Notes under the pieces: generated by a model | The model's input: the letters and a program-made list of their open reading frames with translations, nothing else | Told to the model about the DNA's origin: nothing | Database searches by the model: none | Position numbers and translations under genes: made by a program | Shown here: one piece after another, positions 1-64,000 of the stretch | How positions within the stretch are numbered: position 1 is the stretch's first letter | How the letters are laid out: each line of letters opens with the position of its first letter | From: Neolewinella xylanilytica | Lineage (GTDB): Bacteria; Bacteroidota; Bacteroidia; Chitinophagales; Saprospiraceae | Direction of reading: 5' to 3' | Assembly: GCF_002934605.1 (NCBI RefSeq) | Contig: NZ_PTJC01000006.1 | Coordinates: forward strand, 1,736,001-1,800,000 | DNA length: 64,000 nucleotides

Positions 1-509
1 GGTTGTACGAATGGCGGCGTTCACTCGCCGAGCAGCGTAACTACAGCAAGGAGATGATCCTGCCCAAAAAGATCATCGGCCAGCTCGTCCGTGGCGTCCG
101 TGGCGGCACCGAAAGCATGAAGCAGAACCGCCGCCTGCCCGGCAAGACGGTGCAGCGCTACGGCGACCTGTTCGTGGAGATGTATACCGAACCGGCTACG
201 GATCAAGAAATGGAGGTCGTGCAGCAGATCCAGCGCAACATTCAGGATGACGAGGAAGACGATATGATCGTCGAACTGCTCTACCTGCTGATGAAGTACC
301 GCGCCAGCGAAGCCGACATCAGCCACGCTCTCGTGATGCCCCGCAATGCCATCCGGCGGATGAAGCAGGAAGCCGCCGTGCGCCGCTCCATTCTCGGGTC
401 CGGATGGCGCCGGGAATTGCTCGGCGACGATTTCGTGGAGTGGCTGAAGCACTTCGACGAACTCAAGCTCAGCATCGAAGGCGGCAAGATCGCCCTGAAG
501 TTCGATTAG
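1..509 (+). CDS. Ribonuclease D-like protein, C-terminal HRDC part (5' end outside window)
   Basis: This is the last 168 or so codons of a gene that begins before the window; frame is open from base 3. The visible part fits the two C-terminal HRDC domains of RNase D, the 3'-5' exonuclease that trims tRNA and other structured RNAs. The first has the LYEWR...LAEQRN entry and the ILPKK and RLPGKTVQRYGD segments; the second ends with a GWRREL...FVEWL stretch typical of the RNase D tail. The DEDD exonuclease domain would lie upstream, so the catalytic part cannot be checked. The stop codon overlaps by two bases the stop codon of the convergent glycosyltransferase gene. An alternative is another HRDC-containing protein, but the second-domain tail favours RNase D. 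Confidence 0.7.
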   Translation, partial: LYEWRRSLAEQRNYSKEMILPKKIIGQLVRGVRGGTESMKQNRRLPGKTVQRYGDLFVEMYTEPATDQEMEVVQQIQRNIQDDEEDDMIVELLYLLMKYRASEADISHALVMPRNAIRRMKQEAAVRRSILGSGWRRELLGDDFVEWLKHFDELKLSIEGGKIALKFD

Positions 510-1594
510 TCCACGGTCAACCCCGCGTAGATCGCCAGCAGTTTAGCTTCCTCCCGCTCCCAGCACAGCTCCTCCGCGGCGAGCCGGCAGTTGGTCTGCA
601 GCTGCCGGTAAGCCTCAGGGTTTTCGGCGAGTGCCCGAATTTGGGCGGCGAGCGCGGGTGCGGAGAGTTCCGGCAACAGGGAAAAGCATTGGTACCGATC
701 GTGCAATGCCCGGTATTCGGGATAGTCCATCTGGATACTGGGTAAATGGGCCTGGATGTAATCCAGCGACTTATTCGCCAGGCTGTAATAATAGCTTTGA
801 CTGTCGGCGCGCAACAGATTGATGCCCAGCCAGGCCTGAAGGGTGAACTCCGGTAATTTTTCGGGTGGCTGGAAGCCCACGAACCGTACGCGGTCAACGA
901 TGCCCATACCAGCCGCCAATTCCTCCAACCGCGCCCGCTCGGGGCCCGATCCGACAATCCACAGGGCATGATCGGGTAGGAACTGCATGGCCCCTATTGC
1001 CACTTCCAAGCCGCGGCCCGGATTAAGCATACCTTGGTAAAGGATTACTCCTCCAGTATTTTCCTTATTTAAATATTGACCCCTGCGCGGTACGTTTCTT
1101 ACCGTATCGAACGCCACCCCGTAGTCCGTTTCCAGCATTTTGGCTAGCTCCGGGCCCACGGTATAGCGGGCATCGGTACGCGGTACGAGGGCGCGGCCCA
1201 GTCCGCGCCAGGTGCCGCGGATCAGCGGCCGGGGGGCGACTTCGGGCGTCTCGCTGAACCACTCGTGGGCATCATACACCAGCTTGGTTCCCGGTCGGTG
1301 GAGTAAGGTCCCCGCCAAGAGGGAATCCAAATCGACGGCGCAGATGACGTCGTAATCCCAGTTGCGGACCGTCCGCCAGAGCCGCCAGTTAATCTCGCCG
1401 TAGAAGCGCTTGCCCACGTTGTAGCGGCAGCGGACCCGGTGCTGTCGGTACGTCTTTTCCGGAAGCGGCGGACTTTCCGGGAGCCATCTACCGACCAGGG
1501 TGACCGCATGACCGGCCGCCTGCAGGCTGCTGCAGATCCGATCCATCCGCTGATCGTGACTGAGGTCGTTGGTTACCAGGCAGACGATCCTCAC
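506..1594 (-). CDS. Glycosyltransferase, GT4-like (GT-B fold)
   Basis: A 362-residue protein resembling family 4 glycosyltransferases, which move a sugar from a nucleotide-sugar donor to a glycan or lipid acceptor at the cytoplasmic membrane. It opens with VRIVCLVTNDLSHDQRM, a typical N-terminal Rossmann strand, has KLVYDAHEWFSE in the acceptor domain, and in the C-terminal domain YQGMLNPGRGLEVAI, LWIVGSGPE and VRFVGFQPPEKLPEF, the usual GT4 donor-site pattern. The chosen start is a GTG that overlaps the TGA of recQ in the form GTGA, which implies translational coupling; the open frame runs further upstream only as a shadow inside recQ. The acceptor and the donor sugar cannot be told from sequence. 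No other glycan biosynthesis gene is next to it. Confidence 0.85.
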   Translation of the reverse strand: MRIVCLVTNDLSHDQRMDRICSSLQAAGHAVTLVGRWLPESPPLPEKTYRQHRVRCRYNVGKRFYGEINWRLWRTVRNWDYDVICAVDLDSLLAGTLLHRPGTKLVYDAHEWFSETPEVAPRPLIRGTWRGLGRALVPRTDARYTVGPELAKMLETDYGVAFDTVRNVPRRGQYLNKENTGGVILYQGMLNPGRGLEVAIGAMQFLPDHALWIVGSGPERARLEELAAGMGIVDRVRFVGFQPPEKLPEFTLQAWLGINLLRADSQSYYYSLANKSLDYIQAHLPSIQMDYPEYRALHDRYQCFSLLPELSAPALAAQIRALAENPEAYRQLQTNCRLAAEELCWEREEAKLLAIYAGLTVD

Positions 1595-3489
1595 GGCAGA
1601 CGTAGTTTGTTGGCGTCCTTGATTAGCAGCCCCTCGTTGAGCAGGTCCTGCAACACCTCCGCCAGGTCGCGGGAGCGGAGGCGTCCAAAGCTGGTGAGCA
1701 CCTCCCGCATTTCCAGGTCTCCTTCGGCCTCGATGCGGGCGCGGAGGGTTTCGTACACCGTCTTCCGGTCGGGCAGGGTGGTTTTCCGGCGGCGGCACAC
1801 GTCACAGATGCCACAGACCGGCGCATCCGTCTCCCCGAAGTACCGTAGCAGCTGCTGGGAGCGGCAGTGCTCGTCGGATTCGCAGTAGGCGATCATGGTA
1901 TCGATGCGGTGGCGCGCCCGCTCCTTCAGGAAGTTGTACTGCTTTTCGTCGATGCGCAGGTTATCGGGGTCGATGCGCTCCTCGAGGAAGACCAGCTGCG
2001 GCCCCTCTCGCTCCGGGGTGTAATCGATGATGCCCTCGGACTGCATTTTCCTGAATACCCGGCGCAGGTCTTCCGCCGTGATGCCCAGGAAGTTAGCCAG
2101 TGCGCCTTCCCGCAATTGCACGGGGTTGAGAAAGGCTCCCTGGGTGGTGCGCAGGATCGATTTGACTAGCTTGTTGACCTGCGGGTTCTTGATCTGGTAA
2201 TCGTACAGCTGTTCCTTGCGGACGATAAATTGCAGGTAAGCACTCTGGCGCATATCGTCGGTAAGGAGTATGTACCCGTTCTTTTCCAGGGCCTTGAGTC
2301 CGCTGTAAGCCTGACGGACATCGAAGCCAAAGTTGCGGGCGAACCCCGTCAGGTCGAAATCAAAAGCTTCTCCCTTTCCGCCGCCCACGGCCAGCTGGAG
2401 GAAGCTGCCCAACGCCCGGTACATCCGCTTGACTTCCGACACGGGGGGGTAGCTGTGTTCCCAGTTGCGGATCAGCCGCTCGCCGTCGCTGGGGTGATAA
2501 AGCACCACCCCGTAGGCGGGTTTCCCGTCCCGTCCACCCCGCCCCGCTTCCTGGAAGTATGCTTCGGGACTGTCCGGCGGACCGTAGTGGATCACCGTTC
2601 GTACGTCCGGCTTGTCAATGCCCATCCCGAAGGCGTTGGTCGCCACGATGACTCGCAGCTTGTCGTCGATCCAGTCCGCCTGTTTCTTATCCTTGTCTTC
2701 CGGCTCTAGTCCGGCGTGGTAGGCCCCGGCGGAGATGCCCCGCCTGCCCAATTTATGAGCGATCTCTTTCGTCAACCCGCGGCTGCGGACGTACACGATG
2801 CTCGTGCCGGCAACGCCCTTGAGTACTTCCAGCACCTGGTCTTCCTTGCCCGGGGGCCGGCGGACAATGTAGGCCAGGTTATCCCGCGCGAAGCTTTGCC
2901 GGAAAACCCGGGCGCCTTTCCCGAATTGCAGTTTCTCCTGGATGTCTTCGATAACTTCGGGGGTAGCGGTAGCCGTCACGGCGATGAAGGGCACCTCCGG
3001 GTGCAGTTCCCGCAACTCCGCGATCCGGAGGTAGGGCGGCCGGAAGTCATACCCCCACTGGCTGATGCAGTGGGCTTCGTCTACCGCCACCATCGCCAGC
3101 GGCATGCGTCGGATGCGCTCGCGGGCCAGGTCGGTGATCAGGCGTTCCGGACTCAGGTACAGTAGCTTCGTATTGCCGTAGACGGCATTATCGAAGATGC
3201 GGTCGATATCGGTGTTTCGCATCCCGCTGTACACGGCTTCGGCCACGACGCCCCGTTCGCGGAGCTGGCGTACCTGGTCCTTCATCAGTGCGATCAGGGG
3301 CGAGACCACCAGGGTGACTCCGTCCAGGACCAGCGCGGGCACCTGGAAACAGACGCTTTTGCCGCCGCCCGTGGGCAGCAGGGCCAGGGTATCCTTTCCC
3401 GACAGCGCGTGGTCGACGATTTCCCCCTGCAGCGGACGGAATGCGGGGTAGCCCCAGTACTGTCGGAGGATGTCTTGCGGTTGCTGCAT
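1591..3489 (-). CDS. RecQ-family ATP-dependent DNA helicase
   Basis: A 632-residue 3'-5' DNA helicase of the RecQ family, acting in replication-fork repair and recombination. Seen directly: Walker A TGGGKS at about residues 40-45, DEAHCISQWGYDFRP at about 137-151 (motif II plus the RecQ aromatic loop), GMGIDKPDVRTVIH and QEAGRGGRDG (motifs V and VI) at about 288-321. A cysteine cluster (C536, C542, C559, C562, C565) makes the zinc site, but it lies about 180 residues further from the helicase core than in E. coli RecQ, with a winged-helix-like region in between. No HRDC domain follows. It is the first gene of a two-gene unit with the glycosyltransferase, joined by a GTGA overlap. Copy a of the dispersed GC-rich motif starts 5 bp upstream of its start codon. 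Confidence 0.95.
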   Translation of the reverse strand: MQQPQDILRQYWGYPAFRPLQGEIVDHALSGKDTLALLPTGGGKSVCFQVPALVLDGVTLVVSPLIALMKDQVRQLRERGVVAEAVYSGMRNTDIDRIFDNAVYGNTKLLYLSPERLITDLARERIRRMPLAMVAVDEAHCISQWGYDFRPPYLRIAELRELHPEVPFIAVTATATPEVIEDIQEKLQFGKGARVFRQSFARDNLAYIVRRPPGKEDQVLEVLKGVAGTSIVYVRSRGLTKEIAHKLGRRGISAGAYHAGLEPEDKDKKQADWIDDKLRVIVATNAFGMGIDKPDVRTVIHYGPPDSPEAYFQEAGRGGRDGKPAYGVVLYHPSDGERLIRNWEHSYPPVSEVKRMYRALGSFLQLAVGGGKGEAFDFDLTGFARNFGFDVRQAYSGLKALEKNGYILLTDDMRQSAYLQFIVRKEQLYDYQIKNPQVNKLVKSILRTTQGAFLNPVQLREGALANFLGITAEDLRRVFRKMQSEGIIDYTPEREGPQLVFLEERIDPDNLRIDEKQYNFLKERARHRIDTMIAYCESDEHCRSQQLLRYFGETDAPVCGICDVCRRRKTTLPDRKTVYETLRARIEAEGDLEMREVLTSFGRLRSRDLAEVLQDLLNEGLLIKDANKLRLP

Positions 3490-3493
3490 AAGT

Positions 3494-3513
3494 GGGCGGC
3501 GGGGCGCGGGTGC
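3494..3513 (+). repeat. Dispersed GC-rich intergenic motif, copy a
   Basis: Reads GGGCGGCGGGGCGCGGGTGC and is identical over all 20 bases to copy b at 36388-36407. It lies between the divergent recQ and GH30 genes. The flank continues with a GTCGGTAAAATT segment that resembles the flanks of copies b and g. Confidence 0.75.
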
Positions 3514-3628
3514 GACGAAGGTCGGTAAAATTGCCCTCAGTCACCGGAGACTTGCCTTTTCGCCGGAGACCGGGAGGAGCAAGTCGGCTGGCTAAACAAT
3601 GGGGACCGTCCACCAATTTTACTGCAAA

Positions 3629-5071
3629 ATGAATTTCATGCGGTACGGATACCTATTCCTACTTAGCACGGCGGTGACGCTGACGACCTGCCGCCCCCGG
3701 CTGGAGGAAGTGGACCTGCTGGCGCCCACCGATCGATTAGCCCGGGCCTGGGTCACCACCGCGGACAGTTCGGAACTGCTGGAGGTACGGGGACCTATCG
3801 AGCTCGTACCCGTCGGGGATTCGGTTCCGGAGGTACTCGTCGACCCGTCCTTGCGCTACCAGGAAGTGCAGGGCTTCGGGTATACCCTCACCGGCGGCAG
3901 TGCCCAACTCATTCACGAGTTGCCGGACGCACGGCGGCGCGAGCTCCTGGAGGAGCTCTTCGCTAACCATGATAGCGCCCTTGGGGTCAGTTACCTGCGG
4001 TTGAGCCTGGGTGCCTCCGATCTCGATCCCGCCGTATTCAGCTACAGCGACCTACCTCCGGGGGAGACCGACCCGGAAATGAGGCTTTTTTCCCTGGATC
4101 CCGATCGCCGCCATCTGATTCCGGTACTTAAAGAGATACTGGAGATCAACCCGGATATCCGCCTGATGGCCTCTCCGTGGTCGCCTCCGGTGTGGATGAA
4201 GGATAACCGGACCTCGAAGGGAGGGAGCCTGCTTCCGGAATTTTACCCGGCCTACGCGCGCTACTTCGTGAAGTACATACAGGGTATGGCAGCGGAAGGC
4301 ATTCCGATCGATGCGATAACGGTACAGAACGAACCGCTGCACCCGGGCAACAACCCCAGTTTGTTGATGCTGCCGGAGGACCAGGCGGAATTCGTGGGCA
4401 AGCACCTGGGCCCGGCCTTCGCCGAAGCCGGCATCGATACCCGTATCGTCATTTACGACCACAACGCCGACCGGCCCGACTATCCCCTGACCATCCTGAA
4501 AGACTCGACCGCCCGCCCCTACGTCGACGGCTCCGCCTTTCACCTGTACGGCGGAAGCATTGACGCGTTGACGGAAGTACACCGCGCCTTTCCCGACAAA
4601 CACCTCTACTTCACGGAGCAGTGGATCGGCGCCCCGGGCGATTTTGCCGAGGACTTGCGCTGGCACGTTCGCGAACTCATTATCGGCGCCACCCGTAACT
4701 GGGCGGAAACCGTACTGGAGTGGAACCTCGCCGCGGACGCCAATCAGGATCCCCACACCGAGGGCGGCTGTTCCCGCTGTCTCGGAGCCCTGACGATCGA
4801 GAACGGAAACGTGCACCGCAATACGGCCTACTACATCATCGGCCACGCCTCCCGCGCGGTTCCGCCCGGTTCGTACCGGATCGACAGCCGAGAAAATCCC
4901 AGCCTACCGAACGTGGCCTTCCTGACGCCGGACGACCGGGTAGTAGTTGTCGTCCTGAACGACGGAGACGCGCCCGTTAGTTTCGATATCGGAAGCCGGC
5001 AGCGTAGCATGCCGGTCCGCCTGGACGCTGGCGCGGTGGGCACCTTTAGCATACCGGCGGCCGCGTTCTAG
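3629..5071 (+). CDS. Secreted GH30-family glycosidase (glucosylceramidase-like lipoprotein)
   Basis: A 480-residue glycoside hydrolase of family 30. The start MNFMRYGYLFLL gives a lipoprotein signal ending in LTTC at residue 21 (an inner ATG at 3638 is equally possible). The barrel has GFGYTLTGGSAQLI, YLRLSLGASDLDP and LMASPWSPPVWMK, then the acid/base glutamate in TVQNEP (E235) and the nucleophile in LYFTEQW (E330). A short C-terminal beta domain follows, with VAFLTPDDRVVVVVLND. Family members cleave beta-glucosidic, beta-1,6-glucan or related bonds; substrate cannot be fixed here. It stands alone, divergent from recQ and convergent with gldF, without a SusCD pair, so it is not part of a visible polysaccharide utilisation locus. 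Confidence 0.92.
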   Translation: MNFMRYGYLFLLSTAVTLTTCRPRLEEVDLLAPTDRLARAWVTTADSSELLEVRGPIELVPVGDSVPEVLVDPSLRYQEVQGFGYTLTGGSAQLIHELPDARRRELLEELFANHDSALGVSYLRLSLGASDLDPAVFSYSDLPPGETDPEMRLFSLDPDRRHLIPVLKEILEINPDIRLMASPWSPPVWMKDNRTSKGGSLLPEFYPAYARYFVKYIQGMAAEGIPIDAITVQNEPLHPGNNPSLLMLPEDQAEFVGKHLGPAFAEAGIDTRIVIYDHNADRPDYPLTILKDSTARPYVDGSAFHLYGGSIDALTEVHRAFPDKHLYFTEQWIGAPGDFAEDLRWHVRELIIGATRNWAETVLEWNLAADANQDPHTEGGCSRCLGALTIENGNVHRNTAYYIIGHASRAVPPGSYRIDSRENPSLPNVAFLTPDDRVVVVVLNDGDAPVSFDIGSRQRSMPVRLDAGAVGTFSIPAAAF

Positions 5072-5095
5072 GTCGACGTTTTCCGGGAGGATTTT

Positions 5096-5115
5096 GCTCC
5101 CGCGCTCCGGCGCCC
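5096..5115 (-). repeat. Dispersed GC-rich intergenic motif, copy j
   Basis: On the minus strand it reads GGGCGCCGGAGCGCGGGAGC, 18 of 20 matches to the consensus. It fills most of the short gap between the convergent GH30 and gldF stop codons. Confidence 0.65.
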
Positions 5116-5116
5116 C

Positions 5117-5848
5117 CTACCATTTGCGCCGCTCCAGGCTCAGTACCGTCAGCAGGATGAAGAAGGCGGTTATACTGAGAAAGTAGATGACGTCCCGCGT
5201 ATCGATGAGGCCGCGACCGAGGCTTTCGAAGTGTTCCTGCATGCCCAGGCTGCCGATGAAGGCGTCGCCGTTGCCGTAGAAGACGGGGAGGGATGCCAGA
5301 TAGTCGAAGCCAAAGTAGCACCAGAAGGTGATGGCTAGCGCGAGGAGGAAGCTGACGATTTGATTGGTCGTCAGGGAACTGGCGAATAAACCGATCGCCA
5401 CGAAAGCCATGCTCAGAAAAAGCAGGCCGAGGTAGCTGCCGATAGTGCCGCCGGTGTCGATGTTGCCCACTGGTTCGCCCAGTTGGTAAATGGTGTAATA
5501 ATACAGGACGGTAGGGACCAGGGCGATCACCACCAGGGTCAGGCAGGCCAGGAACTTACCCATCACGATATCGATGTCCCGCAGCGGTCGGGTAACCAGC
5601 AATTCGATGGAGCCCGTTTGCCGTTCCTCCGCGAAGGCCCGCATGCAAATGGCCGGAATGATGAACAGGAGCACATTGGGGGCCAGGGAAAAGAAGGGGC
5701 CCAGCGTGGCGTAGCCGTAGTTGATGAGGCTGGTGTCGGGGAAAACGAACAGGAAAAGCCCCATGACGATCAGGAATACCGCGATAACCACGTACCCGAT
5801 GAGGCTGGCGAAAAAGGCATTGAGCTCCTTGCGGAAAATGGCGGTCAT
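5117..5848 (-). CDS. gldF: Gliding motility-associated ABC transporter permease GldF
   Basis: A 243-residue ABC-2 type permease. The start MTAIFRKELNAFFASLIGYV and the stretch FAEERQTGSIELLVTRPLRD followed by IVMGKFLA are typical of GldF, the membrane part of the transporter required for gliding in many Bacteroidota. The hydrophobic profile gives about six membrane segments. It ends with LSLERRKW, the usual positive tail. It starts directly after the unknown gene at 5849-6496, with no spacer, and follows gldA two genes upstream. The usual partner gldG does not follow: the next gene downstream is the convergent GH30 glycosidase. The transported substrate of GldAFG is not known. Confidence 0.92.
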   Translation of the reverse strand: MTAIFRKELNAFFASLIGYVVIAVFLIVMGLFLFVFPDTSLINYGYATLGPFFSLAPNVLLFIIPAICMRAFAEERQTGSIELLVTRPLRDIDIVMGKFLACLTLVVIALVPTVLYYYTIYQLGEPVGNIDTGGTIGSYLGLLFLSMAFVAIGLFASSLTTNQIVSFLLALAITFWCYFGFDYLASLPVFYGNGDAFIGSLGMQEHFESLGRGLIDTRDVIYFLSITAFFILLTVLSLERRKW

Positions 5849-6496
5849 CTAATCGTTGGCTTGCTGTAGGGGGATTAGCAACGGATGCCGCTCGTTGTAC
5901 AGTACTAGGGCGCGAATCATCCTGGCTTCTTCTTCCGACGAAGAGCGGTTCAGGGCGTCGTGAATATCCCGTTCCGTAGCCACCAGCTGTCTAACGGTAG
6001 GCAGTTCGAGGGGGTAGCGGTGCCCGGTGACCATGTCGACGATGCGGTGTACCTCGCGGCGGCGGTTGCGCTCCACCCACCCTTCGCGAAAAGGACGGCC
6101 GGTGGCGGGGTTATAGGCCCGCATGAGTTGGCGGGTATGCATAACCGTATCGTAGCGCACGGTCGCGTACCGACCCACCTGACGAAGGCCGGCAAATTCG
6201 TAAAACGTCCGCTGGCCGTCCCGGCGTACCAGTAGGTACGGCAGTCCGTCCAGACTGATAGCGTAGGGCTGGGTGTAGCGTCGCTGTTTGTATCCGAAAC
6301 TGTCGATCTGTACGCGAAAGTCTTCCGGAAGCTGCACCATCTCCCCGCTGATGTCGCTCCAGTCAGCGTCGGGCTCGTTGGCCAGCAGGGCTTCCGGGGT
6401 GAAGTACACGCCATCGTGGAAACGGAAGTCCGCGTCGAGGGGAACTTCCCGTTGGGCGGTCAGCCAGAGGGGGAAAAGGAGGAGGAACCAGCGCAT
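5849..6496 (-). CDS. Hypothetical secreted protein between gldA and gldF
   Basis: I do not recognise this family. The 215-residue product starts with MRWFLLLFPLWLTAQ, a clear Sec signal peptide, so the mature protein is periplasmic or surface exposed. It is rich in charged and aromatic residues, has no membrane segment after the signal, and no catalytic motif that I can identify. The start at 6496 is preferred because a TACCTTTG promoter-like box (6504-6511) lies only 7 nt upstream; a second possible ATG at 6523 overlaps the gldA stop as ATGA and would add nine residues. It abuts gldF directly, which suggests a role linked to the GldA/GldF transporter or to motility; that is inference from position only. 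Confidence 0.8.
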   Translation of the reverse strand: MRWFLLLFPLWLTAQREVPLDADFRFHDGVYFTPEALLANEPDADWSDISGEMVQLPEDFRVQIDSFGYKQRRYTQPYAISLDGLPYLLVRRDGQRTFYEFAGLRQVGRYATVRYDTVMHTRQLMRAYNPATGRPFREGWVERNRRREVHRIVDMVTGHRYPLELPTVRQLVATERDIHDALNRSSSEEEARMIRALVLYNERHPLLIPLQQAND

Positions 6497-6503
6497 GATG
6501 GAC

Positions 6504-6511
6504 CAAAGGTA
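6504..6511 (-). promoter_or_regulatory. TAnnTTTG -7 box, 7 nt before the start of the gldA-gldF intervening gene
   Basis: Reads TACCTTTG on the minus strand, matching the Bacteroidota -7 consensus. With the ATG 7 nt away, transcripts from it would have almost no leader. No clear -33 TTTG was seen at the expected spacing. Confidence 0.45.
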
Positions 6512-6519
6512 AGGTACGA

Positions 6520-7434
6520 TCATCCCGCCACCGTTAGGGCCCGGAAAACTTCTTCTACCGAAAGCTCTTCCCTGACCATGCCGAGCAGTACGCAATTTTT
6601 GGCCACCGCGAAGCGGAAGACCTCCGCCCGCGGGTCGGCATCCCCGCGCAAGAGGAGGCGATAGGCGTACGGTTCTTTTCCTGGCTTCACGCTGCTTACT
6701 CCCTTGATGGTCAGTAGTTCCAGGTGCGGAACCTCCCGGTCGAATTGAACCAGGAGGGAAGTGTCTCCGTTAAGCCGCCGCTGCAGCCGGTCGATGGGGT
6801 CGTCGGCCACCAACTTACCCCGGTCAATGATGACAACCCGGTCGCAGAGCGCCTGGACTTCCTGCATGATGTGGGTGCTCAGGATGACGGTTTTCTCACT
6901 GCCAAGCCGTTTGATCAGCACCCGAATCTCGGCCAGCTGGTTGGGGTCCAGTCCGCTCGTCGGCTCGTCCAGGATCAGTACTTCGGGATCGTGCAGCATG
7001 GCCTGCGCCAGTCCCACCCGTTGGCGATAACCCTTGGAGAGGGCGCCGATGAGCTTGTGGGCCTCCCGGCCCAGGCCGGTCATATCGATCAGGTCGTCGA
7101 TGCGCGGGCGGGGCCGGCGGATGCCGTTGGCGTCGGCGGCAAAGGTGAGGTATTCCCGGACGTACATGTCCTTGTAGAGCGGATTATGCTCCGGCAGGTA
7201 ACCCACCATTCGGCGTACCGCCAAACTATCTGTTTCGACGGAGTGGCCGCAGACCTCCGCCGTTCCGCTACTCTGACTCAGGTAGCAGGTCAGGATCTTC
7301 ATGGTGGTCGTCTTGCCGGCGCCGTTGGGGCCCAGGAACCCCAGCACCTCTCCCGAACGTGCCTGGAAACTGATGCCATCGATGGCGCGCTGCTCGCCGT
7401 ACAGCTTGGTCAGATCGGTTACGGTGACAGACAT
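6520..7434 (-). CDS. gldA: Gliding motility-associated ABC transporter ATP-binding protein GldA
   Basis: A 304-residue ATPase of the ABC-2 export type. Walker A GPNGAGKT lies at residues 35-42, the signature region is LSKGYRQRVGLAQAM, and Walker B is LILDEPTSGLDPNQ, followed by the switch histidine in LSTHIM. VGYLPEHNPLYKDMYVREYL is characteristic of GldA-like proteins. The start MSVTVTDLTKLYGEQRAI is chosen because the longer open frame upstream has no family similarity. It is the first gene of a gldA-X-gldF cluster, so the ATPase and permease of the gliding transporter are encoded together, whereas in Flavobacterium johnsoniae gldA is apart from gldFG. A generic ABC-2 ATPase is the alternative, made less likely by the gldF neighbour. 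Confidence 0.9.
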   Translation of the reverse strand: MSVTVTDLTKLYGEQRAIDGISFQARSGEVLGFLGPNGAGKTTTMKILTCYLSQSSGTAEVCGHSVETDSLAVRRMVGYLPEHNPLYKDMYVREYLTFAADANGIRRPRPRIDDLIDMTGLGREAHKLIGALSKGYRQRVGLAQAMLHDPEVLILDEPTSGLDPNQLAEIRVLIKRLGSEKTVILSTHIMQEVQALCDRVVIIDRGKLVADDPIDRLQRRLNGDTSLLVQFDREVPHLELLTIKGVSSVKPGKEPYAYRLLLRGDADPRAEVFRFAVAKNCVLLGMVREELSVEEVFRALTVAG

Positions 7435-7499
7435 GGTAGAGAAGTTAAGGGAACAGACAAGAGACAGTTCGAAAACGAAGAACGTTGGCAGCGGGCGAA

Positions 7500-8459
7500 T
7501 TAGTAGCCGATATGAAACAGGGCGTCGCCCTGGCTCACAACGGCGGCGTTGTTGTGGCCGATGATAAAGCCTTCGCGGGGCGACAGTATCCGTTTGCTCG
7601 GTTTGATGCCGTGGGGATCGTAGATCATGCCGATCGGCTCTCCGCGGCGGACGGCGAACCCGCTTCGTTTGCTCCATTGGAAGAGGCCCGCCCGGCTGGC
7701 GCGGACCCAGCTGCTGGCGCTCACGGTCAGCGGTTCCCGCTGCGGCCTTTCGGGCTGATGCTTGGCCATGCCCCGGGCATAGAGCAGTCGGCGCAGCCCG
7801 TCAAGCCCTTCGGCGATACCGTGACCGTCGTAGCGCAGGTTTTCTCCGCCTTCGTAGGTGAGTACGCTCAGGCCGAGGGATTTGTGGGCGGATCGGCGTA
7901 GCGATTTCGAAGGGGCCTTCGAGGCTACCATCACCGGTGGATTGAATTGTTTTGCCGCCTCGAATGCCTGGAGGTCACCGGGAGAATAACGGATCTGGGG
8001 ATAATTGAACAGGCCGCGGCCGCCGGTATGGAAGTCGACGGCCAGGTCGCAATTAGCCAGCAGGTTCTTGCTTAATCCGGCGGCGATGCGGCTGGCCAGC
8101 GAGCCCGTGGCGGTGCCGGGAAAGCTTCGGTTGACGTCCTTGCCGTCGGGTACGTCGCGGCTGAAGTTGTTGAAGCCGTAGACGTTCAGGAGGGGGACCG
8201 CCACTACGGTACCCGCGATGATGTTGCTAAAGATTTTTTGCCGGATCGCCCGCCGTAGAATCTCCACGCCGTTGATCTCGTCGCCGTGGACCCCGGCAAT
8301 AAAGAGCAGGGTGGGGCCGTCGCGGAAACTGCGGAAGACGTGGGCTTTAATCGATACTTCGTTGCCACTGGGCAGCTGGCCGGCCACTAGCTCCACGAGG
8401 CCGGACTGCCCGGGGTAAAACTCACCGTCCGCTACCGTCAGGGGCGTAATGTCGCTCAT
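7500..8459 (-). CDS. Succinylglutamate desuccinylase/aspartoacylase family zinc hydrolase
   Basis: A 319-residue M14-like zinc hydrolase. The zinc ligands are seen in LFIAGVHGDEINGVE (HxxE type) and AVDFHTGG; DVNRSFPG carries the substrate-binding asparagine and arginine. The C-terminal part (RASRAGLFQW, GEPIGMIYD) is the beta domain typical of AstE/AspA-like proteins. Family members release acyl groups from amino acids. Its ATG overlaps the stop of the RimK-type ligase upstream as ATGA, so the two are co-translated. The pairing suggests that one adds and the other removes an amino acid or acyl group on the same target. That function is inferred from neighbourhood, not shown. Confidence 0.88.
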   Translation of the reverse strand: MSDITPLTVADGEFYPGQSGLVELVAGQLPSGNEVSIKAHVFRSFRDGPTLLFIAGVHGDEINGVEILRRAIRQKIFSNIIAGTVVAVPLLNVYGFNNFSRDVPDGKDVNRSFPGTATGSLASRIAAGLSKNLLANCDLAVDFHTGGRGLFNYPQIRYSPGDLQAFEAAKQFNPPVMVASKAPSKSLRRSAHKSLGLSVLTYEGGENLRYDGHGIAEGLDGLRRLLYARGMAKHQPERPQREPLTVSASSWVRASRAGLFQWSKRSGFAVRRGEPIGMIYDPHGIKPSKRILSPREGFIIGHNNAAVVSQGDALFHIGY

Positions 8460-9328
8460 ACTTTGCTTTCTGCGTAACTAATAATGGCTCCGGCAATATC
8501 GACCCGGGTAGCTCCTTCAATGCCCTCCAGTCCGGGACTGGCGTTCACCTCCATCACGAGCGGGCCGCGGTGGCTGTGGATGAGATCCACCCCGGCAATC
8601 TCCACGCCGATGACGGAAGCCACCCGTAGCACGAGGGCTTGCTCCTCCGGACTGAGGGTAACGGGGGTGGCGGTGGCGCCTCGGTGAATGTTGGCGCGAA
8701 ACTCCCCGGCTACGGCTTTTCGCTGCATCGCGGCGACGATCCGGTCGCCGACCACGAAGGCCCGCAGGTCGCTGCCCTTGCTCTCCCGGATGTACTCCTG
8801 AAGCAGGATGCGGTCCTGAAGCTGAAGGAATCCCTCCGCTAACCGTTCCAGCTGATACAGGTTATGGGCGAGGGCGACCCCCACTCCGTGGGTGCTTTCC
8901 AGGAGCTTCACCACCACCGGGAAGGGGCCCAGTCGCTTAGCCACCTTGCGCACCTCGTAGACACTGAAGCAAAGCACGGTGCGGGGTACCCCGATCCCTT
9001 CCTGGGTGAGTCGCTGGAGGCAACTCATTTTGTCACGTGCCAGTAACAGGGCGTTGGCATCCAGGACGTGGGGAACGCCCATTACATCCAGCTGGCGGAT
9101 GAGGGCCACGCCCCGGGTGGTGATATTGGCACCGATCCGCGGGATAGCTACTTCCGGTTCGTCGAAGGGCAGCCCGTTCATCAGGATGCTGCTTTTTTCG
9201 CCGTCCGCATAAGGGCTGCAGAGCGAATGGTCGACGACGCTAATCGCATGACCGCGCTGCTCGCCGGCTTCGACGAGCCGGCGGGTACTGTACAGGCCGG
9301 GGCCACGGGAGAAGACGGTAATCCGCAT
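8456..9328 (-). CDS. rimK: RimK-type ATP-grasp alpha-L-glutamate ligase
   Basis: A 290-residue ATP-grasp ligase of the RimK family, whose best known member adds glutamates to the C terminus of ribosomal protein S6. Motifs: an N-terminal MRITVFSRGPGLYSTRRLVE, IPRIGANITTRG, ARDKMSCLQRL, the ATP-grasp core FPVVVKLLESTHGVGVAL, ILLQEYIRESKGSDLRAFVVGD, and the magnesium-binding VMEVNASPGLEGIE at the end. All parts of the nucleotide-binding site are present. It is first in a two-gene unit with a zinc hydrolase, divergent from mnmH. A TACCTTTG box (9334-9341) sits 5 nt before the ATG, predicting a leaderless mRNA. The acceptor substrate is not proven. Confidence 0.9.
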   Translation of the reverse strand: MRITVFSRGPGLYSTRRLVEAGEQRGHAISVVDHSLCSPYADGEKSSILMNGLPFDEPEVAIPRIGANITTRGVALIRQLDVMGVPHVLDANALLLARDKMSCLQRLTQEGIGVPRTVLCFSVYEVRKVAKRLGPFPVVVKLLESTHGVGVALAHNLYQLERLAEGFLQLQDRILLQEYIRESKGSDLRAFVVGDRIVAAMQRKAVAGEFRANIHRGATATPVTLSPEEQALVLRVASVIGVEIAGVDLIHSHRGPLVMEVNASPGLEGIEGATRVDIAGAIISYAESKV

Positions 9329-9333
9329 GGCGG

Positions 9334-9341
9334 CAAAGGTA
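9334..9341 (-). promoter_or_regulatory. TAnnTTTG -7 box, 5 nt before rimK
   Basis: Reads TACCTTTG on the minus strand. The transcription start expected a few bases downstream would fall at or next to the A of the rimK ATG. Confidence 0.5.
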
Positions 9342-9390
9342 AGACGCCTTTTGGCTATCTTGGGCGGTACACGATTTACCCGAGCCGTCG

Positions 9391-10407
9391 ATGAAAACGC
9401 TGACCGTGGAACGCTTCTTTAATCTGGACGACCGGCCCGTCCTGCTCGATGTGCGTAGTCCCGGCGAATACCAGAACGGTCACGCTCCCGGAGCGGTTTC
9501 CTTACCCCTGTTTTCGGACGATGAGCGCGCCGAAGTCGGTACGCTGTACAAACAAGATAGCCCGGACTCGGCCCTCCTCCGCGGACTGGAAATCGCCGGC
9601 GGGAAAATGCGCGACCTCGTCGAATGCGCCCGCACCCTGGCACCGGGCGGCAGGGTGGTCGTGCAGTGCTGGCGGGGCGGGCAGCGCAGCGCGAGTGTGG
9701 CCTGGCTCCTGGACAAGGCGGGCATGGAGGTCTACCAACTCGAGGGCGGATATAAAGCCTACCGGACCTACGCCCGCGGCTGGTTGGAGCAGCCGCACCA
9801 CCCGCTCCGGGTGCTCAGCGGGCCGACGGGATCCGGGAAAACCCGCATCCTCCACGAAATGGCGCGGATGGGCGCGGCCACGGTCGATCTGGAAGGCCTG
9901 GCCAATCATAAAGGTTCATCCTTCGGTGCCATAGGAGAGGACGAACAGCCTACGACTGAGGCATTTGAGAATCTGCTCTTTGAGAAATTGTACGGTATTC
10001 CGGCCGGGAACGAAGTTTGGGTAGAAGATGAAAGCCGCATGATCGGCACCGTCTGCCAGCCGGAGGCCTTTTACCAGCGGCTCCTGGCCGCCCCCGTGGT
10101 AGAAATAGTTCAAGCCGACGACTGGCGGGTAGCGAATCTGGTAGCAGCCTACGCGGGCTATCCGATCGACGAACTCAAGGAGGCCTTTAAGCGCCTTCGT
10201 AAACGACTCGGCGGTCAGCACGTGCAGCGGGCCCTGGAGCTACTCGACCAACGGGACTACGCCGCAGCCGCTCGCATCGCCCTGGTGTATTACGATAAGA
10301 CCTACGCCCACTACGCCGATCGCAAAGGGGCCACCGAGTTGATTCGCTTCCTAGCCCGCGATGCGGACCCCTCCGTCATTGCCCGGGAAATCCTCGCGCT
10401 GCGGTGA
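9391..10407 (+). CDS. mnmH: tRNA 2-selenouridine synthase MnmH
   Basis: A 338-residue protein that replaces sulfur by selenium in wobble-position 2-thiouridine of tRNA, using selenophosphate. The N-terminal rhodanese domain starts LLDVRSPGEYQNGH and carries the catalytic cysteine in VVVQCWRGGQRS (C93). The C-terminal P-loop domain has GPTGSGKT at residues 144-151, GLANHKGSSFG and WVEDESRMIG, all hallmarks of MnmH/YbbB. Its presence means the cell should also make selenophosphate, although selD is not in this window. The stop codon overlaps the start of the TRAP small permease gene as GTGA, an unexpected partner. It is divergent from rimK with a 62-base spacer. Confidence 0.95.
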   Translation: MKTLTVERFFNLDDRPVLLDVRSPGEYQNGHAPGAVSLPLFSDDERAEVGTLYKQDSPDSALLRGLEIAGGKMRDLVECARTLAPGGRVVVQCWRGGQRSASVAWLLDKAGMEVYQLEGGYKAYRTYARGWLEQPHHPLRVLSGPTGSGKTRILHEMARMGAATVDLEGLANHKGSSFGAIGEDEQPTTEAFENLLFEKLYGIPAGNEVWVEDESRMIGTVCQPEAFYQRLLAAPVVEIVQADDWRVANLVAAYAGYPIDELKEAFKRLRKRLGGQHVQRALELLDQRDYAAAARIALVYYDKTYAHYADRKGATELIRFLARDADPSVIAREILALR

Positions 10408-10910
10408 AAGCGATGGTTGACGCCATAGACCGCCTGGTAGCCTCCATCGGCCGCGCCGTTGGCTGGTTGAACGTCCTGCTCATCGTGATCGTGGTGGTCG
10501 ACGTGCTCCTGCGTTGGTTCTTCAGCCTCACGGCGGCCTGGGTCATCGAGCTGGAATGGCACCTATTTTCCCTCATCTTCCTGCTCGGCATTCCCTACGC
10601 CCTCCAGCAAGACCGCCACGTGCGGGTGGACCTCTTCTACGAGGACTTTACCGCCCGCGACAAGGGCATGGTCAATTTGGTCGGTGCCGCCCTGTTCCTG
10701 ATTCCCTGGGCCATCGTACTGCTTTACACCAGCGCCAACTATGCCTACGAATCGTGGTCGTCGGGGGAGGGTAGCCCCAATCCGAACGGGCTTCCCTACT
10801 TCTTCCCGATCAAATCGGTGGTGCCCTTCGCCGCGGCCTTGCTCATCCTGCAGGGACTGGTCGAAGCGTGGCGGGCCGTCCGGCAGCTACGGCAATCCGA
10901 CCGGATATGA
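10404..10910 (+). CDS. TRAP transporter small permease (DctQ type)
   Basis: A 168-residue protein with four hydrophobic segments, the size and pattern of the DctQ subunit of tripartite ATP-independent periplasmic transporters. ELEWHLFSLIFLLGIPYALQQDRHVRVD is the most typical region (shown here as two parts: ELEWHLFSL and ALQQDRHVRVD), and SWSSGEGSPNPNGLPYFFPI precedes the last helix. The GTG start overlaps the mnmH stop (GTGA), and the stop overlaps the next gene as ATGA, so all three are a translationally coupled unit. TRAP systems import organic acids or similar anions with sodium. The extracytoplasmic receptor (DctP) that sets specificity is not visible in this window. Confidence 0.9.
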   Translation: MKAMVDAIDRLVASIGRAVGWLNVLLIVIVVVDVLLRWFFSLTAAWVIELEWHLFSLIFLLGIPYALQQDRHVRVDLFYEDFTARDKGMVNLVGAALFLIPWAIVLLYTSANYAYESWSSGEGSPNPNGLPYFFPIKSVVPFAAALLILQGLVEAWRAVRQLRQSDRI

Positions 10911-12202
10911 GTCTGGCCGCACTCGCTCTGCTGCTGTTCGTCAGCATCTTCCTGCTGGTGCTGTACGGCTACCCGGTGGCCTTCACGCTGGGCGGCCTGA
11001 GCCTGATCTACGCCCTTTGTTTTCTCGACCTGAACGTGCTCACCCTGCTGCCGAACCGGGTGATGGGCGTGATGGAAAACTCCGTACTGCTGGCCGTACC
11101 GCTCTTCATCTTCATGGGCATCATGCTGGAAAAGAGCGGACTGGCGGAGCGGATGCTCAGCAGCATGGCCGGCCTATTCGGGCGGGTGCGCGGAGGCATG
11201 GCGATTTCCGTGGTGGTGGTGGGCGCCATGCTGGCGGCTTCTACCGGTATAGTTGGGGCGACGGTGATTACGATGGGGCTTATCAGCCTGCCGCCCATGC
11301 TGCGACGGGGGTATCCGGCACCGCTCGCTACGGGCGTGATCGCCGCCTCGGGTACGCTGGGGCAGATCATTCCCCCTTCGGTGGTATTAGTGTTGCTGGG
11401 GAGCGTGCTCCAGGTGAGTGTCGGCAGCCTGTTCCGGGCGGCGCTCTATCCGAGTTTGCTGCTGGTCGGCGCGTATATTGTTTACATCCTGTTGCTCGGA
11501 ATAGTGCGACCGAAGAAGTTTCCCGAACGCGATGAACCGCTGCCGCGCGACCGGAAATTCTGGTTGAACGTATTGCAGAGTCTGTTCCTGCCGTTGCTGC
11601 TGATCCTGGCGGTACTGGGCAGTATTCTCGTCGGACTGGCCTCCCCAACGGAAGCGGCGGGCGTCGGCGCGGCAGGTGCCATGCTGCTCACCTGGACGCA
11701 AGGCCGGCTGGATAAGACAACCCTGGATACGGTCTGCCGGGATACGACCCACCTAACGAGTATGGTCTTTATGATCCTGCTGGGCGCCACCACCTTCTCC
11801 CTGGTTTTTCGCGAGCTGGGTGGCGATCGTTTTCTGGTTGCGCTGATCGAACGCAGCGACCTTCCCGAATACCAATTCCTGGCATTGGTGATGGTGGTCG
11901 TGTTCATTGCCGGATTCTTCATCGACTTTATCGAGATCGTCTTCATCATTGTGCCCGTAGTCACGCCGGTATTCGTCGCCTACGGTACCGACCTGATTTG
12001 GCTAGGTATTCTGCTGGGTATCAACCTGCAGACGAGCTTTCTTTCACCTCCCTTCGGCTTCGCGCTGTTTTACCTAAAGGGCGTAGCCCCTCCGGAGGTG
12101 ACTACCGGCCATCTGTACCGGGGCATCGTACCCTTCCTAATCATCCAGATACTATTGTTGGCTACCGTAATCTTCTTCCCGGAATGGCTTGGGGTAAGGT
12201 AA
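10907..12202 (+). CDS. TRAP transporter large permease (DctM type)
   Basis: A 431-residue membrane protein with a dozen or so hydrophobic segments, matching the DctM subunit that forms the transport path of TRAP systems. Typical stretches are YGYPVAFTLGGLSLIYAL near the N terminus, PLFIFMGIMLEKSGLAERML, STGIVGATVITMGLISLP, and SPTEAAGVGAAGAM in the second half, then LQTSFLSPPFGFALFYLKG near the end. The ATG overlaps the dctQ stop (ATGA). No DctP gene precedes or follows: the next gene is a convergent hsp20. The link with mnmH raises the question whether the substrate has to do with selenium or tRNA modification; this is a guess. Confidence 0.93.
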   Translation: MSLAALALLLFVSIFLLVLYGYPVAFTLGGLSLIYALCFLDLNVLTLLPNRVMGVMENSVLLAVPLFIFMGIMLEKSGLAERMLSSMAGLFGRVRGGMAISVVVVGAMLAASTGIVGATVITMGLISLPPMLRRGYPAPLATGVIAASGTLGQIIPPSVVLVLLGSVLQVSVGSLFRAALYPSLLLVGAYIVYILLLGIVRPKKFPERDEPLPRDRKFWLNVLQSLFLPLLLILAVLGSILVGLASPTEAAGVGAAGAMLLTWTQGRLDKTTLDTVCRDTTHLTSMVFMILLGATTFSLVFRELGGDRFLVALIERSDLPEYQFLALVMVVVFIAGFFIDFIEIVFIIVPVVTPVFVAYGTDLIWLGILLGINLQTSFLSPPFGFALFYLKGVAPPEVTTGHLYRGIVPFLIIQILLLATVIFFPEWLGVR

Positions 12203-12229
12203 CGGAATCCAGACTCCGAGCCGATCAAG

Positions 12230-12658
12230 CTAATCGACCGTTACCTCTATTGTTTTGACATCCGTGGCATCCGCCCGGCGGGGTACCGTGATCACCAGGA
12301 TCCCCTTGTCGTAGGTAGCGGTGATGGCTTCCTCGATCGTGTCGGCGGGTAAGGTTAGCTGCCGTTCGAAGGACTGGCGGGCGTATTCGCGGTGGAGGTA
12401 ATCGTCGGTCTGTTCCTCCAGACTTTCCCCGTGCTCGGCCGAGACGGTTAGCATCCCGTTGGTGGCCGAAATCGTGAAGTCGGATTTGTCGTACCCCGGT
12501 ACGGCGAGGGATACGACGAAGGCTTCTTCTTCCCGGGCGATGTTGACCGGCGGAAAGGCGATCTGCATCCGCCAGTCTCCTACCGGTCCGTGCGGGCTGG
12601 CGAAACGGGCCATGTTGGGAAAAAATGAGCTCATGCTTTGTTGGTTCCAGTTTGTCAT
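12230..12658 (-). CDS. Hsp20/alpha-crystallin small heat shock protein
   Basis: A 142-residue small heat shock protein, an ATP-independent chaperone that holds unfolding proteins. The alpha-crystallin domain covers about residues 38-140: PPVNIAREEEAFVVSLAVPG opens it and YDKGILVITVPRR closes it with the usual GxLxxxxP-type strand. The N-terminal arm is short, and the C-terminal IxI tail is only loosely present as IEVTV. It stands alone, convergent with the TRAP large permease gene. No CIRCE element or other known heat shock operator was recognised upstream; a short inverted GGTA...TACC pair lies at about 12671-12686 but is weak. Confidence 0.95.
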   Translation of the reverse strand: MTNWNQQSMSSFFPNMARFASPHGPVGDWRMQIAFPPVNIAREEEAFVVSLAVPGYDKSDFTISATNGMLTVSAEHGESLEEQTDDYLHREYARQSFERQLTLPADTIEEAITATYDKGILVITVPRRADATDVKTIEVTVD

Positions 12659-12846
12659 GAGTGGTGGTATTTTGTTACTACCAACTTACCGCCCGCCCCG
12701 GGGGTGTTAGCTGCGGTATCTCCGCCTTCGCAATGATAAAAATCATCCACCCGCCGGTCGGCTTCGCTCCCGTTGGATATCGGATCGAGCTAACCTGGCA
12801 CTAGAAGGCCCAACCCACTGGAATGAGGGTGGGGGGCTGGTGCGCT

Positions 12847-12866
12847 TCTCCCGCGCTCCGCCGCCC
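12847..12866 (-). repeat. Dispersed GC-rich intergenic motif, copy f
   Basis: Minus strand reads GGGCGGCGGAGCGCGGGAGA, 17-18 of 20 matches. It lies in the 266-base gap between the start of hsp20 and the stop of the MFS gene. Confidence 0.65.
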
Positions 12867-12924
12867 TAAAAGCCTCCGAGCCCTCTACCGTTTCGACCCG
12901 AAGCCCGCCGATAGCGGGGGATAC

Positions 12925-14292
12925 CTAGGTGATCGGTTCGATGGGGATTTCCGGAGGCGTATCGCCGATCGCCACGTCATTATCGTCGACGATCAGGCAC
13001 AGCAGGCCGGAAAGGGCGAAGGAGGCAGCTCCGACCAACAGCGCGTAAATGGACACGCCGCCAAGGAAGGTGGTGAGGATGAAGCCGAGCAAACCCGCTG
13101 CTACGATCTGCGGGATCACGATGAAAAAATTAAAAACCCCCATGTAGTAGCCCATCTTGTTGGGAGGAAGAATGCTACTGATGATGGCGTAGGGCATGGA
13201 GAGTATGCTCGCCCAGGCGATACCTACGCCGACCATCGAGAGCAGCAGCAGCTTGGGATCGCCGACAAAGTAAATGCTCCCGAGGCCGAGGGCACCGCAG
13301 AAGAGGGCCAGCAGGTGGGTGATTTTGCGGTTTAAGTAGCGGGCAAGCACGGGTAGCAGGAAGGCAACGAGGGCCGCTACGCCGTTGTAGACCGCGAAAC
13401 ATATCCCGACCCAGTCGGCACCCTCGTTGTAGGCTACCGAGTTGGTGTCGCTGGTGCCGTAAACGTGGCTGGTGACCGCGGGGGTCATGTAGATCCAAAG
13501 CGAGAAAAGGGCGAACCAGGAAAAAAACTGGACGGCCGAGAGCTGCACCATCGTCTTCGGCATGCGAAAGATGCCGAGAAAGGATTCCTTGATGCCGTCG
13601 TAAATCCCCTGGGCCGCATTTTCTTCCCGCAGTTGGTCCAGGTCGTCGGGTGGGTATTCCTTACTGTTGAAGACCGTCCACATCACGGCGCTGAAGTAGG
13701 CGATGCCGCCGAGGTAGAACGACCAGCGGACGGAATCGGGAATGGCCCCGTCCGCCGCGGTATTCGTAAGCCCGAACCAGTTGGTGAAGATGTAGGGCAG
13801 GGCGGAGGCGATCACCGCTCCGGTGCCGATGAAGAAACTCTGCATCGCAAAACCGCTCGTCCGCTGTTCGTTGGGGAGCATGTCGCCGACGAAGGCCCGG
13901 AAGGGTTCCATACTGATGTTGATGGAAGCGTCCAGGAGCCAAAGCATGAGGACGGCCATCCAGAGGGCCGTACTGTTAGGCATCAGGAAAAGGGCTACCG
14001 TGGCGAGGATTGCCCCGATCGCGAAGAAGGGGCGGCGACGGCCCCATTTTTCGCTCCAGGTGCGATCGCTGTAATAGCCGATAATGGGCTGGACGAGCAG
14101 ACCCGTCACCGGGGCGGCTAGCCATAGGATCGGCAGTTCGTCCGGCGAGGCACCGAGGGTTTCGAAAATGCGGCTGACGTTGGCGTTCTGTAGGGCGAAG
14201 CCAAACTGAATACCGAGAAAGCCGAAACTCATGTTCCAGATTTCCCAGAACCCCAGCCGGGGCTTGTAGGAGCCGATGGATATTGTTGACAT
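12925..14292 (-). CDS. MFS transporter, SLC45/GPH-like sugar:cation symporter
   Basis: A 455-residue membrane protein with twelve expected helices. The N-terminal half has FLGIQFGFALQNANVSRIF, WLAAPVTGLLVQPIIGYYSD and KWGRRRPFFAIGAI, the pattern of SLC45-type sucrose or maltose:proton symporters. The second half holds the long loop with SKEYPPDDLDQL and the helix SMPYAIISSILPPNKMGYYMG, also characteristic. It likely imports a disaccharide. No glycosidase or regulator is next to it, so the sugar is open. It is divergent from the aminotransferase gene; the gap downstream towards hsp20 holds copy f of the dispersed motif. Confidence 0.88.
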   Translation of the reverse strand: MSTISIGSYKPRLGFWEIWNMSFGFLGIQFGFALQNANVSRIFETLGASPDELPILWLAAPVTGLLVQPIIGYYSDRTWSEKWGRRRPFFAIGAILATVALFLMPNSTALWMAVLMLWLLDASINISMEPFRAFVGDMLPNEQRTSGFAMQSFFIGTGAVIASALPYIFTNWFGLTNTAADGAIPDSVRWSFYLGGIAYFSAVMWTVFNSKEYPPDDLDQLREENAAQGIYDGIKESFLGIFRMPKTMVQLSAVQFFSWFALFSLWIYMTPAVTSHVYGTSDTNSVAYNEGADWVGICFAVYNGVAALVAFLLPVLARYLNRKITHLLALFCGALGLGSIYFVGDPKLLLLSMVGVGIAWASILSMPYAIISSILPPNKMGYYMGVFNFFIVIPQIVAAGLLGFILTTFLGGVSIYALLVGAASFALSGLLCLIVDDNDVAIGDTPPEIPIEPIT

Positions 14293-14465
14293 GACCGATA
14301 CACGAACTGAATGGAAAATTGGGACAGGTAGAACCCGGTGGAGCTCCCCTCAACCCTTAGAAGTTATAATTCCCGTCAAAAGTGCAAATTATTCCGCAGC
14401 CCGCCGCTGGGGAATTGGCCCCGGGGGTGGTTATCTTCGCGCTTCCCACAAAACCACCGTACGGC

Positions 14466-15674
14466 ATGTCTACAACCACCGCTTCCCTCTTATCCCAGCG
14501 CGTCCGCAACATGGAAGAGTCCGCTACCCTTCGCATGGCCCAATTGGGCCGGGAGGTGATGGCTCAGGGCCACGACGTGATTAGCCTCAGTCTCGGAGAG
14601 CCGGACTTCGATACCCCCGACCACATCAAGGAGGCCGCCAAGAAGGCGCTGGACGCCGGACAGACCAAGTACACCCCCGTTTCGGGAACGCTGGAACTCC
14701 GCAAGGCCATCTCCGAGAAATTCAAGCGGGAGAATAAGCTGGATTATGCTCCCTCCCAGATCGTGGTCAGCAACGGCGCCAAGCAGAGCATCGCGAACAT
14801 CTGCTTCGCTCTGCTGGATGAGGGTGACGAGGCCGTGATCCTGGCCCCCTTCTGGGTTAGCTATTCGGCCATGGTTGAAGTAGCCGGCGGCAAGCCCGTT
14901 ATCGTCGGTGCGGGGATCGATCAGGATTATAAAGTGACGCCCGCGGCCATCCGGGACGCGATCACCGACCGGACCAAATTCATTCTCTTCTCCAGCCCGT
15001 GTAACCCCACCGGCTCGGTATACACGGCCGACGAACTGGAAGCCATCGCTAAAATGCTGGCTGATTTTCCCGACGTCTACGTGGTCTCCGACGAGATCTA
15101 CGAGCACATCAACTTCACCGGAGACCACGCCAGCATCGGCACCTTCCCGGAGGTAAAGGACCGCACCATCACCGTCAACGGCTTTTCGAAAGGGTTTGCC
15201 ATGACCGGATGGCGCCTCGGCTACATCGGCGGCCCGCAGGATATCGCCGACGCCTGCACCAAGCTCCAGGGGCAGAACACCAGCGGCGCGAATAGCATCG
15301 CCCAGGCGGCAGGTGCCCATGCGCTGAATACCGATCTCGCCCCGACCGTGGCTATGAAGGAAGCTTTCGCCCGCCGGCGGGAGTTGATCATCGACGGACT
15401 GGAAAAAATCGAAGGGATGAAGGTGAACCGCCCCCAGGGTGCCTTCTACCTCTTTCCCGACGTCAGCGCCTTCTTCGGCAAATCCGACGGGGAAACCACC
15501 ATCAAGGATGCCGACGAGCTGGCGGAATACCTCCTGGTCAAGGCTCACGTCGCCACGGTCGGTGGCGGCGCTTTCGGTGCCGCCGACTGCCTGCGGATCA
15601 GCTACGCGGCCAGTGAGGAGCAGCTGAAGCAGGCGGTGGAGCGGATCGCTTCGGCCCTGGGTACGCTTAGCTGA
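14466..15674 (+). CDS. Pyridoxal-phosphate aminotransferase, class I (aspartate aminotransferase type)
   Basis: A 402-residue fold-type I enzyme that moves amino groups between amino acids and 2-oxo acids. Seen: SLGEPDFDTPDHIKEAA near the N terminus, KYTPVSGTLELRKAI, the cofactor-contacting SNGAKQSIANI, SSPCNPTGSVYT with the conserved asparagine, VSDEIYEHI, the Schiff-base lysine in TVNGFSKGFAMTGWRLGY and the substrate arginine near LRISYA. This is the subgroup 1-gamma aspartate aminotransferase pattern. The start MSTTTASLLSQRV is selected; the frame is open upstream but without similarity. A TATCTTCG box lies at 14432-14439. It is followed by a long non-coding stretch with tandem repeats. 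Confidence 0.93.
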   Translation: MSTTTASLLSQRVRNMEESATLRMAQLGREVMAQGHDVISLSLGEPDFDTPDHIKEAAKKALDAGQTKYTPVSGTLELRKAISEKFKRENKLDYAPSQIVVSNGAKQSIANICFALLDEGDEAVILAPFWVSYSAMVEVAGGKPVIVGAGIDQDYKVTPAAIRDAITDRTKFILFSSPCNPTGSVYTADELEAIAKMLADFPDVYVVSDEIYEHINFTGDHASIGTFPEVKDRTITVNGFSKGFAMTGWRLGYIGGPQDIADACTKLQGQNTSGANSIAQAAGAHALNTDLAPTVAMKEAFARRRELIIDGLEKIEGMKVNRPQGAFYLFPDVSAFFGKSDGETTIKDADELAEYLLVKAHVATVGGGAFGAADCLRISYAASEEQLKQAVERIASALGTLS

Positions 15675-15744
15675 TTGGTCCGCTTACTAAGCCTACAAGT
15701 AATCTAGGACTGTAAGGCGGTAGTTCGTTTGAATTTTCCTGCTG

Positions 15745-16180
15745 GCCAGTCACTTTCCCAGGGCGAGGCTTGCTAAGCCGAGATGATGCGTTTCACGTCT
15801 CGGCCTGGAAGGCGCTCGACCTTGGTCTTTTCTTGCCCGCCGGTTACGTTACCAGGGCGAGGCTTGCTAAGCCGAGATCGTGGGTTTCATGTCTCGGCCT
15901 GGAAGGCGCTCGACCCTGGATTCTCGTATTCCGCCAGTCACGTTCCCAGGTCGAGGCTTTCTAACCCGAGATGGCGCGTTTCGCGTCTCGGCCTGGAAGG
16001 CGCTCGACCTTGGATTTTCGTATTCCGCCAGTCATTTGTCAAGGTTGAGGCTCTGCTAGCCGAGATGGTGCGTTTCGTGTCTCGGCCTGGAAGGCGCTCG
16101 ACCCTGGATTCTCGTATTCCGCCGGCCACGTTCCCAGGCCGAGGCTTGCTAAGCCGAGAGGGTAGGTCTCCGAGCCTGGT
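15745..16180. repeat. Tandem array of 94-bp repeats, four full units plus a partial fifth
   Basis: Units start at 15745, 15839, 15933, 16027 and 16121, a constant 94-base period. The best kept block is CTCGGCCTGGAAGGCGCTC, unchanged in all four full units. Each unit can fold: GGCTT/AAGCC forms a small hairpin in units 1, 2 and 5, CCGAGA/TCTCGG a second one around a 14-16 base loop, and CCAGG/CCTGG can close both. Unit 4 keeps the first hairpin in altered form (GGCT/AGCC). 94 is not a multiple of three, so the reading frame shifts from unit to unit and a coding repeat is excluded. The array fills the gap between the aminotransferase and the BlaI promoter; function unknown. Confidence 0.9.
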
Positions 16181-16240
16181 GGTTCCTCCACGCTTCTGAA
16201 TTCTCTCGTCTACCTATGAACATCGTTATCCAATAGGAGA

Positions 16241-16272
16241 TTTGCATTTTACCCCTTTATGCACTACATTTG
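16241..16272 (+). promoter_or_regulatory. Bacteroidota-type promoter of the blaI-M56 operon
   Basis: TTTG at 16241-16244 and TACATTTG at 16265-16272 are separated by exactly 20 bases, an ideal match to the TTTG-(19 to 21)-TAnnTTTG consensus. Transcription should start about 5 nt past the box, giving a leader of roughly a dozen bases before the ATG at 16290. Confidence 0.8.
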
Positions 16273-16295
16273 TAGAACAATAACTACAAATGTCA
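16264..16295 (+). promoter_or_regulatory. Two BlaI/MecI-type operators over the -7 box and the start codon
   Basis: CTACATTTGTAG (16264-16275) is a perfect dyad of CTACA/TGTAG around two bases and covers the whole -7 box. CTACAAATGTCA (16284-16295) is a second, imperfect copy that includes the ATG. Their centres are 20 bases apart, close to two helical turns, fitting two repressor dimers on one face of the DNA. Both have the TACA..TGT core known for BlaI/MecI. Confidence 0.75.
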
Positions 16296-16667
16296 CAAGC
16301 AGAGCTTACTCCCGCGGAAGAGGGCATCATGAAGCACCTCTGGAAATTGCGCCGGGCCTATATGAAAGAATTGCTCGACGACCTCCCGGAGCCCAGGCCC
16401 GCAAAGACCACCGTGGCTACGCTGCTACGTCGGATGGTAGACAAGGATCTCGTAGGCTACGAGACCCACGGTAACAGCCGGCAGTACTTCCCGAAGATTT
16501 CCAAGGAGGCGTACTTCGGGCGCCGTATTCGGGGCATGGTCAACCAATTTTTCGGCGGGTCTTCCTTCGAGTTCGCTTCCTTCCTTACGGGGCAGGCGGA
16601 ACTCTCCCGGGAAGAATTGGAAGAACTGCAGCGTATGATTAAAGACCAAATAGCGGAGACCAAATGA
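16290..16667 (+). CDS. BlaI/MecI/CopY family transcriptional repressor
   Basis: A 125-residue winged-helix repressor. The sequence runs LTPAEEGIMKHLWKLRRAYM, KTTVATLLRRMVDKDLVGYE (recognition helix and wing) and ends in a dimerisation region LSREELEELQRMIKDQIAE. In this family the repressor is cut or released when the membrane metallopeptidase partner is activated. Here the partner, an M56 peptidase, follows with an ATGA overlap. Two dyads matching the BlaI core lie over the promoter, so the operon is very likely autorepressed. No beta-lactamase gene is nearby, hence the signal is probably not, or not only, a beta-lactam. The inducer is unknown. Confidence 0.93.
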   Translation: MSQAELTPAEEGIMKHLWKLRRAYMKELLDDLPEPRPAKTTVATLLRRMVDKDLVGYETHGNSRQYFPKISKEAYFGRRIRGMVNQFFGGSSFEFASFLTGQAELSREELEELQRMIKDQIAETK

Positions 16668-18061
16668 TCACCTGGATGTACCTCGCAAAAGTGGCGGCCG
16701 CACAGGCAATATTCCTGGGCGCTTACTACGTCGTCCTCGATCGGACCTCCTTGGGTCACTTTAAGAGGTGGTACCTCCTGGCTTCGTTAGCCCTTTCGTT
16801 TCTGATACCGTATCTGCCCGTATGGCCCGCCGCAACCATGGCAAGTGTAGGCCAGGATTTTCCAGAGCCATTCGTTACGGTCCATCCGGACATTTTCATG
16901 GTCACTCCAGTTACCGAGAAGGTTTCCCGTATCAATTGGTTGGCATTCTCCCTATGGACGGTACACGGAATCGGGGTGATGTACCAGTTGGTCCGCGTAA
17001 TCTACTTTCTATTTCACGTATGCCTACGCCTTGGGCACGGCAAGCACCACTCGGCCGGTTGGATTACGGAAGTCGTGCTGCCAGACGCCACTGCTCCCCA
17101 TACTTTTCTCCGCTGGGTTTTCTACGGTCAGGCGGCCCGCCCAACACCGGCCGTTCTCGCCCACGAACACGCCCACGCACGGCAGGTGCATTCCCTCGAT
17201 CGCCTGCTGATGGCTTTGCTCTGCGCAGCCTGGTGGTGGAATCCCTTGCTTTACCGATACTCACGCTGTATGGCGCAAAACCACGAATTGCTGGCCGATC
17301 GGGCCGTAATCCTGTCGGGTCATCCGGTTGCGGACTACCAGCGACAACTACTGAACGCGTTGCGGCATACCGGCCCGGCGCTCTACCTGGCCAGTACGGC
17401 CGACTATTCCCTTACTAAAAAACGCTTCTCCATGATGCTCCAATCCAAACCCTCACCACTACGGCGCCTGAGTAGCTATACTTTCGTTTTCGGAATAACG
17501 CTCTTCGCCGCTCTTTCTCTCGGCGGGCGCACTTCGGCATCGACGGACGCGTTTTTAGCCAGTCCAACGACACTAGGTTTCCCGACTCCCTCGCCTGCGA
17601 AGATTGTAGAGTTGTTTAGCCACGATACCATATTGCCGCCACCTCCGCCTCCGGCAAGCGTCCTGGCAAATATGAAGCCCATGCGGGCCAACCCACCAAT
17701 GGATGTGGATCTGGTAGAATGGCGCGATCCCGAGGTTTTCGGAATTTGGGTGGACGGAACGCGTATTGACAATGATGCCCTCCGTGAGTTTACTGCGGAA
17801 GATTTTGCGCATCACCACAAAAGCCGACTGCTAGGTAATGCTAAGAATGCCGGCATCCACGACTATCAGGTCGATTTGTGGACGAAGAAATACTTCCACA
17901 CTATCTGGCGGCCCGTAGGCGACGGAACCTACGAATGGATTGAAAAGAAAGCCCCGACTCCGGAAGGCCCCGACACGGGTAATTACCTGCCAGCCGTGGA
18001 GAGCATGCTGTTGCACCAGGCCGGCGGCCGACCAGCCGTTCCCAAGGTCGAAGGGTGCTGA
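16664..18061 (+). CDS. M56 (BlaR1-type) membrane metallopeptidase
   Basis: A 465-residue membrane protein. N-terminal helices cover about residues 1-125; the zinc motif HEHAH lies at 167-171 (HExxH) with the third ligand region NHELLADRA at about 207-214; a further helix is around 255-275 (YTFVFGITLFAALSL). After it comes a proline-rich linker (PPPPPPP at about 325) and a roughly 130-residue extracytoplasmic tail without the penicillin-binding sensor domain of true BlaR1. It should sense an envelope signal through that tail and inactivate the BlaI repressor encoded just upstream (ATGA overlap). Such sensorless M56 proteins are frequent in Bacteroidota; the tail here is not one I recognise. 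Confidence 0.9.
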   Translation: MITWMYLAKVAAAQAIFLGAYYVVLDRTSLGHFKRWYLLASLALSFLIPYLPVWPAATMASVGQDFPEPFVTVHPDIFMVTPVTEKVSRINWLAFSLWTVHGIGVMYQLVRVIYFLFHVCLRLGHGKHHSAGWITEVVLPDATAPHTFLRWVFYGQAARPTPAVLAHEHAHARQVHSLDRLLMALLCAAWWWNPLLYRYSRCMAQNHELLADRAVILSGHPVADYQRQLLNALRHTGPALYLASTADYSLTKKRFSMMLQSKPSPLRRLSSYTFVFGITLFAALSLGGRTSASTDAFLASPTTLGFPTPSPAKIVELFSHDTILPPPPPPASVLANMKPMRANPPMDVDLVEWRDPEVFGIWVDGTRIDNDALREFTAEDFAHHHKSRLLGNAKNAGIHDYQVDLWTKKYFHTIWRPVGDGTYEWIEKKAPTPEGPDTGNYLPAVESMLLHQAGGRPAVPKVEGC

Positions 18062-18085
18062 GCTGAGCTTTTCCGCATACCTTTC

Positions 18086-19774
18086 TTAATACCCCTCCAC
18101 GTCGTCATCCGGATTCCGGGGGTCGGCCGCAGCCTGCAAGCTACCGTCGGGCAATACCCGCACGGCCTTGATGACCGCCATCGAGTTTACTTCCCGAAAC
18201 TGGTAACCGAGTTCCGTCAGACTATCCAGCACCCCGCCGGCGAGGGCATCGGTTTCGTACAGAATCTGGTCCGGCAACCACTGGTGGTGAAAGCGGGGCG
18301 CGGCTACCGCTTCGGGCAGTTCCATACCGTACTCCGCTACGTTCAGGAAAGTCTGGAGCACCGCGGTGATGATGGTCGATCCGCCGGGAGCGCCGATGAC
18401 CATGAACAGCTCGCCCTCCTTCTCCACGATGGTGGGAGTCATGCTCGACAGCATCCGCTTGCCCGGCTCGATGGCGTTGGCCTCCTTGCCTACCAGGCCG
18501 AACATATTCGGTACGCCGGGCTTGGCGCTGAAGTCGTCCATCTCGTTGTTGAGGAAGAAGCCGCCACCGTCCACCATCACCTTGCTACCGTAGTTGCCGT
18601 TGAGCGTGGTGGTGATCGAGACCGCGTTGCCGAGGCTGTCCACGATGCTGATGTGGGTAGTCTCGAAGTTCTCTTTCATGGCTACCTGTCCGGCTACGGT
18701 AGTCACGCTGGTGCCGGCAGTATCGAAGCGGAAATCCGCCATGCGCTGCCGCAGATAGGCATCATCGAGCAGGGAATCCACCGGCACGGGGTAAAATTTG
18801 GCATCCCCCAGGTATTCCGCGCGGTCGGCGTAAGCTCGCCGCATCGCTTCGGCGATCACCTGCACCGAGCGCACGCTCTGGAAACCGTAATCACCCAGCG
18901 GGTAGGGCTCCACCATTTCGGCCATTTGCGCCAGGGCTACGCCGCCGCTGCTGCTGGGAGGCATGGAAAGGAGCCGGTACCCCTTGTAGTCTTTCGTAAT
19001 CGGTTCTTTCCAGGCTGGCGCGTACGCCGCCAGGTCGTCCCGGGTGATGAGGCCGCCGCCACTTTCCATTTCGGCTACGATGAGGTCGGCCGTTTCCCCG
19101 GTGTAGAACCCGTCGCGACCGGCCTCCTGGATGCGGATGAGCGTGGCGGCCAGGTCCGGCTGCTTTACCTGCGCTCCGGCGCCCAAGGTGCTGTCGGAAA
19201 AAGGCGTGGTTTCGTTGAATTCGTTGAAGTCCGCGTGGTACCGCTTAAGGCGATCAATTTCCGATTCACTTAGGCGGTAGCCATCGCGGGCGAAGTCGAT
19301 GGCCGGCTGCAGCAGTTCGGCCCAGGGCAGGGTGCCCAGCCGTTCGTGCATGGCCGCGATGCCCGCCACCGTCCCGGGTACGCCCACCGCCAGGTGACCG
19401 CGGGTACTCAACCCTTCGGTGACGTTGCCCGCCGTATCCAGGTACATGTCGCGGCTGGCGGCGGCCGGAGCCGTTTCCCGGTAGTCCAGGGAGAGGGTTG
19501 CTCCGTCCGCGGCCCGGTAAACCAGGAAACCCCCGCCGCCGATGTTGCCGGCGCGGGGAAAGACCACCGCCATGGCAAACTGCATGGCCACCGCGGCATC
19601 GATGGCGTTGCCCCCCCGACGTAGTACCTCTACCGCCGTACGCGTAGCCAGGGGATGGGGACCCGCGACGGCCGCCGTGGTAAAGGTGGCGGACTTCTGT
19701 GCTTCGTAGTCGACTTTAGGTTCCGAGCGACAACCGACTAGTAATAAGCAAAGTAGAAAGTATAGCTGCTTCAT
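18086..19774 (-). CDS. ggt: Gamma-glutamyltransferase (glutathione hydrolase), lipoprotein
   Basis: A 562-residue Ntn-hydrolase that removes or transfers gamma-glutamyl groups from glutathione and similar compounds in the periplasm. The start MKQLYFLLCLLLVGC gives a lipoprotein signal with the lipid-bearing C15. The large subunit has ATRTAVEVLRRGGNAIDAAVA and the glutamate-binding arginine in SLDYRETAP; autoproteolysis should occur before T372 in NFETTHISIVD, the nucleophile of the small subunit. GGFFLNNEMDDFS and the PGKRMLSSMTPTIV loop complete the active site. It is divergent from the CtlX-type gene at 19915. Confidence 0.95.
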   Translation of the reverse strand: MKQLYFLLCLLLVGCRSEPKVDYEAQKSATFTTAAVAGPHPLATRTAVEVLRRGGNAIDAAVAMQFAMAVVFPRAGNIGGGGFLVYRAADGATLSLDYRETAPAAASRDMYLDTAGNVTEGLSTRGHLAVGVPGTVAGIAAMHERLGTLPWAELLQPAIDFARDGYRLSESEIDRLKRYHADFNEFNETTPFSDSTLGAGAQVKQPDLAATLIRIQEAGRDGFYTGETADLIVAEMESGGGLITRDDLAAYAPAWKEPITKDYKGYRLLSMPPSSSGGVALAQMAEMVEPYPLGDYGFQSVRSVQVIAEAMRRAYADRAEYLGDAKFYPVPVDSLLDDAYLRQRMADFRFDTAGTSVTTVAGQVAMKENFETTHISIVDSLGNAVSITTTLNGNYGSKVMVDGGGFFLNNEMDDFSAKPGVPNMFGLVGKEANAIEPGKRMLSSMTPTIVEKEGELFMVIGAPGGSTIITAVLQTFLNVAEYGMELPEAVAAPRFHHQWLPDQILYETDALAGGVLDSLTELGYQFREVNSMAVIKAVRVLPDGSLQAAADPRNPDDDVEGY

Positions 19775-19914
19775 TTTTCGGGGTGTAGTGGGTGAGGGAT
19801 GGGCGAGCACGTCTCGCCGGCCAGCGGAAGACTGCTCCCACAATGTAATGAAGCAACCGTCGATTTCGCTACTAGCGGAATAGGTTGCAACTTCGCCTTA
19901 CCTAACCTTACGAC

Positions 19915-20838
19915 ATGCAAACCACCAATCACCTGCTGCTGGTACGCCCCGCTAATTTTGCCCGCGCCAGCGAAACCGTGGCGGACAATTCTTTCCAGGA
20001 ACCCGTCTCCAACGAAAGCTTCCGCGAGATCGGCCGGCGGGCCATTGCGGAGTTCGACCATTTCGTCGGTCTGCTGAACCGCGTGGGCGTAACCACCCAC
20101 GTTTTCGAAGACCAACCCGAGCCCGTCAAACCGGACGCCGTGTTTCCGAACAACTGGTTCTCCACTCACGAAAACGGTACGATCATCACGTACCCTAGCT
20201 TCTGGCCCCAGCGGCGGCTCGAACGCCGGGAGGATATCCTCACGTACTTTCGGGACAACTTCGATGTGACTCAGCATCTAGATCTATCGGTGTGGGAGGC
20301 GGAAGATTTGTTTCTGGAATCCACGGGTTCGGTATTACTCGACCGACGCGCCCGCGTGGCCTACGCCTGTCTGAGCCAACGCTGTAGCCCGGAAGCCCTG
20401 CACCGCTGGTGCGAGCTCATGGAGTACCAACCGATCACCTTCCATGGCCACGATGCGCGGGGAGAAGTGATCTACCATACCAACGTGATGATGGCTATCG
20501 GTACGAAAGACGTCCTGATCTGCCTGGATGCCATCCGCGACGAAGCCGAACGGGCGAAGGTGCGGGAAAGCCTCGCCCTGAGTGGCAAACGCATCATCGG
20601 CCTGTCGCTAGAGCAGATCGATCACTTCGCCGGCAATGCCCTGGAAGCCGTCACGCCGGAGGGGCCGGTGTGGATCATGTCCTCCGCCGCTTTTCACAGC
20701 CTGGACGAAATCCAGCGGCAGGCTCTGGTCGAACCGGAAGGGATGCGGATCGTCCACGCGGCCTTGGAAACCATCGAACGCTACGGCGGTGGTAGTGCCC
20801 GCTGTATGCTGGGGGAGATCTTCCTTAACCAATCTTAA
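19915..20838 (+). CDS. Amidinotransferase-fold hydrolase of the CtlX type (citrulline/arginine deiminase-related)
   Basis: A 307-residue protein of the guanidino-modifying superfamily. The start HLLLVRPANFARASETV, AVFPNNWFSTHENGTIITYP, LESTGSVLLDRRARVAYACLS and YHTNVMMAIGTKDVLICLD are the blocks of CtlX (citrulline utilisation hydrolase), and the catalytic cysteine is C297 in SARCMLGEIF near the C terminus, where the superfamily has it. Family knowledge suggests hydrolysis of citrulline, arginine or a related ureido/guanidino compound. No other arginine or citrulline gene is next to it, so the pathway is not established. It is divergent from ggt and followed after 69 bases by a lipoprotein gene. 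Confidence 0.85.
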   Translation: MQTTNHLLLVRPANFARASETVADNSFQEPVSNESFREIGRRAIAEFDHFVGLLNRVGVTTHVFEDQPEPVKPDAVFPNNWFSTHENGTIITYPSFWPQRRLERREDILTYFRDNFDVTQHLDLSVWEAEDLFLESTGSVLLDRRARVAYACLSQRCSPEALHRWCELMEYQPITFHGHDARGEVIYHTNVMMAIGTKDVLICLDAIRDEAERAKVRESLALSGKRIIGLSLEQIDHFAGNALEAVTPEGPVWIMSSAAFHSLDEIQRQALVEPEGMRIVHAALETIERYGGGSARCMLGEIFLNQS

Positions 20839-20907
20839 GCGGGTTTAACTAAGCGTTATCACACAATGTAGGAGCTCTAGCCGTAGTTTCGTAACAAATG
20901 AGACGAC

Positions 20908-22101
20908 ATGAAAGCCCCGCAGATACCGCTAATTTTGCTAGTGGTGGGTGCCCTGGTTCTGAGCGCCCCCGGATGTAAATCCGTCGACAATCTCGTAGAA
21001 AGTGGCAACTACGAGCAGGCGATTTCTCTGGCTCAGCGCAAGCTGACCGGCAAGGACAAGAAAAATCCCAAGTTCGTAGCCGCCCTCGAGCAGGCCGTTA
21101 ATCGCGCAAACGAGCGTGACATGGAGCGCGCCGAGTTCATGCAGCAGAAGAATGGCACCGACTGGACGCGTGTCCATGCCATCTACGATAACATCAAGCG
21201 CCGCCAGGATGCCCTGCGGCCCCTGCTCCCCCTCTATGATAAAAACGGGCGCAAGGCTACCTTCCGCTTCGTTCGCGCCGAGGAACTCGTGGTAGACGCC
21301 GAGGATCGGGCCGCCGACCAGCTCTACGCGGAAGCCGTCAGGCTACTAGCGGCGGGCCGTAGCGGCGACAAGGCCGCCGCCCGGGAAGCCTGGAGCACCT
21401 TCGAAACCGTGGAGCGCTACCGCCCGGACCATTTGGACAGTCGACAGCTCGCCCTGGAAGCCGAAGCGCTCGGCCGCGTGTACGTAGCCGTGGAATTAGC
21501 TAACGAAAGCCAGGCCTTCCTGCCGCGGGGCTTCGAGGAAGAACTGCTCCGCATCCAAACCGCCCAAATGGACGATCGCTGGCATGTCTACAATTTGAGC
21601 CCGGCCGACGACGGTACCTACGATTACCGGGCCCGCCTGGTGATCCGTGACATCGACGTCAGCCCGGAGCGGTTATCCGAGCGGTCCTACACCGAAGAAA
21701 AGGAAGTCACGGACGGGGAAGAATACGTGCTGGATGACAAGGGGAACGTAGCCAAAGATTCCTTAGGTAACGACATCAAGCAACCGAGGATCGTCCGGGT
21801 GAGTGCACGCGTCGTGGAAGTATTACAGCAAAAAACGGCCATCGTTTCCGGTAGCATGCAACTCTACGACGTCCGTCAGGGCAGGGTAGTGGACGACGAG
21901 GAGCTTACCGCGGAAGCCCGCTTTGAAAACTACGCCAGTACGTTCAACGGGGACAAGCGCGCACTTTCCCGGGAATCCCGCCAACGGATCGGCAACACCC
22001 CCCGGCAGTTTCCCTCCGACGAGCAGCTGGTGCTCGACGCCGCCAGTGTACTCAAGCCCATTCTACAGCAACGGCTTGCGGATAGCCGCAAGCTGATATG
22101 A
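20908..22101 (+). CDS. Lipoprotein with helical repeat-like N-terminal half, function unknown
   Basis: A 397-residue protein with a signal peptide ending in LSAPGC, so probably lipid anchored. The next 180 residues look helical and repetitive (NYEQAISLAQRKLTGKDK, LYAEAVRLLAAGRSGD, AREAWSTFETVERYRPD), like TPR-type packing; the remainder appears beta-rich with VIRDIDVSPERL and VSARVVEVLQQKTAIVSGSMQLYD. I do not recognise a named family, although similar two-part lipoproteins are common in Bacteroidota. A role in envelope assembly is possible but not shown. It is transcribed alone, followed by the convergent peptidase gene with 28 bases between stops. Confidence 0.85.
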   Translation: MKAPQIPLILLVVGALVLSAPGCKSVDNLVESGNYEQAISLAQRKLTGKDKKNPKFVAALEQAVNRANERDMERAEFMQQKNGTDWTRVHAIYDNIKRRQDALRPLLPLYDKNGRKATFRFVRAEELVVDAEDRAADQLYAEAVRLLAAGRSGDKAAAREAWSTFETVERYRPDHLDSRQLALEAEALGRVYVAVELANESQAFLPRGFEEELLRIQTAQMDDRWHVYNLSPADDGTYDYRARLVIRDIDVSPERLSERSYTEEKEVTDGEEYVLDDKGNVAKDSLGNDIKQPRIVRVSARVVEVLQQKTAIVSGSMQLYDVRQGRVVDDEELTAEARFENYASTFNGDKRALSRESRQRIGNTPRQFPSDEQLVLDAASVLKPILQQRLADSRKLI

Positions 22102-22129
22102 GTTCGACGAACTTAGTCGTCATTTCCCG

Positions 22130-24202
22130 TTATTTGCCCTCACTCCGGAGATTCCGGAGGGGGGCTTTTCGTTCTACGAGCCCCGCCCGGTCCAGCACCC
22201 AAGCGTAGTCCCGCGCCGTCTCCCGCATCTGCTCGAAGCGCCCGGACGCGCCCCCGTGACCGGCCTCCATATTCGTGTGGAAGAGGATGTCGTTATCGTC
22301 GGTTTTCAGTTCGCGGAGCCGGGCCACCCACTTAGCGGGTTCCCAGTACTGTACCTGGCTATCGTGGTAGCCGGTGGTGACCAGCATCGGCGGATAGGCC
22401 TGGGCGGTAACCTGGTCTAGCGGACTGTAGCTTTTGATGTAGTGGTAATATTCCTCTTCGTTGGGGTTCCCCCACTCATCGTATTCGCCGGTGGTAAGGG
22501 GAATGCTGTCGTCGAGCATGGTGGTAACCACGTCTACGAAGGGTACCTGGGCTACGATCCCCGCCCACAGGTCCGGCTGCATATTAGCCACGGCGCCCAT
22601 CAGGAGGCCGCCGGCGCTGCCGCCCATGGCGTACAGGCAGTCGGGGGAAGTGTACTGCTGTGCTACCAGCCACTTGCCGGCGTCGATGAAGTCGGTGAAG
22701 GTGTTCTTTTTCTTCAGCAGCTTGCCCTCCTCGTACCAGCGTCGGCCCATTTCTTCCCCGCCGCGGATATGGGCGATCACGAAGATCATGCCGCGGTCCA
22801 GCAGACTAAGTCGGGTGATGCTGAAGCTCGGGTCCAGACTATGGCCGTAGCTACCGTAGGCATACAATAGCAGCGGCGCGGAACCGTCTTTTGGCGTGCC
22901 CTTACGGTACACGATGCTCAGGGGCACCTGCGTGCCGTCCCGCGCCCCGGCGAAGGCGCGCTGGCTTTCATAGTTCTCCGGGTCGAAGTCGCCCAGCACT
23001 GGCTGTTGTTTTAAGAGGGTTTGCTCCCGCGTCCGCATATCGTAGTCGAAGGTGCTCGGCGGGGTGGTCATGCTTTGGTAGCCGAAGCGGACCACCTCGC
23101 TTTCGATGTCGGGATTAACGCTGGTGTAGGCCATATAGGCCTCGTCCTGGAAATCGATGTAATGCTCTTCCCCCTCGAAGGGGCGGATGCGCAGCTTATT
23201 CAGGCCCCGGTCGCGTTCGCTCACCACCAGGAAGTCCCGGAAGACGTCGATACCTTCCAGCAGGACGTGGTCCCGGTTGGGAATCACGGTTTTCCAGTGT
23301 TCCTTTCCGGTAGCGTCTTCCGGGGTCACCATCAGCTGGAAGTTTTCAGCATTGAGATTGGTGAGGACATAAAAGCGGTCGTCGATGTGCTCGATCGCGT
23401 ACTCCAGTTTGCGTTCCCGCGGCTGAAAGATGCGGGCTTCGCCAAGGGGGTTATCCGCTTCCAGCAAGCGATATTCGGTGCTCACGGTCTGGGCCGATCC
23501 GATGATGATATATTTCCGCGATTTACTGCGGTAGACGTAGGCGCGGAAGGTTTCGTCGGTTTCTTCGTAGACGACCACGTCATCCTGGGGAGCGGTACCG
23601 AGTTCGTGGCGCATGATTTTGTAGGGGCGCAGGGCCTCGTCCTTTACGGAGTAGAAGATATACTTTCCATCGGCGCTCCAGACGCTGCCGCCGGTGGTGT
23701 TGGGTATCTGATCGGGCAGGTTCTGTCCGGTTAGCATATCCTTGATGTGGATCGTATAGATGCGCCGGCTGATCGTATCCTCCCCGTAGGTCACGTAGCG
23801 GTTGTCGTCGCTGACGGCCATGCCCCCGATGTGGTAGTAGTCGTAGGGTTCGGCCATCTCATTGACGTCGAACATCAACTGATCCTCGCTCTCCTCCACC
23901 GGCCGGCGGAAGTAGCGGGGGTATTGATCGCCCTTTTCATACTTGGTCAGGTATACGTAGCCACGGTTGGTGTAGGGTACGCTGCTGTCGTCTTCCTTCA
24001 CCCGCCCCTTCATTTCCTGGAAAAGGTCTTCCCGGAACTGCTTCAGGTGGGCCATCTTGTCCTCGAAGTAGGCGTTTTCCGCTTCCAGGTGGGCGATGAC
24101 TTCGGGACTGTCCCGCTCGTTCATCCAGTAGTAGTCGTCGGAGCGGGTATCGCCGTGCAGTAGTAGTTCTTTCTTGACTTTACGGGCCTTCGGTGGGGTC
24201 AT
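22130..24202 (-). CDS. Oligopeptidase B-type serine peptidase, family S9A
   Basis: A 690-residue prolyl-oligopeptidase-family enzyme. The N-terminal beta-propeller begins HGDTRSDDYYWMNERDSPEV and includes the ILFHT- and WSADGKYIFYS-like blades; the C-terminal alpha/beta hydrolase carries HIRGGEEMGRRWYEEGKLL, the serine nucleophile in YAMGGSAGGLLMG, the aspartate in TGYHDSQVQYWEP and the histidine in EAGHGGASGRF. The HIRGG and GGSAGG blocks are typical of oligopeptidase B, which cuts short peptides after basic residues. No signal peptide is seen, so it is cytoplasmic. The start MTPPKARKVKKELL is preferred; the open frame extends upstream without similarity. Copies c and h of the dispersed GC motif lie upstream of it. 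Confidence 0.94.
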   Translation of the reverse strand: MTPPKARKVKKELLLHGDTRSDDYYWMNERDSPEVIAHLEAENAYFEDKMAHLKQFREDLFQEMKGRVKEDDSSVPYTNRGYVYLTKYEKGDQYPRYFRRPVEESEDQLMFDVNEMAEPYDYYHIGGMAVSDDNRYVTYGEDTISRRIYTIHIKDMLTGQNLPDQIPNTTGGSVWSADGKYIFYSVKDEALRPYKIMRHELGTAPQDDVVVYEETDETFRAYVYRSKSRKYIIIGSAQTVSTEYRLLEADNPLGEARIFQPRERKLEYAIEHIDDRFYVLTNLNAENFQLMVTPEDATGKEHWKTVIPNRDHVLLEGIDVFRDFLVVSERDRGLNKLRIRPFEGEEHYIDFQDEAYMAYTSVNPDIESEVVRFGYQSMTTPPSTFDYDMRTREQTLLKQQPVLGDFDPENYESQRAFAGARDGTQVPLSIVYRKGTPKDGSAPLLLYAYGSYGHSLDPSFSITRLSLLDRGMIFVIAHIRGGEEMGRRWYEEGKLLKKKNTFTDFIDAGKWLVAQQYTSPDCLYAMGGSAGGLLMGAVANMQPDLWAGIVAQVPFVDVVTTMLDDSIPLTTGEYDEWGNPNEEEYYHYIKSYSPLDQVTAQAYPPMLVTTGYHDSQVQYWEPAKWVARLRELKTDDNDILFHTNMEAGHGGASGRFEQMRETARDYAWVLDRAGLVERKAPLRNLRSEGK

Positions 24203-24215
24203 ATGCTGTTTTTTT

Positions 24216-24235
24216 CTGCGGCGGAGCGCGGGTGC
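24216..24235 (+). repeat. Dispersed GC-rich intergenic motif, copy c
   Basis: From 24218 it reads GCGGCGGAGCGCGGGTGC, 18 consecutive matches to the consensus. It lies 13 bases upstream of the S9A peptidase start, opposite in orientation to copy h in the same gap. Confidence 0.7.
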
Positions 24236-24389
24236 AAAGTAACGCAGCCAACCGATAGCGGTTGACCGAACGACGAACGGATTAGGCCCTCCAGACTGCA
24301 GCGCAGTCAAACCCGTTGACCCCGCGAAGCATTCGCGGGACCAGCCAGGTCTAAAGTTCAGAAAACCACCACCATCCGAAAACCCGCCT

Positions 24390-24409
24390 GCACCAGCGCT
24401 CCGCCGCCC
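24390..24409 (-). repeat. Dispersed GC-rich intergenic motif, copy h
   Basis: Minus strand reads GGGCGGCGGAGCGCTGGTGC, 19 of 20 matches. It begins at the last base of the UbiA gene stop codon and faces copy c across the intergenic region. Confidence 0.7.
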
Positions 24410-25269
24410 TATCCAAACACCGCAAAGATCCCGTACTCCAAAAAGAACAGCATCCAGACCCCCTGATAAAAGCGACCGATCGAGGTCTGATCATCCAGAT
24501 CCAGCCTGCGGCCAAGGTATTCAAAACCCGCAAGCAGCGCCAACTGGCCCAAAGCAATACCGAGATGATCGATTCGCCAGGCGAATATGCCGACACCGAG
24601 CAACGTAGCACGAAAAACGAAGGCACCGACCAGGAACACCCAGCGGCGGTCCTTCACCAGCGACAGCGTGCGGATGCCATGGGCCGCGTCGCCTTCCGTA
24701 TCGGGCAAGTCCTTGAACCAGGCGATAACGATACCAAAGGTGAAAATGGCGATGGTAAGCAGCCACACGGTCGTAGGAACGACCGGGTTTTCCCCCAGCC
24801 ACCAACGGAAGTGGAGGTAGAGCAGCAGGTTTACGATCAACCCCCGCACTACGATGATGCAGAAGGCCGCCCAGAAATGAAAGCGTTTGAGCCGGATGGG
24901 CGGTACGCTGTAGGCCGTCCCGATCAGGATGCTGGCGATCACGGTAGCGGGGAGGAAGGGCATGTACAGGAAACACGTAGCGACGGCGAGGATGAGCGCC
25001 AAGCCGACGATCGCGTAGCCGGTCGTGATGGAGTAGGCCCCGCTGGCCAGTGGTAGGTAGGGTTTGTTGATGCGGTCTATTTCTACGTCCGTCAGCTGAT
25101 TAAGCCCGGTGATGTAAACGTTCGCACAAAGGCAGCTGAAGAGCGTGATCCCGAAAAGGGCCCAGTTGCTGGTATCCAGGTGCCGGGCCGCCATGAGGTA
25201 CAAAGCGAGTAGCGACACGGTGGTGCCGATCAGGGTATGGGCGCGGGAGAAGCGGAGAAACGTGATCAT
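24409..25269 (-). CDS. UbiA-superfamily prenyltransferase resembling homogentisate phytyltransferase
   Basis: A 286-residue integral membrane prenyltransferase with about eight helices. The first aspartate-rich motif NQLTDVEID (residues 57-65) followed by RINKPYLPLASG, and the second KDLPDTEGD (186-194), are the pattern of homogentisate phytyl/solanesyl transferases, rather than of MenA or UbiA proper. Such enzymes attach a prenyl chain to an aromatic ring with release of pyrophosphate. No homogentisate or quinone gene is adjacent; the gene upstream, nine bases away, encodes RidA. The acceptor is therefore open: it could be a quinone, a tocopherol-like compound or another lipid. Confidence 0.87.
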   Translation of the reverse strand: MITFLRFSRAHTLIGTTVSLLALYLMAARHLDTSNWALFGITLFSCLCANVYITGLNQLTDVEIDRINKPYLPLASGAYSITTGYAIVGLALILAVATCFLYMPFLPATVIASILIGTAYSVPPIRLKRFHFWAAFCIIVVRGLIVNLLLYLHFRWWLGENPVVPTTVWLLTIAIFTFGIVIAWFKDLPDTEGDAAHGIRTLSLVKDRRWVFLVGAFVFRATLLGVGIFAWRIDHLGIALGQLALLAGFEYLGRRLDLDDQTSIGRFYQGVWMLFFLEYGIFAVFG

Positions 25270-25278
25270 CGCTGGGCG

Positions 25279-25665
25279 TTAGTCGACCAGGGCGATGCAG
25301 CTGATCTCGACATTGACGTATTTCGGAAGATTGGCAACCTGAACGAGCGCCCGAGCCGGTGCGGTTGCTTCGTCGAAGTACGTAGCGTAGACGGCGTTGA
25401 TGCGGCCGAAGTTCTCCATGTCGCTGACGAAGACCTCGCACTTAAGTACGTTTTCCATGCTGCTCCCACCGGCTTCCACGATGGCTTTGAGGTTGTCCAG
25501 AACGCGCCGGGTCTCCGTTTCGATATCGCTGGTGAGCAGGTCGCCAGACTGGGGGTCTAGGGCGATCTGGCCGCTGACGTAAAGCACGCCGTTCGCCAGG
25601 GTCGCCTGATTGTAGGCTCCTACGGGTGCCGGGGCGAGCCCGGTGGTGATGATTTGTTTGGGCAT
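25279..25665 (-). CDS. ridA: RidA family enamine/imine deaminase
   Basis: A 128-residue YjgF/YER057c/UK114 protein. RidA hydrolyses reactive 2-aminoacrylate and related enamines made by PLP enzymes, releasing ammonia. APAPVGAYNQATLANGVLYVSGQ opens the domain (cited here as APAPVGAYNQ and LYVSGQI), and the key arginine is R105 in APARALVQVANLP, at the position required for the RidA subfamily; the C terminus VNVEISCIAL forms the last strand and holds the usual glutamate. It is the first of two genes with the UbiA-like prenyltransferase, nine bases apart. A strong hairpin terminator separates it from rpmF upstream. Confidence 0.95.
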   Translation of the reverse strand: MPKQIITTGLAPAPVGAYNQATLANGVLYVSGQIALDPQSGDLLTSDIETETRRVLDNLKAIVEAGGSSMENVLKCEVFVSDMENFGRINAVYATYFDEATAPARALVQVANLPKYVNVEISCIALVD

Positions 25666-25709
25666 AGTGTGTAATTTGGCCGTAAGATAGCCGCAGTTGA
25701 TAAAACACG

Positions 25710-25740
25710 GCTAGCCCGCCGGCGGTGCCGGCGGGCTAGC
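25710..25740 (-). terminator. Terminator hairpin after rpmF
   Basis: Two 14-base arms, GCTAGCCCGCCGGC and its exact complement, flank the loop GGT. On the minus strand the hairpin is followed by CGTGTTTTATC. It ends the yceD-rpmF unit before ridA. Confidence 0.8.
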
Positions 25741-25767
25741 GATGAGAAAAAGGTAACCTAGTTAGAG

Positions 25768-25998
25768 TTAGTCTTCGTCTTCGGTGTTGTCTTCGGTATC
25801 CTCCACGACGATCTCCGGCGCCTTCACGATGATGTTGCCGTTGTAGTAGAGATTGCCTTCGCTGTCCTTATAGGCACGGTGGGGGCGGTGTAGTTCGCCG
25901 GTGGTCTGGCAGGTGGTGAGGGTAGGGGCAGTCGCTTTGTAATGCGTCCGGCGCTTCCGCTTACGTTGCTTCGAGATCCGGGACTTAGGATGTGCCAT
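25768..25998 (-). CDS. rpmF: 50S ribosomal protein L32
   Basis: A 76-residue ribosomal protein of the large subunit. MAHPKSRISKQRKRKRRTHY is the basic N-terminal signature of Bacteroidota L32, and CQTTGELHRPHRAY is the position where zinc-type L32 has its cysteine pairs. Only one cysteine remains, so zinc binding is not expected, as in related species. Unusual is the acidic tail of about 15 residues, EIVVEDTEDNTEDED, which goes beyond the usual length. It follows yceD after 21 bases, the standard yceD-rpmF arrangement, often continued by fatty-acid genes in other bacteria but here ended by a terminator. Confidence 0.96.
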   Translation of the reverse strand: MAHPKSRISKQRKRKRRTHYKATAPTLTTCQTTGELHRPHRAYKDSEGNLYYNGNIIVKAPEIVVEDTEDNTEDED

Positions 25999-26019
25999 AA
26001 CGTATATCTATTTTAAAGC

Positions 26020-26580
26020 TTAATTCTTGTTCAGGTCTTTGAGTACGTCCCAGGGGCTTGACGTTTCGTCGTCTTCCTGGGTTTTCAGGGGAGCTTCCTC
26101 GGCGTTATCGTAGGAAGCTTCGATGCGGTTCAAAAGGTCTTCGTCGCAGGGGTAGGGCGGTTCGCCGGACCGACAATCGTAGGTACGGATCATCGGGATC
26201 GACAAAACCACCGCCTCGTAAACGAAGGGGGCCAGGTTGAAATCGTTCGTATCCGGGTGAAGGTATACGATCTCGCCCTCGTCCTGCTGTTCGTTGGCTT
26301 CCGCCGTGAACTTGACAATCAGCTGGCTGCGATCGCTCACCGGCAAATCGATATCCGCCAAACAACGATCGCAGTGAGTGGCCACGGTGCCGGCGAAGTT
26401 GAGGTCGACGACCATCTCCCGACTCTGCTTGTCAACGATCAGGTGCAGATCGATATCCGCAACCTGAATAGGCGACTCGGGAAAGTTGGTCAGAAAGTCG
26501 CGATCCACCCGGAGATCAAACTCGTAAAAGCCTTTTCCAAGCCCCTTCAGAGGCAGTATAAAAGCGGATGGAGTAGACAT
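26020..26580 (-). CDS. YceD family (DUF177) protein
   Basis: A 186-residue protein of the YceD/DUF177 family, linked in other bacteria to 23S rRNA accumulation and nearly always found before rpmF. The conserved core is DLNFAGTVATHCDRCLADID with the CxxC pair, and DLAPFVYEAVVLSIPM-like NFNLAPFVYEAVVLSIPM (positions about 115-130). The acidic C terminus SSPWDVLKDLNKN fits the family. The start MSTPSAFILPLKGLGKGFYE is chosen over a longer open frame. A TACCTTTG box lies at 26644-26651, 63 bases upstream, so this mRNA has a normal leader. It forms an operon with rpmF. Confidence 0.92.
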   Translation of the reverse strand: MSTPSAFILPLKGLGKGFYEFDLRVDRDFLTNFPESPIQVADIDLHLIVDKQSREMVVDLNFAGTVATHCDRCLADIDLPVSDRSQLIVKFTAEANEQQDEGEIVYLHPDTNDFNLAPFVYEAVVLSIPMIRTYDCRSGEPPYPCDEDLLNRIEASYDNAEEAPLKTQEDDETSSPWDVLKDLNKN

Positions 26581-26643
26581 AGCGTAATCGTTTTGAACCG
26601 GAATGGCACCCATTGGCACCTTAGGGACGTTTCAAAGTGGGCG

Positions 26644-26651
26644 CAAAGGTA
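26644..26651 (-). promoter_or_regulatory. TAnnTTTG -7 box of yceD-rpmF
   Basis: Minus strand TACCTTTG, 63 bases before the yceD start. It gives a leader long enough for regulation, unlike the leaderless cases elsewhere. Confidence 0.45.
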
Positions 26652-26675
26652 AGATAAACCACCCGATAAACCAAG

Positions 26676-27995
26676 TTATTCCTGGGAATAGAAGGTGAGA
26701 TAGCTGATTCTGGGTTCCCCGCTTTCTTCTTCCGGGTACTTTGCCGTCACCCGCAGCAAATTGGGGCCTTCCACCAGGGGGGCTTGGGCGATGTAAGCCA
26801 GTACCCCGAACTGTTTGCCCGCCTCGTTGTGGCGATACTGCCGGCGCAGATCGAATCGCTCGATGGGCCGGCCATTCAACTGCAGGCTTAGGTACTCGCG
26901 GGCGCAGGCCAGGGTTCGGGCGCGTTCCCGGGGATTACGTTGTTCCGGTGGGAGATCCTTGTCCACCTCGGCCACACTGCAATTGGCGTACATAAAGGCC
27001 GTCTCCCGGTCGGGCAGCGGAATCCAGACCGCGAGTACGGAATCGCTGACCGAGACGGATTCGTCCAGTTCCGGGCGGTAGTAGATGCCCGTATAATCGC
27101 CTTCTTCCGGATAGGCGTCCATCACCCGTGTCGAGTCATTGGCCATCCGGTGATATACCCTGTCGAGGAAGAAGGGGACGTTATCATCCGTCAACATGGT
27201 GGCCATACCTACTACGATGATCAGCACCATCCCCCCGGCGAAGTACAGGACGAAGGCTTTACTGTCTGCATAGTAAGAGGTTACCAGATTCGTGGAAGTA
27301 GTAATGTAACGCCGGGCCACGGGGTAGGTAAAGCGGGAGATCAACATGGCGACCGGCCACTGGTACCGACGCACGAAGGGGGTATCCCGAAATCGCCTGG
27401 TATGGCTGAGCATTACCAGGACGCTGATTAACAGCAAGGGGGAGAGTACGCAGGCGATCAAAAGTAGGATCTGCCGGGGGTCCAGCCCCATGCCCATCAG
27501 CCAGGAATGGACGAATACCAGTCCGAGCCCTACCAATCCGAAGTTCACGAACACCCCGGCGATCCCGAAGGCCACGCCGAAAATGCCACTGCCCAGTCGG
27601 TCCAGTCGCTGAATGAAGCCGTCGATGTCGCCGTAGGCTTCCCGCATATGCTCCTGGTAGTGGGCGCTGAATTTATCGTTGGTCTTGAACCCGCCCGGGT
27701 ACACGGAATTCAGGCCGATCAGTCCGATCCAGAGCGCCCGCACAATGAAGTGAAAGATGAAGGTGAAGATCAGGCCGGTGGCGAGCAGCCGCCAGTAGAC
27801 CACGGTGACGTAAGCGATGAAAAGCGTATCGCGGTCAAAATTCAGCAGGCAGTAATTCTCGAATTGCATCAGCAGGCCCGGAAGCTGCAGGCTCCCGAGG
27901 ATCGCCGCACCGGAAATGATGAGTTCCGGCTGCCAACTCTCCTGCTCCATCTTGCGGAGCCACTTGGGTTTGCGCTGTTCCGGCTGCTGCGTCAT
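26676..27995 (-). CDS. Multi-pass membrane protein, function unknown
   Basis: I do not recognise this 439-residue family. It has several clear membrane segments (LLATGLIFTFIFHFIVRALW, a glycine-rich SGIFGVAFGIAGVFVNFGLV, ILLLIACVLSPLLLISVLVM, FVLYFAGGMVLIIVVGM) and then a C-terminal soluble domain of about 160 residues, likely outside the cytoplasm, with NDSTRVMDAYPEEGDYTGIY and a beta-rich end. No catalytic motif is visible. A TAACTTCG box at 28001-28008 is 5 nt before the ATG, predicting a leaderless transcript. Its neighbours, yceD on one side and a gliding-CTD protein on the other, do not point to a function. Confidence 0.85.
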   Translation of the reverse strand: MTQQPEQRKPKWLRKMEQESWQPELIISGAAILGSLQLPGLLMQFENYCLLNFDRDTLFIAYVTVVYWRLLATGLIFTFIFHFIVRALWIGLIGLNSVYPGGFKTNDKFSAHYQEHMREAYGDIDGFIQRLDRLGSGIFGVAFGIAGVFVNFGLVGLGLVFVHSWLMGMGLDPRQILLLIACVLSPLLLISVLVMLSHTRRFRDTPFVRRYQWPVAMLISRFTYPVARRYITTSTNLVTSYYADSKAFVLYFAGGMVLIIVVGMATMLTDDNVPFFLDRVYHRMANDSTRVMDAYPEEGDYTGIYYRPELDESVSVSDSVLAVWIPLPDRETAFMYANCSVAEVDKDLPPEQRNPRERARTLACAREYLSLQLNGRPIERFDLRRQYRHNEAGKQFGVLAYIAQAPLVEGPNLLRVTAKYPEEESGEPRISYLTFYSQE

Positions 27996-28000
27996 GCTCC

Positions 28001-28008
28001 CGAAGTTA
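28001..28008 (-). promoter_or_regulatory. TAnnTTCG -7-like box, 5 nt before the membrane protein gene
   Basis: Minus strand TAACTTCG; a single change from the TAnnTTTG consensus. The expected transcription start coincides with the start codon. Confidence 0.35.
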
Positions 28009-30351
28009 CCGCACCAGCGTCACTTCTCCGTCCTCCTGTAGCTCTACGCCGTCCTGGCGAAATTTGGCGAGGTACAGGTAAACGTCCGCGGGCTGGGGCG
28101 TTCCGTCCTTCGTCCCGTCCCAGCCTTCCTGCGGGTCGTCGCTGGTGAAGACCTTCTGGCCCCAGCGGTCGTACACGATCATGGTGTAGTCGGTGATGGT
28201 GCCGTTGTAGAAGAGCCGAAAGCGGTCGTTCCGGCCGTCGCTATCGGGCGAAAAGAAGTCCGGAACCTCTACCCGCGATTGTTCAACGTTGAGGAACACC
28301 GTGGCTTCGAATACGCAGCCACCCTGCTCGCTGGTTAGCGTCACCGTATAGCTAAGGGGCTCCGGCGCTCCGTCCGCACGGGGAATATCGACCGTGATGG
28401 TCTGGCCATTGGCGGATGACGGATCGTAGTTGCCGCTCCAGGAGTAGGAGAAGTTCAGGTCACCCGGGACGGAAGCTTCCAGCGTTACGCTGCCGCCGGC
28501 GAAAACGCTGCCCCCGTTCGGGACCACCGTTCCGTCGGGCAGGGTGATCAGCACCTGGGGGTCGAGGTCCGCGCCGAGTATCTCTACCGTCACCGTATCG
28601 GTAGCGGTGGTACAGCCGAGCGCGTCAGTGAAGGTAACGGTGTAGACGCCGGGGGCGGGGTCGTCGACCGAAATACGCTGGCCGCTCTGGTTCACGCCGC
28701 TGGGCAACGTCCAGACGTAGGTTCCCGTGATTTCGGATGGTGTTACCGCGGCGGTGAGGGTAAGGGGCTGGCCCGCGCAGACCGTGGTCGGAGCCGTAGC
28801 CTCGACCGTATAGTCGGTAGCCAGGACCAATTGGATGGTCTGTTCGCTCACGCCGCATTCACTGGTCGTTTCGATGGTGTACGTGGTCGTTTCCGTGGGG
28901 GTGACGAATGTAGCCGGGTCGCTGACGTCAATACCGCCGCCGGTAATGCGGTAGGTGTAGGTCGGTACCACGCCACCGACAATCAGCTGCCGGGTGTCGC
29001 CCGGACAGAGCAGGGTCGCTTCCGTAAGCTGGGGTTCGAGGTTGGGCACTACTTCGATGGTGTAGGTCAGTTCCGAACTACAATCGGAGGCATCCGTCTC
29101 GGTCTGAATGGTATACTGGGTGGTCTCCTGCACCGTGGCTATCGGGTTGAGGCAGTCGGTACAACTTAGCGTACCGAGGGGATCTTCCCAGCTGAGCGTA
29201 CCCTCGCCGCTCTGGAAGGTGGCCGTTATTTGTAGCTCTTGGCCCGGGCAGACTACCGGGTTGGCGGGCTCGAAGGTGACTACGGGAGGTTCCACTACGT
29301 TGACCGTGATGCTGGTGGTATCAACGCATGCGCCATTCGTGGTCGTCCGGACCAGTTCCGCCGTGTCCTGACCGATGAAAACCGCATTGTACAGATCGTC
29401 CGGACTCTGCAGCCCGGGGGCCGGGCTCCACTCGTGGGTGATCAGCGGAAAGTCGCCCACGTCATAGACGGGCGATAGTACGTAAAAGGTATCTCCCTGA
29501 CAGTACGGATCCTTTTCCGGTTCGAGCATCATGCTCAGGTCCTGGGGAAGGCTATCGAGACGGACGGCGACGGAATCGATGCGGGGGCATCCGTTGATCG
29601 TCGCTTCGGCGTAGTAGGTGATGTCGGCGGTCGGCAATACCCTGATGGAACTTCCCCTCGTCGAAGCTCCGGTGAACCGGGCCGGTCGCCAGGTAACCGA
29701 GGTGGCGGAGGTAGCCACGGAAAGGGTAATGGAATCCGTCCCCAGGCAGGCGAGTACCGTATCCTGCTGTACGTCAAAACGAGCCGGCGTGACGTTGATA
29801 TTCACTACCTGTTCTACTTCACACTCCCCGTTCTCCGAACGGGCCAGGAGGGTGAAAATAGTGTCCTTGAACAGGGTAAAGGTGAAGTTCGGATCATCGG
29901 TCACCGCGAGGAGGGAATCACCCCCGCGCAGGGTGTAGATCGTGTTGCCGACATCGGTAACGGGGGTTTGCAGCAGGTCGATCGGGGTACCTTCGCACAC
30001 CGTGGTATTCTCGATCAGCTCCGGCACCACGAGGCGGTCGACGTCGAAGTAGACGCTGTCTACTACCGAGCAGCCATTGGATCCCGTTGCCCGTACCCGG
30101 ATAAAGCCACTACTGGTGGGGCGGACCCGTGGACTTGGATCAGTAGCGGGATCGACCAGCGCCGAGGCGGGTGACCAGCTATAGGTCGGATTATCGATGT
30201 CGGTGGTGACCGAAAGCTCCACGGTCTGACCGGAGCAGATAGCCACCTCGTCGCCGTTAGTGATCGTAAGCGTCCCACAGGGTGATTGGGCGCCGATCCC
30301 GGAAACCGAAAAAATAAGAGCCAGGAAAGCAAGCAATTGTTTTTGGATCAT
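28006..30351 (-). CDS. Secreted multidomain protein with gliding motility-associated C-terminal domain
   Basis: A 781-residue exported protein. After the signal peptide (MIQKQLLAFLALIFSVSGIG...AQ) come many Ig/PKD-like beta repeats of about 80-90 residues, each with patterns like CPGQELQITATFQSGEGTLSW or CAGQPLTLTAAV and a YTVTFTD-type end. The last 90 residues (EVPDFFSPDSDGRNDRFRLF, IYDRWGQKVF-like VYDRWGQKVFTSDD, GWDGTKDG) are the gliding motility-associated (CHU_C, type B) domain that directs type IX secretion. The repeats suggest an adhesin or surface structural protein. Similar C-terminal domain is found in the SprB-like protein at 46.3 kb. It stands alone. Confidence 0.93.
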   Translation of the reverse strand: MIQKQLLAFLALIFSVSGIGAQSPCGTLTITNGDEVAICSGQTVELSVTTDIDNPTYSWSPASALVDPATDPSPRVRPTSSGFIRVRATGSNGCSVVDSVYFDVDRLVVPELIENTTVCEGTPIDLLQTPVTDVGNTIYTLRGGDSLLAVTDDPNFTFTLFKDTIFTLLARSENGECEVEQVVNINVTPARFDVQQDTVLACLGTDSITLSVATSATSVTWRPARFTGASTRGSSIRVLPTADITYYAEATINGCPRIDSVAVRLDSLPQDLSMMLEPEKDPYCQGDTFYVLSPVYDVGDFPLITHEWSPAPGLQSPDDLYNAVFIGQDTAELVRTTTNGACVDTTSITVNVVEPPVVTFEPANPVVCPGQELQITATFQSGEGTLSWEDPLGTLSCTDCLNPIATVQETTQYTIQTETDASDCSSELTYTIEVVPNLEPQLTEATLLCPGDTRQLIVGGVVPTYTYRITGGGIDVSDPATFVTPTETTTYTIETTSECGVSEQTIQLVLATDYTVEATAPTTVCAGQPLTLTAAVTPSEITGTYVWTLPSGVNQSGQRISVDDPAPGVYTVTFTDALGCTTATDTVTVEILGADLDPQVLITLPDGTVVPNGGSVFAGGSVTLEASVPGDLNFSYSWSGNYDPSSANGQTITVDIPRADGAPEPLSYTVTLTSEQGGCVFEATVFLNVEQSRVEVPDFFSPDSDGRNDRFRLFYNGTITDYTMIVYDRWGQKVFTSDDPQEGWDGTKDGTPQPADVYLYLAKFRQDGVELQEDGEVTLVR

Positions 30352-30408
30352 AAGTCGGCGCCAGCTGATGGTTGGGCGGGCAAAGTACGAATTTTACCAA
30401 TGGCTCCC

Positions 30409-30426
30409 GCACCCGCGCGCGCCGCC
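30409..30426 (-). repeat. Dispersed GC-rich intergenic motif, copy g
   Basis: Minus strand reads GGCGGCGCGCGCGGGTGC, the consensus with a one-base deletion. It is followed by GGGAGCCATTGGTAAAATT, which shares GGTAAAATT with the flank of copy a and GGAGCCAT with copy d. Confidence 0.6.
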
Positions 30427-30441
30427 TTCGTCATTCCCCCG

Positions 30442-30837
30442 CTATTCTCCCAGCCAGGTTCTCACTTCTTGCACGGTGACGTTTCCGTAGTCGTTGCCCC
30501 ACGCTTGGTTGATGTAGTTCATGATGTTGACGATCTGGAAATCGGACAACTCCTTGTTCGCGGGCATTTCGGCGTTGTAGAGCACGCCGTTCACTTCCAT
30601 CGGCCCCTGCATGCCGTGGCGGATACCCCGGACTACGTCGGCCGGGCGGTCCCGTAAATAATCGGCGCCGGCCAGTGGCGGCATCAGTTGCCGTAGCCCC
30701 TGACCTTCCTCGAAATGACAGTTCGCGCAGTGTTCCAGGTACAGGCTTTTTCCCTGCAGATGCTCGGTCTTGCCACAGGCCAGGGGAAGGGCGAGCATTC
30801 CCGCCAGAATAAGAAAGACGACTACGTAGCGTGGCAT
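30442..30837 (-). CDS. Lipoprotein c-type cytochrome, class I
   Basis: A 131-residue monohaem cytochrome c. The N-terminal MPRYVVVFLILAGMLALPLAC looks like a lipoprotein signal ending at C21. The haem motif is CANCH in HCANCHFEEGQGL and the likely axial methionine is in NAEMPANKELSDFQI; both positions fit class I cytochromes of about 100 mature residues. It would be an electron carrier tethered at the periplasmic face of a membrane. Maturation could use the CcmE/CcmF pair at 57.6-60.9 kb. The gene is downstream of dnaA in the same direction with 28 bases between, probably co-transcribed, though functionally unrelated. Confidence 0.93.
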   Translation of the reverse strand: MPRYVVVFLILAGMLALPLACGKTEHLQGKSLYLEHCANCHFEEGQGLRQLMPPLAGADYLRDRPADVVRGIRHGMQGPMEVNGVLYNAEMPANKELSDFQIVNIMNYINQAWGNDYGNVTVQEVRTWLGE

Positions 30838-30865
30838 CCGGTGTTTACCTCTACCAACCGCTGGA

Positions 30866-32272
30866 CTACAGCATGGTTGTGGAACCTTCTCCGTGGCCGG
30901 CGCGTATCCGCCGCTCGAGGTCTTCGAGGTCTTTGCGGATGTCGTCGTTCGTTTCCATCAGGTCTTTGACCGTCTTGATGGAATAGATGACCGTAGCGTG
31001 GTCGCGGCCTCCGAACAGCCGTCCGATCCCCTTGAGGCTTTGGTCGGTGAATTGCTTGACCAGAAACATGCTGATCTGCCGGGCCAGCACCACGTGCCGC
31101 CGACGGGTGGCACTGGCCAGTTTTTCCACGTCGAGGTTGTAGTATTCGGCCACGGTGCGCTGGATCACCTCCGGGGTGATCTCCTTATTGATCTCGGTGA
31201 CGAAGTTTTTCAGCACCTGGCGGGCCAGCTCGAGATCGATCTCCTTATTGTTATTGACGCCGCGGTGGAGCACCAGGTTGTTCAGCACCCCTTCCAGCTG
31301 GCGGATGTTGTTCTGGATGTGGTAGCAGATAAATTCCATCACCTGGGGTGACATATCCACCTGGTTGGCGCTTGCCTTCGACGCCAGGATCGCCATACGC
31401 GTTTCCAGGGCGGGGGCACTGAGGTCCGCCGTCAGACCCCACTGGAACCGGCTGCGCAGCCGCTCCTCGATGTCGAGTTCGATGATCGGCCGGTCGCAGG
31501 TCATCACGATCGCCTTCTGATTCTGACGCAATACGTTGAAGAGGTTGAAGAAAACGTCCTGGGTTTTCTTGCGGTTGATCAGTTGCTGGATGTCATCCAC
31601 CAGCAGGACGTCGACGTTCTGGTACCAGTTCACCAGGTCGTTGGTGCTGTTGTTGCCGATGCTGCTCACCAATTGGCTGGTGAAGGTGTCGGTGGTGACG
31701 TAGAGGACCGACTTGTTGGGATACTTTTCCGTGATGCGGTTGCCTACGGCCTTCAGCAAGTGCGTTTTACCGAGGCCCACCGGTCCGTGGATAACCAGGG
31801 GGTTAAAGGCCGTATTGCTGGGGTTGTCGGCAACGGCCTTGGCGGCGTTCCGGGCCAGGCTGTTGCAGTCGCCCTCGATGAAGTTGTCGAAGGTGTACTT
31901 ACCGTCCAGGTTGCTCTCGATGCGCGGCCGGGTCATACCCGGAATGACGAACGGATTGCTCGGGGGGGGGCTTTGGTGGCCCCGAGGCGTTTTACTGGTT
32001 GACGGTGCTTGGCCGTTTTCCTGGCGGGCGGTCTTAATCCGGTATTGCAGGCGGCCGGCGGTTCCCAGGGCATGTTGCAGGCTCAGCTTCAGCACGTCGA
32101 TGTAGTGCTCCTCCAGAAATTCGTAAAAAAGGCGATGAGGTACCTGAATGGTCAGTTCGTTACTGTTGAGAGCAACCGGTCGGATTGGGACGAACCACGT
32201 CTGGTAGCTCTGCGGGTCAACGCTATGACGAATGGTTTGCAGACAATTATCCCAAACGGCGGTGTGGTCCAT
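30866..32272 (-). CDS. dnaA: Chromosomal replication initiator protein DnaA
   Basis: A 468-residue initiator. Domain I starts VWDNCLQTIRHSVDPQSYQTWF; a low-complexity domain II (about residues 80-120) follows; AAA+ domain III holds Walker A GPVGLGKT (163-170), Walker B LLVDDIQQL and the sensor region RSRFQWGLTADLSAP; domain IV ends in KGIGRLFGGRDHATVIYSIK, the DnaA-box-binding signature. The start MDHTAVWDN matches other Bacteroidota better than an ATG six codons upstream. It binds DnaA boxes and opens oriC. No dnaN or recF adjoins, and no cluster of TTATCCACA sequences is visible in the upstream gap, so the origin is probably elsewhere. Confidence 0.97.
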   Translation of the reverse strand: MDHTAVWDNCLQTIRHSVDPQSYQTWFVPIRPVALNSNELTIQVPHRLFYEFLEEHYIDVLKLSLQHALGTAGRLQYRIKTARQENGQAPSTSKTPRGHQSPPPSNPFVIPGMTRPRIESNLDGKYTFDNFIEGDCNSLARNAAKAVADNPSNTAFNPLVIHGPVGLGKTHLLKAVGNRITEKYPNKSVLYVTTDTFTSQLVSSIGNNSTNDLVNWYQNVDVLLVDDIQQLINRKKTQDVFFNLFNVLRQNQKAIVMTCDRPIIELDIEERLRSRFQWGLTADLSAPALETRMAILASKASANQVDMSPQVMEFICYHIQNNIRQLEGVLNNLVLHRGVNNNKEIDLELARQVLKNFVTEINKEITPEVIQRTVAEYYNLDVEKLASATRRRHVVLARQISMFLVKQFTDQSLKGIGRLFGGRDHATVIYSIKTVKDLMETNDDIRKDLEDLERRIRAGHGEGSTTML

Positions 32273-32610
32273 GTGTGTTCCCAGTTGCACAGTAAAAGTT
32301 CTTCCCGACTGCGGAGCCTACCGCCCGGGTGGTTAATAAAAAGCTAATTGGAATATCAGTAAGCGCTAATACGAAAGGCTGCCGAGAATAGCCCCATAGC
32401 AATAAAGCCTGAGGGGTTCAGTACGAGAAAATCTAGCCTCTTTTCCGGTAGTTTAGCCTGCACCGGGATCGCCGGGCGGATAGCAAATATGAGGCTTAAC
32501 CCGGCAGTTGGACAAAAGATTGGGACACTTTTCTCACAAAATCTTCTTTGGCATGCGCTTTTCGGAAAAGCGGCAATTTTGGCATAAGCAGTAAGCGACT
32601 ATCGCGCCTT
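32273..32610. other. Gap between dnaA and the metallophosphoesterase gene, nothing recognised
   Basis: This stretch of about 340 bases is less GC-rich than its surroundings. I see no DnaA boxes, no RNA gene and no coding sequence. A small hairpin, CGCTTTT-CGG-AAAAGCG at 32556-32572, followed by a short T run on the plus strand and CATGCC on the minus strand, may end the metallophosphoesterase transcript. The dnaA promoter must be here but no TAnnTTTG match was found. Confidence 0.4.
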
Positions 32611-33519
32611 CTATACATGCAAATTGCTGCAAGCCACGCAACGTGTCTCCCCTTTTTTGGGGAACGCCACGTCGAGTCGACCGAGACGAAGTCCCCCGAA
32701 CCCGACCTGGTTGATGATGGTCGGTGCCCCTATCGCGTTGGCTACGGTCACCGGCTGGTCGAGAAAGGTGTGCGTGTGGCCACCGAGAATGATATCGATG
32801 TGCTCGCTGGCGGTCGCCAGCGAAACGTCACTCACTTTTTCGTCACGGTAGCGGAATCCGAGGTGGCTTAGGCAGACCACCAGGTCGCATTTTTCGGCGG
32901 TGCGCAGGTACCGCCCCATCTCGTTGCCGCGGTGGATCGGATCCTGGTAGGTCGTCGCGCCGTAAAGCTGCTCCGGCACCAGCCCGGCCAGTTCGATTCC
33001 GAGACCGAATACCCCGACCCGAATTCCCCCCTTGTCGAATACCCGGTAGGGTTCCGTCCGTCCGGCGAGCGGCGTCCCGGTAAAGTCGTAGTTCGCGCTG
33101 AGCAGAGGAAAATTTGCGTGCTGGAGCTGGGTAGCCAGATTCTCCATGCCCCCGTCGAAGTCGTGGTTGCCGATCGTGGCCGCGTCGTAGCCCATTTCGG
33201 ACATCAGCTTCATTTCCACTTCGCCCAGGAAGTAGTTGAAGTAGGGCGTTCCCTGGAAGATGTCGCCGCTGTCGAGCAACAGTACTTCCTCCTCTACGGA
33301 GCGGATATCGGCGATCAGCGCCGCCCTTCTGGCCGCACCGCCCTGGTTGGCGTTCCGGCCCCCGTCATCCGGGAAGGGATCGATGCGGCTGTGCCAGTCG
33401 TTGGTATGCAAGATGGTGAGCCGCCGCGCCCGTCGAACCGGATGCGCCGCGCTCAGCCGCGGCAGGAGCAACAGCCCGGTGCCCACCGTGGCTTTTCCTA
33501 AAAAGTCTCTGCGGTTCAT
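32611..33519 (-). CDS. 5'-nucleotidase-like metallophosphoesterase, Tat-exported
   Basis: A 302-residue enzyme equal to the N-terminal catalytic domain of UshA-type 5'-nucleotidases. The start MNRRDFLGKATVGTGLLLLP is a twin-arginine signal. Metal-binding blocks are seen in order: ILHTNDWHSRID, LLLDSGDIFQGTP, TIGNHDFDGG, CLSHLGFRY and LGGHTHTF. The substrate-binding C-terminal domain is missing but is encoded by the gene directly upstream, whose stop shares one base with this start (TGATG). The two products probably act together on nucleotides or sugar-phosphates in the periplasm. A separate pair for one enzyme, with different export signals, is noteworthy although found in other Bacteroidota. 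Confidence 0.9.
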   Translation of the reverse strand: MNRRDFLGKATVGTGLLLLPRLSAAHPVRRARRLTILHTNDWHSRIDPFPDDGGRNANQGGAARRAALIADIRSVEEEVLLLDSGDIFQGTPYFNYFLGEVEMKLMSEMGYDAATIGNHDFDGGMENLATQLQHANFPLLSANYDFTGTPLAGRTEPYRVFDKGGIRVGVFGLGIELAGLVPEQLYGATTYQDPIHRGNEMGRYLRTAEKCDLVVCLSHLGFRYRDEKVSDVSLATASEHIDIILGGHTHTFLDQPVTVANAIGAPTIINQVGFGGLRLGRLDVAFPKKGETRCVACSNLHV

Positions 33520-34286
33520 CAGTCCAGGATTTTGATTCGGCTTCCGTTGCTTTTCACGGAAATGGGGCCGTTTGCCTTCGCGGCGTAGTCGATGAGTAAG
33601 TCGCGGATCATCCGTCCGCTGGGGATCTGCCGCTTTTCGGTCAGCATCTCCGAATCGTTTCCACCGTTAGCGACGTAATCCGGCACCGCGAGGTAGTAGA
33701 TACGGTCGTCGACCACGGGTTGGCCGCCTACCATAATCTCCACCGTAGTGCCGCGGCGGGTAGCCGCGAGCCCTTCGCTGACCGGCCAGCCGCCTTCGGC
33801 CAGGATGTGGGATACGAATTCGGTGAGCTCGCTGCCGGTTACCTCCACCAGTACCAGTTCGTTGTCGAACGGCATTAGCTCGTACAGATTATATACCCGC
33901 AGCGGACCGGGGCCGATCTCCGAGATGCGGAGCCCACCGTAGTTCTGCACGGCGAAAGCCACCTCGTAATCGGGAAAGAGATCGCGGGCAGCGGCGAGTA
34001 GCAGGTCGGCCGTCCAGTTGCCGAGTGGACTTTCGGGTTGCGCCTTCACCAGTGGAAGCGCGACTTCGGCCACCACGCGGTTCATCGCATCCTCCAGCTG
34101 GACGGAGTAAGGCGCGATCAGGTCGGCGACGCGGGATGCCGAAATATCGGTGGAGTCTGGTTCGATGGCCGCGGTCACCACGTAGTATTGCGGTTGAACG
34201 GCCGGCTGTCCGATAGGGCGTTGGCAACCCGTGAGGGCGACCAGGAGCAGGGCCGAAGTGGCCGCGAATGGTAGTCGCATTATCAC
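33519..34286 (-). CDS. 5'-nucleotidase C-terminal domain lipoprotein
   Basis: A 255-residue protein corresponding to the C-terminal substrate-binding domain of UshA-like nucleotidases: SPLGNWTADLLLAAARDLFP, AVQNYGGLRISEIGPGPLRV, NLYELMPFDNELVLVEVTG and LAVPDYVANGGNDSEML are the domain landmarks. The N terminus (MRLPFAATSALLLVALTGC) is a lipoprotein signal, so it is membrane anchored, while the catalytic partner uses Tat. The annotated GTG start overlaps the DUF423 stop as GTGA; an ATG six bases further in is equally possible. The catalytic half follows at once. The gene order DUF423, C-domain, N-domain is the reverse of a fused UshA. Confidence 0.9.
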   Translation of the reverse strand: MIMRLPFAATSALLLVALTGCQRPIGQPAVQPQYYVVTAAIEPDSTDISASRVADLIAPYSVQLEDAMNRVVAEVALPLVKAQPESPLGNWTADLLLAAARDLFPDYEVAFAVQNYGGLRISEIGPGPLRVYNLYELMPFDNELVLVEVTGSELTEFVSHILAEGGWPVSEGLAATRRGTTVEIMVGGQPVVDDRIYYLAVPDYVANGGNDSEMLTEKRQIPSGRMIRDLLIDYAAKANGPISVKSNGSRIKILD

Positions 34287-34681
34287 CGCACGGAAGATTT
34301 AGGGGAGAAGAGCAGGCTGATCCACCCACCGATAAGGAGGAGACCGCCGATGGGGGTTACCGGACCGAGAAAGGCTACGGGAAGTCCGTGGACCTCGCGC
34401 AGACTGAGCAAGTACAGGGAGCCGGAAAAGAGCAGGGTACCGATGAGCCACAGCCAAACGGCCGCCGATAGCCGACGTACATCGACCCCCGGAGCACCGT
34501 ATAGTGCCGCAGCCAGACCCAGGGCGAAGGTGTGGTAGAAACTGTAGCGTACACCGGTATGAAAGATCTCCAGTCGGTCCGGAGTCACCAACCGTTCCAG
34601 GCCGTGGGCACCGAATGCCCCCAGTCCGACGGAAAGGGCACCGAGAATAGCCGCGGCCCGGATTATTCCTTGTTGATTCAT
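34283..34681 (-). CDS. DUF423 (YgdD-like) small membrane protein
   Basis: A 132-residue protein with four membrane helices of the DUF423 family. AAILGALSVGLGAFGAHGLE and FHTGVRYSFYHTFALGLAAALYG (quoted in parts: FHTGVRYSFYHTFAL) are the family signature, with TPIGGLLLIGGWISLLF at the end. The family is widespread and its function is unknown. It overlaps the nucleotidase C-domain gene by four bases and heads that three-gene unit. A TAATTTCG box (34686-34693) lies 4 nt before the ATG, so the operon may start with a leaderless mRNA. Confidence 0.92.
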   Translation of the reverse strand: MNQQGIIRAAAILGALSVGLGAFGAHGLERLVTPDRLEIFHTGVRYSFYHTFALGLAAALYGAPGVDVRRLSAAVWLWLIGTLLFSGSLYLLSLREVHGLPVAFLGPVTPIGGLLLIGGWISLLFSPKSSVR

Positions 34682-34685
34682 GCCG

Positions 34686-34693
34686 CGAAATTA
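34686..34693 (-). promoter_or_regulatory. TAnnTTCG -7-like box, 4 nt before the DUF423 gene
   Basis: Minus strand TAATTTCG. The predicted transcription start falls on the ATG. One base away from consensus and without a clear -33 element. Confidence 0.35.
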
Positions 34694-34802
34694 TCGCCTG
34701 GGGCATTGGCGCAGCGGACCGATACCCGATTCTGACCGCATTATGGCACTTTGGTTCCTACCTTCGCGGCGCTTTCCGAGCATTTCATCAATCAACCCAC
34801 GT

Positions 34803-35684
34803 ATGACCGCTTACGTATTCCCCGGGCAGGGCGCCCAGTTTCCCGGCATGGGAAAATCCCTTTTCGACGTCAATGAATACGCCCAGACGCTGTTCAAACA
34901 GGCCGACGAAGTGCTCGGTTTTTCCCTGTCCAAGGTGATGTTCGAGGGGTCGGAGGAAGAGCTGCTGCAGACCCGCATCACCCAGCCCGCCATTTTCGTC
35001 CATTCCGCCGTTACCTATCTGGCGGCAGAGGAGACCCCGAACCCCGACGCGGTGGCCGGTCATAGCCTGGGCGAGTTTTCCGCCCTGGTCGCCGCCGGTG
35101 CCATCGCCTTTCCGGATGCCCTGCGCCTCGTCAGCCAGCGCGCCCAAGCCATGCAGGAAGCGGCCGACCGGCAGGAAGGGGCCATGGCTGCCGTGCTCGG
35201 CCTGGACGACGCGATGATCGAGGAAGCCTGCGCGCGTATCGACGATATCGTCGTGCCGGCCAACTACAACAGCCCCGGACAATTGGTGATCTCCGGCTCC
35301 CGGGAGGGAGTAGAGCGGGCCAGCAAGATCCTTTCCGACCTAGGAGCCCGCAAGGTGATCCCGCTGAAGGTCGGCGGCGCCTTTCACAGTCCGCTTATGG
35401 AGCCCGCCCGGGAAAAGCTACAGGAAGCCATCGAAGCTACCCACTTCCGGCCGCCCGGCTGCGATATCTACCAGAACGTAGACGGGGGGGCGAGCGTCGC
35501 GCCGGAAAAGATCAAGGAAAAACTTATTCGCCAGCTTACCGCTCCCGTTCGGTGGACCCAGACCGTTCAGCAAATGCAGGCCAATGGCATCGACCGCTTC
35601 GTGGAAGTGGGGGGCAAGGGGAAAGTGCTCGCCGGGCTGATCAAGAAAGTGGACCGTCACCTGACGGTCGACCAAATGGAGTAG
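34803..35684 (+). CDS. fabD: Malonyl-CoA:ACP acyltransferase FabD
   Basis: A 293-residue acyltransferase that loads malonyl groups onto acyl carrier protein for fatty acid synthesis. YVFPGQGAQFPGMGKSLFD opens the protein; the nucleophile is S88 in AGHSLGEFSAL; R113 in QRAQAMQEA holds the malonyl carboxylate; H196 in GGAFHSPLM is the catalytic base; the end VEVGGKGKVLAGLIKK is typical. The start is the ATG before TAYVFPGQG; the frame is open further upstream without similarity. A TACCTTCG box lies at 34759-34766, 36 bases upstream. It stands alone, not with other fab genes, divergent from DUF423 and convergent with the next gene. Confidence 0.97.
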   Translation: MTAYVFPGQGAQFPGMGKSLFDVNEYAQTLFKQADEVLGFSLSKVMFEGSEEELLQTRITQPAIFVHSAVTYLAAEETPNPDAVAGHSLGEFSALVAAGAIAFPDALRLVSQRAQAMQEAADRQEGAMAAVLGLDDAMIEEACARIDDIVVPANYNSPGQLVISGSREGVERASKILSDLGARKVIPLKVGGAFHSPLMEPAREKLQEAIEATHFRPPGCDIYQNVDGGASVAPEKIKEKLIRQLTAPVRWTQTVQQMQANGIDRFVEVGGKGKVLAGLIKKVDRHLTVDQME

Positions 35685-35689
35685 GCGGT

Positions 35690-36289
35690 TTAGCTGGCCT
35701 TCCGCTGGTTGATCTCGTCGCGGATTTCCGCGGCACGCTCGTAGTTTTCCTCGTTCAGCACGTCTTCGAGCATGGTCGTCAACTCGCCGACGGTGTAGGA
35801 GGACAGATTGTCCTTATGCTGCCCGGCGGGGCCTTCCGAAACGTCCTGCATTTGCAGATCTTCTTCCTCGCCTTCTCCCTCGAGCACGATCCCCGCGTTT
35901 TGCAGGATGAGTTCATAGGTGTAGATCGGGCAGTCGAAGCGAGTCGCGAGGGCCAAGGCATCGCTGGTGCGGCTGTCAACCTCAATGATCTCTCCGTCGC
36001 GGTCAAGCACCAGGCGGGCGTAGAAAATGCCTTCCTTTATGTCGCTGATGATGATTTCCCGCAGATCGGTGCGCAGGGTTTCCAGCGTGTTCTTAAACAA
36101 GTCGTGGGTCATCGGTCGGGGGCCGCTCATGCCCTCGATGGCAATGGCAATGGCTTGGGCTTCCGTGCTGCCGATAATGACGGGGAGCCGGCGCGGGCCA
36201 TTGAGCTCGCCCAGTACTACTGCGTAATTCAGCGATTGGGTTACACTACGGCTGATTGCCATTACTTTTAGCTCAATCTTATCCATCAT
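35690..36289 (-). CDS. Bifunctional nuclease family (DUF151) protein with UVR motif
   Basis: A 199-residue protein. The first 140 residues form a BFN/DUF151 domain: KVMAISRSVTQSLNYAVVL, RLPVIIGSTEAQAIAIAIEG, RPMTHDLFKNTLETL and VDSRTSDALALATRFDCPIY. The last 40 carry a UVR-like helical pair, LTTMLEDVLNEENYERAAEIR, as in UvrB/UvrC and in many Bacteroidota BFN proteins. Plant and bacterial BFN proteins were reported as nucleases; what it does in vivo is unclear. Convergent with fabD, 5 bases between stops. An ATG one codon inside is an alternative start. Confidence 0.92.
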   Translation of the reverse strand: MMDKIELKVMAISRSVTQSLNYAVVLGELNGPRRLPVIIGSTEAQAIAIAIEGMSGPRPMTHDLFKNTLETLRTDLREIIISDIKEGIFYARLVLDRDGEIIEVDSRTSDALALATRFDCPIYTYELILQNAGIVLEGEGEEEDLQMQDVSEGPAGQHKDNLSSYTVGELTTMLEDVLNEENYERAAEIRDEINQRKAS

Positions 36290-36387
36290 TAATGCTCTAA
36301 ATCGTTCAGATATTTGCTAACGGGCGAGGGTAAGGCAAGGTTTATCTGGCCGGTCCCCGCTACGGGCGGGCAAAGATAATAATTGTT

Positions 36388-36407
36388 GGGCGGCGGGGCG
36401 CGGGTGC
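36388..36407 (+). repeat. Dispersed GC-rich intergenic motif, copy b
   Basis: GGGCGGCGGGGCGCGGGTGC, identical to copy a 33 kb away. Both are followed by a similar flank (GTGCRACG, then GTCGG and an AATT-rich stretch). Confidence 0.75.
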
Positions 36408-36424
36408 AACGTATGTCGGGCAAT

Positions 36425-37204
36425 TTAATCCGTTTGACGTGCCTTGTCCGTACCCTCCTTGGCGGCTACCCAGAGTTTTTCCATCATTTCCAGCGACATG
36501 GATGCCAGCCCGCTTTCCGGGGCGCGCGACTCCACGTATTCGAAGCGGTGGCGGAATTTGCGATTGGTCCGTTCCAGGGCGGTTTCCGGGTCGATACCTT
36601 GCCACCGCGCATAGTTCACGAGACTGAAGAGCAGGTCGCCGAATTCCGCCTCCCGGTCCGCATCCGTCGTGGCGGTGCGGAATTCCTCCATCTCTTCCCG
36701 GACCTTTTCCCACACCTGTTCCTGGTTGTCCCAGTCGAAACCGAATTGGGCGGTTTTTTCCTGCATGCGCATCGCCTTGACCATGGCGGGCAGTGCGGTA
36801 GGCACGCCGGAAAGGACGGTCTTTTTCCCTTTTCCCTCGGCTAACTTGATCTGTTCCCAGTTCCGCTTTACGGCCGCTTCGTCCTCGGCTACCACGTCAC
36901 CGTAGATGTGGGGATGCCGTTGGATTAACTTTTCGCACACCCCGTTCAGGGCATCGGAAATGTCCCAGGCCCCCCGTTCCGAAGCGATACGGGCGTAGAA
37001 GACCATATGGAGGAGTAAGTCGCCCACCTCTTCCTTGATGCCGTTCAGGTCCTCCGAGAGAATCTCGTCGGCCAGTTCGTAGGTTTCTTCGATGGTCAGT
37101 TTGCGGAGCGACTGAAAGGTCTGCTTCCGATCCCACGGACACTGCTCGCGCAGCTCGTCCATGATCGTGAGTAATCGGTGAAAAGCGGTCAGTTGGGGGG
37201 TCAT
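36425..37204 (-). CDS. mazG: Nucleoside triphosphate pyrophosphohydrolase MazG
   Basis: A 259-residue all-alpha NTP pyrophosphatase that turns (d)NTPs into NMPs and pyrophosphate, a nucleotide-pool cleaner. Two MazG domains are seen: the first with CPWDRKQTFQSLRKLTIEETYELADEI and the ExxE metal motif plus EEVGDLLLHMVFYARIA, the second with FDWDNQEQVWEKVREEMEEF and EFGDLLFSLVNYARWQGIDP. The start is MTPQLTAFHRLL. A TACCTTTG box (37209-37216) stands only 4 nt before this ATG, both supporting the start and predicting a leaderless mRNA. It is divergent from the barrel protein gene at 37274. Confidence 0.95.
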   Translation of the reverse strand: MTPQLTAFHRLLTIMDELREQCPWDRKQTFQSLRKLTIEETYELADEILSEDLNGIKEEVGDLLLHMVFYARIASERGAWDISDALNGVCEKLIQRHPHIYGDVVAEDEAAVKRNWEQIKLAEGKGKKTVLSGVPTALPAMVKAMRMQEKTAQFGFDWDNQEQVWEKVREEMEEFRTATTDADREAEFGDLLFSLVNYARWQGIDPETALERTNRKFRHRFEYVESRAPESGLASMSLEMMEKLWVAAKEGTDKARQTD

Positions 37205-37208
37205 CCCG

Positions 37209-37216
37209 CAAAGGTA
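37209..37216 (-). promoter_or_regulatory. TAnnTTTG -7 box, 4 nt before mazG
   Basis: Minus strand TACCTTTG followed by CGGG and the ATG. The expected transcription start is at the first base of the start codon. Confidence 0.5.
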
Positions 37217-37273
37217 GGGTATCGACCCGGCCGATCTTGATGGCAATGCTTAGCTTTAAGGAAAATACCCACC

Positions 37274-38059
37274 TTGTTTCGCTTGGTCCTGTGGGCTACA
37301 TTGTTGCTGCCCGCCTACCTCACCGCCCAAAATCCCCTGTTGTCCGTAACCGACGCCGGTACGGTGGGCCTGGCCGGGGCGGGGGTCGGTACCGGTGGGC
37401 TTTCGGCCCTTTGGCTTAACCCCGCCGGCCTGGCCTCCGGCCGTGGATTATCGTTCGGTGCATCGGTGATTCAGCCGTATGGCCTGTCGGAATTGCGGCT
37501 CGTGACCGGGGGCGTTCTCTACCGGGGGTTTGGTTTACAACTGGCCGCTCAGGGATTTGGCGACTACCGGGCCAATCGATTCGGCGTGGTCTACGGCAGA
37601 TCGGTGTCCGCTAACTGGCGGATCGGGGGGGCACTCGTAGCCCTGCGGCAATCGGTTCGGGGATATCCCGCCCAAACCCGCTTCCTTCCCGCCATCGGGG
37701 TGCAGTTCAGCGCAACGGAGCGGCTCGTGTGTGGTCTGCAACTGACGAAACCGGCCGCGGCCGGGGATTTGCCCTTTTTGGGTACGGTCGGACTGAAGTA
37801 CCAGCTTAGCGAGCGGGTAAACCTGCTCGTCGACGAAGTCTACGACGGTTTCCGGGGGCTCTCTACGCGGCTGGGTTTATGCTATGCCCCCGTCCGGCAG
37901 GTGGAACTTCGTCTCGGCTTCCGCACGGCCCCGGGTCAGATCACCTTCGGAGCTACCTATTTGTTGGGCGGCGAGATGATGGTCGCGGCGGCCGGCGCGC
38001 AGCATCCCCTACTGGGCACGACGGCTGGCCTTGGTATTCGTCGCGAGTCAACCGAGTGA
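37274..38059 (+). CDS. Outer-membrane beta-barrel protein of PorV/PorQ-like type
   Basis: A 261-residue exported protein. The N terminus FRLVLWATLLLPAYLTAQNP is a signal peptide; the start codon is TTG, since no ATG lies near. The stretch GTVGLAGAGVGTGGLSALWL followed by NPAGLA resembles the N-terminal hatch region of PorV/PorQ-family barrels of the type IX secretion system, and the rest consists of alternating beta strands with aromatic girdles (FGVVYGRSVSANWRIGGALV, QVELRLGFRTAPGQITFGAT). It is smaller than PorV. It may be a T9SS-associated shuttle or attachment barrel, but PorV itself is usually about 370 residues, as at 40.7 kb. Divergent from mazG. Confidence 0.8.
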   Translation: MFRLVLWATLLLPAYLTAQNPLLSVTDAGTVGLAGAGVGTGGLSALWLNPAGLASGRGLSFGASVIQPYGLSELRLVTGGVLYRGFGLQLAAQGFGDYRANRFGVVYGRSVSANWRIGGALVALRQSVRGYPAQTRFLPAIGVQFSATERLVCGLQLTKPAAAGDLPFLGTVGLKYQLSERVNLLVDEVYDGFRGLSTRLGLCYAPVRQVELRLGFRTAPGQITFGATYLLGGEMMVAAAGAQHPLLGTTAGLGIRRESTE

Positions 38060-38131
38060 CCGCAAAACCAAAGAACCTACCTTGCCGTTTAAAGCTTGTC
38101 GCTGCAACTATGGCGATTCAACTGCATACAT

Positions 38132-39385
38132 ATGAAAGAGGGTGGAGGCCCCGTCCGTGACTTTTCGCTGGCGGAGCAGGTTCGGAAGGATTTTACGGAG
38201 CAGCAACAACGGGCGTTACCGGATTTCTCCGATACGGCCCTCACGTTTCGCCACCTTAGCGATTCCCGATTGCTGGGTACCCGCCGGCTTTTCCGCCTGA
38301 TGGGTAATCGCTACCTCACTAAGTTGATGGGTACTCTGGGCATGCGCGCCGTCGAATGGTCGCTCCCGGGAGCGAGCTGGATGGTGCGGAATACCGTTTA
38401 CAAGCAGTTCGTCGGCGGCACCGATTTTGAAGACGCCCAGCAATCCATCGCCCAGCTTGCCAAGCGTGGCGTGGACAGCATTTTGGACTACGGCGCGGAG
38501 GGCAAGCATACCCGTTCCGGAATGGATGCGTCGATGCAGGAGGTCCTCCGGGCTACGGACTTTTGCGCGAAGACCGATGCCGCCATCGGCTCGGTCGTAA
38601 AGCTGAGTGGTTTGGTCCGCTTTTCCATCCTGGAATCCTACAACGACAAGGTGATCGATTTCGAGAACGTGACCGATCCGGAATTGAAGGAAGGTATCGC
38701 CCGCCTGGATCGCATCTGTAAACTGGCCAACGAGCAACGGACGGAGGTATACCTCGACGCCGAGGAAAGCTGGATACAATCGACCGTGGATCAGATCGCC
38801 GAATACATGATGGCCCGTTACAACCGGGAACGGCACACCGTATTCACCACTTGCCAGATGTATCGCCACGATCGGTTAGCCTATCTGAAAGCGTTGCACC
38901 TGCGTTCGCGCCAAAATGGTTTCAACCTCGCGCTGAAGATCGTACGGGGGGCTTACATGAATAAAGAAAACAAACGCGCCCGCACCTTCGATTTGCGTAC
39001 GCCCATCCAGCCTACGCTGGAAGCTACCCACCGCGACTTTAACGCCGCCGCTGAGTACTGCCTGGAGCACCACCAGGACATTGCCTGCTGCCTAGCTAGC
39101 CACAACGAGGAAAGCGTCGTACGGCACATCCGGCGCATGGTGGACATGGGCGTTGCTCGCGACCATCCGAACATCCGGTTTTCCCAGCTACTCGGTATGA
39201 GCGATAACCTGACCTTCAACCTGGCGGAAGGCGGCTACAACGTGAGCAAATACATGGTGTACGGACCCGTGCACGAAGTTTTGCCTTATTTGGTGCGCCG
39301 CGCGGAAGAGAATACCTCGGTCACCGGGGAGGCCGGCCGGGAGCTACGGATGCTCGACGAGGAGGTTGCCCGCCGGGGCCTCTAG
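38132..39385 (+). CDS. Proline dehydrogenase
   Basis: A 417-residue monofunctional FAD-dependent enzyme that oxidises proline to pyrroline-5-carboxylate, donating electrons to quinone. The (beta/alpha)8 barrel is recognised from VDSILDYGAEGKHTRSGMDA near the start, VYLDAEESWIQSTVDQIAEY, ALKIVRGAYMNKENKRAR with the FAD-contacting lysine and arginine, CLASHNEESVV and QLLGMSDNLTF; the substrate site is YMVYGPVHEVLPYLVRRAEE with the paired arginines. The ATG before KEGGGPVRDFSLAE is preferred to an upstream one. It is convergent with the AI-2E family gene, one base between stops. Confidence 0.94.
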   Translation: MKEGGGPVRDFSLAEQVRKDFTEQQQRALPDFSDTALTFRHLSDSRLLGTRRLFRLMGNRYLTKLMGTLGMRAVEWSLPGASWMVRNTVYKQFVGGTDFEDAQQSIAQLAKRGVDSILDYGAEGKHTRSGMDASMQEVLRATDFCAKTDAAIGSVVKLSGLVRFSILESYNDKVIDFENVTDPELKEGIARLDRICKLANEQRTEVYLDAEESWIQSTVDQIAEYMMARYNRERHTVFTTCQMYRHDRLAYLKALHLRSRQNGFNLALKIVRGAYMNKENKRARTFDLRTPIQPTLEATHRDFNAAAEYCLEHHQDIACCLASHNEESVVRHIRRMVDMGVARDHPNIRFSQLLGMSDNLTFNLAEGGYNVSKYMVYGPVHEVLPYLVRRAEENTSVTGEAGRELRMLDEEVARRGL

Positions 39386-39386
39386 C

Positions 39387-40457
39387 TTACGGTTGATTAC
39401 CGCCGTAGTCCTGCCCGAGCATCGACCAGACGGTGATGAACAGCGCCGCCAGGGTAGGCCCGATCACGAATCCGGTGAGGCCGAACATCGCGATGCCGCC
39501 CAGGGTGGAAATCAGTACGACCCAGTCGGGCATGTGGGTGTCTCTGCCCACCAGCAGGGGACGTAGCAGGTTGTCCACCAAGCCGATGATCAGCGATCCC
39601 ACTACCACGATGATGATGCCCGAGGCGATATTGCCCTGGATGAACATGATGATGGCGGCCGGTACCCACACGATCGCGCTGCCGCCTACGGGAAGCAAAG
39701 CGAGAAGCATCATGAACACTCCCCAGAGCAAGGCGGCCGGAATACCCAGTATGGCAAACATGATGCCACCGATCGCGCCCTGCACGAAGGCGACGATCAG
39801 CGTTCCCTTCAGGGTGGCACGGGCAACGAGGGCGAAGCGCTCGAAGAGGGCACGTTCGCGGTTGTCGCCCATCGGAATGGTGCGCACCAGCGTACGTTGA
39901 ATGTTCCAGCCGTCCACTAGAAAGAAGTAAAGCAGGTAGATGACGAGGGTAAACTGAATGATGATATTCAGAATGCTCCCTCCGAATCCAATGGCCCAGG
40001 TGGCCAGAAACTGACTGACCTGGGCTACCGTGGTGTTAAGCCGGGTCCGGAGATCGGCGGTGCTGACGCCGAAATCGCTCAGGGCGTCCGATACACTCGG
40101 CAACTGGGTATCGATGTAGTCGAGAATGACCGTCGTGTTCATGTCGCCCGTCTGGACGTTTTCGTAGAGCGATATCGCCTGATTCACCAGCGCGATCGCG
40201 AGTAGGGTGAAGGGAACGATAACGAAGAGGACTACCAGTAAGGTCGTAATTGCGCCGGCCAGGGCATCCCGCCCCCGGAAGGTGATCCGAATCCGCCGGT
40301 ATACGGGAAAAAAGATAACGGCGAGTACCGCTCCCCAGAAAACGGTGAGGATGAAGGGGCCGATCAACCAGAAAAATGCGAAGGTGGTCAGCGCAACCAG
40401 GATGAAGAAAATATTCCGCTTGACCTTGCGGATGATCATGTTGTTTTCAAGGGGCAT
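39387..40457 (-). CDS. AI-2E family (UPF0118) transporter
   Basis: A 356-residue membrane protein of the AI-2 exporter/PerM superfamily. The N-terminal helices lie at about residues 15-75 (NIFFILVALTTFAFFWLIGP), followed by the long extracytoplasmic section with TGDMNTTVILDYIDTQLPSV and then the C-terminal helical bundle including GFGGSILNIIIQFTLVIYLL, MFAILGIPAALLWGVFMMLL and ALLPVGGSAIVWVPAAI. Members export AI-2 or other small compounds or act as sodium/proton antiporters; no function can be assigned here. The ATG at 40457 is used, with 40439 as an alternative. It is divergent from the PorV-type gene. Confidence 0.9.
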   Translation of the reverse strand: MPLENNMIIRKVKRNIFFILVALTTFAFFWLIGPFILTVFWGAVLAVIFFPVYRRIRITFRGRDALAGAITTLLVVLFVIVPFTLLAIALVNQAISLYENVQTGDMNTTVILDYIDTQLPSVSDALSDFGVSTADLRTRLNTTVAQVSQFLATWAIGFGGSILNIIIQFTLVIYLLYFFLVDGWNIQRTLVRTIPMGDNRERALFERFALVARATLKGTLIVAFVQGAIGGIMFAILGIPAALLWGVFMMLLALLPVGGSAIVWVPAAIIMFIQGNIASGIIIVVVGSLIIGLVDNLLRPLLVGRDTHMPDWVVLISTLGGIAMFGLTGFVIGPTLAALFITVWSMLGQDYGGNQP

Positions 40458-40672
40458 GCACCTACAGTTAAGGGGACCGAACCACTCGGTTCGGTAACGT
40501 GCATGTATTACCTTCCGTGTCGGCTGGTGTTCGGTATGGCTGATTGTCAGCGCATTTTTATTCTTCGGCGGGCAATTTGCCGACGACGAAAACACGGTTG
40601 GGGGTATCCCTTCGTTATGCTCATGTCCGGAAGCTGACTACCCACTCCATACCGTGTTCGCAGTCGGACCTT

Positions 40673-40680
40673 TACCTTCG
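40673..40680 (+). promoter_or_regulatory. TAnnTTCG -7-like box, 6 nt before the PorV-type gene
   Basis: TACCTTCG followed by CTACCT and the ATG. A near-leaderless transcript is predicted. Confidence 0.4.
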
Positions 40681-40686
40681 CTACCT

Positions 40687-41781
40687 ATGCCGTTACACTT
40701 ACGACTCGTTTTACTGTTGGCCCTCCTTTCCTGTACCGTGGCGGCCCAGAAATACAGCAATGAATTTCTGTCCATCGGGGTAGGGGCCCGGGCCCAGGGG
40801 ATGGGCACCGCCGTAACGGCTACGCAGAACGATGTCTACGCGGCGGCCTGGAACCCGGCCGGGCTGGCCGCGATCGAAGCCGAGCGGGGGTTGGAAATTG
40901 GGGCCATGCACGCTGAATGGTTCGGTGGGGTAGGGAACTACGATTTCATCGGTATTACCTTACCCCTGTCGACCGGAAACCAGCGGCTCGGCTTCAGCCT
41001 CATCCGCTTCGGAATCGATCAGATACCGAATACCCTTTCGCTCTACGAGGCCGATGGAACCATCAATTTCGACAACGTCACGGAGTTCTCGGCTGCTGAT
41101 TACGCCTTCCTGGGTAGTTACGCGCGCGCTTTTTTCAAAAGCAAGGGCATTCTCCGGGTGGGCGGCAACGTGAAGGTGATCCACCGCAGCATCGGTTCCT
41201 TCGCCTCCAGCTGGGGGTTCGGGCTCGACCTCGGGGCGCAGTACCAACGCAGTGACTGGACCTTTGCGTTACTTGCCCGCGACGTCACCACCACCTTCAA
41301 TGCCTGGAGCATTAGCTTCAGCGAGGAAGACCGGGCGGTGCTCGAACTGACCGGCAACGAGGTGACGCCCCAGAGCGTGGAGATCACCAACCCGACAATC
41401 ATGCTCGGCGTAGCGCGGCGGTTCAGCCTTGCCGAGCGGATCGGACTGACGACGGAAGTGAACCTCATCGCGACCACCGACGGAAAACGCAATACGCTGG
41501 TCAGTGCCGATCCGGTGAGTCTCGATCCGGCCTTCGGACTGGAAGCGGACTACGGCGACTTTGTCTTTCTCCGGGCGGGCGTCAGTCAATTGCAACGCAT
41601 TCAGGATTTTGGCGGTACCGAAGCGCTGCAGTCACGGCCGGCACTCGGTTTGGGACTCAAGGTCGGCCAGCTGAATGTAGATTATGCCTATACCGATCTC
41701 GGTGACAACGAGGGCCGTTCCACCTACAGTCACGTAGTCAGTCTGCGGCTCGGGATTCGACCCAACGGCCAAAATCCATAA
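40687..41781 (+). CDS. PorV/PorQ family type IX secretion outer-membrane protein
   Basis: A 364-residue barrel of the FadL-like fold used by the type IX secretion system. After the signal peptide LLLALLSCTVAAQ come the family marks FLSIGVGARAQGMGTAVTAT and NDVYAAAWNPAGLAAIE, then HAEWFGGVGNYDFIGITLPL and an antiparallel strand series to the end (QLNVDYAYTDLGDNEGRSTY). PorV shuttles T9SS cargo from the translocon to the attachment complex; some paralogues serve single substrates. The start is the ATG before PLHLRLVLLL; upstream codons belong to no signal. It has no attached cargo gene. The SprB-like and CHU_C proteins in this window would be possible clients. Confidence 0.92.
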   Translation: MPLHLRLVLLLALLSCTVAAQKYSNEFLSIGVGARAQGMGTAVTATQNDVYAAAWNPAGLAAIEAERGLEIGAMHAEWFGGVGNYDFIGITLPLSTGNQRLGFSLIRFGIDQIPNTLSLYEADGTINFDNVTEFSAADYAFLGSYARAFFKSKGILRVGGNVKVIHRSIGSFASSWGFGLDLGAQYQRSDWTFALLARDVTTTFNAWSISFSEEDRAVLELTGNEVTPQSVEITNPTIMLGVARRFSLAERIGLTTEVNLIATTDGKRNTLVSADPVSLDPAFGLEADYGDFVFLRAGVSQLQRIQDFGGTEALQSRPALGLGLKVGQLNVDYAYTDLGDNEGRSTYSHVVSLRLGIRPNGQNP

Positions 41782-42289
41782 GACAAGGATCGGCCTGCAA
41801 ACCGCGGTGGCGCCTTCAAGCACTCCCTGCTCTGGAAAAAGATATGACAGGCGGCCGAGCCGTTGGATCGTGACCTAGACCATGTTTTTCCATACGTCCG
41901 CAGTGAGAAGGCCGCCACCGGATATCGCTGAACGGCGCGGCAGCAAGGGCTGTCGGCGATGTAGGATCTAGGGGACGGGAGCGGTGTGTCCGATGCTGTT
42001 CCGTATGCGGCCTTCGATCGGCACGCGCCGATTTGGTGGCCAGGCAATTGCGCATCCTTGGCCAGGTACAACCCTGTTAGCTAGCGGTTAACGTACGGGA
42101 TTTTGAATACCAGTCATGGAGCTTGCCTGCCAAGTCATGATTGGAAAGTGCCTTCGAATAGCGAACGAGGTATGTTCCTGTACTTCCTCCTCGGTACACC
42201 TGCGCACGGAACCACATTCTGCTGGCCAACGCGGAGGACGACCAACCTGCCAAAGGAAATTACCGATGCGTGGTATAGTAGGAGCTTAC
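41782..42289. other. 508-base gap without recognised features
   Basis: No convincing gene, RNA or repeat was found between the PorV-type gene and the antiporter stop codon. Open frames in it are short, in several frames and without recognisable similarity. GC content is like the genes around it, so it may be the remnant of a gene that has decayed, but I could not name the ancestor. Confidence 0.4.
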
Positions 42290-43252
42290 TTACATTTCGG
42301 CGGCAATCTGCATGCCGGTATACGCCAGATAAACCAGGAGGAGCAGGGCAGCTTCCCAGCGGTCTAGTCTGCGACGGCCACCCAGAAACATGGCGACGAA
42401 TAGGAAAAGCGTACCCCCGATCAGTAGAAAGATTTCGCGGTTAAAGGATGCATTGTAGCCGATGGGCTGCACGATCGCGCTCACGGCAATGATGAGGAGC
42501 ACGTTGAAGATGTTGGAGCCCACTACGTTACCGATGGCGATATCACTGTTTTTCTTGAGCGCCGCTACGGCTGAGGTAACCAGTTCGGGCAGGGAGGTAC
42601 CCGCCGCGATGATGGTCAGTCCGATAATCTTTTCGCTTACGCCCAGGCTGGTCGCAATGGTAACGGCATGATCGACCACCAGTTTGCCACCGAGAACTAA
42701 GCCCACCAGACCGAAAACGATCAGGGCGGTAATTTTTACCCCGGAAGGGTAAGCAGCTGACGGAGAATCCGCTACCGTCGGTTCCGACTGTATTTGCCGG
42801 AATATATAGAAGAGGAAGGTTAGGAAAAGGGCAATTAGCAGCAGGCCATCCGTCCGGGAAAGGAGTAAGTCGGATGATCCTACGTAAAAGTCGTTCGAGA
42901 GCAGCAGTAGCAGGACAGCTACGCCGAGTGACATCGGAATTTCGTTCCAGACGGTACTTCGCTGTACGGTGATCGGTAAGATCAGGCCGGCAATGCCCAG
43001 GATAACGAAGAGGTTGAAATTGTTGCTCCCCACTACGTTGCCGTAAACGATATCGGAATACCCCTGAACCGAGGCAATCAGATTTACCACCAGTTCGGGC
43101 GCCGAAGTGCCGAAGGATACGATCGTAAGACCGATCACGAGGTCGGATACCCGGTACTTTCTGGCGAGGCTGGAGGCCCCGTCGACCAACCAGTTGGCCC
43201 CGAAAATAAGGAGGACAAAGCCCACGGCAATCAATCCGAGTGAAAGTAGCAT
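42290..43252 (-). CDS. Calcium/sodium antiporter (CaCA superfamily, YrbG-like)
   Basis: A 320-residue membrane exchanger with ten helices in two inverted halves. Each half has the alpha repeat: FGTSAPELVVNLIASVQGYS with YGNVVGSNNFNLFVILG in the first, and AAGTSLPELVTSAVAALKKN with IGNVVGSNIFNVLLIIAV in the second, carrying the ion-binding glutamates. Family members exchange sodium or protons for calcium across the inner membrane. It is transcribed alone; downstream is a 508-base gap and upstream a long non-coding region before tRNA-His. No regulatory site was recognised. Confidence 0.95.
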   Translation of the reverse strand: MLLSLGLIAVGFVLLIFGANWLVDGASSLARKYRVSDLVIGLTIVSFGTSAPELVVNLIASVQGYSDIVYGNVVGSNNFNLFVILGIAGLILPITVQRSTVWNEIPMSLGVAVLLLLLSNDFYVGSSDLLLSRTDGLLLIALFLTFLFYIFRQIQSEPTVADSPSAAYPSGVKITALIVFGLVGLVLGGKLVVDHAVTIATSLGVSEKIIGLTIIAAGTSLPELVTSAVAALKKNSDIAIGNVVGSNIFNVLLIIAVSAIVQPIGYNASFNREIFLLIGGTLFLFVAMFLGGRRRLDRWEAALLLLVYLAYTGMQIAAEM

Positions 43253-43665
43253 ACCCGATAAATTTGGCGCTTTTTAACCGACGCGGCCCCGATCTCTTGG
43301 AACCGTTGGCAAGCTGGAAGCGAATGTACCCTGCCGGCGGCCGTCTTCGCTGCGGCGCGCTGGAATTATCTTTTCGGACACGTAGCTCCCGTTTTCCGCC
43401 TCCCCAAACCACCGTGTCACCCAGGTTAAAAAGCTGCTAGGGAAATCCATCTGGTGCAGCGTTGCTCCCGTCAGCCAAAAGTCAGGAGCCGGTTTTGCTT
43501 GTTTGTGGGTAGCCGGTGGGGCATCGCCATTCACGCCGGGACCTACTTAGGGTGAAAAAGTACCTAAGTCGCAATTCCACGTCAAGGCTGCCGTTTGATG
43601 TATAGACACTATTTAGTTTGACAACACATTTTCGCGGCTACATAACTTGAGAGATAATTACGCAA
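43253..43665. other. Non-coding stretch between the antiporter gene and a strong terminator
   Basis: No gene recognised. It has an inverted repeat ACTTAGG/CCTAAGT at 43545-43569 around 11 bases and, further on, TTTG at 43594-43597 and TAGTTTG at 43614-43620, which could be a weak promoter for a short plus-strand RNA that ends at the 43666-43699 terminator. That is a hypothesis only. Confidence 0.35.
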
Positions 43666-43699
43666 CGCCCCGCCTGAACTCAGGCGGGGCGCTTTTTTT
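43666..43699 (+). terminator. Strong intrinsic terminator without a visible upstream gene on its strand
   Basis: Perfect 12-base arms CGCCCCGCCTGA / TCAGGCGGGGCG enclose a two-base loop and are followed by C and seven T. On the plus strand this is textbook; on the minus strand the following sequence is not T-rich. There is no known plus-strand gene in the 1.9 kb before it. Confidence 0.85.
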
Positions 43700-43712
43700 C
43701 TTGTTTTCGTTC

Positions 43713-43732
43713 GGGCGGCGGAGCGCAGGAGC
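43713..43732 (+). repeat. Dispersed GC-rich intergenic motif, copy d
   Basis: GGGCGGCGGAGCGCAGGAGC, 18 of 20 matches, followed by CATGGATATCCCG, which resembles the sequence after copy i near 63.8 kb. Confidence 0.65.
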
Positions 43733-43838
43733 CATGGATATCCCGACGATTTAGCCAACCAATCCCGGGCGGCCACGCCGGCGGGGAGAGCGGTTTCGTT
43801 GCCCGGTAACACACTGCCGGGTTTGCCAAAAACAAAAA

Positions 43839-43873
43839 ACCGCACCTTCATCCGACGAGGATGAAGGCGCGGT
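43839..43873 (-). terminator. Terminator of tRNA-His
   Basis: A 15-base stem with one mismatch (A39 with C68 in the last two digits of the coordinates) around the loop GACGA; on the minus strand a T-rich tract (complement of AAAAACAAAAAA at 43828-43839) follows. It lies 5 bases beyond the end of tRNA-His. Confidence 0.85.
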
Positions 43874-43878
43874 CTGGG

Positions 43879-43953
43879 GGTGGAAGACCGGGTTCGAACC
43901 GGCGACCTCTGGAATCACAATCCAGCGCTCTAACCAACTGAGCTACAACCACC
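43879..43953 (-). tRNA. tRNA-His (anticodon GTG)
   Basis: The cloverleaf is read on the minus strand: D-arm AGCTCAGTTGGTTAGAGC, anticodon stem CTGGA/TCCAG with loop TTGTGAT (anticodon at 43916-43918), variable loop, T-arm with GGTTCGAACC. The extra G at position -1 and C at 73 that mark tRNA-His are present. CCA is not encoded (CCC follows). In the acceptor stem, GGTGGTTG faces CTTCCACC, so positions 5-68 and 6-67 are both T opposite T, a tandem mismatch that is odd for a functional tRNA. A TACCTTTG box precedes it and a terminator follows. Confidence 0.93.
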
Positions 43954-43982
43954 AGATTAAGCTGCTTTCTTGGAAAGCGACG

Positions 43983-43990
43983 CAAAGGTA
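43983..43990 (-). promoter_or_regulatory. TAnnTTTG -7 box of tRNA-His
   Basis: Minus strand TACCTTTG, 29 bases before G(-1) of the tRNA, a sensible spacing for a short 5' leader to be removed by RNase P. Confidence 0.5.
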
Positions 43991-44002
43991 AAAAGTTCCT
44001 GC

Positions 44003-44806
44003 TTACCGCGAAAGCTCCGGGCAAAATTTCTTCATTGCTTCTTGCATTTGCCGTTGTAACCCGCGCGCCGCCGCCCCGGGATCTTCCGCGTAGAGGATAC
44101 CCCGGCTGCTGTTGACCAGTAGTCCACAGCTGGGGTTCATTCCGTAACGACAGACGGCCGCCAGGTCCCCCCCCTGAACACCGATGCCCGGCACCAGGAA
44201 AAAGTGGTCCGGACAAAGATCCCTCAGTTCGGCAAACTTTTCGGCCTGGGTGGCACCACATACGAACATCAGGCGATCCGGGTCGCCCCATTCCGCTACC
44301 CGGCGCATCACCTTGGCGTATAAGGGTACATTGTCTCCTTCTTGTACGGTATGCTGGAAATCCGCGCTACCGGAATTGCTTGTGAGGGCGAGGACGATCG
44401 CCCACTTTCCGGGATAATCTAGAAAGGGACCGACGCTATCCGCTCCCATATAGGGTGCTACGGTAATGGCGTCCGCGCCGAGGGTATCGAAGGCAAAGCG
44501 GGCGTAATAACGGGAGGTATTTCCGATATCGCCCCTTTTGGCGTCGGCGATCACGAAATGGTCTTTGCCAATGTAAGCGATCGTTTCCTGCAGGATAAGC
44601 ATCCCGTCGATTCCCAGCGCCTCATAAAACGCGGTATTGGGTTTGTAGGCTACGCAATAGTCACGGGTCGCATCGATAACGGATCGATTGAAAGCGAGCA
44701 CGTCCCCGTTAAAGGACGGGGGCATCTTGTCGGGATCCGGATCTAGACCGACGCACAAGAAGCTTTGCTTTTCCACGATCCTTCGAACCAATCCTTCCTT
44801 ATCCAT
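44003..44806 (-). CDS. pyrF: Orotidine 5'-phosphate decarboxylase, type 2
   Basis: A 267-residue enzyme making UMP from OMP, the last step of pyrimidine synthesis. QSFLCVGLDPDPDKMP opens the barrel, the catalytic lysine/aspartate network is DAKRGDIGNTSRYYARF (K90 in the block 88-95), VAPYMGADSVGPFL and FLVPGIGVQGGDL follow, and NSSRGILYA is the phosphate-binding end. Length and motifs are of the longer type 2 group. The start MDKEGLVRRIVEKQ is chosen; the upstream open frame overlaps the KTSC gene. A TACCTTTG box lies at 44825-44832, 18 bases before the ATG. tRNA-His follows 50 bases downstream but has its own promoter. Confidence 0.96.
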   Translation of the reverse strand: MDKEGLVRRIVEKQSFLCVGLDPDPDKMPPSFNGDVLAFNRSVIDATRDYCVAYKPNTAFYEALGIDGMLILQETIAYIGKDHFVIADAKRGDIGNTSRYYARFAFDTLGADAITVAPYMGADSVGPFLDYPGKWAIVLALTSNSGSADFQHTVQEGDNVPLYAKVMRRVAEWGDPDRLMFVCGATQAEKFAELRDLCPDHFFLVPGIGVQGGDLAAVCRYGMNPSCGLLVNSSRGILYAEDPGAAARGLQRQMQEAMKKFCPELSR

Positions 44807-44824
44807 TACCGGTGATTTTGCCGG

Positions 44825-44832
44825 CAAAGGTA
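44825..44832 (-). promoter_or_regulatory. TAnnTTTG -7 box of pyrF
   Basis: Minus strand TACCTTTG, 18 bases before the ATG. It lies just past the stop codon of the KTSC gene. Confidence 0.45.
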
Positions 44833-44838
44833 GGTTGA

Positions 44839-45102
44839 TTACTTCATGAAGGTGTAGTTCAGGGCACCGTACGACTTTCCAACGCGGCGGAAAGGGTGGC
44901 GGGCTTGAATCTTGAAGCGGATACATACATCCGGATAGGCCGAACGAAGTAACTCGTTATACAGGGTGACGGGTACATTGCGGTAAGCGATGGTCGTCGG
45001 CCCGCTTAGGTAGGTGAGGAAGAGCGTTTCCGTGTCCGGATTGTAATGGGCTTTACTTACAATTTCGCTGTCCTTCCCAAATAAGTGATTTTGCATGATC
45101 AT
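44839..45102 (-). CDS. KTSC domain small protein
   Basis: An 87-residue protein with a KTSC domain: SKAHYNPDTETLFLTYLSGP, TTIAYRNVPVTLYNELLRSA and a basic C terminus HPFRRVGKSYGALNYTF. KTSC domains occur alone or at the end of bacterial and phage proteins; a role in RNA binding has been suggested for some relatives, but the function is unknown. Two ATG codons (45102 and 45096) are possible starts. Directly upstream is a 9-base perfect inverted repeat that may control it. It is transcribed towards pyrF. Confidence 0.8.
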   Translation of the reverse strand: MIMQNHLFGKDSEIVSKAHYNPDTETLFLTYLSGPTTIAYRNVPVTLYNELLRSAYPDVCIRFKIQARHPFRRVGKSYGALNYTFMK

Positions 45103-45130
45103 TCAGGTTAGGCGTGTAGGTCTAACCTGA
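45103..45130. promoter_or_regulatory. Perfect inverted repeat at the start of the KTSC gene
   Basis: TCAGGTTAG (45103-45111) and CTAACCTGA (45122-45130) are exact complements separated by ten bases. The inner edge touches the upstream ATG. It may be an operator or an mRNA hairpin that hides the start. Confidence 0.5.
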
Positions 45131-45212
45131 GATCCCCGTCGTACGTTCGCAGGAGTGTGAAAAATTAGAACAAAAAAGCGAATTAATTTTGTATGCCACT
45201 ACAATTGTTAGT

Positions 45213-45231
45213 AAATGTCACTATGACATTT
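45213..45231. promoter_or_regulatory. Inverted repeat between the KTSC and SprF-like genes
   Basis: AAATGTCA-CTA-TGACATTT, 8-base perfect arms. It lies 14 bases past the SprF-like stop codon. Could be a weak terminator for the sprB-sprF unit or a repressor site; no T-run decides it. Confidence 0.4.
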
Positions 45232-45245
45232 TTATCGGCCTTCTT

Positions 45246-46328
45246 TTAAAAAGTAGGGCAGCGAACCCGGCTGGGGTACGCCGCTTCCTGTCGATAGGCA
45301 ATACTAATTTCAAAACCTCCACGGCTATTGGTGACGGGATTGAGGTCACCCGTACGTAAATCGTAGCTCACGCCAATCTGCACCCGCTCCATTTCCAGCG
45401 CGGCCAGCACGATTAAGGAGGATAACCCACTACCGCTTCCCTCCTGGGCCGCTAATTGCCCGTAACTACCCAGGCGCAGGGCGATTTCGCGCCACTCCCG
45501 CTGGGTATACCGAAGACTCCCCCCGAGGAGCAGGGTCTGACTGGGACCCTGACTGGACCAGCGAAAGGAGGGAAGGAAGGTTGAAAAGTGGGCTCCCAGG
45601 GGAATTTCACCACCACCGTGGATAACGTAGCGGCGGTAGAGTACGTCCTGGCTTTCAGGCAACGGAGAGACATTCGGTTCGTTCAGGTGGTAAGTCGCCC
45701 CCCCGAAGTACGCGCTACGTCGATCGCCGAGTGAAGCAAACCAGGCCAGGCCGGCGTTCATGTCCACGTACACGTCGCCGCTCATGCCACTGAAGGCTTC
45801 CTTACTTGGCAAGCTTCGATCCAGGTAGGCTTGCCGGCTCGCCGGGTCGACAAAGTATTGCTCGGAGAACCATACTTTATTCAGGTCGAAACCCCGCTGG
45901 CCAACTCCGAGCTGGGCGCCCCCGCTCAGGTAATGCGCATTGCGTTTTCCGCGGCCGTAGCCCGCCAGTTGCTGCTGGTAGCTGGCACTCAGGAGGCCCT
46001 GGCTGCGGACGTAATCGCTGGAGCCGGCCTGGTCGTGTTGGATCAATAAGCCAAATCCGGCAAAATTTCCCCGGTTGACGGGTCGGCGGATATCCACGGC
46101 GGCGGCCACGCTACGGTAAGCTTCGTCGGTCGTCAGTCGGGTATACAGTTCCTGGTAGTTTAGCTGCAGCCGGAGCTGACCGTCCATTACCCCCGTCAGG
46201 GCCGGATTCGTCAAGAGGGGCGTGGCGCCGAGTTGTTTAAATAATGCATCCTGGGCCCGCCCCGCGGTCCAGAGGAGGCAAATGACCAGGAACAGCCCGT
46301 AGCGTGGTGGTATTCGGTACGTGGCCAT
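45246..46328 (-). CDS. PorP/SprF family outer-membrane protein
   Basis: A 360-residue barrel of the PorP/SprF family of the type IX secretion system. After the signal peptide (LFLVICLLWTAGRAQ) the mature start DALFKQLGATPLLTNPALTG is the family signature, followed by LRLQLNYQELYTRL, NFAGFGLLIQHDQAG and the GLLSASYQQQL strand; the end FEISIAYRQEA closes the barrel. In Flavobacterium johnsoniae SprF is encoded next to SprB and is needed to get SprB to the surface. Here the gene starts one base after the stop of the giant SprB-like gene, so this barrel is very likely its dedicated secretion partner. Confidence 0.93.
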   Translation of the reverse strand: MATYRIPPRYGLFLVICLLWTAGRAQDALFKQLGATPLLTNPALTGVMDGQLRLQLNYQELYTRLTTDEAYRSVAAAVDIRRPVNRGNFAGFGLLIQHDQAGSSDYVRSQGLLSASYQQQLAGYGRGKRNAHYLSGGAQLGVGQRGFDLNKVWFSEQYFVDPASRQAYLDRSLPSKEAFSGMSGDVYVDMNAGLAWFASLGDRRSAYFGGATYHLNEPNVSPLPESQDVLYRRYVIHGGGEIPLGAHFSTFLPSFRWSSQGPSQTLLLGGSLRYTQREWREIALRLGSYGQLAAQEGSGSGLSSLIVLAALEMERVQIGVSYDLRTGDLNPVTNSRGGFEISIAYRQEAAYPSRVRCPTF

Positions 46329-46329
46329 G

Positions 46330-49300
46330 TTAGCGGATTAAGGTAGTTTGACCGGACAGTAATTCCCGGGAACCGTCCTCGTGTTCCACTTCCAGTTTGA
46401 AGATGTACACCCCGGAGTCGAGTTCCTTGCCACGCTCGTTGCGACCGTCCCACCCCGCATCCTCATCGTTTACAGGAAAGTCCTGGCCGGTATATAACCA
46501 GCCCCCCCAGCGATCGAAAATGGAAAAGGATATCACGTGGGTTCCCGGCCGACCGTGCACCAAAAGGCGGTCGTTGTTGCCGTCATCGTTGGGGGTGAAG
46601 GCCGTCGGGACCGCTACCTCGCGGACCTTGCGTACCCGCACTCGCACCCTGTCTTCAGCCAAGCAGCCGACCGCATCCATCAACGCCAGTCGATAGTCTA
46701 TCTCGTACTGCGGTTTCGCCGTAGGTGCTGGGCAGTCGGTACAGCTTAGCGTGCCCTCGTAGCTCGCCTCCCAGGCATAATCGAGGTCACCCCCCCCGCC
46801 CAGGATATCGGCGGATAAAACCAGGCTGTCTCCGAAAAGAATCTCGCGATCCGGTCCTAGGTCCACCGAAAATAGGGGGCCGTCCTCGATGGTCACGATC
46901 CGACTGACGGTACAACCCAGCACGTCCCTTGCGTATACGGTGTAATTGCCACCCCCCAAACCGGAAAAGGTGGAAGCTTTTGTGTAGCGTTCATCGTCCA
47001 GACTGAATTCGAGAGGAGCCTGCCCGCCCACGGCCGTGAGATCGATGCGACCGTTGTATTCCCCGCCGCATACGGGCCCCTGGGTGGAAATGTCAAGGAT
47101 GATTTGCTCGGGAGCGGCAATGGCGTAACCCACTTCCTCGCGACATCCTTTTGCGTCGGTTACGGTGAGTCGGTATTCCCCGGGATTCAGTCCGGTGATT
47201 TTGGGTTCCGAACTACCGGTAGACCACGCGAAGCCGTAGGCACCGTTGCCCCCCGAGGGGGTTATTGACAAACTGCCGTCACTGGCTCCGAAGCAGCTAA
47301 CCGGTTGGATCGTTTCCGATAGGCGCAACAATGCCGGCCCCGGGAGGGGAAGCAGGGTGTCAAAAGTGCAGCCGATGGCGTCGGTCATCGTCAGCGCATA
47401 CGCACCAGCCGGGCGCTCGACGATGGCCGGCCCCTCGGCAAAGCCGGTATTGGCTCCCCACTGATAAGTGAAGGACGTTCCCTGCCGGTTGGATGCCGAA
47501 AGAATGCGGAGCGCCCCGTCGCGATCCCCGAAACAGGTGACGGGCGTGGTCTCCAGGTCGATCGACCAGGGTACATGCGCCTCCGTAGTGTACGTAGCCA
47601 CTCCCGCACAGCCCTCGGCATCCGTCATGGTGACGGTGTAGGTGGTGGCAGGCTGCAACTGGGAAAGCCTGGATCCGTTGGCCCCCGTCGACCAGCGGTA
47701 CGCAAAGTAGTTGCCCGGTGCCCGCGCTTCCAACGTTCGGTCGTAAACGGATCGGCATGCATCTCCCGAAGCGAGCGTTATCGTGGGTATGATCTGCGGA
47801 CGGCTCACTGTCTCGAAGTCGTAGAGGTAGGTGCAACCGCTTTTGTCCGTTACCTGTACGCTGTTGAGACCGGCGGGCAGGGTAAAGGCAGTAGCGCCGG
47901 TTTCTCCGTTGCTCCAGACGTACCGGTAGTCTCCGTTACCCCCTCTGGCCAGTACCGTAGCCTGATTGGTTCGCGTGGCAAAGCACCCCGCAACTTCGTT
48001 GACCACCCGGGCCGAAAGGGGGATATCGGGTTGGGAGATGGTCGCCTCGGCCGTTTGCCGGCAGCCATTGGCGTCCGTCACCGTAAGACTATAGGTTCCC
48101 GCCGGCTGGGAAACCAGCGACGGATCCGTGGAACCATCGCTCCACCGGTAGGCGTAGGGAACCGACCCGCCCTGGATCATCGGAACGATCTCCCCGTCAC
48201 TACCGCCGCGGCAACTTACGTCCCGTACCGTGAGGTCCAGGGTCAGGAGGTCGGGGCTCGGCACGGTTACCGTGGCCGTAGCGAAGCAACCCGCGGCGTC
48301 GGTAACCGTCACACCGTAGTTGCCGGCCAGGAGATTTTCGGCGGTGCTTCCCGAACGGCGGTCGTTGTCGCTCCAGGCGAATTCGTAGCCGCCGTATCCC
48401 CCCTCCACACGCAAGCGGATGCTGCCATCCGCTTCTCCGAAGCAACTAACGGCAATGGTGGTATCGATCGCGACGGTAATCCCGGGGGGAGGAGCCACCT
48501 CGTAGGTAAACGCTTTGGTACACCCGTTGATCGTGGTCACGGTCAGTTCATACTGACCGGCTTCCAAGCCGGCAAGGTCGCGGGTAACCGCCCCCGTGCT
48601 CCAGGTATAGCTGCTTACGGGAGTAGCCGTCAGCGGTCTTAGGATGATGCTCCCGTCCGGTTGGTCCGCACAGCCGTGGTCGATCGTGGCTTCGTAATCG
48701 ACCTCCGCGCTTAACGGTTCGATGCGGTAATCGATGCGCTGGCTACAGCCTCGGGAGCTAGTCGCCGTAAGGGTATACGTGGCCGCTTCCGAAGGGGTTA
48801 GCGTGGGATTCGGACAATCGGTGCAGCTCAACTCGTCGTTGCCCGCACTCCAGGAGTAACTTAGGGTGGGGCGGTCAACCAGTTCCACGGACCAGGCTAC
48901 GAGTTCGCCGCTTAATTGCCCGGAAGCGTCATCGATGCGTAGCGCCCACTCGCCATTCAGCGCCTGGCCGACCAGTACGTTCCAGTTGAGTCCGTCCCCG
49001 GGGCGGAAACAATTATCGATCCGGGTACCGTTTGTCGATCCTCGGGGCACCAGCACGAAGGGGGTACCTCCCGGGGGAATAAGCGCTATTTCCACGCCGC
49101 TCAGTGGCAGATCGGCCGTAAGTTCCAGGCAGACACCGGCCAACTGATCCGCCAACGGTTCGGCAAACACGGCGGGCGCCTGATCCGAGATGCGGAGGAA
49201 GCTGGTGTGGGATCCGGTCAGTGGCTGCCGCACCTGGGCTTGCCACCGGACAAGCGTATCGAAAGCAAAGGCTTCGCTTAGATCCAGCTGGACCTCCTGC

Positions 49301-50988
49301 CCCACGCAAACCTGGGTGTCGCGTGGGGTGAGCTGCCTCACCTCGCCACAGGCAAAGCAATCGTTTCGGAATGGGGAGACGACGTCCACCCGGATCAGGG
49401 TATCGTACGTGCACCCGAAATCGTCGGTCACCGTGAGCCGGTGATTGGCGTAGCCGGGATGGACTGGCGTATAGATCACGCTGTCCGGACGGTAAAAGCT
49501 GAACTGCCCGTCGTCTTCCCAGCGGGTACTTCTGATCGGTACCGTATAGGCTTCTTCGCTGGGGACCAGTTCGTCCGAAAAGGTGATGTTCCAGGAATAA
49601 ACGGTGCCGTCGTCTTCCAGGAAGTTGTCAACGACATTCAGCCGCCATTCCCCATTCATGGCACAGCCGGTGAGGCCGTCGAAATTACCTTCTACGGGCA
49701 GGTAGTCGCGGTCGAAGGGTAGGATGGGGCGTGATGTTCCCCCGCTCGATTGTCCTCGCGTGTAATCCACTACTGTTTGCGCGGCGGAAGCCGTCCAGCA
49801 GTACGTTTCGGCGGGTTCCGGTCCCGTACCGTCCGTCTCCCCGTAGCCGAAACGGTGGTTGACGACGCCTCCCTGTCCCGCACTTTGTTCGAGCAGGGTG
49901 ATCCGCGAGCCGTCCGGGCACTCGATCCACATGTCCAGGTCGGTCAGAAAGCTATGCTCGATGGTGACGCAAACTTGGGCGATATCCGCGCCGGAATTCA
50001 CCCGTTGCCCGGGGCTGAAGAGTTGAATGTCCAAAGCCGATTGGTACACCTCATCCTGTCGGTCGGGAATACTGATCTGTTCGGAAAACGTCTGGGTAGT
50101 ATTGAAGCTGACCGCCTGCGGGGTAGGACGGTAGGCGTTCGGTCCGGTTTTGTCCGTGCCCGCCAACAGCGCGATAGATTCCCCGGGGCAGACCTGCGGA
50201 ATGGCCCGGTCGGGGGCGTCGAATTTCGGAGGCGCCGCCACGCGGATACGTTGATTGATCCGGTTTGCATTCACGCAGCCGCGGTTGTCGGTTATGTACA
50301 ATTCGGCCACGTAGGCACCGGGGCGGTCATAGGCGTAGGTGACCGTCTGCCCGGCGGCCTGGTCACCGTTTTGGAAGGTCCATAGGAAGGAGGACGTCAC
50401 GTCGGACTGGGTGTAGGTCGCTCCGTTCTCGGGGTATCTGCCCCTGCCGCTGAGGGTGATCGGCTCTCCGACGCACACGTCGATGTACCCGTTCGTCGAC
50501 GGTACGGCTTCGGGTATGCTGGAAGCACGTTGGGCCACGATCGGCTGGCAGGCCACGATACAGTTGATGTCGGCACGCCAGCCATTGCCAACGCCCGTGC
50601 TGATGAATTCGAGGGTAAGGCAGCCGCCACGATTGGCCAGGGTAGCGGCCAGCGATAGCCGATCCCCTACGTTCGCCCGCGTGATCGTACGCAGGGTGTC
50701 AGCCGCAGTGGAAGTACCGTTGAAGACGGTCAGCGTTCCCTGGATATCGATGTCGGTGAAGTCGAGTTGGACGTGGGTGCCGATCGAGCTGTCGTCCGCG
50801 CAAAGGGTAATTACCTGCCGCGTCCCGCTGGGTGCATGGACGGCGGTCGTATCCCCGCTATCCACGAAAAGCCCTCCGCAGCTTTGCACCGTTCCGCCCC
50901 GATCGATGGTCACCGTCTGGGCCGATACGTAGAAACTTAGGAGGATACAGAACCAGAAAAGGAAACCAGCGGGGTAAACCTGCTTCAT
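46330..50988 (-). CDS. SprB-repeat cell-surface adhesin with gliding motility-associated C-terminal domain
   Basis: A 1,552-residue secreted protein. Order of domains: signal peptide (to about 24), CUB-like domain (to about 145), PKD-like domain, two P-proprotein convertase-like jelly rolls (first with VCVTIEHSFLTDLDMWIECP and GEWRLNVVDNFLEDDGTVYS, second with VCLELTADLPLSGVEIALIP and NGEWALRIDDASGQLSGELV), eight SprB repeats of about 75 residues (marks: SCFGxxDGS, YxWSTG, YxLTVTDAxGC), a PKD-like segment, and the CHU_C type B sorting domain in the last 95 residues (PTAFTPNDDGNNDRLLV, FDRWGGWLYTG, GWDGRNERGKELDSGVYIFK). SprB-type adhesins are moved along the surface in gliding. It forms a unit with the SprF-like gene. 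Confidence 0.94.
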   Translation of the reverse strand: MKQVYPAGFLFWFCILLSFYVSAQTVTIDRGGTVQSCGGLFVDSGDTTAVHAPSGTRQVITLCADDSSIGTHVQLDFTDIDIQGTLTVFNGTSTAADTLRTITRANVGDRLSLAATLANRGGCLTLEFISTGVGNGWRADINCIVACQPIVAQRASSIPEAVPSTNGYIDVCVGEPITLSGRGRYPENGATYTQSDVTSSFLWTFQNGDQAAGQTVTYAYDRPGAYVAELYITDNRGCVNANRINQRIRVAAPPKFDAPDRAIPQVCPGESIALLAGTDKTGPNAYRPTPQAVSFNTTQTFSEQISIPDRQDEVYQSALDIQLFSPGQRVNSGADIAQVCVTIEHSFLTDLDMWIECPDGSRITLLEQSAGQGGVVNHRFGYGETDGTGPEPAETYCWTASAAQTVVDYTRGQSSGGTSRPILPFDRDYLPVEGNFDGLTGCAMNGEWRLNVVDNFLEDDGTVYSWNITFSDELVPSEEAYTVPIRSTRWEDDGQFSFYRPDSVIYTPVHPGYANHRLTVTDDFGCTYDTLIRVDVVSPFRNDCFACGEVRQLTPRDTQVCVGQEVQLDLSEAFAFDTLVRWQAQVRQPLTGSHTSFLRISDQAPAVFAEPLADQLAGVCLELTADLPLSGVEIALIPPGGTPFVLVPRGSTNGTRIDNCFRPGDGLNWNVLVGQALNGEWALRIDDASGQLSGELVAWSVELVDRPTLSYSWSAGNDELSCTDCPNPTLTPSEAATYTLTATSSRGCSQRIDYRIEPLSAEVDYEATIDHGCADQPDGSIILRPLTATPVSSYTWSTGAVTRDLAGLEAGQYELTVTTINGCTKAFTYEVAPPPGITVAIDTTIAVSCFGEADGSIRLRVEGGYGGYEFAWSDNDRRSGSTAENLLAGNYGVTVTDAAGCFATATVTVPSPDLLTLDLTVRDVSCRGGSDGEIVPMIQGGSVPYAYRWSDGSTDPSLVSQPAGTYSLTVTDANGCRQTAEATISQPDIPLSARVVNEVAGCFATRTNQATVLARGGNGDYRYVWSNGETGATAFTLPAGLNSVQVTDKSGCTYLYDFETVSRPQIIPTITLASGDACRSVYDRTLEARAPGNYFAYRWSTGANGSRLSQLQPATTYTVTMTDAEGCAGVATYTTEAHVPWSIDLETTPVTCFGDRDGALRILSASNRQGTSFTYQWGANTGFAEGPAIVERPAGAYALTMTDAIGCTFDTLLPLPGPALLRLSETIQPVSCFGASDGSLSITPSGGNGAYGFAWSTGSSEPKITGLNPGEYRLTVTDAKGCREEVGYAIAAPEQIILDISTQGPVCGGEYNGRIDLTAVGGQAPLEFSLDDERYTKASTFSGLGGGNYTVYARDVLGCTVSRIVTIEDGPLFSVDLGPDREILFGDSLVLSADILGGGGDLDYAWEASYEGTLSCTDCPAPTAKPQYEIDYRLALMDAVGCLAEDRVRVRVRKVREVAVPTAFTPNDDGNNDRLLVHGRPGTHVISFSIFDRWGGWLYTGQDFPVNDEDAGWDGRNERGKELDSGVYIFKLEVEHEDGSRELLSGQTTLIR

Positions 50989-51014
50989 GCTAAGGGAGTG
51001 CGGTGTTGGGCTGC

Positions 51015-51022
51015 TATCTTTG
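51015..51022 (+). promoter_or_regulatory. TAnnTTTG -7 box of folD
   Basis: TATCTTTG, 19 bases before the ATG at 51042. It fits the selected start and rules against the upstream ATG at 51003. Confidence 0.5.
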
Positions 51023-51041
51023 GCGCAAAACGAAAAAGGCT

Positions 51042-51914
51042 ATGCAAGTATTGGACGGGAAGGCGCTCGCTGAGACAATTAAAGACGAATTGAAGGCCGA
51101 AGTGGACGCCATCCGACAGGCCGCCGGCAAGATACCCCATCTCGCGGCAGTTTTGGTCGGTGAGGATCCGGCCAGTCAAGTGTACGTTCGCAATAAGGTC
51201 CGGGCGTGCGAGCAGGTGGGCTTTCGCAGCTCCCTTGTGCGCCGGCCCGCGACCATCACCCAAACGGAGTTACTGGACGTAGTCCGCGAATTGAACGAGG
51301 ACCCCGACGTCGACGGGTTTATCGTACAGCTCCCGCTCCCCGGCCACCTGGACGAGGAAGCGGTCAACCTGGCCATTGACCCGCGGAAGGACGTCGACGG
51401 ATTTACCCCGGACAACGTGGGCCGGATGACCCTCGGACTGGATTGTTACCTGCCCGCCACGCCGAATGGGATCATGATCATGCTGGAGCGCTACGGCGTG
51501 GAAACCAGCGGCAAGGAGGTAGTCGTCCTGGGACGCTCGAACATCGTAGGTACCCCCATGACCATCTTGCTCAGCCGCAAGGCGAACCCGGGCAACGCAA
51601 CGGTCACGATCTGTCACAGTCGCACGAAGGACGTCGCTGCCCACTGCCGCCGCGCCGACATCCTCGTTGCGGCCATCGGTATTCCGGAAATGGTGACGGC
51701 CGACATGGTCAAGGAAGGAGCGGTGATCATCGACGTCGGTATCAACCGCGTCGAGGATAGCAGCCGCAGCCGGGGATACCGACTGGCGGGCGACGTGGAT
51801 TACGCTGGAGTGAAGGACAAAGTCAGTGCCATCACCCCCGTGCCGGGTGGGGTAGGGCCCATGACGATCGTGAGCCTGATGATGAATACCCTACAGGCGA
51901 GTAAGGCTAAATGA
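51042..51914 (+). CDS. folD: Bifunctional methylenetetrahydrofolate dehydrogenase/cyclohydrolase FolD
   Basis: A 290-residue enzyme interconverting 5,10-methylene- and 10-formyl-tetrahydrofolate with NADP, feeding purine and formyl-methionine synthesis. LAAVLVGEDPASQVYVRNKV (substrate and the tyrosine/lysine pair), DVDGFIVQLPLPGHLDEEAV, PRKDVDGFTPDNVGRM and the dinucleotide-binding VVVLGRSNIVGTPM plus PVPGGVGPMTIVSLMMNTL are all there. The ATG before QVLDGKALAETIKD agrees with a TATCTTTG box 19 bases upstream. Its last 8 bases overlap the convergent trxB stop region. Confidence 0.97.
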   Translation: MQVLDGKALAETIKDELKAEVDAIRQAAGKIPHLAAVLVGEDPASQVYVRNKVRACEQVGFRSSLVRRPATITQTELLDVVRELNEDPDVDGFIVQLPLPGHLDEEAVNLAIDPRKDVDGFTPDNVGRMTLGLDCYLPATPNGIMIMLERYGVETSGKEVVVLGRSNIVGTPMTILLSRKANPGNATVTICHSRTKDVAAHCRRADILVAAIGIPEMVTADMVKEGAVIIDVGINRVEDSSRSRGYRLAGDVDYAGVKDKVSAITPVPGGVGPMTIVSLMMNTLQASKAK

Positions 51915-52845
51915 TGCCTTTCTCGCCCAGGTAGCGTTCGGCGTCGAGGGCGGCCATGCAACCGGTGCCCGCGGCGGTAATCGCCTGGCGGTAGACGTGG
52001 TCGGCCGCGTCGCCGCTCACGAATACCCCTTCGACGTTGGTATGCGTGCTGTTTGGCTGGTGGATCAGGTAGCCGCTTTCTTCCATGTCAAGCTGGCCCT
52101 TGAAGATCTTGGTATTGGGAATGTGGCCGATGGCAACGAAGAATCCGGCAATCGGAATCTCCGATATCTCCCCGCTTTCATTATTGCGCAGGCGTACCCC
52201 GGTCACTTCGTTCTCGCCGAGAATCTCCTCCGTCTCCGTGTTCCAGAGGATGTGGATATTCGCTTGCTTCTTTACTCGCTCCTGCATGATGCTGGAGGCC
52301 CGAAGTTCGTCGCGGCGCACGATCATGTGCACCTTGGGGCAAAGATTGCTCAGGTAGAGCGCCTCTTCGCAGGCGGAATCCCCACCACCGACGATGGCTA
52401 CTTCCTTGCCACGGTAAAAGAATCCGTCACAGACCGCGCAGGCGCTGACGCCATTGTTAGCCAGCCGCTGCTCACTCTCCAGCCCCAGCCAGCGGGCACT
52501 GGCACCCGTGGAGATGATGACGGTATGGGCCGCCACTTCCTCTCCGCTTTCGGTGTAGATCTTTTTGACCTCCCCCTCCAGCTCGACGCGATCGATCAGC
52601 TCGTACTTGATCTCGGTACCGAAGCGTTCGGCCTGCTTCTTCAGGTCCTCCATCATCTGGGGCCCCATCACGCCGTCCGGGTAGCCAGGGAAGTTCTCTA
52701 CGTCGGTGGTGATCATCAGTTGGCCTCCGGGTTCTTTCCCAGTGTACATCACGGGGCTCAGGTTAGCCCGCGCGGCGTAAATGGCAGCGGTGTATCCGGC
52801 GGGTCCGGAACCGATAATGACGGTTTTCAGGGGATCTTTTCCCAT
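51907..52845 (-). CDS. trxB: Thioredoxin reductase
   Basis: A 312-residue FAD/NADPH enzyme that reduces thioredoxin. GSGPAGYTAAIYAARANLSP binds FAD, GGQLMITTDVENFPGYP is the subfamily mark, the redox pair is C136 and C139 in ACAVCDGFF, VAIVGGGDSACEEALYL binds NADPH, and VFVSGDAADHVYRQAITAAG closes the FAD site. A TACTTTTG box is at 52869-52876, 23 bases before the start. It converges with folD with an 8-base overlap of the 3' ends. No thioredoxin gene is next to it. Confidence 0.97.
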   Translation of the reverse strand: MGKDPLKTVIIGSGPAGYTAAIYAARANLSPVMYTGKEPGGQLMITTDVENFPGYPDGVMGPQMMEDLKKQAERFGTEIKYELIDRVELEGEVKKIYTESGEEVAAHTVIISTGASARWLGLESEQRLANNGVSACAVCDGFFYRGKEVAIVGGGDSACEEALYLSNLCPKVHMIVRRDELRASSIMQERVKKQANIHILWNTETEEILGENEVTGVRLRNNESGEISEIPIAGFFVAIGHIPNTKIFKGQLDMEESGYLIHQPNSTHTNVEGVFVSGDAADHVYRQAITAAGTGCMAALDAERYLGEKGII

Positions 52846-52868
52846 GCTAATGTTCAGTTTTGGGGCGG

Positions 52869-52876
52869 CAAAAGTA
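52869..52876 (-). promoter_or_regulatory. TAnnTTTG -7 box of trxB
   Basis: Minus strand TACTTTTG, 23 bases before the trxB ATG, a normal short leader. Confidence 0.45.
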
Positions 52877-52927
52877 CGTTACCCAGCTAACACTCCCGGA
52901 GCGGTAGGGTTGATATAGGTTGTATCG

Positions 52928-52947
52928 GGGCGCCGAAGCGCGGGTGC
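52928..52947 (+). repeat. Dispersed GC-rich intergenic motif, copy e
   Basis: GGGCGCCGAAGCGCGGGTGC, 18 of 20 matches, between trxB and the pseudouridine synthase gene. Confidence 0.65.
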
Positions 52948-53014
52948 GGTATCCATCCACTACCGGGTAGGAGCGTCGATTATCCACTTCCCTTTCCCGG
53001 GAAGGAATGCGTTT

Positions 53015-53695
53015 TCAATGCCCTCCGGCAAAGAAGCCTTCCAGCTCGCGGTAGGCGCCCACCGGAAGGTCGCCCAGCGTGATGTCCATGATGCGAACGC
53101 GCTTCAGCGTCATAACCCGGTAGCCGAGGTATTTGCACATGCGACGGATCTGACGGTTGAGCCCCTGGGTCAGTACGATCCGGAACCGACGCTTACCGAG
53201 TCGTTCCACCTGGCAGGGATTGGTGCGGGTACCGAGAATGGGGACGCCCCCTGCCATTCGCTCCAGGAAGCGATCGTCGTAGGGCCGGTCGACGGTCACG
53301 ATGTATTCCTTCTCGTGCTCGTGCTCGGCCCGCAGCACTTCGTTCACCACGTCCCCGTCGTTGGTAAGAAAAATGAGCCCGGTAGATGCTTTGTCCAATC
53401 GGCCTACCGGGAAGATCCGGTCGGGATAATTGAGAAAGTCGACGATGTTGTCCGGGTCGCGTGCATCCGTCGTGCAGGTAATGCCCGCGGGTTTGTGGAA
53501 GGCTAGGTACACCCGATCGGGCTGGGCTCCGATGAGCTTGCCGTCGAGTGCTACCCGGTCGCCCGTTTCGACGCGATTGCCCTTGGTGGCGATTTGCCCA
53601 TTAATGGTCAACCGTCCCGCCTCGATCCAACGGTCGGCTTCCCGCCGGGAACAGATCCCGGTGGCGGCCACGAACTTGTTTAGGGACACGGACAT
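53015..53695 (-). CDS. 23S rRNA pseudouridine synthase, RluF-type
   Basis: A 226-residue pseudouridine synthase with an N-terminal S4 RNA-binding domain (LNKFVAATGICSRREADRWI and RLTINGQIATKGNRVETGD) and the catalytic domain with FPVGRLDKASTGLIFLTNDG, whose aspartate is the catalytic residue. LTQGLNRQIRRMCKYLGYRV and VRIMDITLGDLPVGAYREL are typical of the RluB/RluE/RluF group; QIRRMCKYLGY points to RluF (U2604 of 23S rRNA in E. coli) more than RluB. A TACCTTTG box is 4 nt before the ATG, predicting a leaderless mRNA. It is divergent from the conserved gene at 53790. Confidence 0.92.
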   Translation of the reverse strand: MSVSLNKFVAATGICSRREADRWIEAGRLTINGQIATKGNRVETGDRVALDGKLIGAQPDRVYLAFHKPAGITCTTDARDPDNIVDFLNYPDRIFPVGRLDKASTGLIFLTNDGDVVNEVLRAEHEHEKEYIVTVDRPYDDRFLERMAGGVPILGTRTNPCQVERLGKRRFRIVLTQGLNRQIRRMCKYLGYRVMTLKRVRIMDITLGDLPVGAYRELEGFFAGGH

Positions 53696-53699
53696 GGGA

Positions 53700-53707
53700 C
53701 AAAGGTA
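53700..53707 (-). promoter_or_regulatory. TAnnTTTG -7 box, 4 nt before the rluF-type gene
   Basis: Minus strand TACCTTTG, then TCCC and the ATG. Predicted transcription start falls on the start codon. A TTG lies 16 bases further up, shorter than the usual spacing. Confidence 0.5.
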
Positions 53708-53761
53708 CCTCGGTGCCGTAAATCAATCGATGGCCGCGCCGTACGGGTTGCCAGACAGTAG

Positions 53762-53769
53762 TATCTTTG
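53762..53769 (+). promoter_or_regulatory. TAnnTTTG -7 box of the gene at 53790
   Basis: TATCTTTG, 20 bases before the ATG. Confidence 0.45.
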
Positions 53770-53789
53770 TGGCCTGAAACGAAGATGTT

Positions 53790-54275
53790 ATGCCAAAATC
53801 CCTTGATGCTTTAGCCCCCGAGAGTCGTATCTGGATTTACGGTGCCGAGCGTGCACTCACGAAAGAGGAAACGAAACTGGTACGCGAGCGGGCGCAGGAG
53901 TTCGTGGCCCAGTGGGTCAGTCATGCCCGGGATCTCACCGCCGGAGCGGATGTCATGCACAACCGTTTCCTGGTGCTGGCCGTCGATGAAACCCAGGCCG
54001 AAGCCAGCGGCTGCTCGATTGATGGCAGCGTCAACTTCGTAAAATCGCTCGGTGCGGAAATTGGCGTTGATTTTTTCAACCGCATGCGGTTTAGCTACCG
54101 CGACGATGCCGGAAAGATCCACACCGTGGGCCGGGAAGAATTTAAACTGCTCTATTCCCAGGGGTTGCTCAAAAACGACAGCATCGTCTTCGACCCCTTG
54201 GTAAAGGAATTGGGGGAGCTCCGGCAGATCTTCGAACGCCCGCTCGAAGACAGTTGGCACAGCCGGATGGTGTAG
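53790..54275 (+). CDS. Conserved Bacteroidota protein of unknown function
   Basis: A 161-residue soluble protein. The start region LAPESRIWIYGAERALTKEE and the later ASGCSIDGSVNFVKSLGAEIG block followed by DFFNRMRFSYRD are the parts conserved among Bacteroidota homologues as I recall them. Such proteins are sometimes named ABC transporter ATPase in databases, but there is no P-loop or other ABC motif here, so that name should not be used. No signal peptide or membrane segment. Its function is unknown. A TATCTTTG box 20 bases upstream supports the start; it is followed by the outer-membrane protein gene in the same direction after 94 bases. Confidence 0.85.
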   Translation: MPKSLDALAPESRIWIYGAERALTKEETKLVRERAQEFVAQWVSHARDLTAGADVMHNRFLVLAVDETQAEASGCSIDGSVNFVKSLGAEIGVDFFNRMRFSYRDDAGKIHTVGREEFKLLYSQGLLKNDSIVFDPLVKELGELRQIFERPLEDSWHSRMV

Positions 54276-54369
54276 CCACCTCCTAAAGTATACTTAATAA
54301 CCCGGCCGCCGCACAACGAATCCGGCCGCTCGGTCGTCCTTGTGACGTACCAAAGGCAGTTGCCGGGGA

Positions 54370-56856
54370 ATGACCGTTTTACGACCTTTTATAACGCTTT
54401 GCCTGACGATGGTCTGCTCCGTTCTGGTAGCCCAGTCCGTCCGGGGCGTCGTGCGCAATGAGTTCGACGAGCCCGTGCCGTTCGCCAACGTTTTCGTGCG
54501 GCAAACGGGCAGCGGTACGGTCACCGGCGATGCGGGGGAGTACGAGTTGAATTTTCGGATCGACGGGGAATACGAACTTACCTTTTCCAGCCTGGGCTAC
54601 GAAAGCCGGACCATCACCCTGGTCGTGCGCCTGGAACCACAGACGTACGACGTGCGCCTGCTGACCTCCGGGGTGGAACTGGAGCAAATTACCGTTTCGG
54701 CCGCCGGGCGCGATCCGGCCTACGCCATTATCCGCGAGATGATCGCCCGCAAGGACGCGAATGCCGGTTCCATCGGTAGCTACCAGACCGAGGTATACGT
54801 CAAAGCCGTGGAGAAGGTCGAGGATCTTGGCGGGAAAGTATCACCCCAATTGGAAACTACCGCACCTGCGCCCCCGTCGCCCTTCTCCGACCTTCCGTCA
54901 GTAGCACCGGGCGAGTTGCTGGACCGACTGAACATGGTGGAGATGAAGCTAATCCTCAGCCACGCCCTGCCCCGCCATTACAAGGAGGAACGGATTGCCT
55001 ACGAATCCTACGGCGATACCCGCGGACTTTACGTGCCCGTATTCGCCGAAACGGACTTTAACTTCTACCGTAACCTGATTTCCTTACCCGGTATCTCCCT
55101 CGCGCCGGTCATTAGTCCGCTGTCCCAAACCTCCGTGCTCACCTACGCCTTCAAACTGCTTGATAGCGACGTGGATGACGGCCAGGTCGTGTACCGGATT
55201 CAGGTTACTCCCAGAAAGGAGGGCAACAGTACGGTGAGCGGGATACTGCACGTGAACGCCGCGGACTATAGCATCAACCGGCTGGATTTCACGCTGCCCG
55301 CCGGTGGTCTGTTGATCGCGGATCGGTTCCGCATCACCCAGCGCTACGACCGTACGGAAGACGGCCGCTGGTACGTCGGCGAGCAGGTATTCGATTACAC
55401 CAGCCGGCAGGGGAAGAAGAAAACCTTTCACGGGACGACAACGCTCAGCTATACGGACTACACGCCCGATGTAACGTTCCCCGATAAGTTCTTTGGCAAC
55501 GAAGTGGCCGTCACCACGGCCGAAGCCTACGTGCGGGATAGTACCTACTGGAACCGGGGGCGTACCGTCGCCCTCACCGAGGAGGAGAAACGGATGGTCT
55601 ACCTGCGGGACAGCGTCAAGGCGGTGGTCACCTCACCGGCCTACCGTGATAGTATGGAGCGACTGTACAATCGGATCACGCTACTGGAGCTCGCGCTGGA
55701 CGGCGTGGGCTTTCGCGATTACCGCAAGCAACGGCAGTGGTACGTCGGGCCGGTGACCGACCTCATTGACCTCTCGCCGGTAGGCGGATGGCGCGTCGGT
55801 CCCTACCTGTCAACGTACCGCCGGTTGCCCAACGGCAAGGAAATTAATCTTTCCGGAACCTTTAGTCTCGGTCTGAAGAATATGGATTTGCAGGGGAAGG
55901 TGTTTGGATGGCATCGGTACGACCCCTTCCACCTCGGCGACGTCTCCTTCTGGATCGGTAGGGAATTCGAGGCCTTTAATCCTAACGACGCCTATCTTAA
56001 TCAACTCAAAGCTTCCAACTACTACCTCAAGGAGATGGCCGACATCGGTAGCCACCGGGAGCTACTGAATGGCCTGTACGTACAAGTCCATGCCTCGCTG
56101 GCGGACCGCCGGCCGATCACCGGTTTGGAAACGGGGTCCATCCTCGACGAGATCATCACCGATGAAGACGCGCCGGTAGACTTCGAGCGGTACCAGGCGT
56201 TCGTGTCGGACCTTTCCGTACGCTATACGCCGGCACAGCGGTACCTACGGGAGCCGACCCGGAAGGTGGTACTGGGAAGCGACTGGCCGACGTTCGGCCT
56301 GACTTACCGCAGGGGGTGGTCGACCGTACTGTCCAGTGACATCCGCTTCGACTACTTGCAATTCTCGATCGATCAGCAGTTCAACCTGGGCGCACTCGGG
56401 CAATCCAGCTACCGGCTGGTTGGCGGTACGTTTACAAACACCGAGGATCTTCGCTTCGTGGACATTCGGCGGTTCCGGGAATCGGACCCCTTGCTCTTAT
56501 CCGACCCCCTGCAGACCTTCCAGGCGCTCAACAGCTCCATCGCTACCAGTGGCCCCCATCTCGAATTTCATTACCTCCACCACTTCAGCGGGGCATTGAT
56601 CAATAACATTCCGCTTTTGAAGAAAACCCGCATTCAGACGGTGGTCGGGGCGGGCGCGCTTTACCTGCAGCAGGATGGCTACCGGTACCAGGAGTTACTT
56701 GCCGGCATCGAGCGGGTCTTCAAGGTCGGCGCGCGGCGACGGTTACGGGTAGGACTTTACGGAGTCACCGCGGACGATACCATAAGCAGCAGCGAGGTGA
56801 CCTATAAAGTTAGCTTCGACCTCATCGATGTCTGGAATAAAGATTTCCGGTTCTAA
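54370..56856 (+). CDS. DUF5686 outer-membrane protein with carboxypeptidase regulatory-like domain
   Basis: An 828-residue exported protein. After the signal peptide (FITLCLTMVCSVLVAQ) comes a carboxypeptidase D regulatory-like fold (VRGVVRNEFDEPVPFANVFV, GDAGEYELNF, LTFSSLGYESRTITLVV; residues about 23-110), common at the start of TonB-dependent and other outer-membrane proteins. The long rest is the DUF5686 region with AYAIIREMIARKDANAGSIG and SYQTEVYVKA, and a C-terminal barrel-like series of strands (LRVGLYGVTADDTISSSEVT, end DVWNKDFRF with a terminal aromatic). The family is thought to lie in the outer membrane; role unknown. No plug domain is seen, so it is not a TonB receptor. Confidence 0.9.
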   Translation: MTVLRPFITLCLTMVCSVLVAQSVRGVVRNEFDEPVPFANVFVRQTGSGTVTGDAGEYELNFRIDGEYELTFSSLGYESRTITLVVRLEPQTYDVRLLTSGVELEQITVSAAGRDPAYAIIREMIARKDANAGSIGSYQTEVYVKAVEKVEDLGGKVSPQLETTAPAPPSPFSDLPSVAPGELLDRLNMVEMKLILSHALPRHYKEERIAYESYGDTRGLYVPVFAETDFNFYRNLISLPGISLAPVISPLSQTSVLTYAFKLLDSDVDDGQVVYRIQVTPRKEGNSTVSGILHVNAADYSINRLDFTLPAGGLLIADRFRITQRYDRTEDGRWYVGEQVFDYTSRQGKKKTFHGTTTLSYTDYTPDVTFPDKFFGNEVAVTTAEAYVRDSTYWNRGRTVALTEEEKRMVYLRDSVKAVVTSPAYRDSMERLYNRITLLELALDGVGFRDYRKQRQWYVGPVTDLIDLSPVGGWRVGPYLSTYRRLPNGKEINLSGTFSLGLKNMDLQGKVFGWHRYDPFHLGDVSFWIGREFEAFNPNDAYLNQLKASNYYLKEMADIGSHRELLNGLYVQVHASLADRRPITGLETGSILDEIITDEDAPVDFERYQAFVSDLSVRYTPAQRYLREPTRKVVLGSDWPTFGLTYRRGWSTVLSSDIRFDYLQFSIDQQFNLGALGQSSYRLVGGTFTNTEDLRFVDIRRFRESDPLLLSDPLQTFQALNSSIATSGPHLEFHYLHHFSGALINNIPLLKKTRIQTVVGAGALYLQQDGYRYQELLAGIERVFKVGARRRLRVGLYGVTADDTISSSEVTYKVSFDLIDVWNKDFRF

Positions 56857-56965
56857 TGAAGCGGTAGCACCCGTTTGTAAACGTCTTTATTCGAATATAT
56901 ACGTCTAATTGACGATTGTTTCCCGGCGATGCTGGCACTTTTGGTCCATCACCAATCCAGGAAGC

Positions 56966-57346
56966 ATGTTACCCTTCACCAATCAATTACAGCTTATCGG
57001 CCGCGCCGGACACGATCCGGAATTGCTCACGCTTTCCGATGGCACTCACCGGAGTACGTTGCGGCTATACCAGAATGGGCGTTCGGGAACGCAGCAGGAA
57101 GACCCGCAGATTCATCATTTAGTGGCCTGGTCCGGGGTTGCTCGTCAGCTTCAGGTACGGGTTAGCCGCGGAGACCGCCTCCTGATCCAGGGGAAGTTAC
57201 TTTACCGGCGCTTCGAATGTAAAGGGGTTACTCAGGTCCGGACGGAGATTCACGTCGATCATTTCGCGGTACTCGACCGGCGAATGCACGCGGAAATGTC
57301 GGCCGTGGCGGAAACGGATCGCCCTAGTTATGGTCACCGTGAATAG
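56966..57346 (+). CDS. Short single-stranded DNA-binding-like OB-fold protein (first of a tandem pair)
   Basis: A 126-residue protein with the SSB OB fold: NQLQLIGRAGHDPELLTLSD at the start, a central HHLVAWSGVARQLQ in place of the usual W-G-K-A-E block, and RGDRLLIQGKLLYRRFECKG. It lacks the glycine-rich linker and acidic DDDIPF tip of full SSB, so it would not recruit the usual repair partners. The ATG before LPFTNQLQLIG is selected. It overlaps by 17 bases a second, diverged SSB-like gene. A housekeeping ssb should exist elsewhere; these may serve competence, a mobile element or single-strand binding in special conditions. This is inference. Confidence 0.8.
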   Translation: MLPFTNQLQLIGRAGHDPELLTLSDGTHRSTLRLYQNGRSGTQQEDPQIHHLVAWSGVARQLQVRVSRGDRLLIQGKLLYRRFECKGVTQVRTEIHVDHFAVLDRRMHAEMSAVAETDRPSYGHRE

Positions 57347-57674
57347 GGTCACGCTGATCGGGAAGGTCTTGCATTCCCCACGGTATTTCTGTACGCCCCA
57401 GGCCCAGGACCTCGCGCGGTTTACCCTGTCTACCGTAGACGATCATGGGGTGGCGACGAACCACGAGTGCGTGGCATGGGGTGCGCCAGCCCTGCATTTG
57501 CACGCTCATTTGCGGCCCGGCGACCTGTTGCTGATTAGAGGTACGCTGCGGCACCGCCCGAGGCCACGTCGAAAAGGGGCTTATGTTCGATTACAACAGT
57601 ATGCCTTTCTCGGAAATCGATACGGTGGGGCGACTACTCCGGGGCATTCAGTCGCTTATCCCGCATTCGGATAA
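57330..57674 (+). CDS. Short SSB-like OB-fold protein (second of a tandem pair)
   Basis: A 114-residue relative of the protein just upstream: VNRVTLIGKVLHSPRYFCTP, then FTLSTVDD, HECVAWGAPALHLHAHLRPG and DLLLIRGTLRHRPR. It again has no acidic C-terminal tip. Its identity to the first copy looks low, so the pair is old or of separate origin. It overlaps the first gene by 17 bases, and its 3' end runs 41 bases over the end of the convergent ccmF. The ATG at 57330 or the GTG at 57339 may start it. It might form a heteromer with the first product. Confidence 0.75.
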   Translation: MVTVNRVTLIGKVLHSPRYFCTPQAQDLARFTLSTVDDHGVATNHECVAWGAPALHLHAHLRPGDLLLIRGTLRHRPRPRRKGAYVRLQQYAFLGNRYGGATTPGHSVAYPAFG

Positions 57675-60498
57675 CCATACTGATGAGGAGGCCGAGCATC
57701 ATACTGGTGGACCCGAACCAGAAGAGGTTAATACCGGGAAACTCGATCGCCTGGAGCGTGATGTAGTCCGTCCGGTAGCTACGCGGTGCGACGGCCAGCG
57801 GAATCTGGAGGGGCGCCTGCGACCGGATTTTGGCCACCCGCAGCGTAGCCTCGTTCGTCTCGGGGTTCAGGCTGGTGAGGTGGGCGTAGAGGCCCAAGTC
57901 GCGAATTTCGTCGCGTACCCCACTGGGTTGGTTGCCCCGGATCAGGAAGACCGGTTGCATCGTCTGGCCATCGGCTTCGAGCAGGGCACTCACCCAGATG
58001 TCGCCGTCCTTCGCGCTGAAGTGATCCACTTGGGGCTGGGAGATGAACTGGCGGAAGGTAATTTGCTGGCCGTCAACGGTAAATGTCGACCCGGGTTCGA
58101 CCACGAATTCATCGTAATCCAGATCGTCGTCCTTCACCAATAGCCGCTCGAAAACCGATTCGTCGATCTTGATCCGTAAGGACATATCGTTGATCTGGGC
58201 GGGGTAGTGGTACAGCAGTCCTTCCCGCAGGACGATGGCTACGGTTGCCGTGGTGTCATGGTTAGCGATACCGCCGCTGCGGAGCGCCCGCACGGTGGCT
58301 GCTAGACCGATGTCGCCCGGTTCGAAGCTGTACTCCGGGTGATCGATCTGGCGGCGGAAGTCTTCCAGACCGACCGTATAGGTGTAGATGATGGAGGTGT
58401 TACGCTGGGGAATGGACACGGTGTCCCGGAAGGAAACATCCTCCCCGGGAGCCAGCGGTAGCAACCGGTACTGCAGGCTATCTTCCGTTTCCTGGCGCAC
58501 CTTTACGCTTTGCTCTTCCGGTGGCAAGCCCATAATGACGGTGAATACGTCCCGATTCCAGTAATGCTTGGTGCTGGGGTTGGTGATGGCGATCTTCTCG
58601 AAACCTTTATCGTAGAGGACGTTGGGTTCGAGTTGGAAGGTTTCGACTACTTTCCCCGAGTCGTTCATCCGTTCGTAATCCACCCGGTACTTACGGTTCA
58701 TCCCCTCGATGGTATCCCCGGTGTAGGTGATGACGTAATCTTCCATCCCAAGCGGAACGCCTTCGTAGAGCCGCACCGTTGTTCGGGCCAGTTGCTCGTC
58801 TTCGGTGAGGCCCTCCATAAGGAACTGGTTTTGGGAGATGGTGCGCTTGTTGCCGGAGCTCGCCATAATGCCGACGAGCATGATGCCGAAGCCGAGGTGG
58901 CTGATTACGCTTCCCGCAACTTTAGGGTCTTTACGGATAAAGAAAAGCAGGTAGTCCAAATTGGTCCACACCCCGAACCAGCCGGCAAAGATCATGGCCT
59001 TAAAAACGAAAGTGGGTGCCTGTATCCAGAGGAGGGTCAAAAACGTAAGTACTCCCGCGGCCAGGATCGCCAGGCCGGTATGCAGGGCAAAGTACTTGGC
59101 ATGTTGGCGGAAATTGCGTTCGCGCCACCGCAGGTATTGCGCCCCACCGCTCATGAGGCCGATGAAAATGCCAATCCAGATCTGGAAGCGGTTATGATGG
59201 GCCTCGGGATCGGTGAGGGTAAGTCCGTCGTACACCGGGTTGATCCACTCCCGAATTTCATTGTATACCGGCAAACTGGTCGAACCGGTGATCAGAATCG
59301 CGGACATAAACAGCGTGAGACTTCCGATGAACATCCAGAATTCCCGACTGCTGGTGGCCTCTTCCTGCTCCGGAACGGGAATGTGCGACCACCGCCAGAT
59401 GACCAAGCCCAAACTCAGCAAGAAATAAAACACCAGGAAGAACAGCAATTGCGCCTCCAGACCCATTTCGGTGAACGCGTGGACGCTGGTATCGCCAAGC
59501 ACCCCCGAACGAGTAAGAAAGGTGCTGTAAACGATCAGCACGAAAGTGCCGAGGTAGAACATGTACGTAGCCCGTATACCCTGGCCGGTTGCCCTGCTGA
59601 TCAGGTTGGTATGGATGCCGGCTACCAGCATCAGCCAGGGCACGAGACTGGTGTTCTCCACCGGGTCCCACGCCCAGTACCCACCAAAGTTCAGGGCTTC
59701 GTACGCCCACGCCGCACCCATCAGGATGCCGATACCCAAAATGCCGGCACTAAAGAGGCTCCATTTGAGGCCGGGACGCAGCCACTCGCGGTGGCGGCCC
59801 GTCCAGAGTCCCGCCACGGCGTAAGCGAAGGGTACCACGGTGCTGGCGAAGCCGAGGAACAGGGTGGGGGGATGGATCGTCATCCAGTAGTTCTGCAGAC
59901 TCGGGTTGAGCCCGTTGCCGCGGAGCAGGGAGACGTAATCCGCCTGTTGGAAGATCGGGGCGTTCACGGTCTCCCGCAGCAATAACATGGGGTTGGAGCC
60001 CAGCTTGAGCAAAAAGTCACCGAAGCCGAAGTGGACGCCCAGTAGCATCGACACGATCACTACCTGGACCGAGCACACCACCGCCATGACAGGCTTCTCC
60101 CAACTGCGCGCCGTCACCATGAGCACGTAGCCCAGGATGACGTGCCAAAACGTCCACAGCAGAAAGCTGCCTTCCTGTCCTTCCCAAAAGGCGGAAAAAA
60201 TGTAGCGTTGCTGTAGCTGCCCGTCTACGTGTGCGGTGACGTACTGGTACTCGTAATACTGGTTGAGCATCGCATAGAAGATGCAGCCGATTACGGTGAA
60301 GACCGCCGCCCCGTGGGCGAGAAAGGACAGCTGCCCGAGGCGCTGCCAGGAACGGCTGCGCAGCACTTCCCCCCGGTATTGGGTGGCCAGGAAATAACTG
60401 ACCATACTGAGGATGCCCGCGAAGAAAGCGAGCAGGATGGCGAAGTGGCCAACATAGCGGGGACCGAGGTGCTCGTTGATATACTGAATTTCTTCCAT
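57634..60498 (-). CDS. ccmF: Cytochrome c maturation haem lyase subunit CcmF
   Basis: A 954-residue membrane protein of the CcmF/CcsA haem-handling family. Many helices; the WWD haem domain is GGYWAWDPVENTSLVPWLML, and IHPPTLFLGFASTVVPFAYA is the other well-kept block, each with periplasmic histidines for haem. A long periplasmic region follows in the C-terminal third (from about residue 560) with MEDYVITYTGDTIEGMNRKY and beta structure. It joins haem from CcmE to apocytochromes. Directly upstream is ccmE, six bases away. The rest of the ccm set (A-D) is not in the window. Its 3' end overlaps the second SSB-like gene on the other strand by 41 bases. Confidence 0.95.
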   Translation of the reverse strand: MEEIQYINEHLGPRYVGHFAILLAFFAGILSMVSYFLATQYRGEVLRSRSWQRLGQLSFLAHGAAVFTVIGCIFYAMLNQYYEYQYVTAHVDGQLQQRYIFSAFWEGQEGSFLLWTFWHVILGYVLMVTARSWEKPVMAVVCSVQVVIVSMLLGVHFGFGDFLLKLGSNPMLLLRETVNAPIFQQADYVSLLRGNGLNPSLQNYWMTIHPPTLFLGFASTVVPFAYAVAGLWTGRHREWLRPGLKWSLFSAGILGIGILMGAAWAYEALNFGGYWAWDPVENTSLVPWLMLVAGIHTNLISRATGQGIRATYMFYLGTFVLIVYSTFLTRSGVLGDTSVHAFTEMGLEAQLLFFLVFYFLLSLGLVIWRWSHIPVPEQEEATSSREFWMFIGSLTLFMSAILITGSTSLPVYNEIREWINPVYDGLTLTDPEAHHNRFQIWIGIFIGLMSGGAQYLRWRERNFRQHAKYFALHTGLAILAAGVLTFLTLLWIQAPTFVFKAMIFAGWFGVWTNLDYLLFFIRKDPKVAGSVISHLGFGIMLVGIMASSGNKRTISQNQFLMEGLTEDEQLARTTVRLYEGVPLGMEDYVITYTGDTIEGMNRKYRVDYERMNDSGKVVETFQLEPNVLYDKGFEKIAITNPSTKHYWNRDVFTVIMGLPPEEQSVKVRQETEDSLQYRLLPLAPGEDVSFRDTVSIPQRNTSIIYTYTVGLEDFRRQIDHPEYSFEPGDIGLAATVRALRSGGIANHDTTATVAIVLREGLLYHYPAQINDMSLRIKIDESVFERLLVKDDDLDYDEFVVEPGSTFTVDGQQITFRQFISQPQVDHFSAKDGDIWVSALLEADGQTMQPVFLIRGNQPSGVRDEIRDLGLYAHLTSLNPETNEATLRVAKIRSQAPLQIPLAVAPRSYRTDYITLQAIEFPGINLFWFGSTSMMLGLLISMVIRMRDKRLNAPE

Positions 60499-60504
60499 GC
60501 AGGC

Positions 60505-60903
60505 TTAACTCTCGGTCAGGTTCTTGATCATCTCTTCCTCGTCCTTGTACTTACTGGGGCATTTCATCTGGATGTCGCTGGCAATGAACCGCTCGTCTTG
60601 CATCCGGCCGGTGAGTACGATGCTCTCGCTCATTTCGAAATCCTGGGGCTTGCCCATCAGCAGCACGACTTCGCGTTCGGTTCCACTCAGGTCTTCCAGA
60701 AAGAAGCTGAAGTAGTTCGGGTCCGTTAGGGGGTCGTAAACAGTAGGTTTGTCTTTCACGTAAGTGCCGACGAGTTGGACCTTGTCGCCGGTTTCCGCGG
60801 CCTTGGAGAAATTAGCGTACTCGCTGGTTGCATTGCCGGTTTGAAACAACAGGACCACGGCGATGATGACGAGCAGGACGGCAAGGATGTAGGATTTCTT
60901 CAT
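60505..60903 (-). CDS. ccmE: Haem chaperone CcmE, cysteine (CxxxY) type
   Basis: A 132-residue haem chaperone with one N-terminal anchor (YILAVLLVIIAVVLLF) and an OB-fold domain exposed to the periplasm: KVQLVGTYVKDKPTVYDPL, FSFFLEDLSGTEREVVLLM and ESIVLTGRMQDERFIASDI. In E. coli CcmE a histidine in HxxxY binds haem covalently; here the same place reads CPSKY, so the ligand is a cysteine (CxxxY), as in some archaeal and deltaproteobacterial CcmE. It precedes ccmF by six bases, in one operon. It should carry haem to CcmF for cytochromes such as the one at 30.4 kb. Confidence 0.92.
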   Translation of the reverse strand: MKKSYILAVLLVIIAVVLLFQTGNATSEYANFSKAAETGDKVQLVGTYVKDKPTVYDPLTDPNYFSFFLEDLSGTEREVVLLMGKPQDFEMSESIVLTGRMQDERFIASDIQMKCPSKYKDEEEMIKNLTES

Positions 60904-61130
60904 GGTACCGTAAAGCTTTGACTGAAAAGGTGCTATTCAAACGCTAAGGTAACCGGACCGTTGCGGGGCAGGGTCAACATTCGGTCATTTGGCTAACCAG
61001 GTCGGCCGGAATGGCCTGCCGCCGACCTTGCTCGCGGATTCACCCGGTTTTCCCCGCCCTAATGCCGGTAAAATCACAACAAATGGCGGTATTCCGTATT
61101 TTGTTACAAGCCACTGTAAACTAAGCGTCT

Positions 61131-61826
61131 ATGTCCATTCCGCTCCGACCGATCCTTCTTACGCTCATTGCTTTGTCCATCGGGCAGATCGGTAGGGCCC
61201 AAAGCAGCGTGAAGGAATTTAGGCTGGGCGGGAGCGCGGAAATTCTCAACGAGGAGTGTATCCGGCTAACGCCGGAAACGCCTTACGTCAGCGGCTCGGC
61301 CTGGTTTCAGAACCCGATGGACCTGGAGTACCCCTTCGAACTTACCGTCGACCTCGTCCTGGGCGAAAACGACGAGCTCGGCGCCGACGGCATCGTTTTC
61401 GTCTTTCACCCTACCATGCAGACCGGTTACCGCGGCGAGGGCATGGGCTTCGCCGGCCTCTATCCATCCCTTGGCATTGAATTCGATACCTACCAGAATT
61501 ACCACCTGGGTGACCCCAGCGCCGACCACGTGGCGATTATGCCCCACGGACAGGCCCACCACGCGCGGAGCATGGTGGGCCCGATCGACCTGCCTAACTT
61601 GGAGAATGGCGCCAAACGGCCCCTCACCATCGCCTGGAACCCCGGCAACCAAACCCTGCAGGTATCGCTCGACGGCCAAACCGTAGCCACCTACACCGGC
61701 GATATCATCAACGATATCTTCGGCGGAAACAGCAAGGTATACTGGGGGGCTACGGCGGCCACGGGGCGCAAGATGAATTACCAGGATGTTTGTATCCGGA
61801 AACTGGTGTACGCTATGGTAGAGTAG
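61131..61826 (+). CDS. Secreted L-type lectin-domain protein
   Basis: A 231-residue exported protein. After a signal peptide (LTLIALSIGQIGRAQ) the rest forms one legume-lectin-like jelly roll: GSAWFQNPMDLEYPFELTVD, GADGIVFVFHPTMQTGYRGE, SLGIEFDTYQNYHLGDPSAD and DHVAIMPHG, with the aspartates and asparagine that bind calcium and sugar; RPLTIAWNPGNQTLQVSLDG follows. It ends with the last strand, with no T9SS sorting domain, so it may stay in the periplasm or be carried otherwise. Similar domains occur at the start of large gliding-associated adhesins. It is convergent with the lipoprotein gene at 61828. Confidence 0.88.
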   Translation: MSIPLRPILLTLIALSIGQIGRAQSSVKEFRLGGSAEILNEECIRLTPETPYVSGSAWFQNPMDLEYPFELTVDLVLGENDELGADGIVFVFHPTMQTGYRGEGMGFAGLYPSLGIEFDTYQNYHLGDPSADHVAIMPHGQAHHARSMVGPIDLPNLENGAKRPLTIAWNPGNQTLQVSLDGQTVATYTGDIINDIFGGNSKVYWGATAATGRKMNYQDVCIRKLVYAMVE

Positions 61827-61827
61827 G

Positions 61828-62445
61828 CTACTGGCGCTCGGCTAGACCGTCGCCTTCAGTTATGATTCGACCCTGTCCGGGTAACCGTTCACCGTTATAT
61901 CGCTGGTTTGGATCATCCAGTAGTACGTAGGATACCACCGCATCCTCAATTCCTTCTTCGGTAAGGCAACCGGAGGTCACCATTAGGTCGGAGTTAAGAT
62001 AACCGGAATTGCTATAAAGGTCAAACACGCTGAATACGGTGAATTTACAGTCACTTCCCACGATAACACTGTAACTGGCGGGAATGACTTGGCCACCGGG
62101 CAGGTGATAGCTAAAGTCAATATTCAAGTTCTCGGTGGTGTCGGCGAAAATTGCGGTAATCGGTACTGCCTCCGTACCCATGGGTACCGTATCACCTGGA
62201 AGGTTGGAGCCGGTGATGAATCTTGGTGCCATGTCAAACGTCCCGGTGATGTCCGGTGGATGAACACCCCCGTAAATGGGATGTCCGAGTTCCTTTAGTC
62301 CGTCGATGACTGCATCTGAAACGAATTGTCTTACATCGGGGATCAAGCCATTCTCATCAACCTCATCGTCGTCCGAAATTCCGTCGCAGGACGTGAAGTA
62401 CAGGGCCGCCAGCAGGGCGTAGCCGATCAATTTAAAATACTGCAT
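61828..62445 (-). CDS. Hypothetical lipoprotein
   Basis: A 205-residue protein I do not recognise. MQYFKLIGYALLAALYFTSC is a lipoprotein signal with the modified cysteine at 20; an acidic linker (DGISDDDEVDENG) follows. The body is predicted beta-rich with two further cysteines (SDCKF and SGCLTEEG) that could form a disulfide. No known domain. A CAAAATTTA (reverse TAAATTTTG) close to a -7 box with one extra base lies 5 nt upstream of the ATG (62451-62459), again hinting at a short leader. It is divergent from the AraC-type regulator gene, with 125 bases between, which might regulate it. Confidence 0.8.
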   Translation of the reverse strand: MQYFKLIGYALLAALYFTSCDGISDDDEVDENGLIPDVRQFVSDAVIDGLKELGHPIYGGVHPPDITGTFDMAPRFITGSNLPGDTVPMGTEAVPITAIFADTTENLNIDFSYHLPGGQVIPASYSVIVGSDCKFTVFSVFDLYSNSGYLNSDLMVTSGCLTEEGIEDAVVSYVLLDDPNQRYNGERLPGQGRIITEGDGLAERQ

Positions 62446-62570
62446 AACAACAAAATTTAGGGGAAGCACCACCGCAACAGCGCGGCGTGATAGACAGCTA
62501 ATGCCCGCTTCCGGCACGCGGTAACCTTGTCGGATCATGTATATTTTGCAGCGGTAATCCTGCCATAAGC

Positions 62571-63767
62571 TTGCCCCCCGACCAGGTGGATCTTTCGCTC
62601 CTTTCCCTCCCTCTTCAATCCGCCCTGCTGCTGGCCGAAATGGCCTTCTGCCTGTTGTTTGGATTGTTGCTACTCCGGCATTCCTTGCTAACCCCTCGCC
62701 CGGCGGCCGGGTGGCTGGCCCTTATCCTGTTGTTATCTACCCTTTACCTCGTACCCTGGGCGGCCGGACATCTGGGTTGGTACGGCCGCGACGGCTACCG
62801 CGAGTTGCTCTTCTACGTTCCCTTCCAGCAGTTGCTGTTGATCGGTCCCTGCGTCTACGCCTACGTACGTGCGCTGCTGAATCCCGGTCATCGCACCCGG
62901 GGGCGGGGGTGGTGGCACTTTCTGCCGGCTTTAGTATACCTGCTGTACAGCCTGGTCATGTTCCTGTGGGATGCTTTCGCCGCGGGGAGTTATTCCTTTT
63001 ACGGGGACGGTCGGGACCGGGACCTGGACCCCTGGTATCAGACGGTGGGCTTTGCCAGTTTGCTGATCTACACCCTACTGTCCATACGGCGCTACCATCG
63101 TTATCGCCGCGACATCGTCTCGGAGGTGAGCTACTCCGACGCCATTACCTATCGTTGGGTAAGGAGGTATTTGCTCCTGCTGTTGCTACTGGTCGGGCTA
63201 CGGCTCACTTTCCTGATCGCCTATCCCGACTTCGGGAGTTTCGGGCAGAAGTTCTGGTATTACCTGGCCTTCGGTGCCGTCAGCATGATGGTCGCGGTAG
63301 CCGGCTATACCGAAGCCATCCGGCGCGAAGCGAGCGGACATTTAGCCGTGCCCGAACTACCCGGGCCGGAGCCGCCTGAGACCGAAAAGGAGACCCCCTA
63401 TCCCGAAATGGACGCGGCTGACCTGGCGGACTGGAAGATCCGTCTGACCACGCTAATGGACGAGCAGCAGCCCCATCGGAACGCTCAACTCAATCTGACC
63501 GACCTGGCGCAACAGCTCGGCCTGACCCGCCGGCAGACGTCGGCCGTGATCAACCGGGAATTTGCCTGCAATTTCAATGACTTCATCAATCGGTACCGCA
63601 TCCGCGCGGTCAGCCGTGCCATCGACCGGGGGGAGCACCGCCAACGTACCCTGCTGGCACTGGCGCTGGAGGCCGGGTTCAATTCAAAAACCACCTTCAA
63701 CCGCGTCTTCAAGCGTGAGACCGGCCAAACGCCCCGACAATACGTGGCATCCCTGGCAAAAAAGTAG
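62571..63767 (+). CDS. Membrane-bound AraC-family transcriptional regulator
   Basis: A 398-residue protein with an N-terminal membrane part of about seven helices (residues about 10-240: LLLAEMAFCLLFGLLLLRHS, AAGWLALILLLSTLYLV, FYVPFQQLLLIGPCVYAYVR and others) and a C-terminal AraC-type double HTH: LNLTDLAQQLGLTRRQTSAV and LALEAGFNSKTTFNRVFKRE, ending TGQTPRQYVASL. Such membrane-anchored AraC proteins of Bacteroidota are thought to sense an envelope signal, often together with a serine hydrolase gene next door, as here. The start is a TTG at 62571; a later ATG (24th codon) is possible. It lies divergent from the lipoprotein gene. Confidence 0.9.
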   Translation: MPPDQVDLSLLSLPLQSALLLAEMAFCLLFGLLLLRHSLLTPRPAAGWLALILLLSTLYLVPWAAGHLGWYGRDGYRELLFYVPFQQLLLIGPCVYAYVRALLNPGHRTRGRGWWHFLPALVYLLYSLVMFLWDAFAAGSYSFYGDGRDRDLDPWYQTVGFASLLIYTLLSIRRYHRYRRDIVSEVSYSDAITYRWVRRYLLLLLLLVGLRLTFLIAYPDFGSFGQKFWYYLAFGAVSMMVAVAGYTEAIRREASGHLAVPELPGPEPPETEKETPYPEMDAADLADWKIRLTTLMDEQQPHRNAQLNLTDLAQQLGLTRRQTSAVINREFACNFNDFINRYRIRAVSRAIDRGEHRQRTLLALALEAGFNSKTTFNRVFKRETGQTPRQYVASLAKK

Positions 63768-63776
63768 TGCCAAATC

Positions 63777-63796
63777 GTGCGACGGGGCGCAGGAAC
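63777..63796 (+). repeat. Dispersed GC-rich intergenic motif, copy i (weak)
   Basis: GTGCGACGGGGCGCAGGAAC, 15 of 20 matches, followed by CGTGGAATTCCGG, which is close to the flank after copy d (CATGGATATCCCG). Counted as a degenerate copy because of that shared flank. Confidence 0.4.
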
Positions 63797-63837
63797 CGTG
63801 GAATTCCGGGTACTTGCAGCCAATTAAGAACAGACCC

Positions 63838-64000
63838 ATGCTCCGACTCCTTTTGCTGTGCTTCCCGGTGGCCCTTATCGGTCAGCCGAATACCTTTCCA
63901 ACCGGCTGGCAGGATTCCCTCCGGACGTTGTTGCAGGCTGATGTCCCGGAGGGTGGGCCCGGCGGCGCGCTGGGTGTCGTGCATCGGGGCGAAGTGATTT
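63838..64000 (+). CDS. Serine hydrolase (beta-lactamase-related), 5' part only
   Basis: Only the first 54 codons are in the window; the gene goes on beyond base 64000. MLRLLLLCFPVALIGQ is a signal peptide and the following WQDSLRTLLQADVPEGGPGG and ALGVVHRGEVI are the usual N-terminal helix and strand of beta-lactamase class C/serine-hydrolase proteins. The SxxK site would lie outside. It starts 70 bases after the AraC-type regulator, a common pair in Bacteroidota, so control by that regulator is probable but not shown. Confidence 0.65.
   Translation, partial: MLRLLLLCFPVALIGQPNTFPTGWQDSLRTLLQADVPEGGPGGALGVVHRGEVI

Follow-up and report, generated by a model that had tools for sequence, protein, structure and literature searches.

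The window, i.e. the whole 64-kb stretch of DNA analyzed here, contains a tandem array that lies between two genes of the plus strand: an aminotransferase gene, presumably aspC judging from its type of sequence, and a gene for a BlaI/CopY-family repressor (blaI), which was assigned from NCBIfam matches (all below the curated cut-offs) and from relatives. TRF found this single array in the window (15745-16163, period 94, 4.5 copies, 83% matches), and an ungapped repeat search gave start-to-start spacings of 94, 94 and 94, in agreement with the four units, partial fifth unit and exact 94-base period reported in the first-pass annotation. A covariance model (R1) was built from an alignment (A2) of 16 units, which came from six sites in the same genome and were aligned by sequence alone. 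The features of the locus are as follows.

14457..15674, plus strand: aminotransferase gene (presumably aspC), left neighbor; ORF, ends 71 bp before the array
15745..16185, no strand: whole array, four 94-bp units and a decayed fifth (TRF, spacing, model R1)
15757..15827, plus strand: unit 1 (alignment A2, R1 79.9 bits, fold z -4.0)
15757-15766/15816-15825: outer stem of unit 1
15767-15779: hairpin H1 of unit 1, tag GGGCGAG
15780-15801: central stem H2 of unit 1
15803-15813: hairpin H3 of unit 1
15851..15921, plus strand: unit 2, layout as unit 1 (H1 tag GGGCGAG, R1 76.4 bits, fold z -5.3)
15945..16015, plus strand: unit 3, layout as unit 1 (H1 tag GGTCGAG, R1 81.1 bits, fold z -6.3)
16039..16109, plus strand: unit 4, layout as unit 1 (H1 tag GGTTGAG, R1 80.4 bits, fold z -3.3)
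16133..16220, plus strand: unit 5, decayed and incomplete (coordinates from the R1 match, 18.9 bits)
16241..16293, plus strand: presumed promoter/operator region of blaI, outside the array; three relatives that have no array largely conserve it
16241-16244: TTTG, which we take to be the probable -33 box of blaI
16265-16272: TACATTTG, presumed part of the same promoter/operator region, as is the dyad CTACATTTGTAG...CTACAAATGT
16290..16667, plus strand: BlaI/CopY-family repressor gene

Between the end of the array and the probable -33 box lie 56-78 bp, and the earlier estimate of about 60 bp before the BlaI promoter was a fair one. It is probably non-coding. A coding repeat is disfavored, as the first-pass annotation had argued, because the period of 94 is not a multiple of three; an ORF of 138 amino acids crosses the array (15783-16199) and was not called by a codon-usage gene call, which is weak evidence since the same call also missed blaI. 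The sole Rfam match in the window was a tRNA, with none to the array, and no terminator-like site was found in 15600-16350. An integron attC array was rejected: RYYYAAC and GTTRRRY, which we take to be the attC box motifs, were absent from both strands of 15745-16185. Units 1-3 folded strongly (none of 200 dinucleotide shuffles was as good), unit 4 more weakly (1 of 200), and the partial unit 5 weakly (16130-16185; z -1.9, 9 of 200).

Unit architecture and covariation

In each unit, an inner and an outer stem, both of complementary sequence, link two inverted hairpins (H1 and H3); the order is outer stem, H1, central stem H2, H3, outer stem. Both of the GGCTT/AAGCC and CCGAGA/TCTCGG hairpins noted in the first-pass annotation were present, with unit 4 keeping GGCT/AGCC; one base pair was broken in H1 of unit 3. 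The proposed closing stem CCAGG/CCTGG also exists in units 1-4, but its 3' partner had been misplaced: the CCTGG after TCTCGG belongs to the third hairpin (GGCCTGGAAGGC), and the 5' arm closes with CTCGACC(C/T)TGG, approximately ten bases past this CCTGG.

Among the 16 aligned units, 89.8% of the cells paired in this four-helix layout, compared with 27-44% when the partners were slid by 1-3 columns. Cells changed on both sides numbered 28, against 9.3 in shuffles (none of 500 as high), in rows that come from six sites and are mutually related and with a layout that was picked on the same 16 units. These double changes affected four of the five H1 pairs and three of the four H3 pairs and none of the outer and central stems; the count of pairs affected in this way (7 vs 4.9) was by itself not significant (44 of 500 shuffles reached it), and further pair types were rarer than in shuffles (496 of 500 reached the observed value). 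The covariation check suggested earlier thus revealed compensatory changes in H1 and H3, and the hairpins look selected. Short hairpins in inverted pairs, a hallmark of REP doublets, are therefore present here, given the four-helix layout and the covarying H1 and H3.

A single long hairpin was rejected as the common fold, since 79.9% of the cells paired in it and double changes showed no excess (4 vs 4.9); minimum free energy prefers this long hairpin for units 1-4. G-U and A-C mismatches were equally frequent in the 16 units (18 and 17, respectively), which suggests no preference for either strand in folding and speaks against an RNA folded on one strand. On these data, a dedicated RNA is less probable than a mobile DNA-level repeat of the RAYT/REP kind.

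The dispersed family and the aspC-blaI site

As the first-pass annotation had proposed, the genome was searched for further units. A DNA search with the array retrieved related stretches at other places. With R1, the two strands together gave at least 104 matches at E ≤ 1; at E ≤ 0.01, 84 rows corresponded to at least 54 distinct places in at least 17 loci. These counts are lower bounds, as 150 of 2949 candidates were scored, and many units were matched twice because they are near-palindromic. Using TRF on 13 stretches of this genome, we found periods of 92-100 in six, mixed periods of 56 and 93 in L011 and a period of 143 in L016. By eye, the mixed array (L011:2742-3670) contains units of full length and others of 56 bp, in which H1 and the central stem are present and H3 is missing. 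A different tandem repeat of 73 bp (4.3 copies, 97% matches) adjoins a family array at L012:3123-3436 (G000:C1, ~1,978,120).

All of the 14 array stretches examined overlap no called gene, according to a crude gene call that missed blaI; the family thus has many copies dispersed between genes, as REP doublets do. By the same crude call, 11 of the 14 face at least one gene 3' end and three lie between divergent genes. A preference for gene 3' ends was rejected, since such a share is about that expected by chance (three-fourths of intergenic spaces if orientations are random).

In 22 units from five arrays, the cores were more alike within an array (identity 0.85) than between arrays (0.62), as were the spacers (0.70 within, 0.39 between). 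That spacers are alike within arrays and not between them suggests founder insertions followed by tandem duplication of the unit together with its spacer.

Across 60 genomes (this one included), R1 matches occurred in at least 17 of the 21 genomes of the genus, which belong to marine environmental bacteria of the Lewinella group (Bacteroidota) and include Lewinella sp. IMCC34191 and IMCC34183, and in none of the 39 genomes outside it. The filters of this search were stricter, and at least one carrier escaped it: G015, which was blank in it, has an R1 element of 35.9 bits.

An aspC match at E ≤ 1e-100 was present in all 21 genomes of the genus. In the three relatives where aspC and blaI were found adjoining (G001, G020 and G011), the gap between them is 97, 96 and 106 bp, respectively, without an R1 match, compared with 615 bp here, and the array looks like a gain at this site. 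Its position beside blaI is most likely incidental, because the promoter/operator region is conserved in the relatives that do not have the array. The pattern that the first-pass annotation had named as speaking against its reading (no other copies, no compensatory changes, and a unit number fixed in related strains by plain descent) was not what we observed: with one genome compared per species, there were many further copies, compensatory changes and absence of the array from this site in three relatives.

In G001 and G020, the aspC-blaI gap has a short GC-rich hairpin (by eye) before TTGCATTT, which is missing here. The array stands in the place of this hairpin and might conceivably now act as a 3' structure of the aspC mRNA. 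Among 17 other genomes, G003 was the sole one with an R1 element after aspC, 5 bp past the stop codon. This element (L168:1403-1486, G003:C122) belongs to a more distant member of the genus and is possibly a second, independent arrival at the same gene end.

Two further sites could be compared with G001. At the L014 site, G001 has about 95 unaligned bases, which hold no more than a single relic (14.6 bits, E 0.026), against about 425 bases in this genome. At the L019 site, elements are present in both genomes, two in G001 and seven here. The two units of G001 (L045, G001:C11:585257) match the arrays of the window, L011 and L013 at E ≤ 1e-10 and have no match at that threshold to the array of this genome at the shared L019 site, which hints at unit replacement.

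RAYT genes in related genomes and the origin of the array

A search with PF01797 gave 70 Y1 matches in 20 of the 21 genus genomes, which were split by motif and similarity into 45 RAYT-type, 23 IS200-type and 2 other loci. The RAYT-type proteins mostly carry NH[VL]H and YVLNNP. An R1 match at E ≤ 0.01 was found at 11 of the 45 RAYT loci (34 had none) and at none of the 25 other Y1 loci (Fisher p 0.006); one IS200-type locus reached E 0.011. The 11 loci are spread over ten sister genomes. As background, 302 R1 matches in approximately 102 Mb of 20 relatives would predict about 0.4 in their 43 RAYT loci, the 302 being an undercount owing to the stricter search filters.

Tandem arrays detected by TRF adjoin the RAYT gene in 8 of these 11 loci (not in L075, L097 and L108). 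In L082, about ten units with a period of 80 precede the gene and three follow it, and units likewise occur on both sides in L081 and L120. Related copies thus flank RAYT genes in the group, as is known for REP doublets. A hairpin beside the RAYT gene of L120 is identical to a unit of this genome over 23 nt; the next-longest exact matches to the arrays of this genome were 16-17 nt, two of them at IS200-type loci. Four RAYTs that were scanned matched NF047646 (REP_Tyr_transpos) at E 2.5e-13 to 2.1e-19, all below the curated cut-off, and the L082 protein matched E. coli TnpA_REP (PDB 4er8) weakly (phmmer E 0.03). In a tree of the RAYTs, R1-flanked members fell into several clades, with some long branches that leave the deep joins unsure. 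With 45 RAYT-type loci in 21 genus genomes, this is a sizeable RAYT/REP radiation in a phylum that has little REP literature among the paper excerpts available.

Flank-shared repeats are not peculiar to RAYTs: 13-mers common to both flanks were found at 37 of the 45 RAYT, 13 of the 23 IS200-type and 2 of the 2 other loci, compared with 2 of 45 in a swapped control. IS200-type Y1 genes (e.g. L059, L062 and L066) may have repeat partners of their own.

With PF01797, the genome studied here yielded two RAYTs (L025 and L026) and an IS200-like gene with a changed HuH motif (L024). Besides recovering both known RAYTs, a profile of 14 RAYTs picked up a fragment at C2:877350 with E 1e-6 and, more weakly, three further matches with E 0.06-0.33. 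No R1 match was found near the Y1 genes and fragments of this genome, and the five loci fetched with the profile had none at E ≤ 10; a cognate RAYT in the same genome, as expected of REP doublets, was thus not found. This suggests that the family is an orphan here or that its RAYT was missed in the assembly (completeness 97.86%). REPtrons can be lost, according to the text available of PMC3733652. The fragment (L188, G000:C2:877350-877670) is RAYT-like with one in-frame stop, and its flanks carry GACATCGGATGTGTC and similar short palindromes.

Taken together, these sequence comparisons make it very likely that REP doublets (REPIN- or BIME-2-like), spread by a RAYT and amplified in tandem, form this clustered array. 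The kind of element is already known, and this family does not have the usual GT[AG]G recognition tag. Such an element would not be autonomous and would depend on a Y1 HuH transposase of the RAYT/TnpA_REP type. A founder doublet would have landed downstream of aspC by single-strand cleavage and transfer at a tagged hairpin, through a RAYT not found in the genome today, and the 94-bp unit (doublet plus spacer) would then have been amplified in place by tandem duplication, as the spacers suggest. An anonymous repeat would thereby become a mobile-element event with empty sites in relatives.

The first-pass annotation had named three possibilities, namely an RNA element, an array bound by protein and a spacer prone to recombination. 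A dedicated RNA is disfavored, whereas the other two may both hold, because the proposed binder is a Y1 transposase and tandem duplication seems to have enlarged the array. If the array were a structured RNA, transcribed as the 3' region of aspC or as an RNA of its own, its hairpins would be selected for stability or termination with no transposase involved. The strong folding of the units, their covarying hairpins and the hairpin that G001 and G020 have at the same place would suit such an RNA. It appears unlikely, however, in view of mismatches that show no strand preference, the absence of a terminator-like site around the array and of an Rfam match to it, and the chance-level share of stretches facing a gene 3' end, three of the 14 lying between divergent genes; the related units beside RAYT genes would also be left unexplained.

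Palindromic sites as long as these, repeated in tandem, might instead be a static protein-binding array (a nucleoid, gyrase or regulator site) kept for the control of blaI or aspC, and BIME-2 clusters are reported to bind DNA gyrase in the excerpt available of PMC2817692. We regard this as quite improbable, since the array is absent from three relatives that have the gene pair and still conserve the blaI promoter region, copy number differs from G001 at two other sites, and the same units adjoin many other genes. Finally, in the case of a plain minisatellite, a single palindrome would have been duplicated in tandem by chance, and recombination alone would have spread the family. Tandem duplication itself probably occurred, given spacers that are alike within and not between five arrays, but at least 17 dispersed loci, compensatory change and the RAYT association need more than duplication, which makes this the most remote of the explanations considered. 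The reading as a RAYT-spread cluster of REP doublets was compared with known systems, on the basis of the portions of the cited papers that were available.

Ordered clusters of REPINs have been described in Pseudomonas fluorescens SBW25 (PMC3116915). The array shares with them inverted REP doublets, tandem clusters of near-identical doublets with their flanks, and clusters adjoining RAYT genes; it differs in hairpin sequence, phylum, the GTCG/GTTG tag and the four-helix unit built from complementary inner and outer stems, and no cognate RAYT was found in its genome. Similar to E. coli BIME-2 with TnpA_REP, it has tandem units of two opposed REPs (PMC8266576, PMC2817692) and enzymes that are Y1 HuH transposases, with the L082 protein as kin of 4er8. 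However, the tag here is GTCG/GTTG rather than GTAG, the stems are short and without a bulge, whereas E. coli REPs need one (PMC8266576), and the L082 enzyme has WA where 4er8 has WQ. The GTAG REP super-family (PMC3733652) likewise forms head-to-head dimers whose tags face outward, and its clusters are repeated in tandem together with the DNA that flanks them; its degenerate tags include GTMG, which would cover GTCG. A search of the available text of that paper found neither Lewinella nor GTCG and a single mention of Bacteroidetes, which concerned CGTC repeats.

Within the accessible parts of the open-licence RAYT/REP literature in PMC, this tag, the four-helix unit and a Lewinella family were not found. 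No open-licence PMC paper was found for Lewinella combined with repetitive extragenic palindromic, and those for Saprospir combined with palindromic repeats were CRISPR or community papers, as judged by title and abstract. A term search of the available text of RepRanger (PMC12306157) showed three Bacteroidota, no Lewinella and no RAYT.

Hairpin tags and the W-Q pair

In units 1-4, a 5' tag of GGTCGAG or GGTTGAG is present on 6 of the 8 hairpins: H3 has GGTCGAG in all four (minus strand), and H1 carries GGGCGAG in units 1 and 2. None of the hairpin feet of units 1-4 shows the canonical GT[AG]G, and the only GTAG in the array sits in the decayed unit 5. Eight other arrays of this genome show GTCG or GTTG feet under a rule requiring stems of at least 5 bp; the array in the window scores zero under this rule because its stems are mostly 4 bp.

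Hairpins with GTNG feet were then counted with the same rule in the flanks of the 45 RAYT genes. GTCG occurred 64 times, GTTG 35, GTGG 21 and GTAG 16, compared with 2-4 of each in shuffled flanks. The flanks of the 23 IS200-type genes had 21 GTNG feet vs 6.6 in shuffles (3-8 of each vs 0.4-2.8). Related RAYTs carry GTAG or GTCG hairpins: both kinds of feet occur within one supported clade (L085, L100, L093 and L095), and GTCG can hence be read as the same element with its third base changed.

The residue after the conserved W was not Q in 44 of the 45 RAYTs (25 A, 14 E, 2 N, 2 D and 1 T). Mainly GT[AG]G feet were seen at five W[A/E] RAYTs, mainly GG-type tags at 14 and neither at 25. The sole WQ enzyme, L026, has 25 GT[AG]G feet, the most of any. 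The feet counts across the 45 RAYTs thus show no rule that would link WQ to the type of tag.

According to the excerpt available of PMC6006769, W94, Q95 and R104 are well conserved in the TnpA_REP subclasses with typical REPs, and the Bacteroidetes subclass 2.6, which has no GT[AG]G consensus, has 'atypical secondary structures' that flank RAYT genes and have copies elsewhere in the genome. The family described here resembles subclass 2.6 in its non-GT[AG]G structures flanking RAYT genes and its further genomic copies, and the Y motif of subclass 2.4 (YIxNNP) is close to YVLNNP. In contrast, both subclasses are listed there with WQ, and 2.6 has the Y motif YIH[QN]NP, whereas YVLNNP and W[A/E] prevail here. 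Judged by motif only, the RAYTs of this genus do not fit subclass 2.6: NH[VL]H is mostly present, WQ is found in 1 of 45 and the usual Y motif is YVLNNP.

We tentatively suggest, as an idea that is rather less likely to hold than to fail, that the guide tetranucleotide of the REPs has been recoded in the Lewinella group, the third position of GTNG being free, with C or T most common, and the Q of the RAYTs having given way chiefly to A or E. In one system, this tetranucleotide can determine where the cut is made, as described in the part available of PMC8266576. If the recoding were true and the published guide rule held, by which the cut is set by the final bases of the guide, these enzymes would be expected to cut at CG or CA rather than CT, and the group would supply natural variants with which to study guide reading by single-strand transposases. 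RAYT-REP co-evolution and the choice of cleavage site could be tested on the natural series offered by this variable base and the altered W-Q pair.

The RAYT of L026, which belongs to the genome studied here, lies on a long branch of the tree and has paired-hairpin arrays with a period of 107 on both sides (L026:375-938 and 1766-2226 on the gene's strand; G000:C1, ~1,078,700). The hairpins of these arrays follow GTAG at a distance of two bases.
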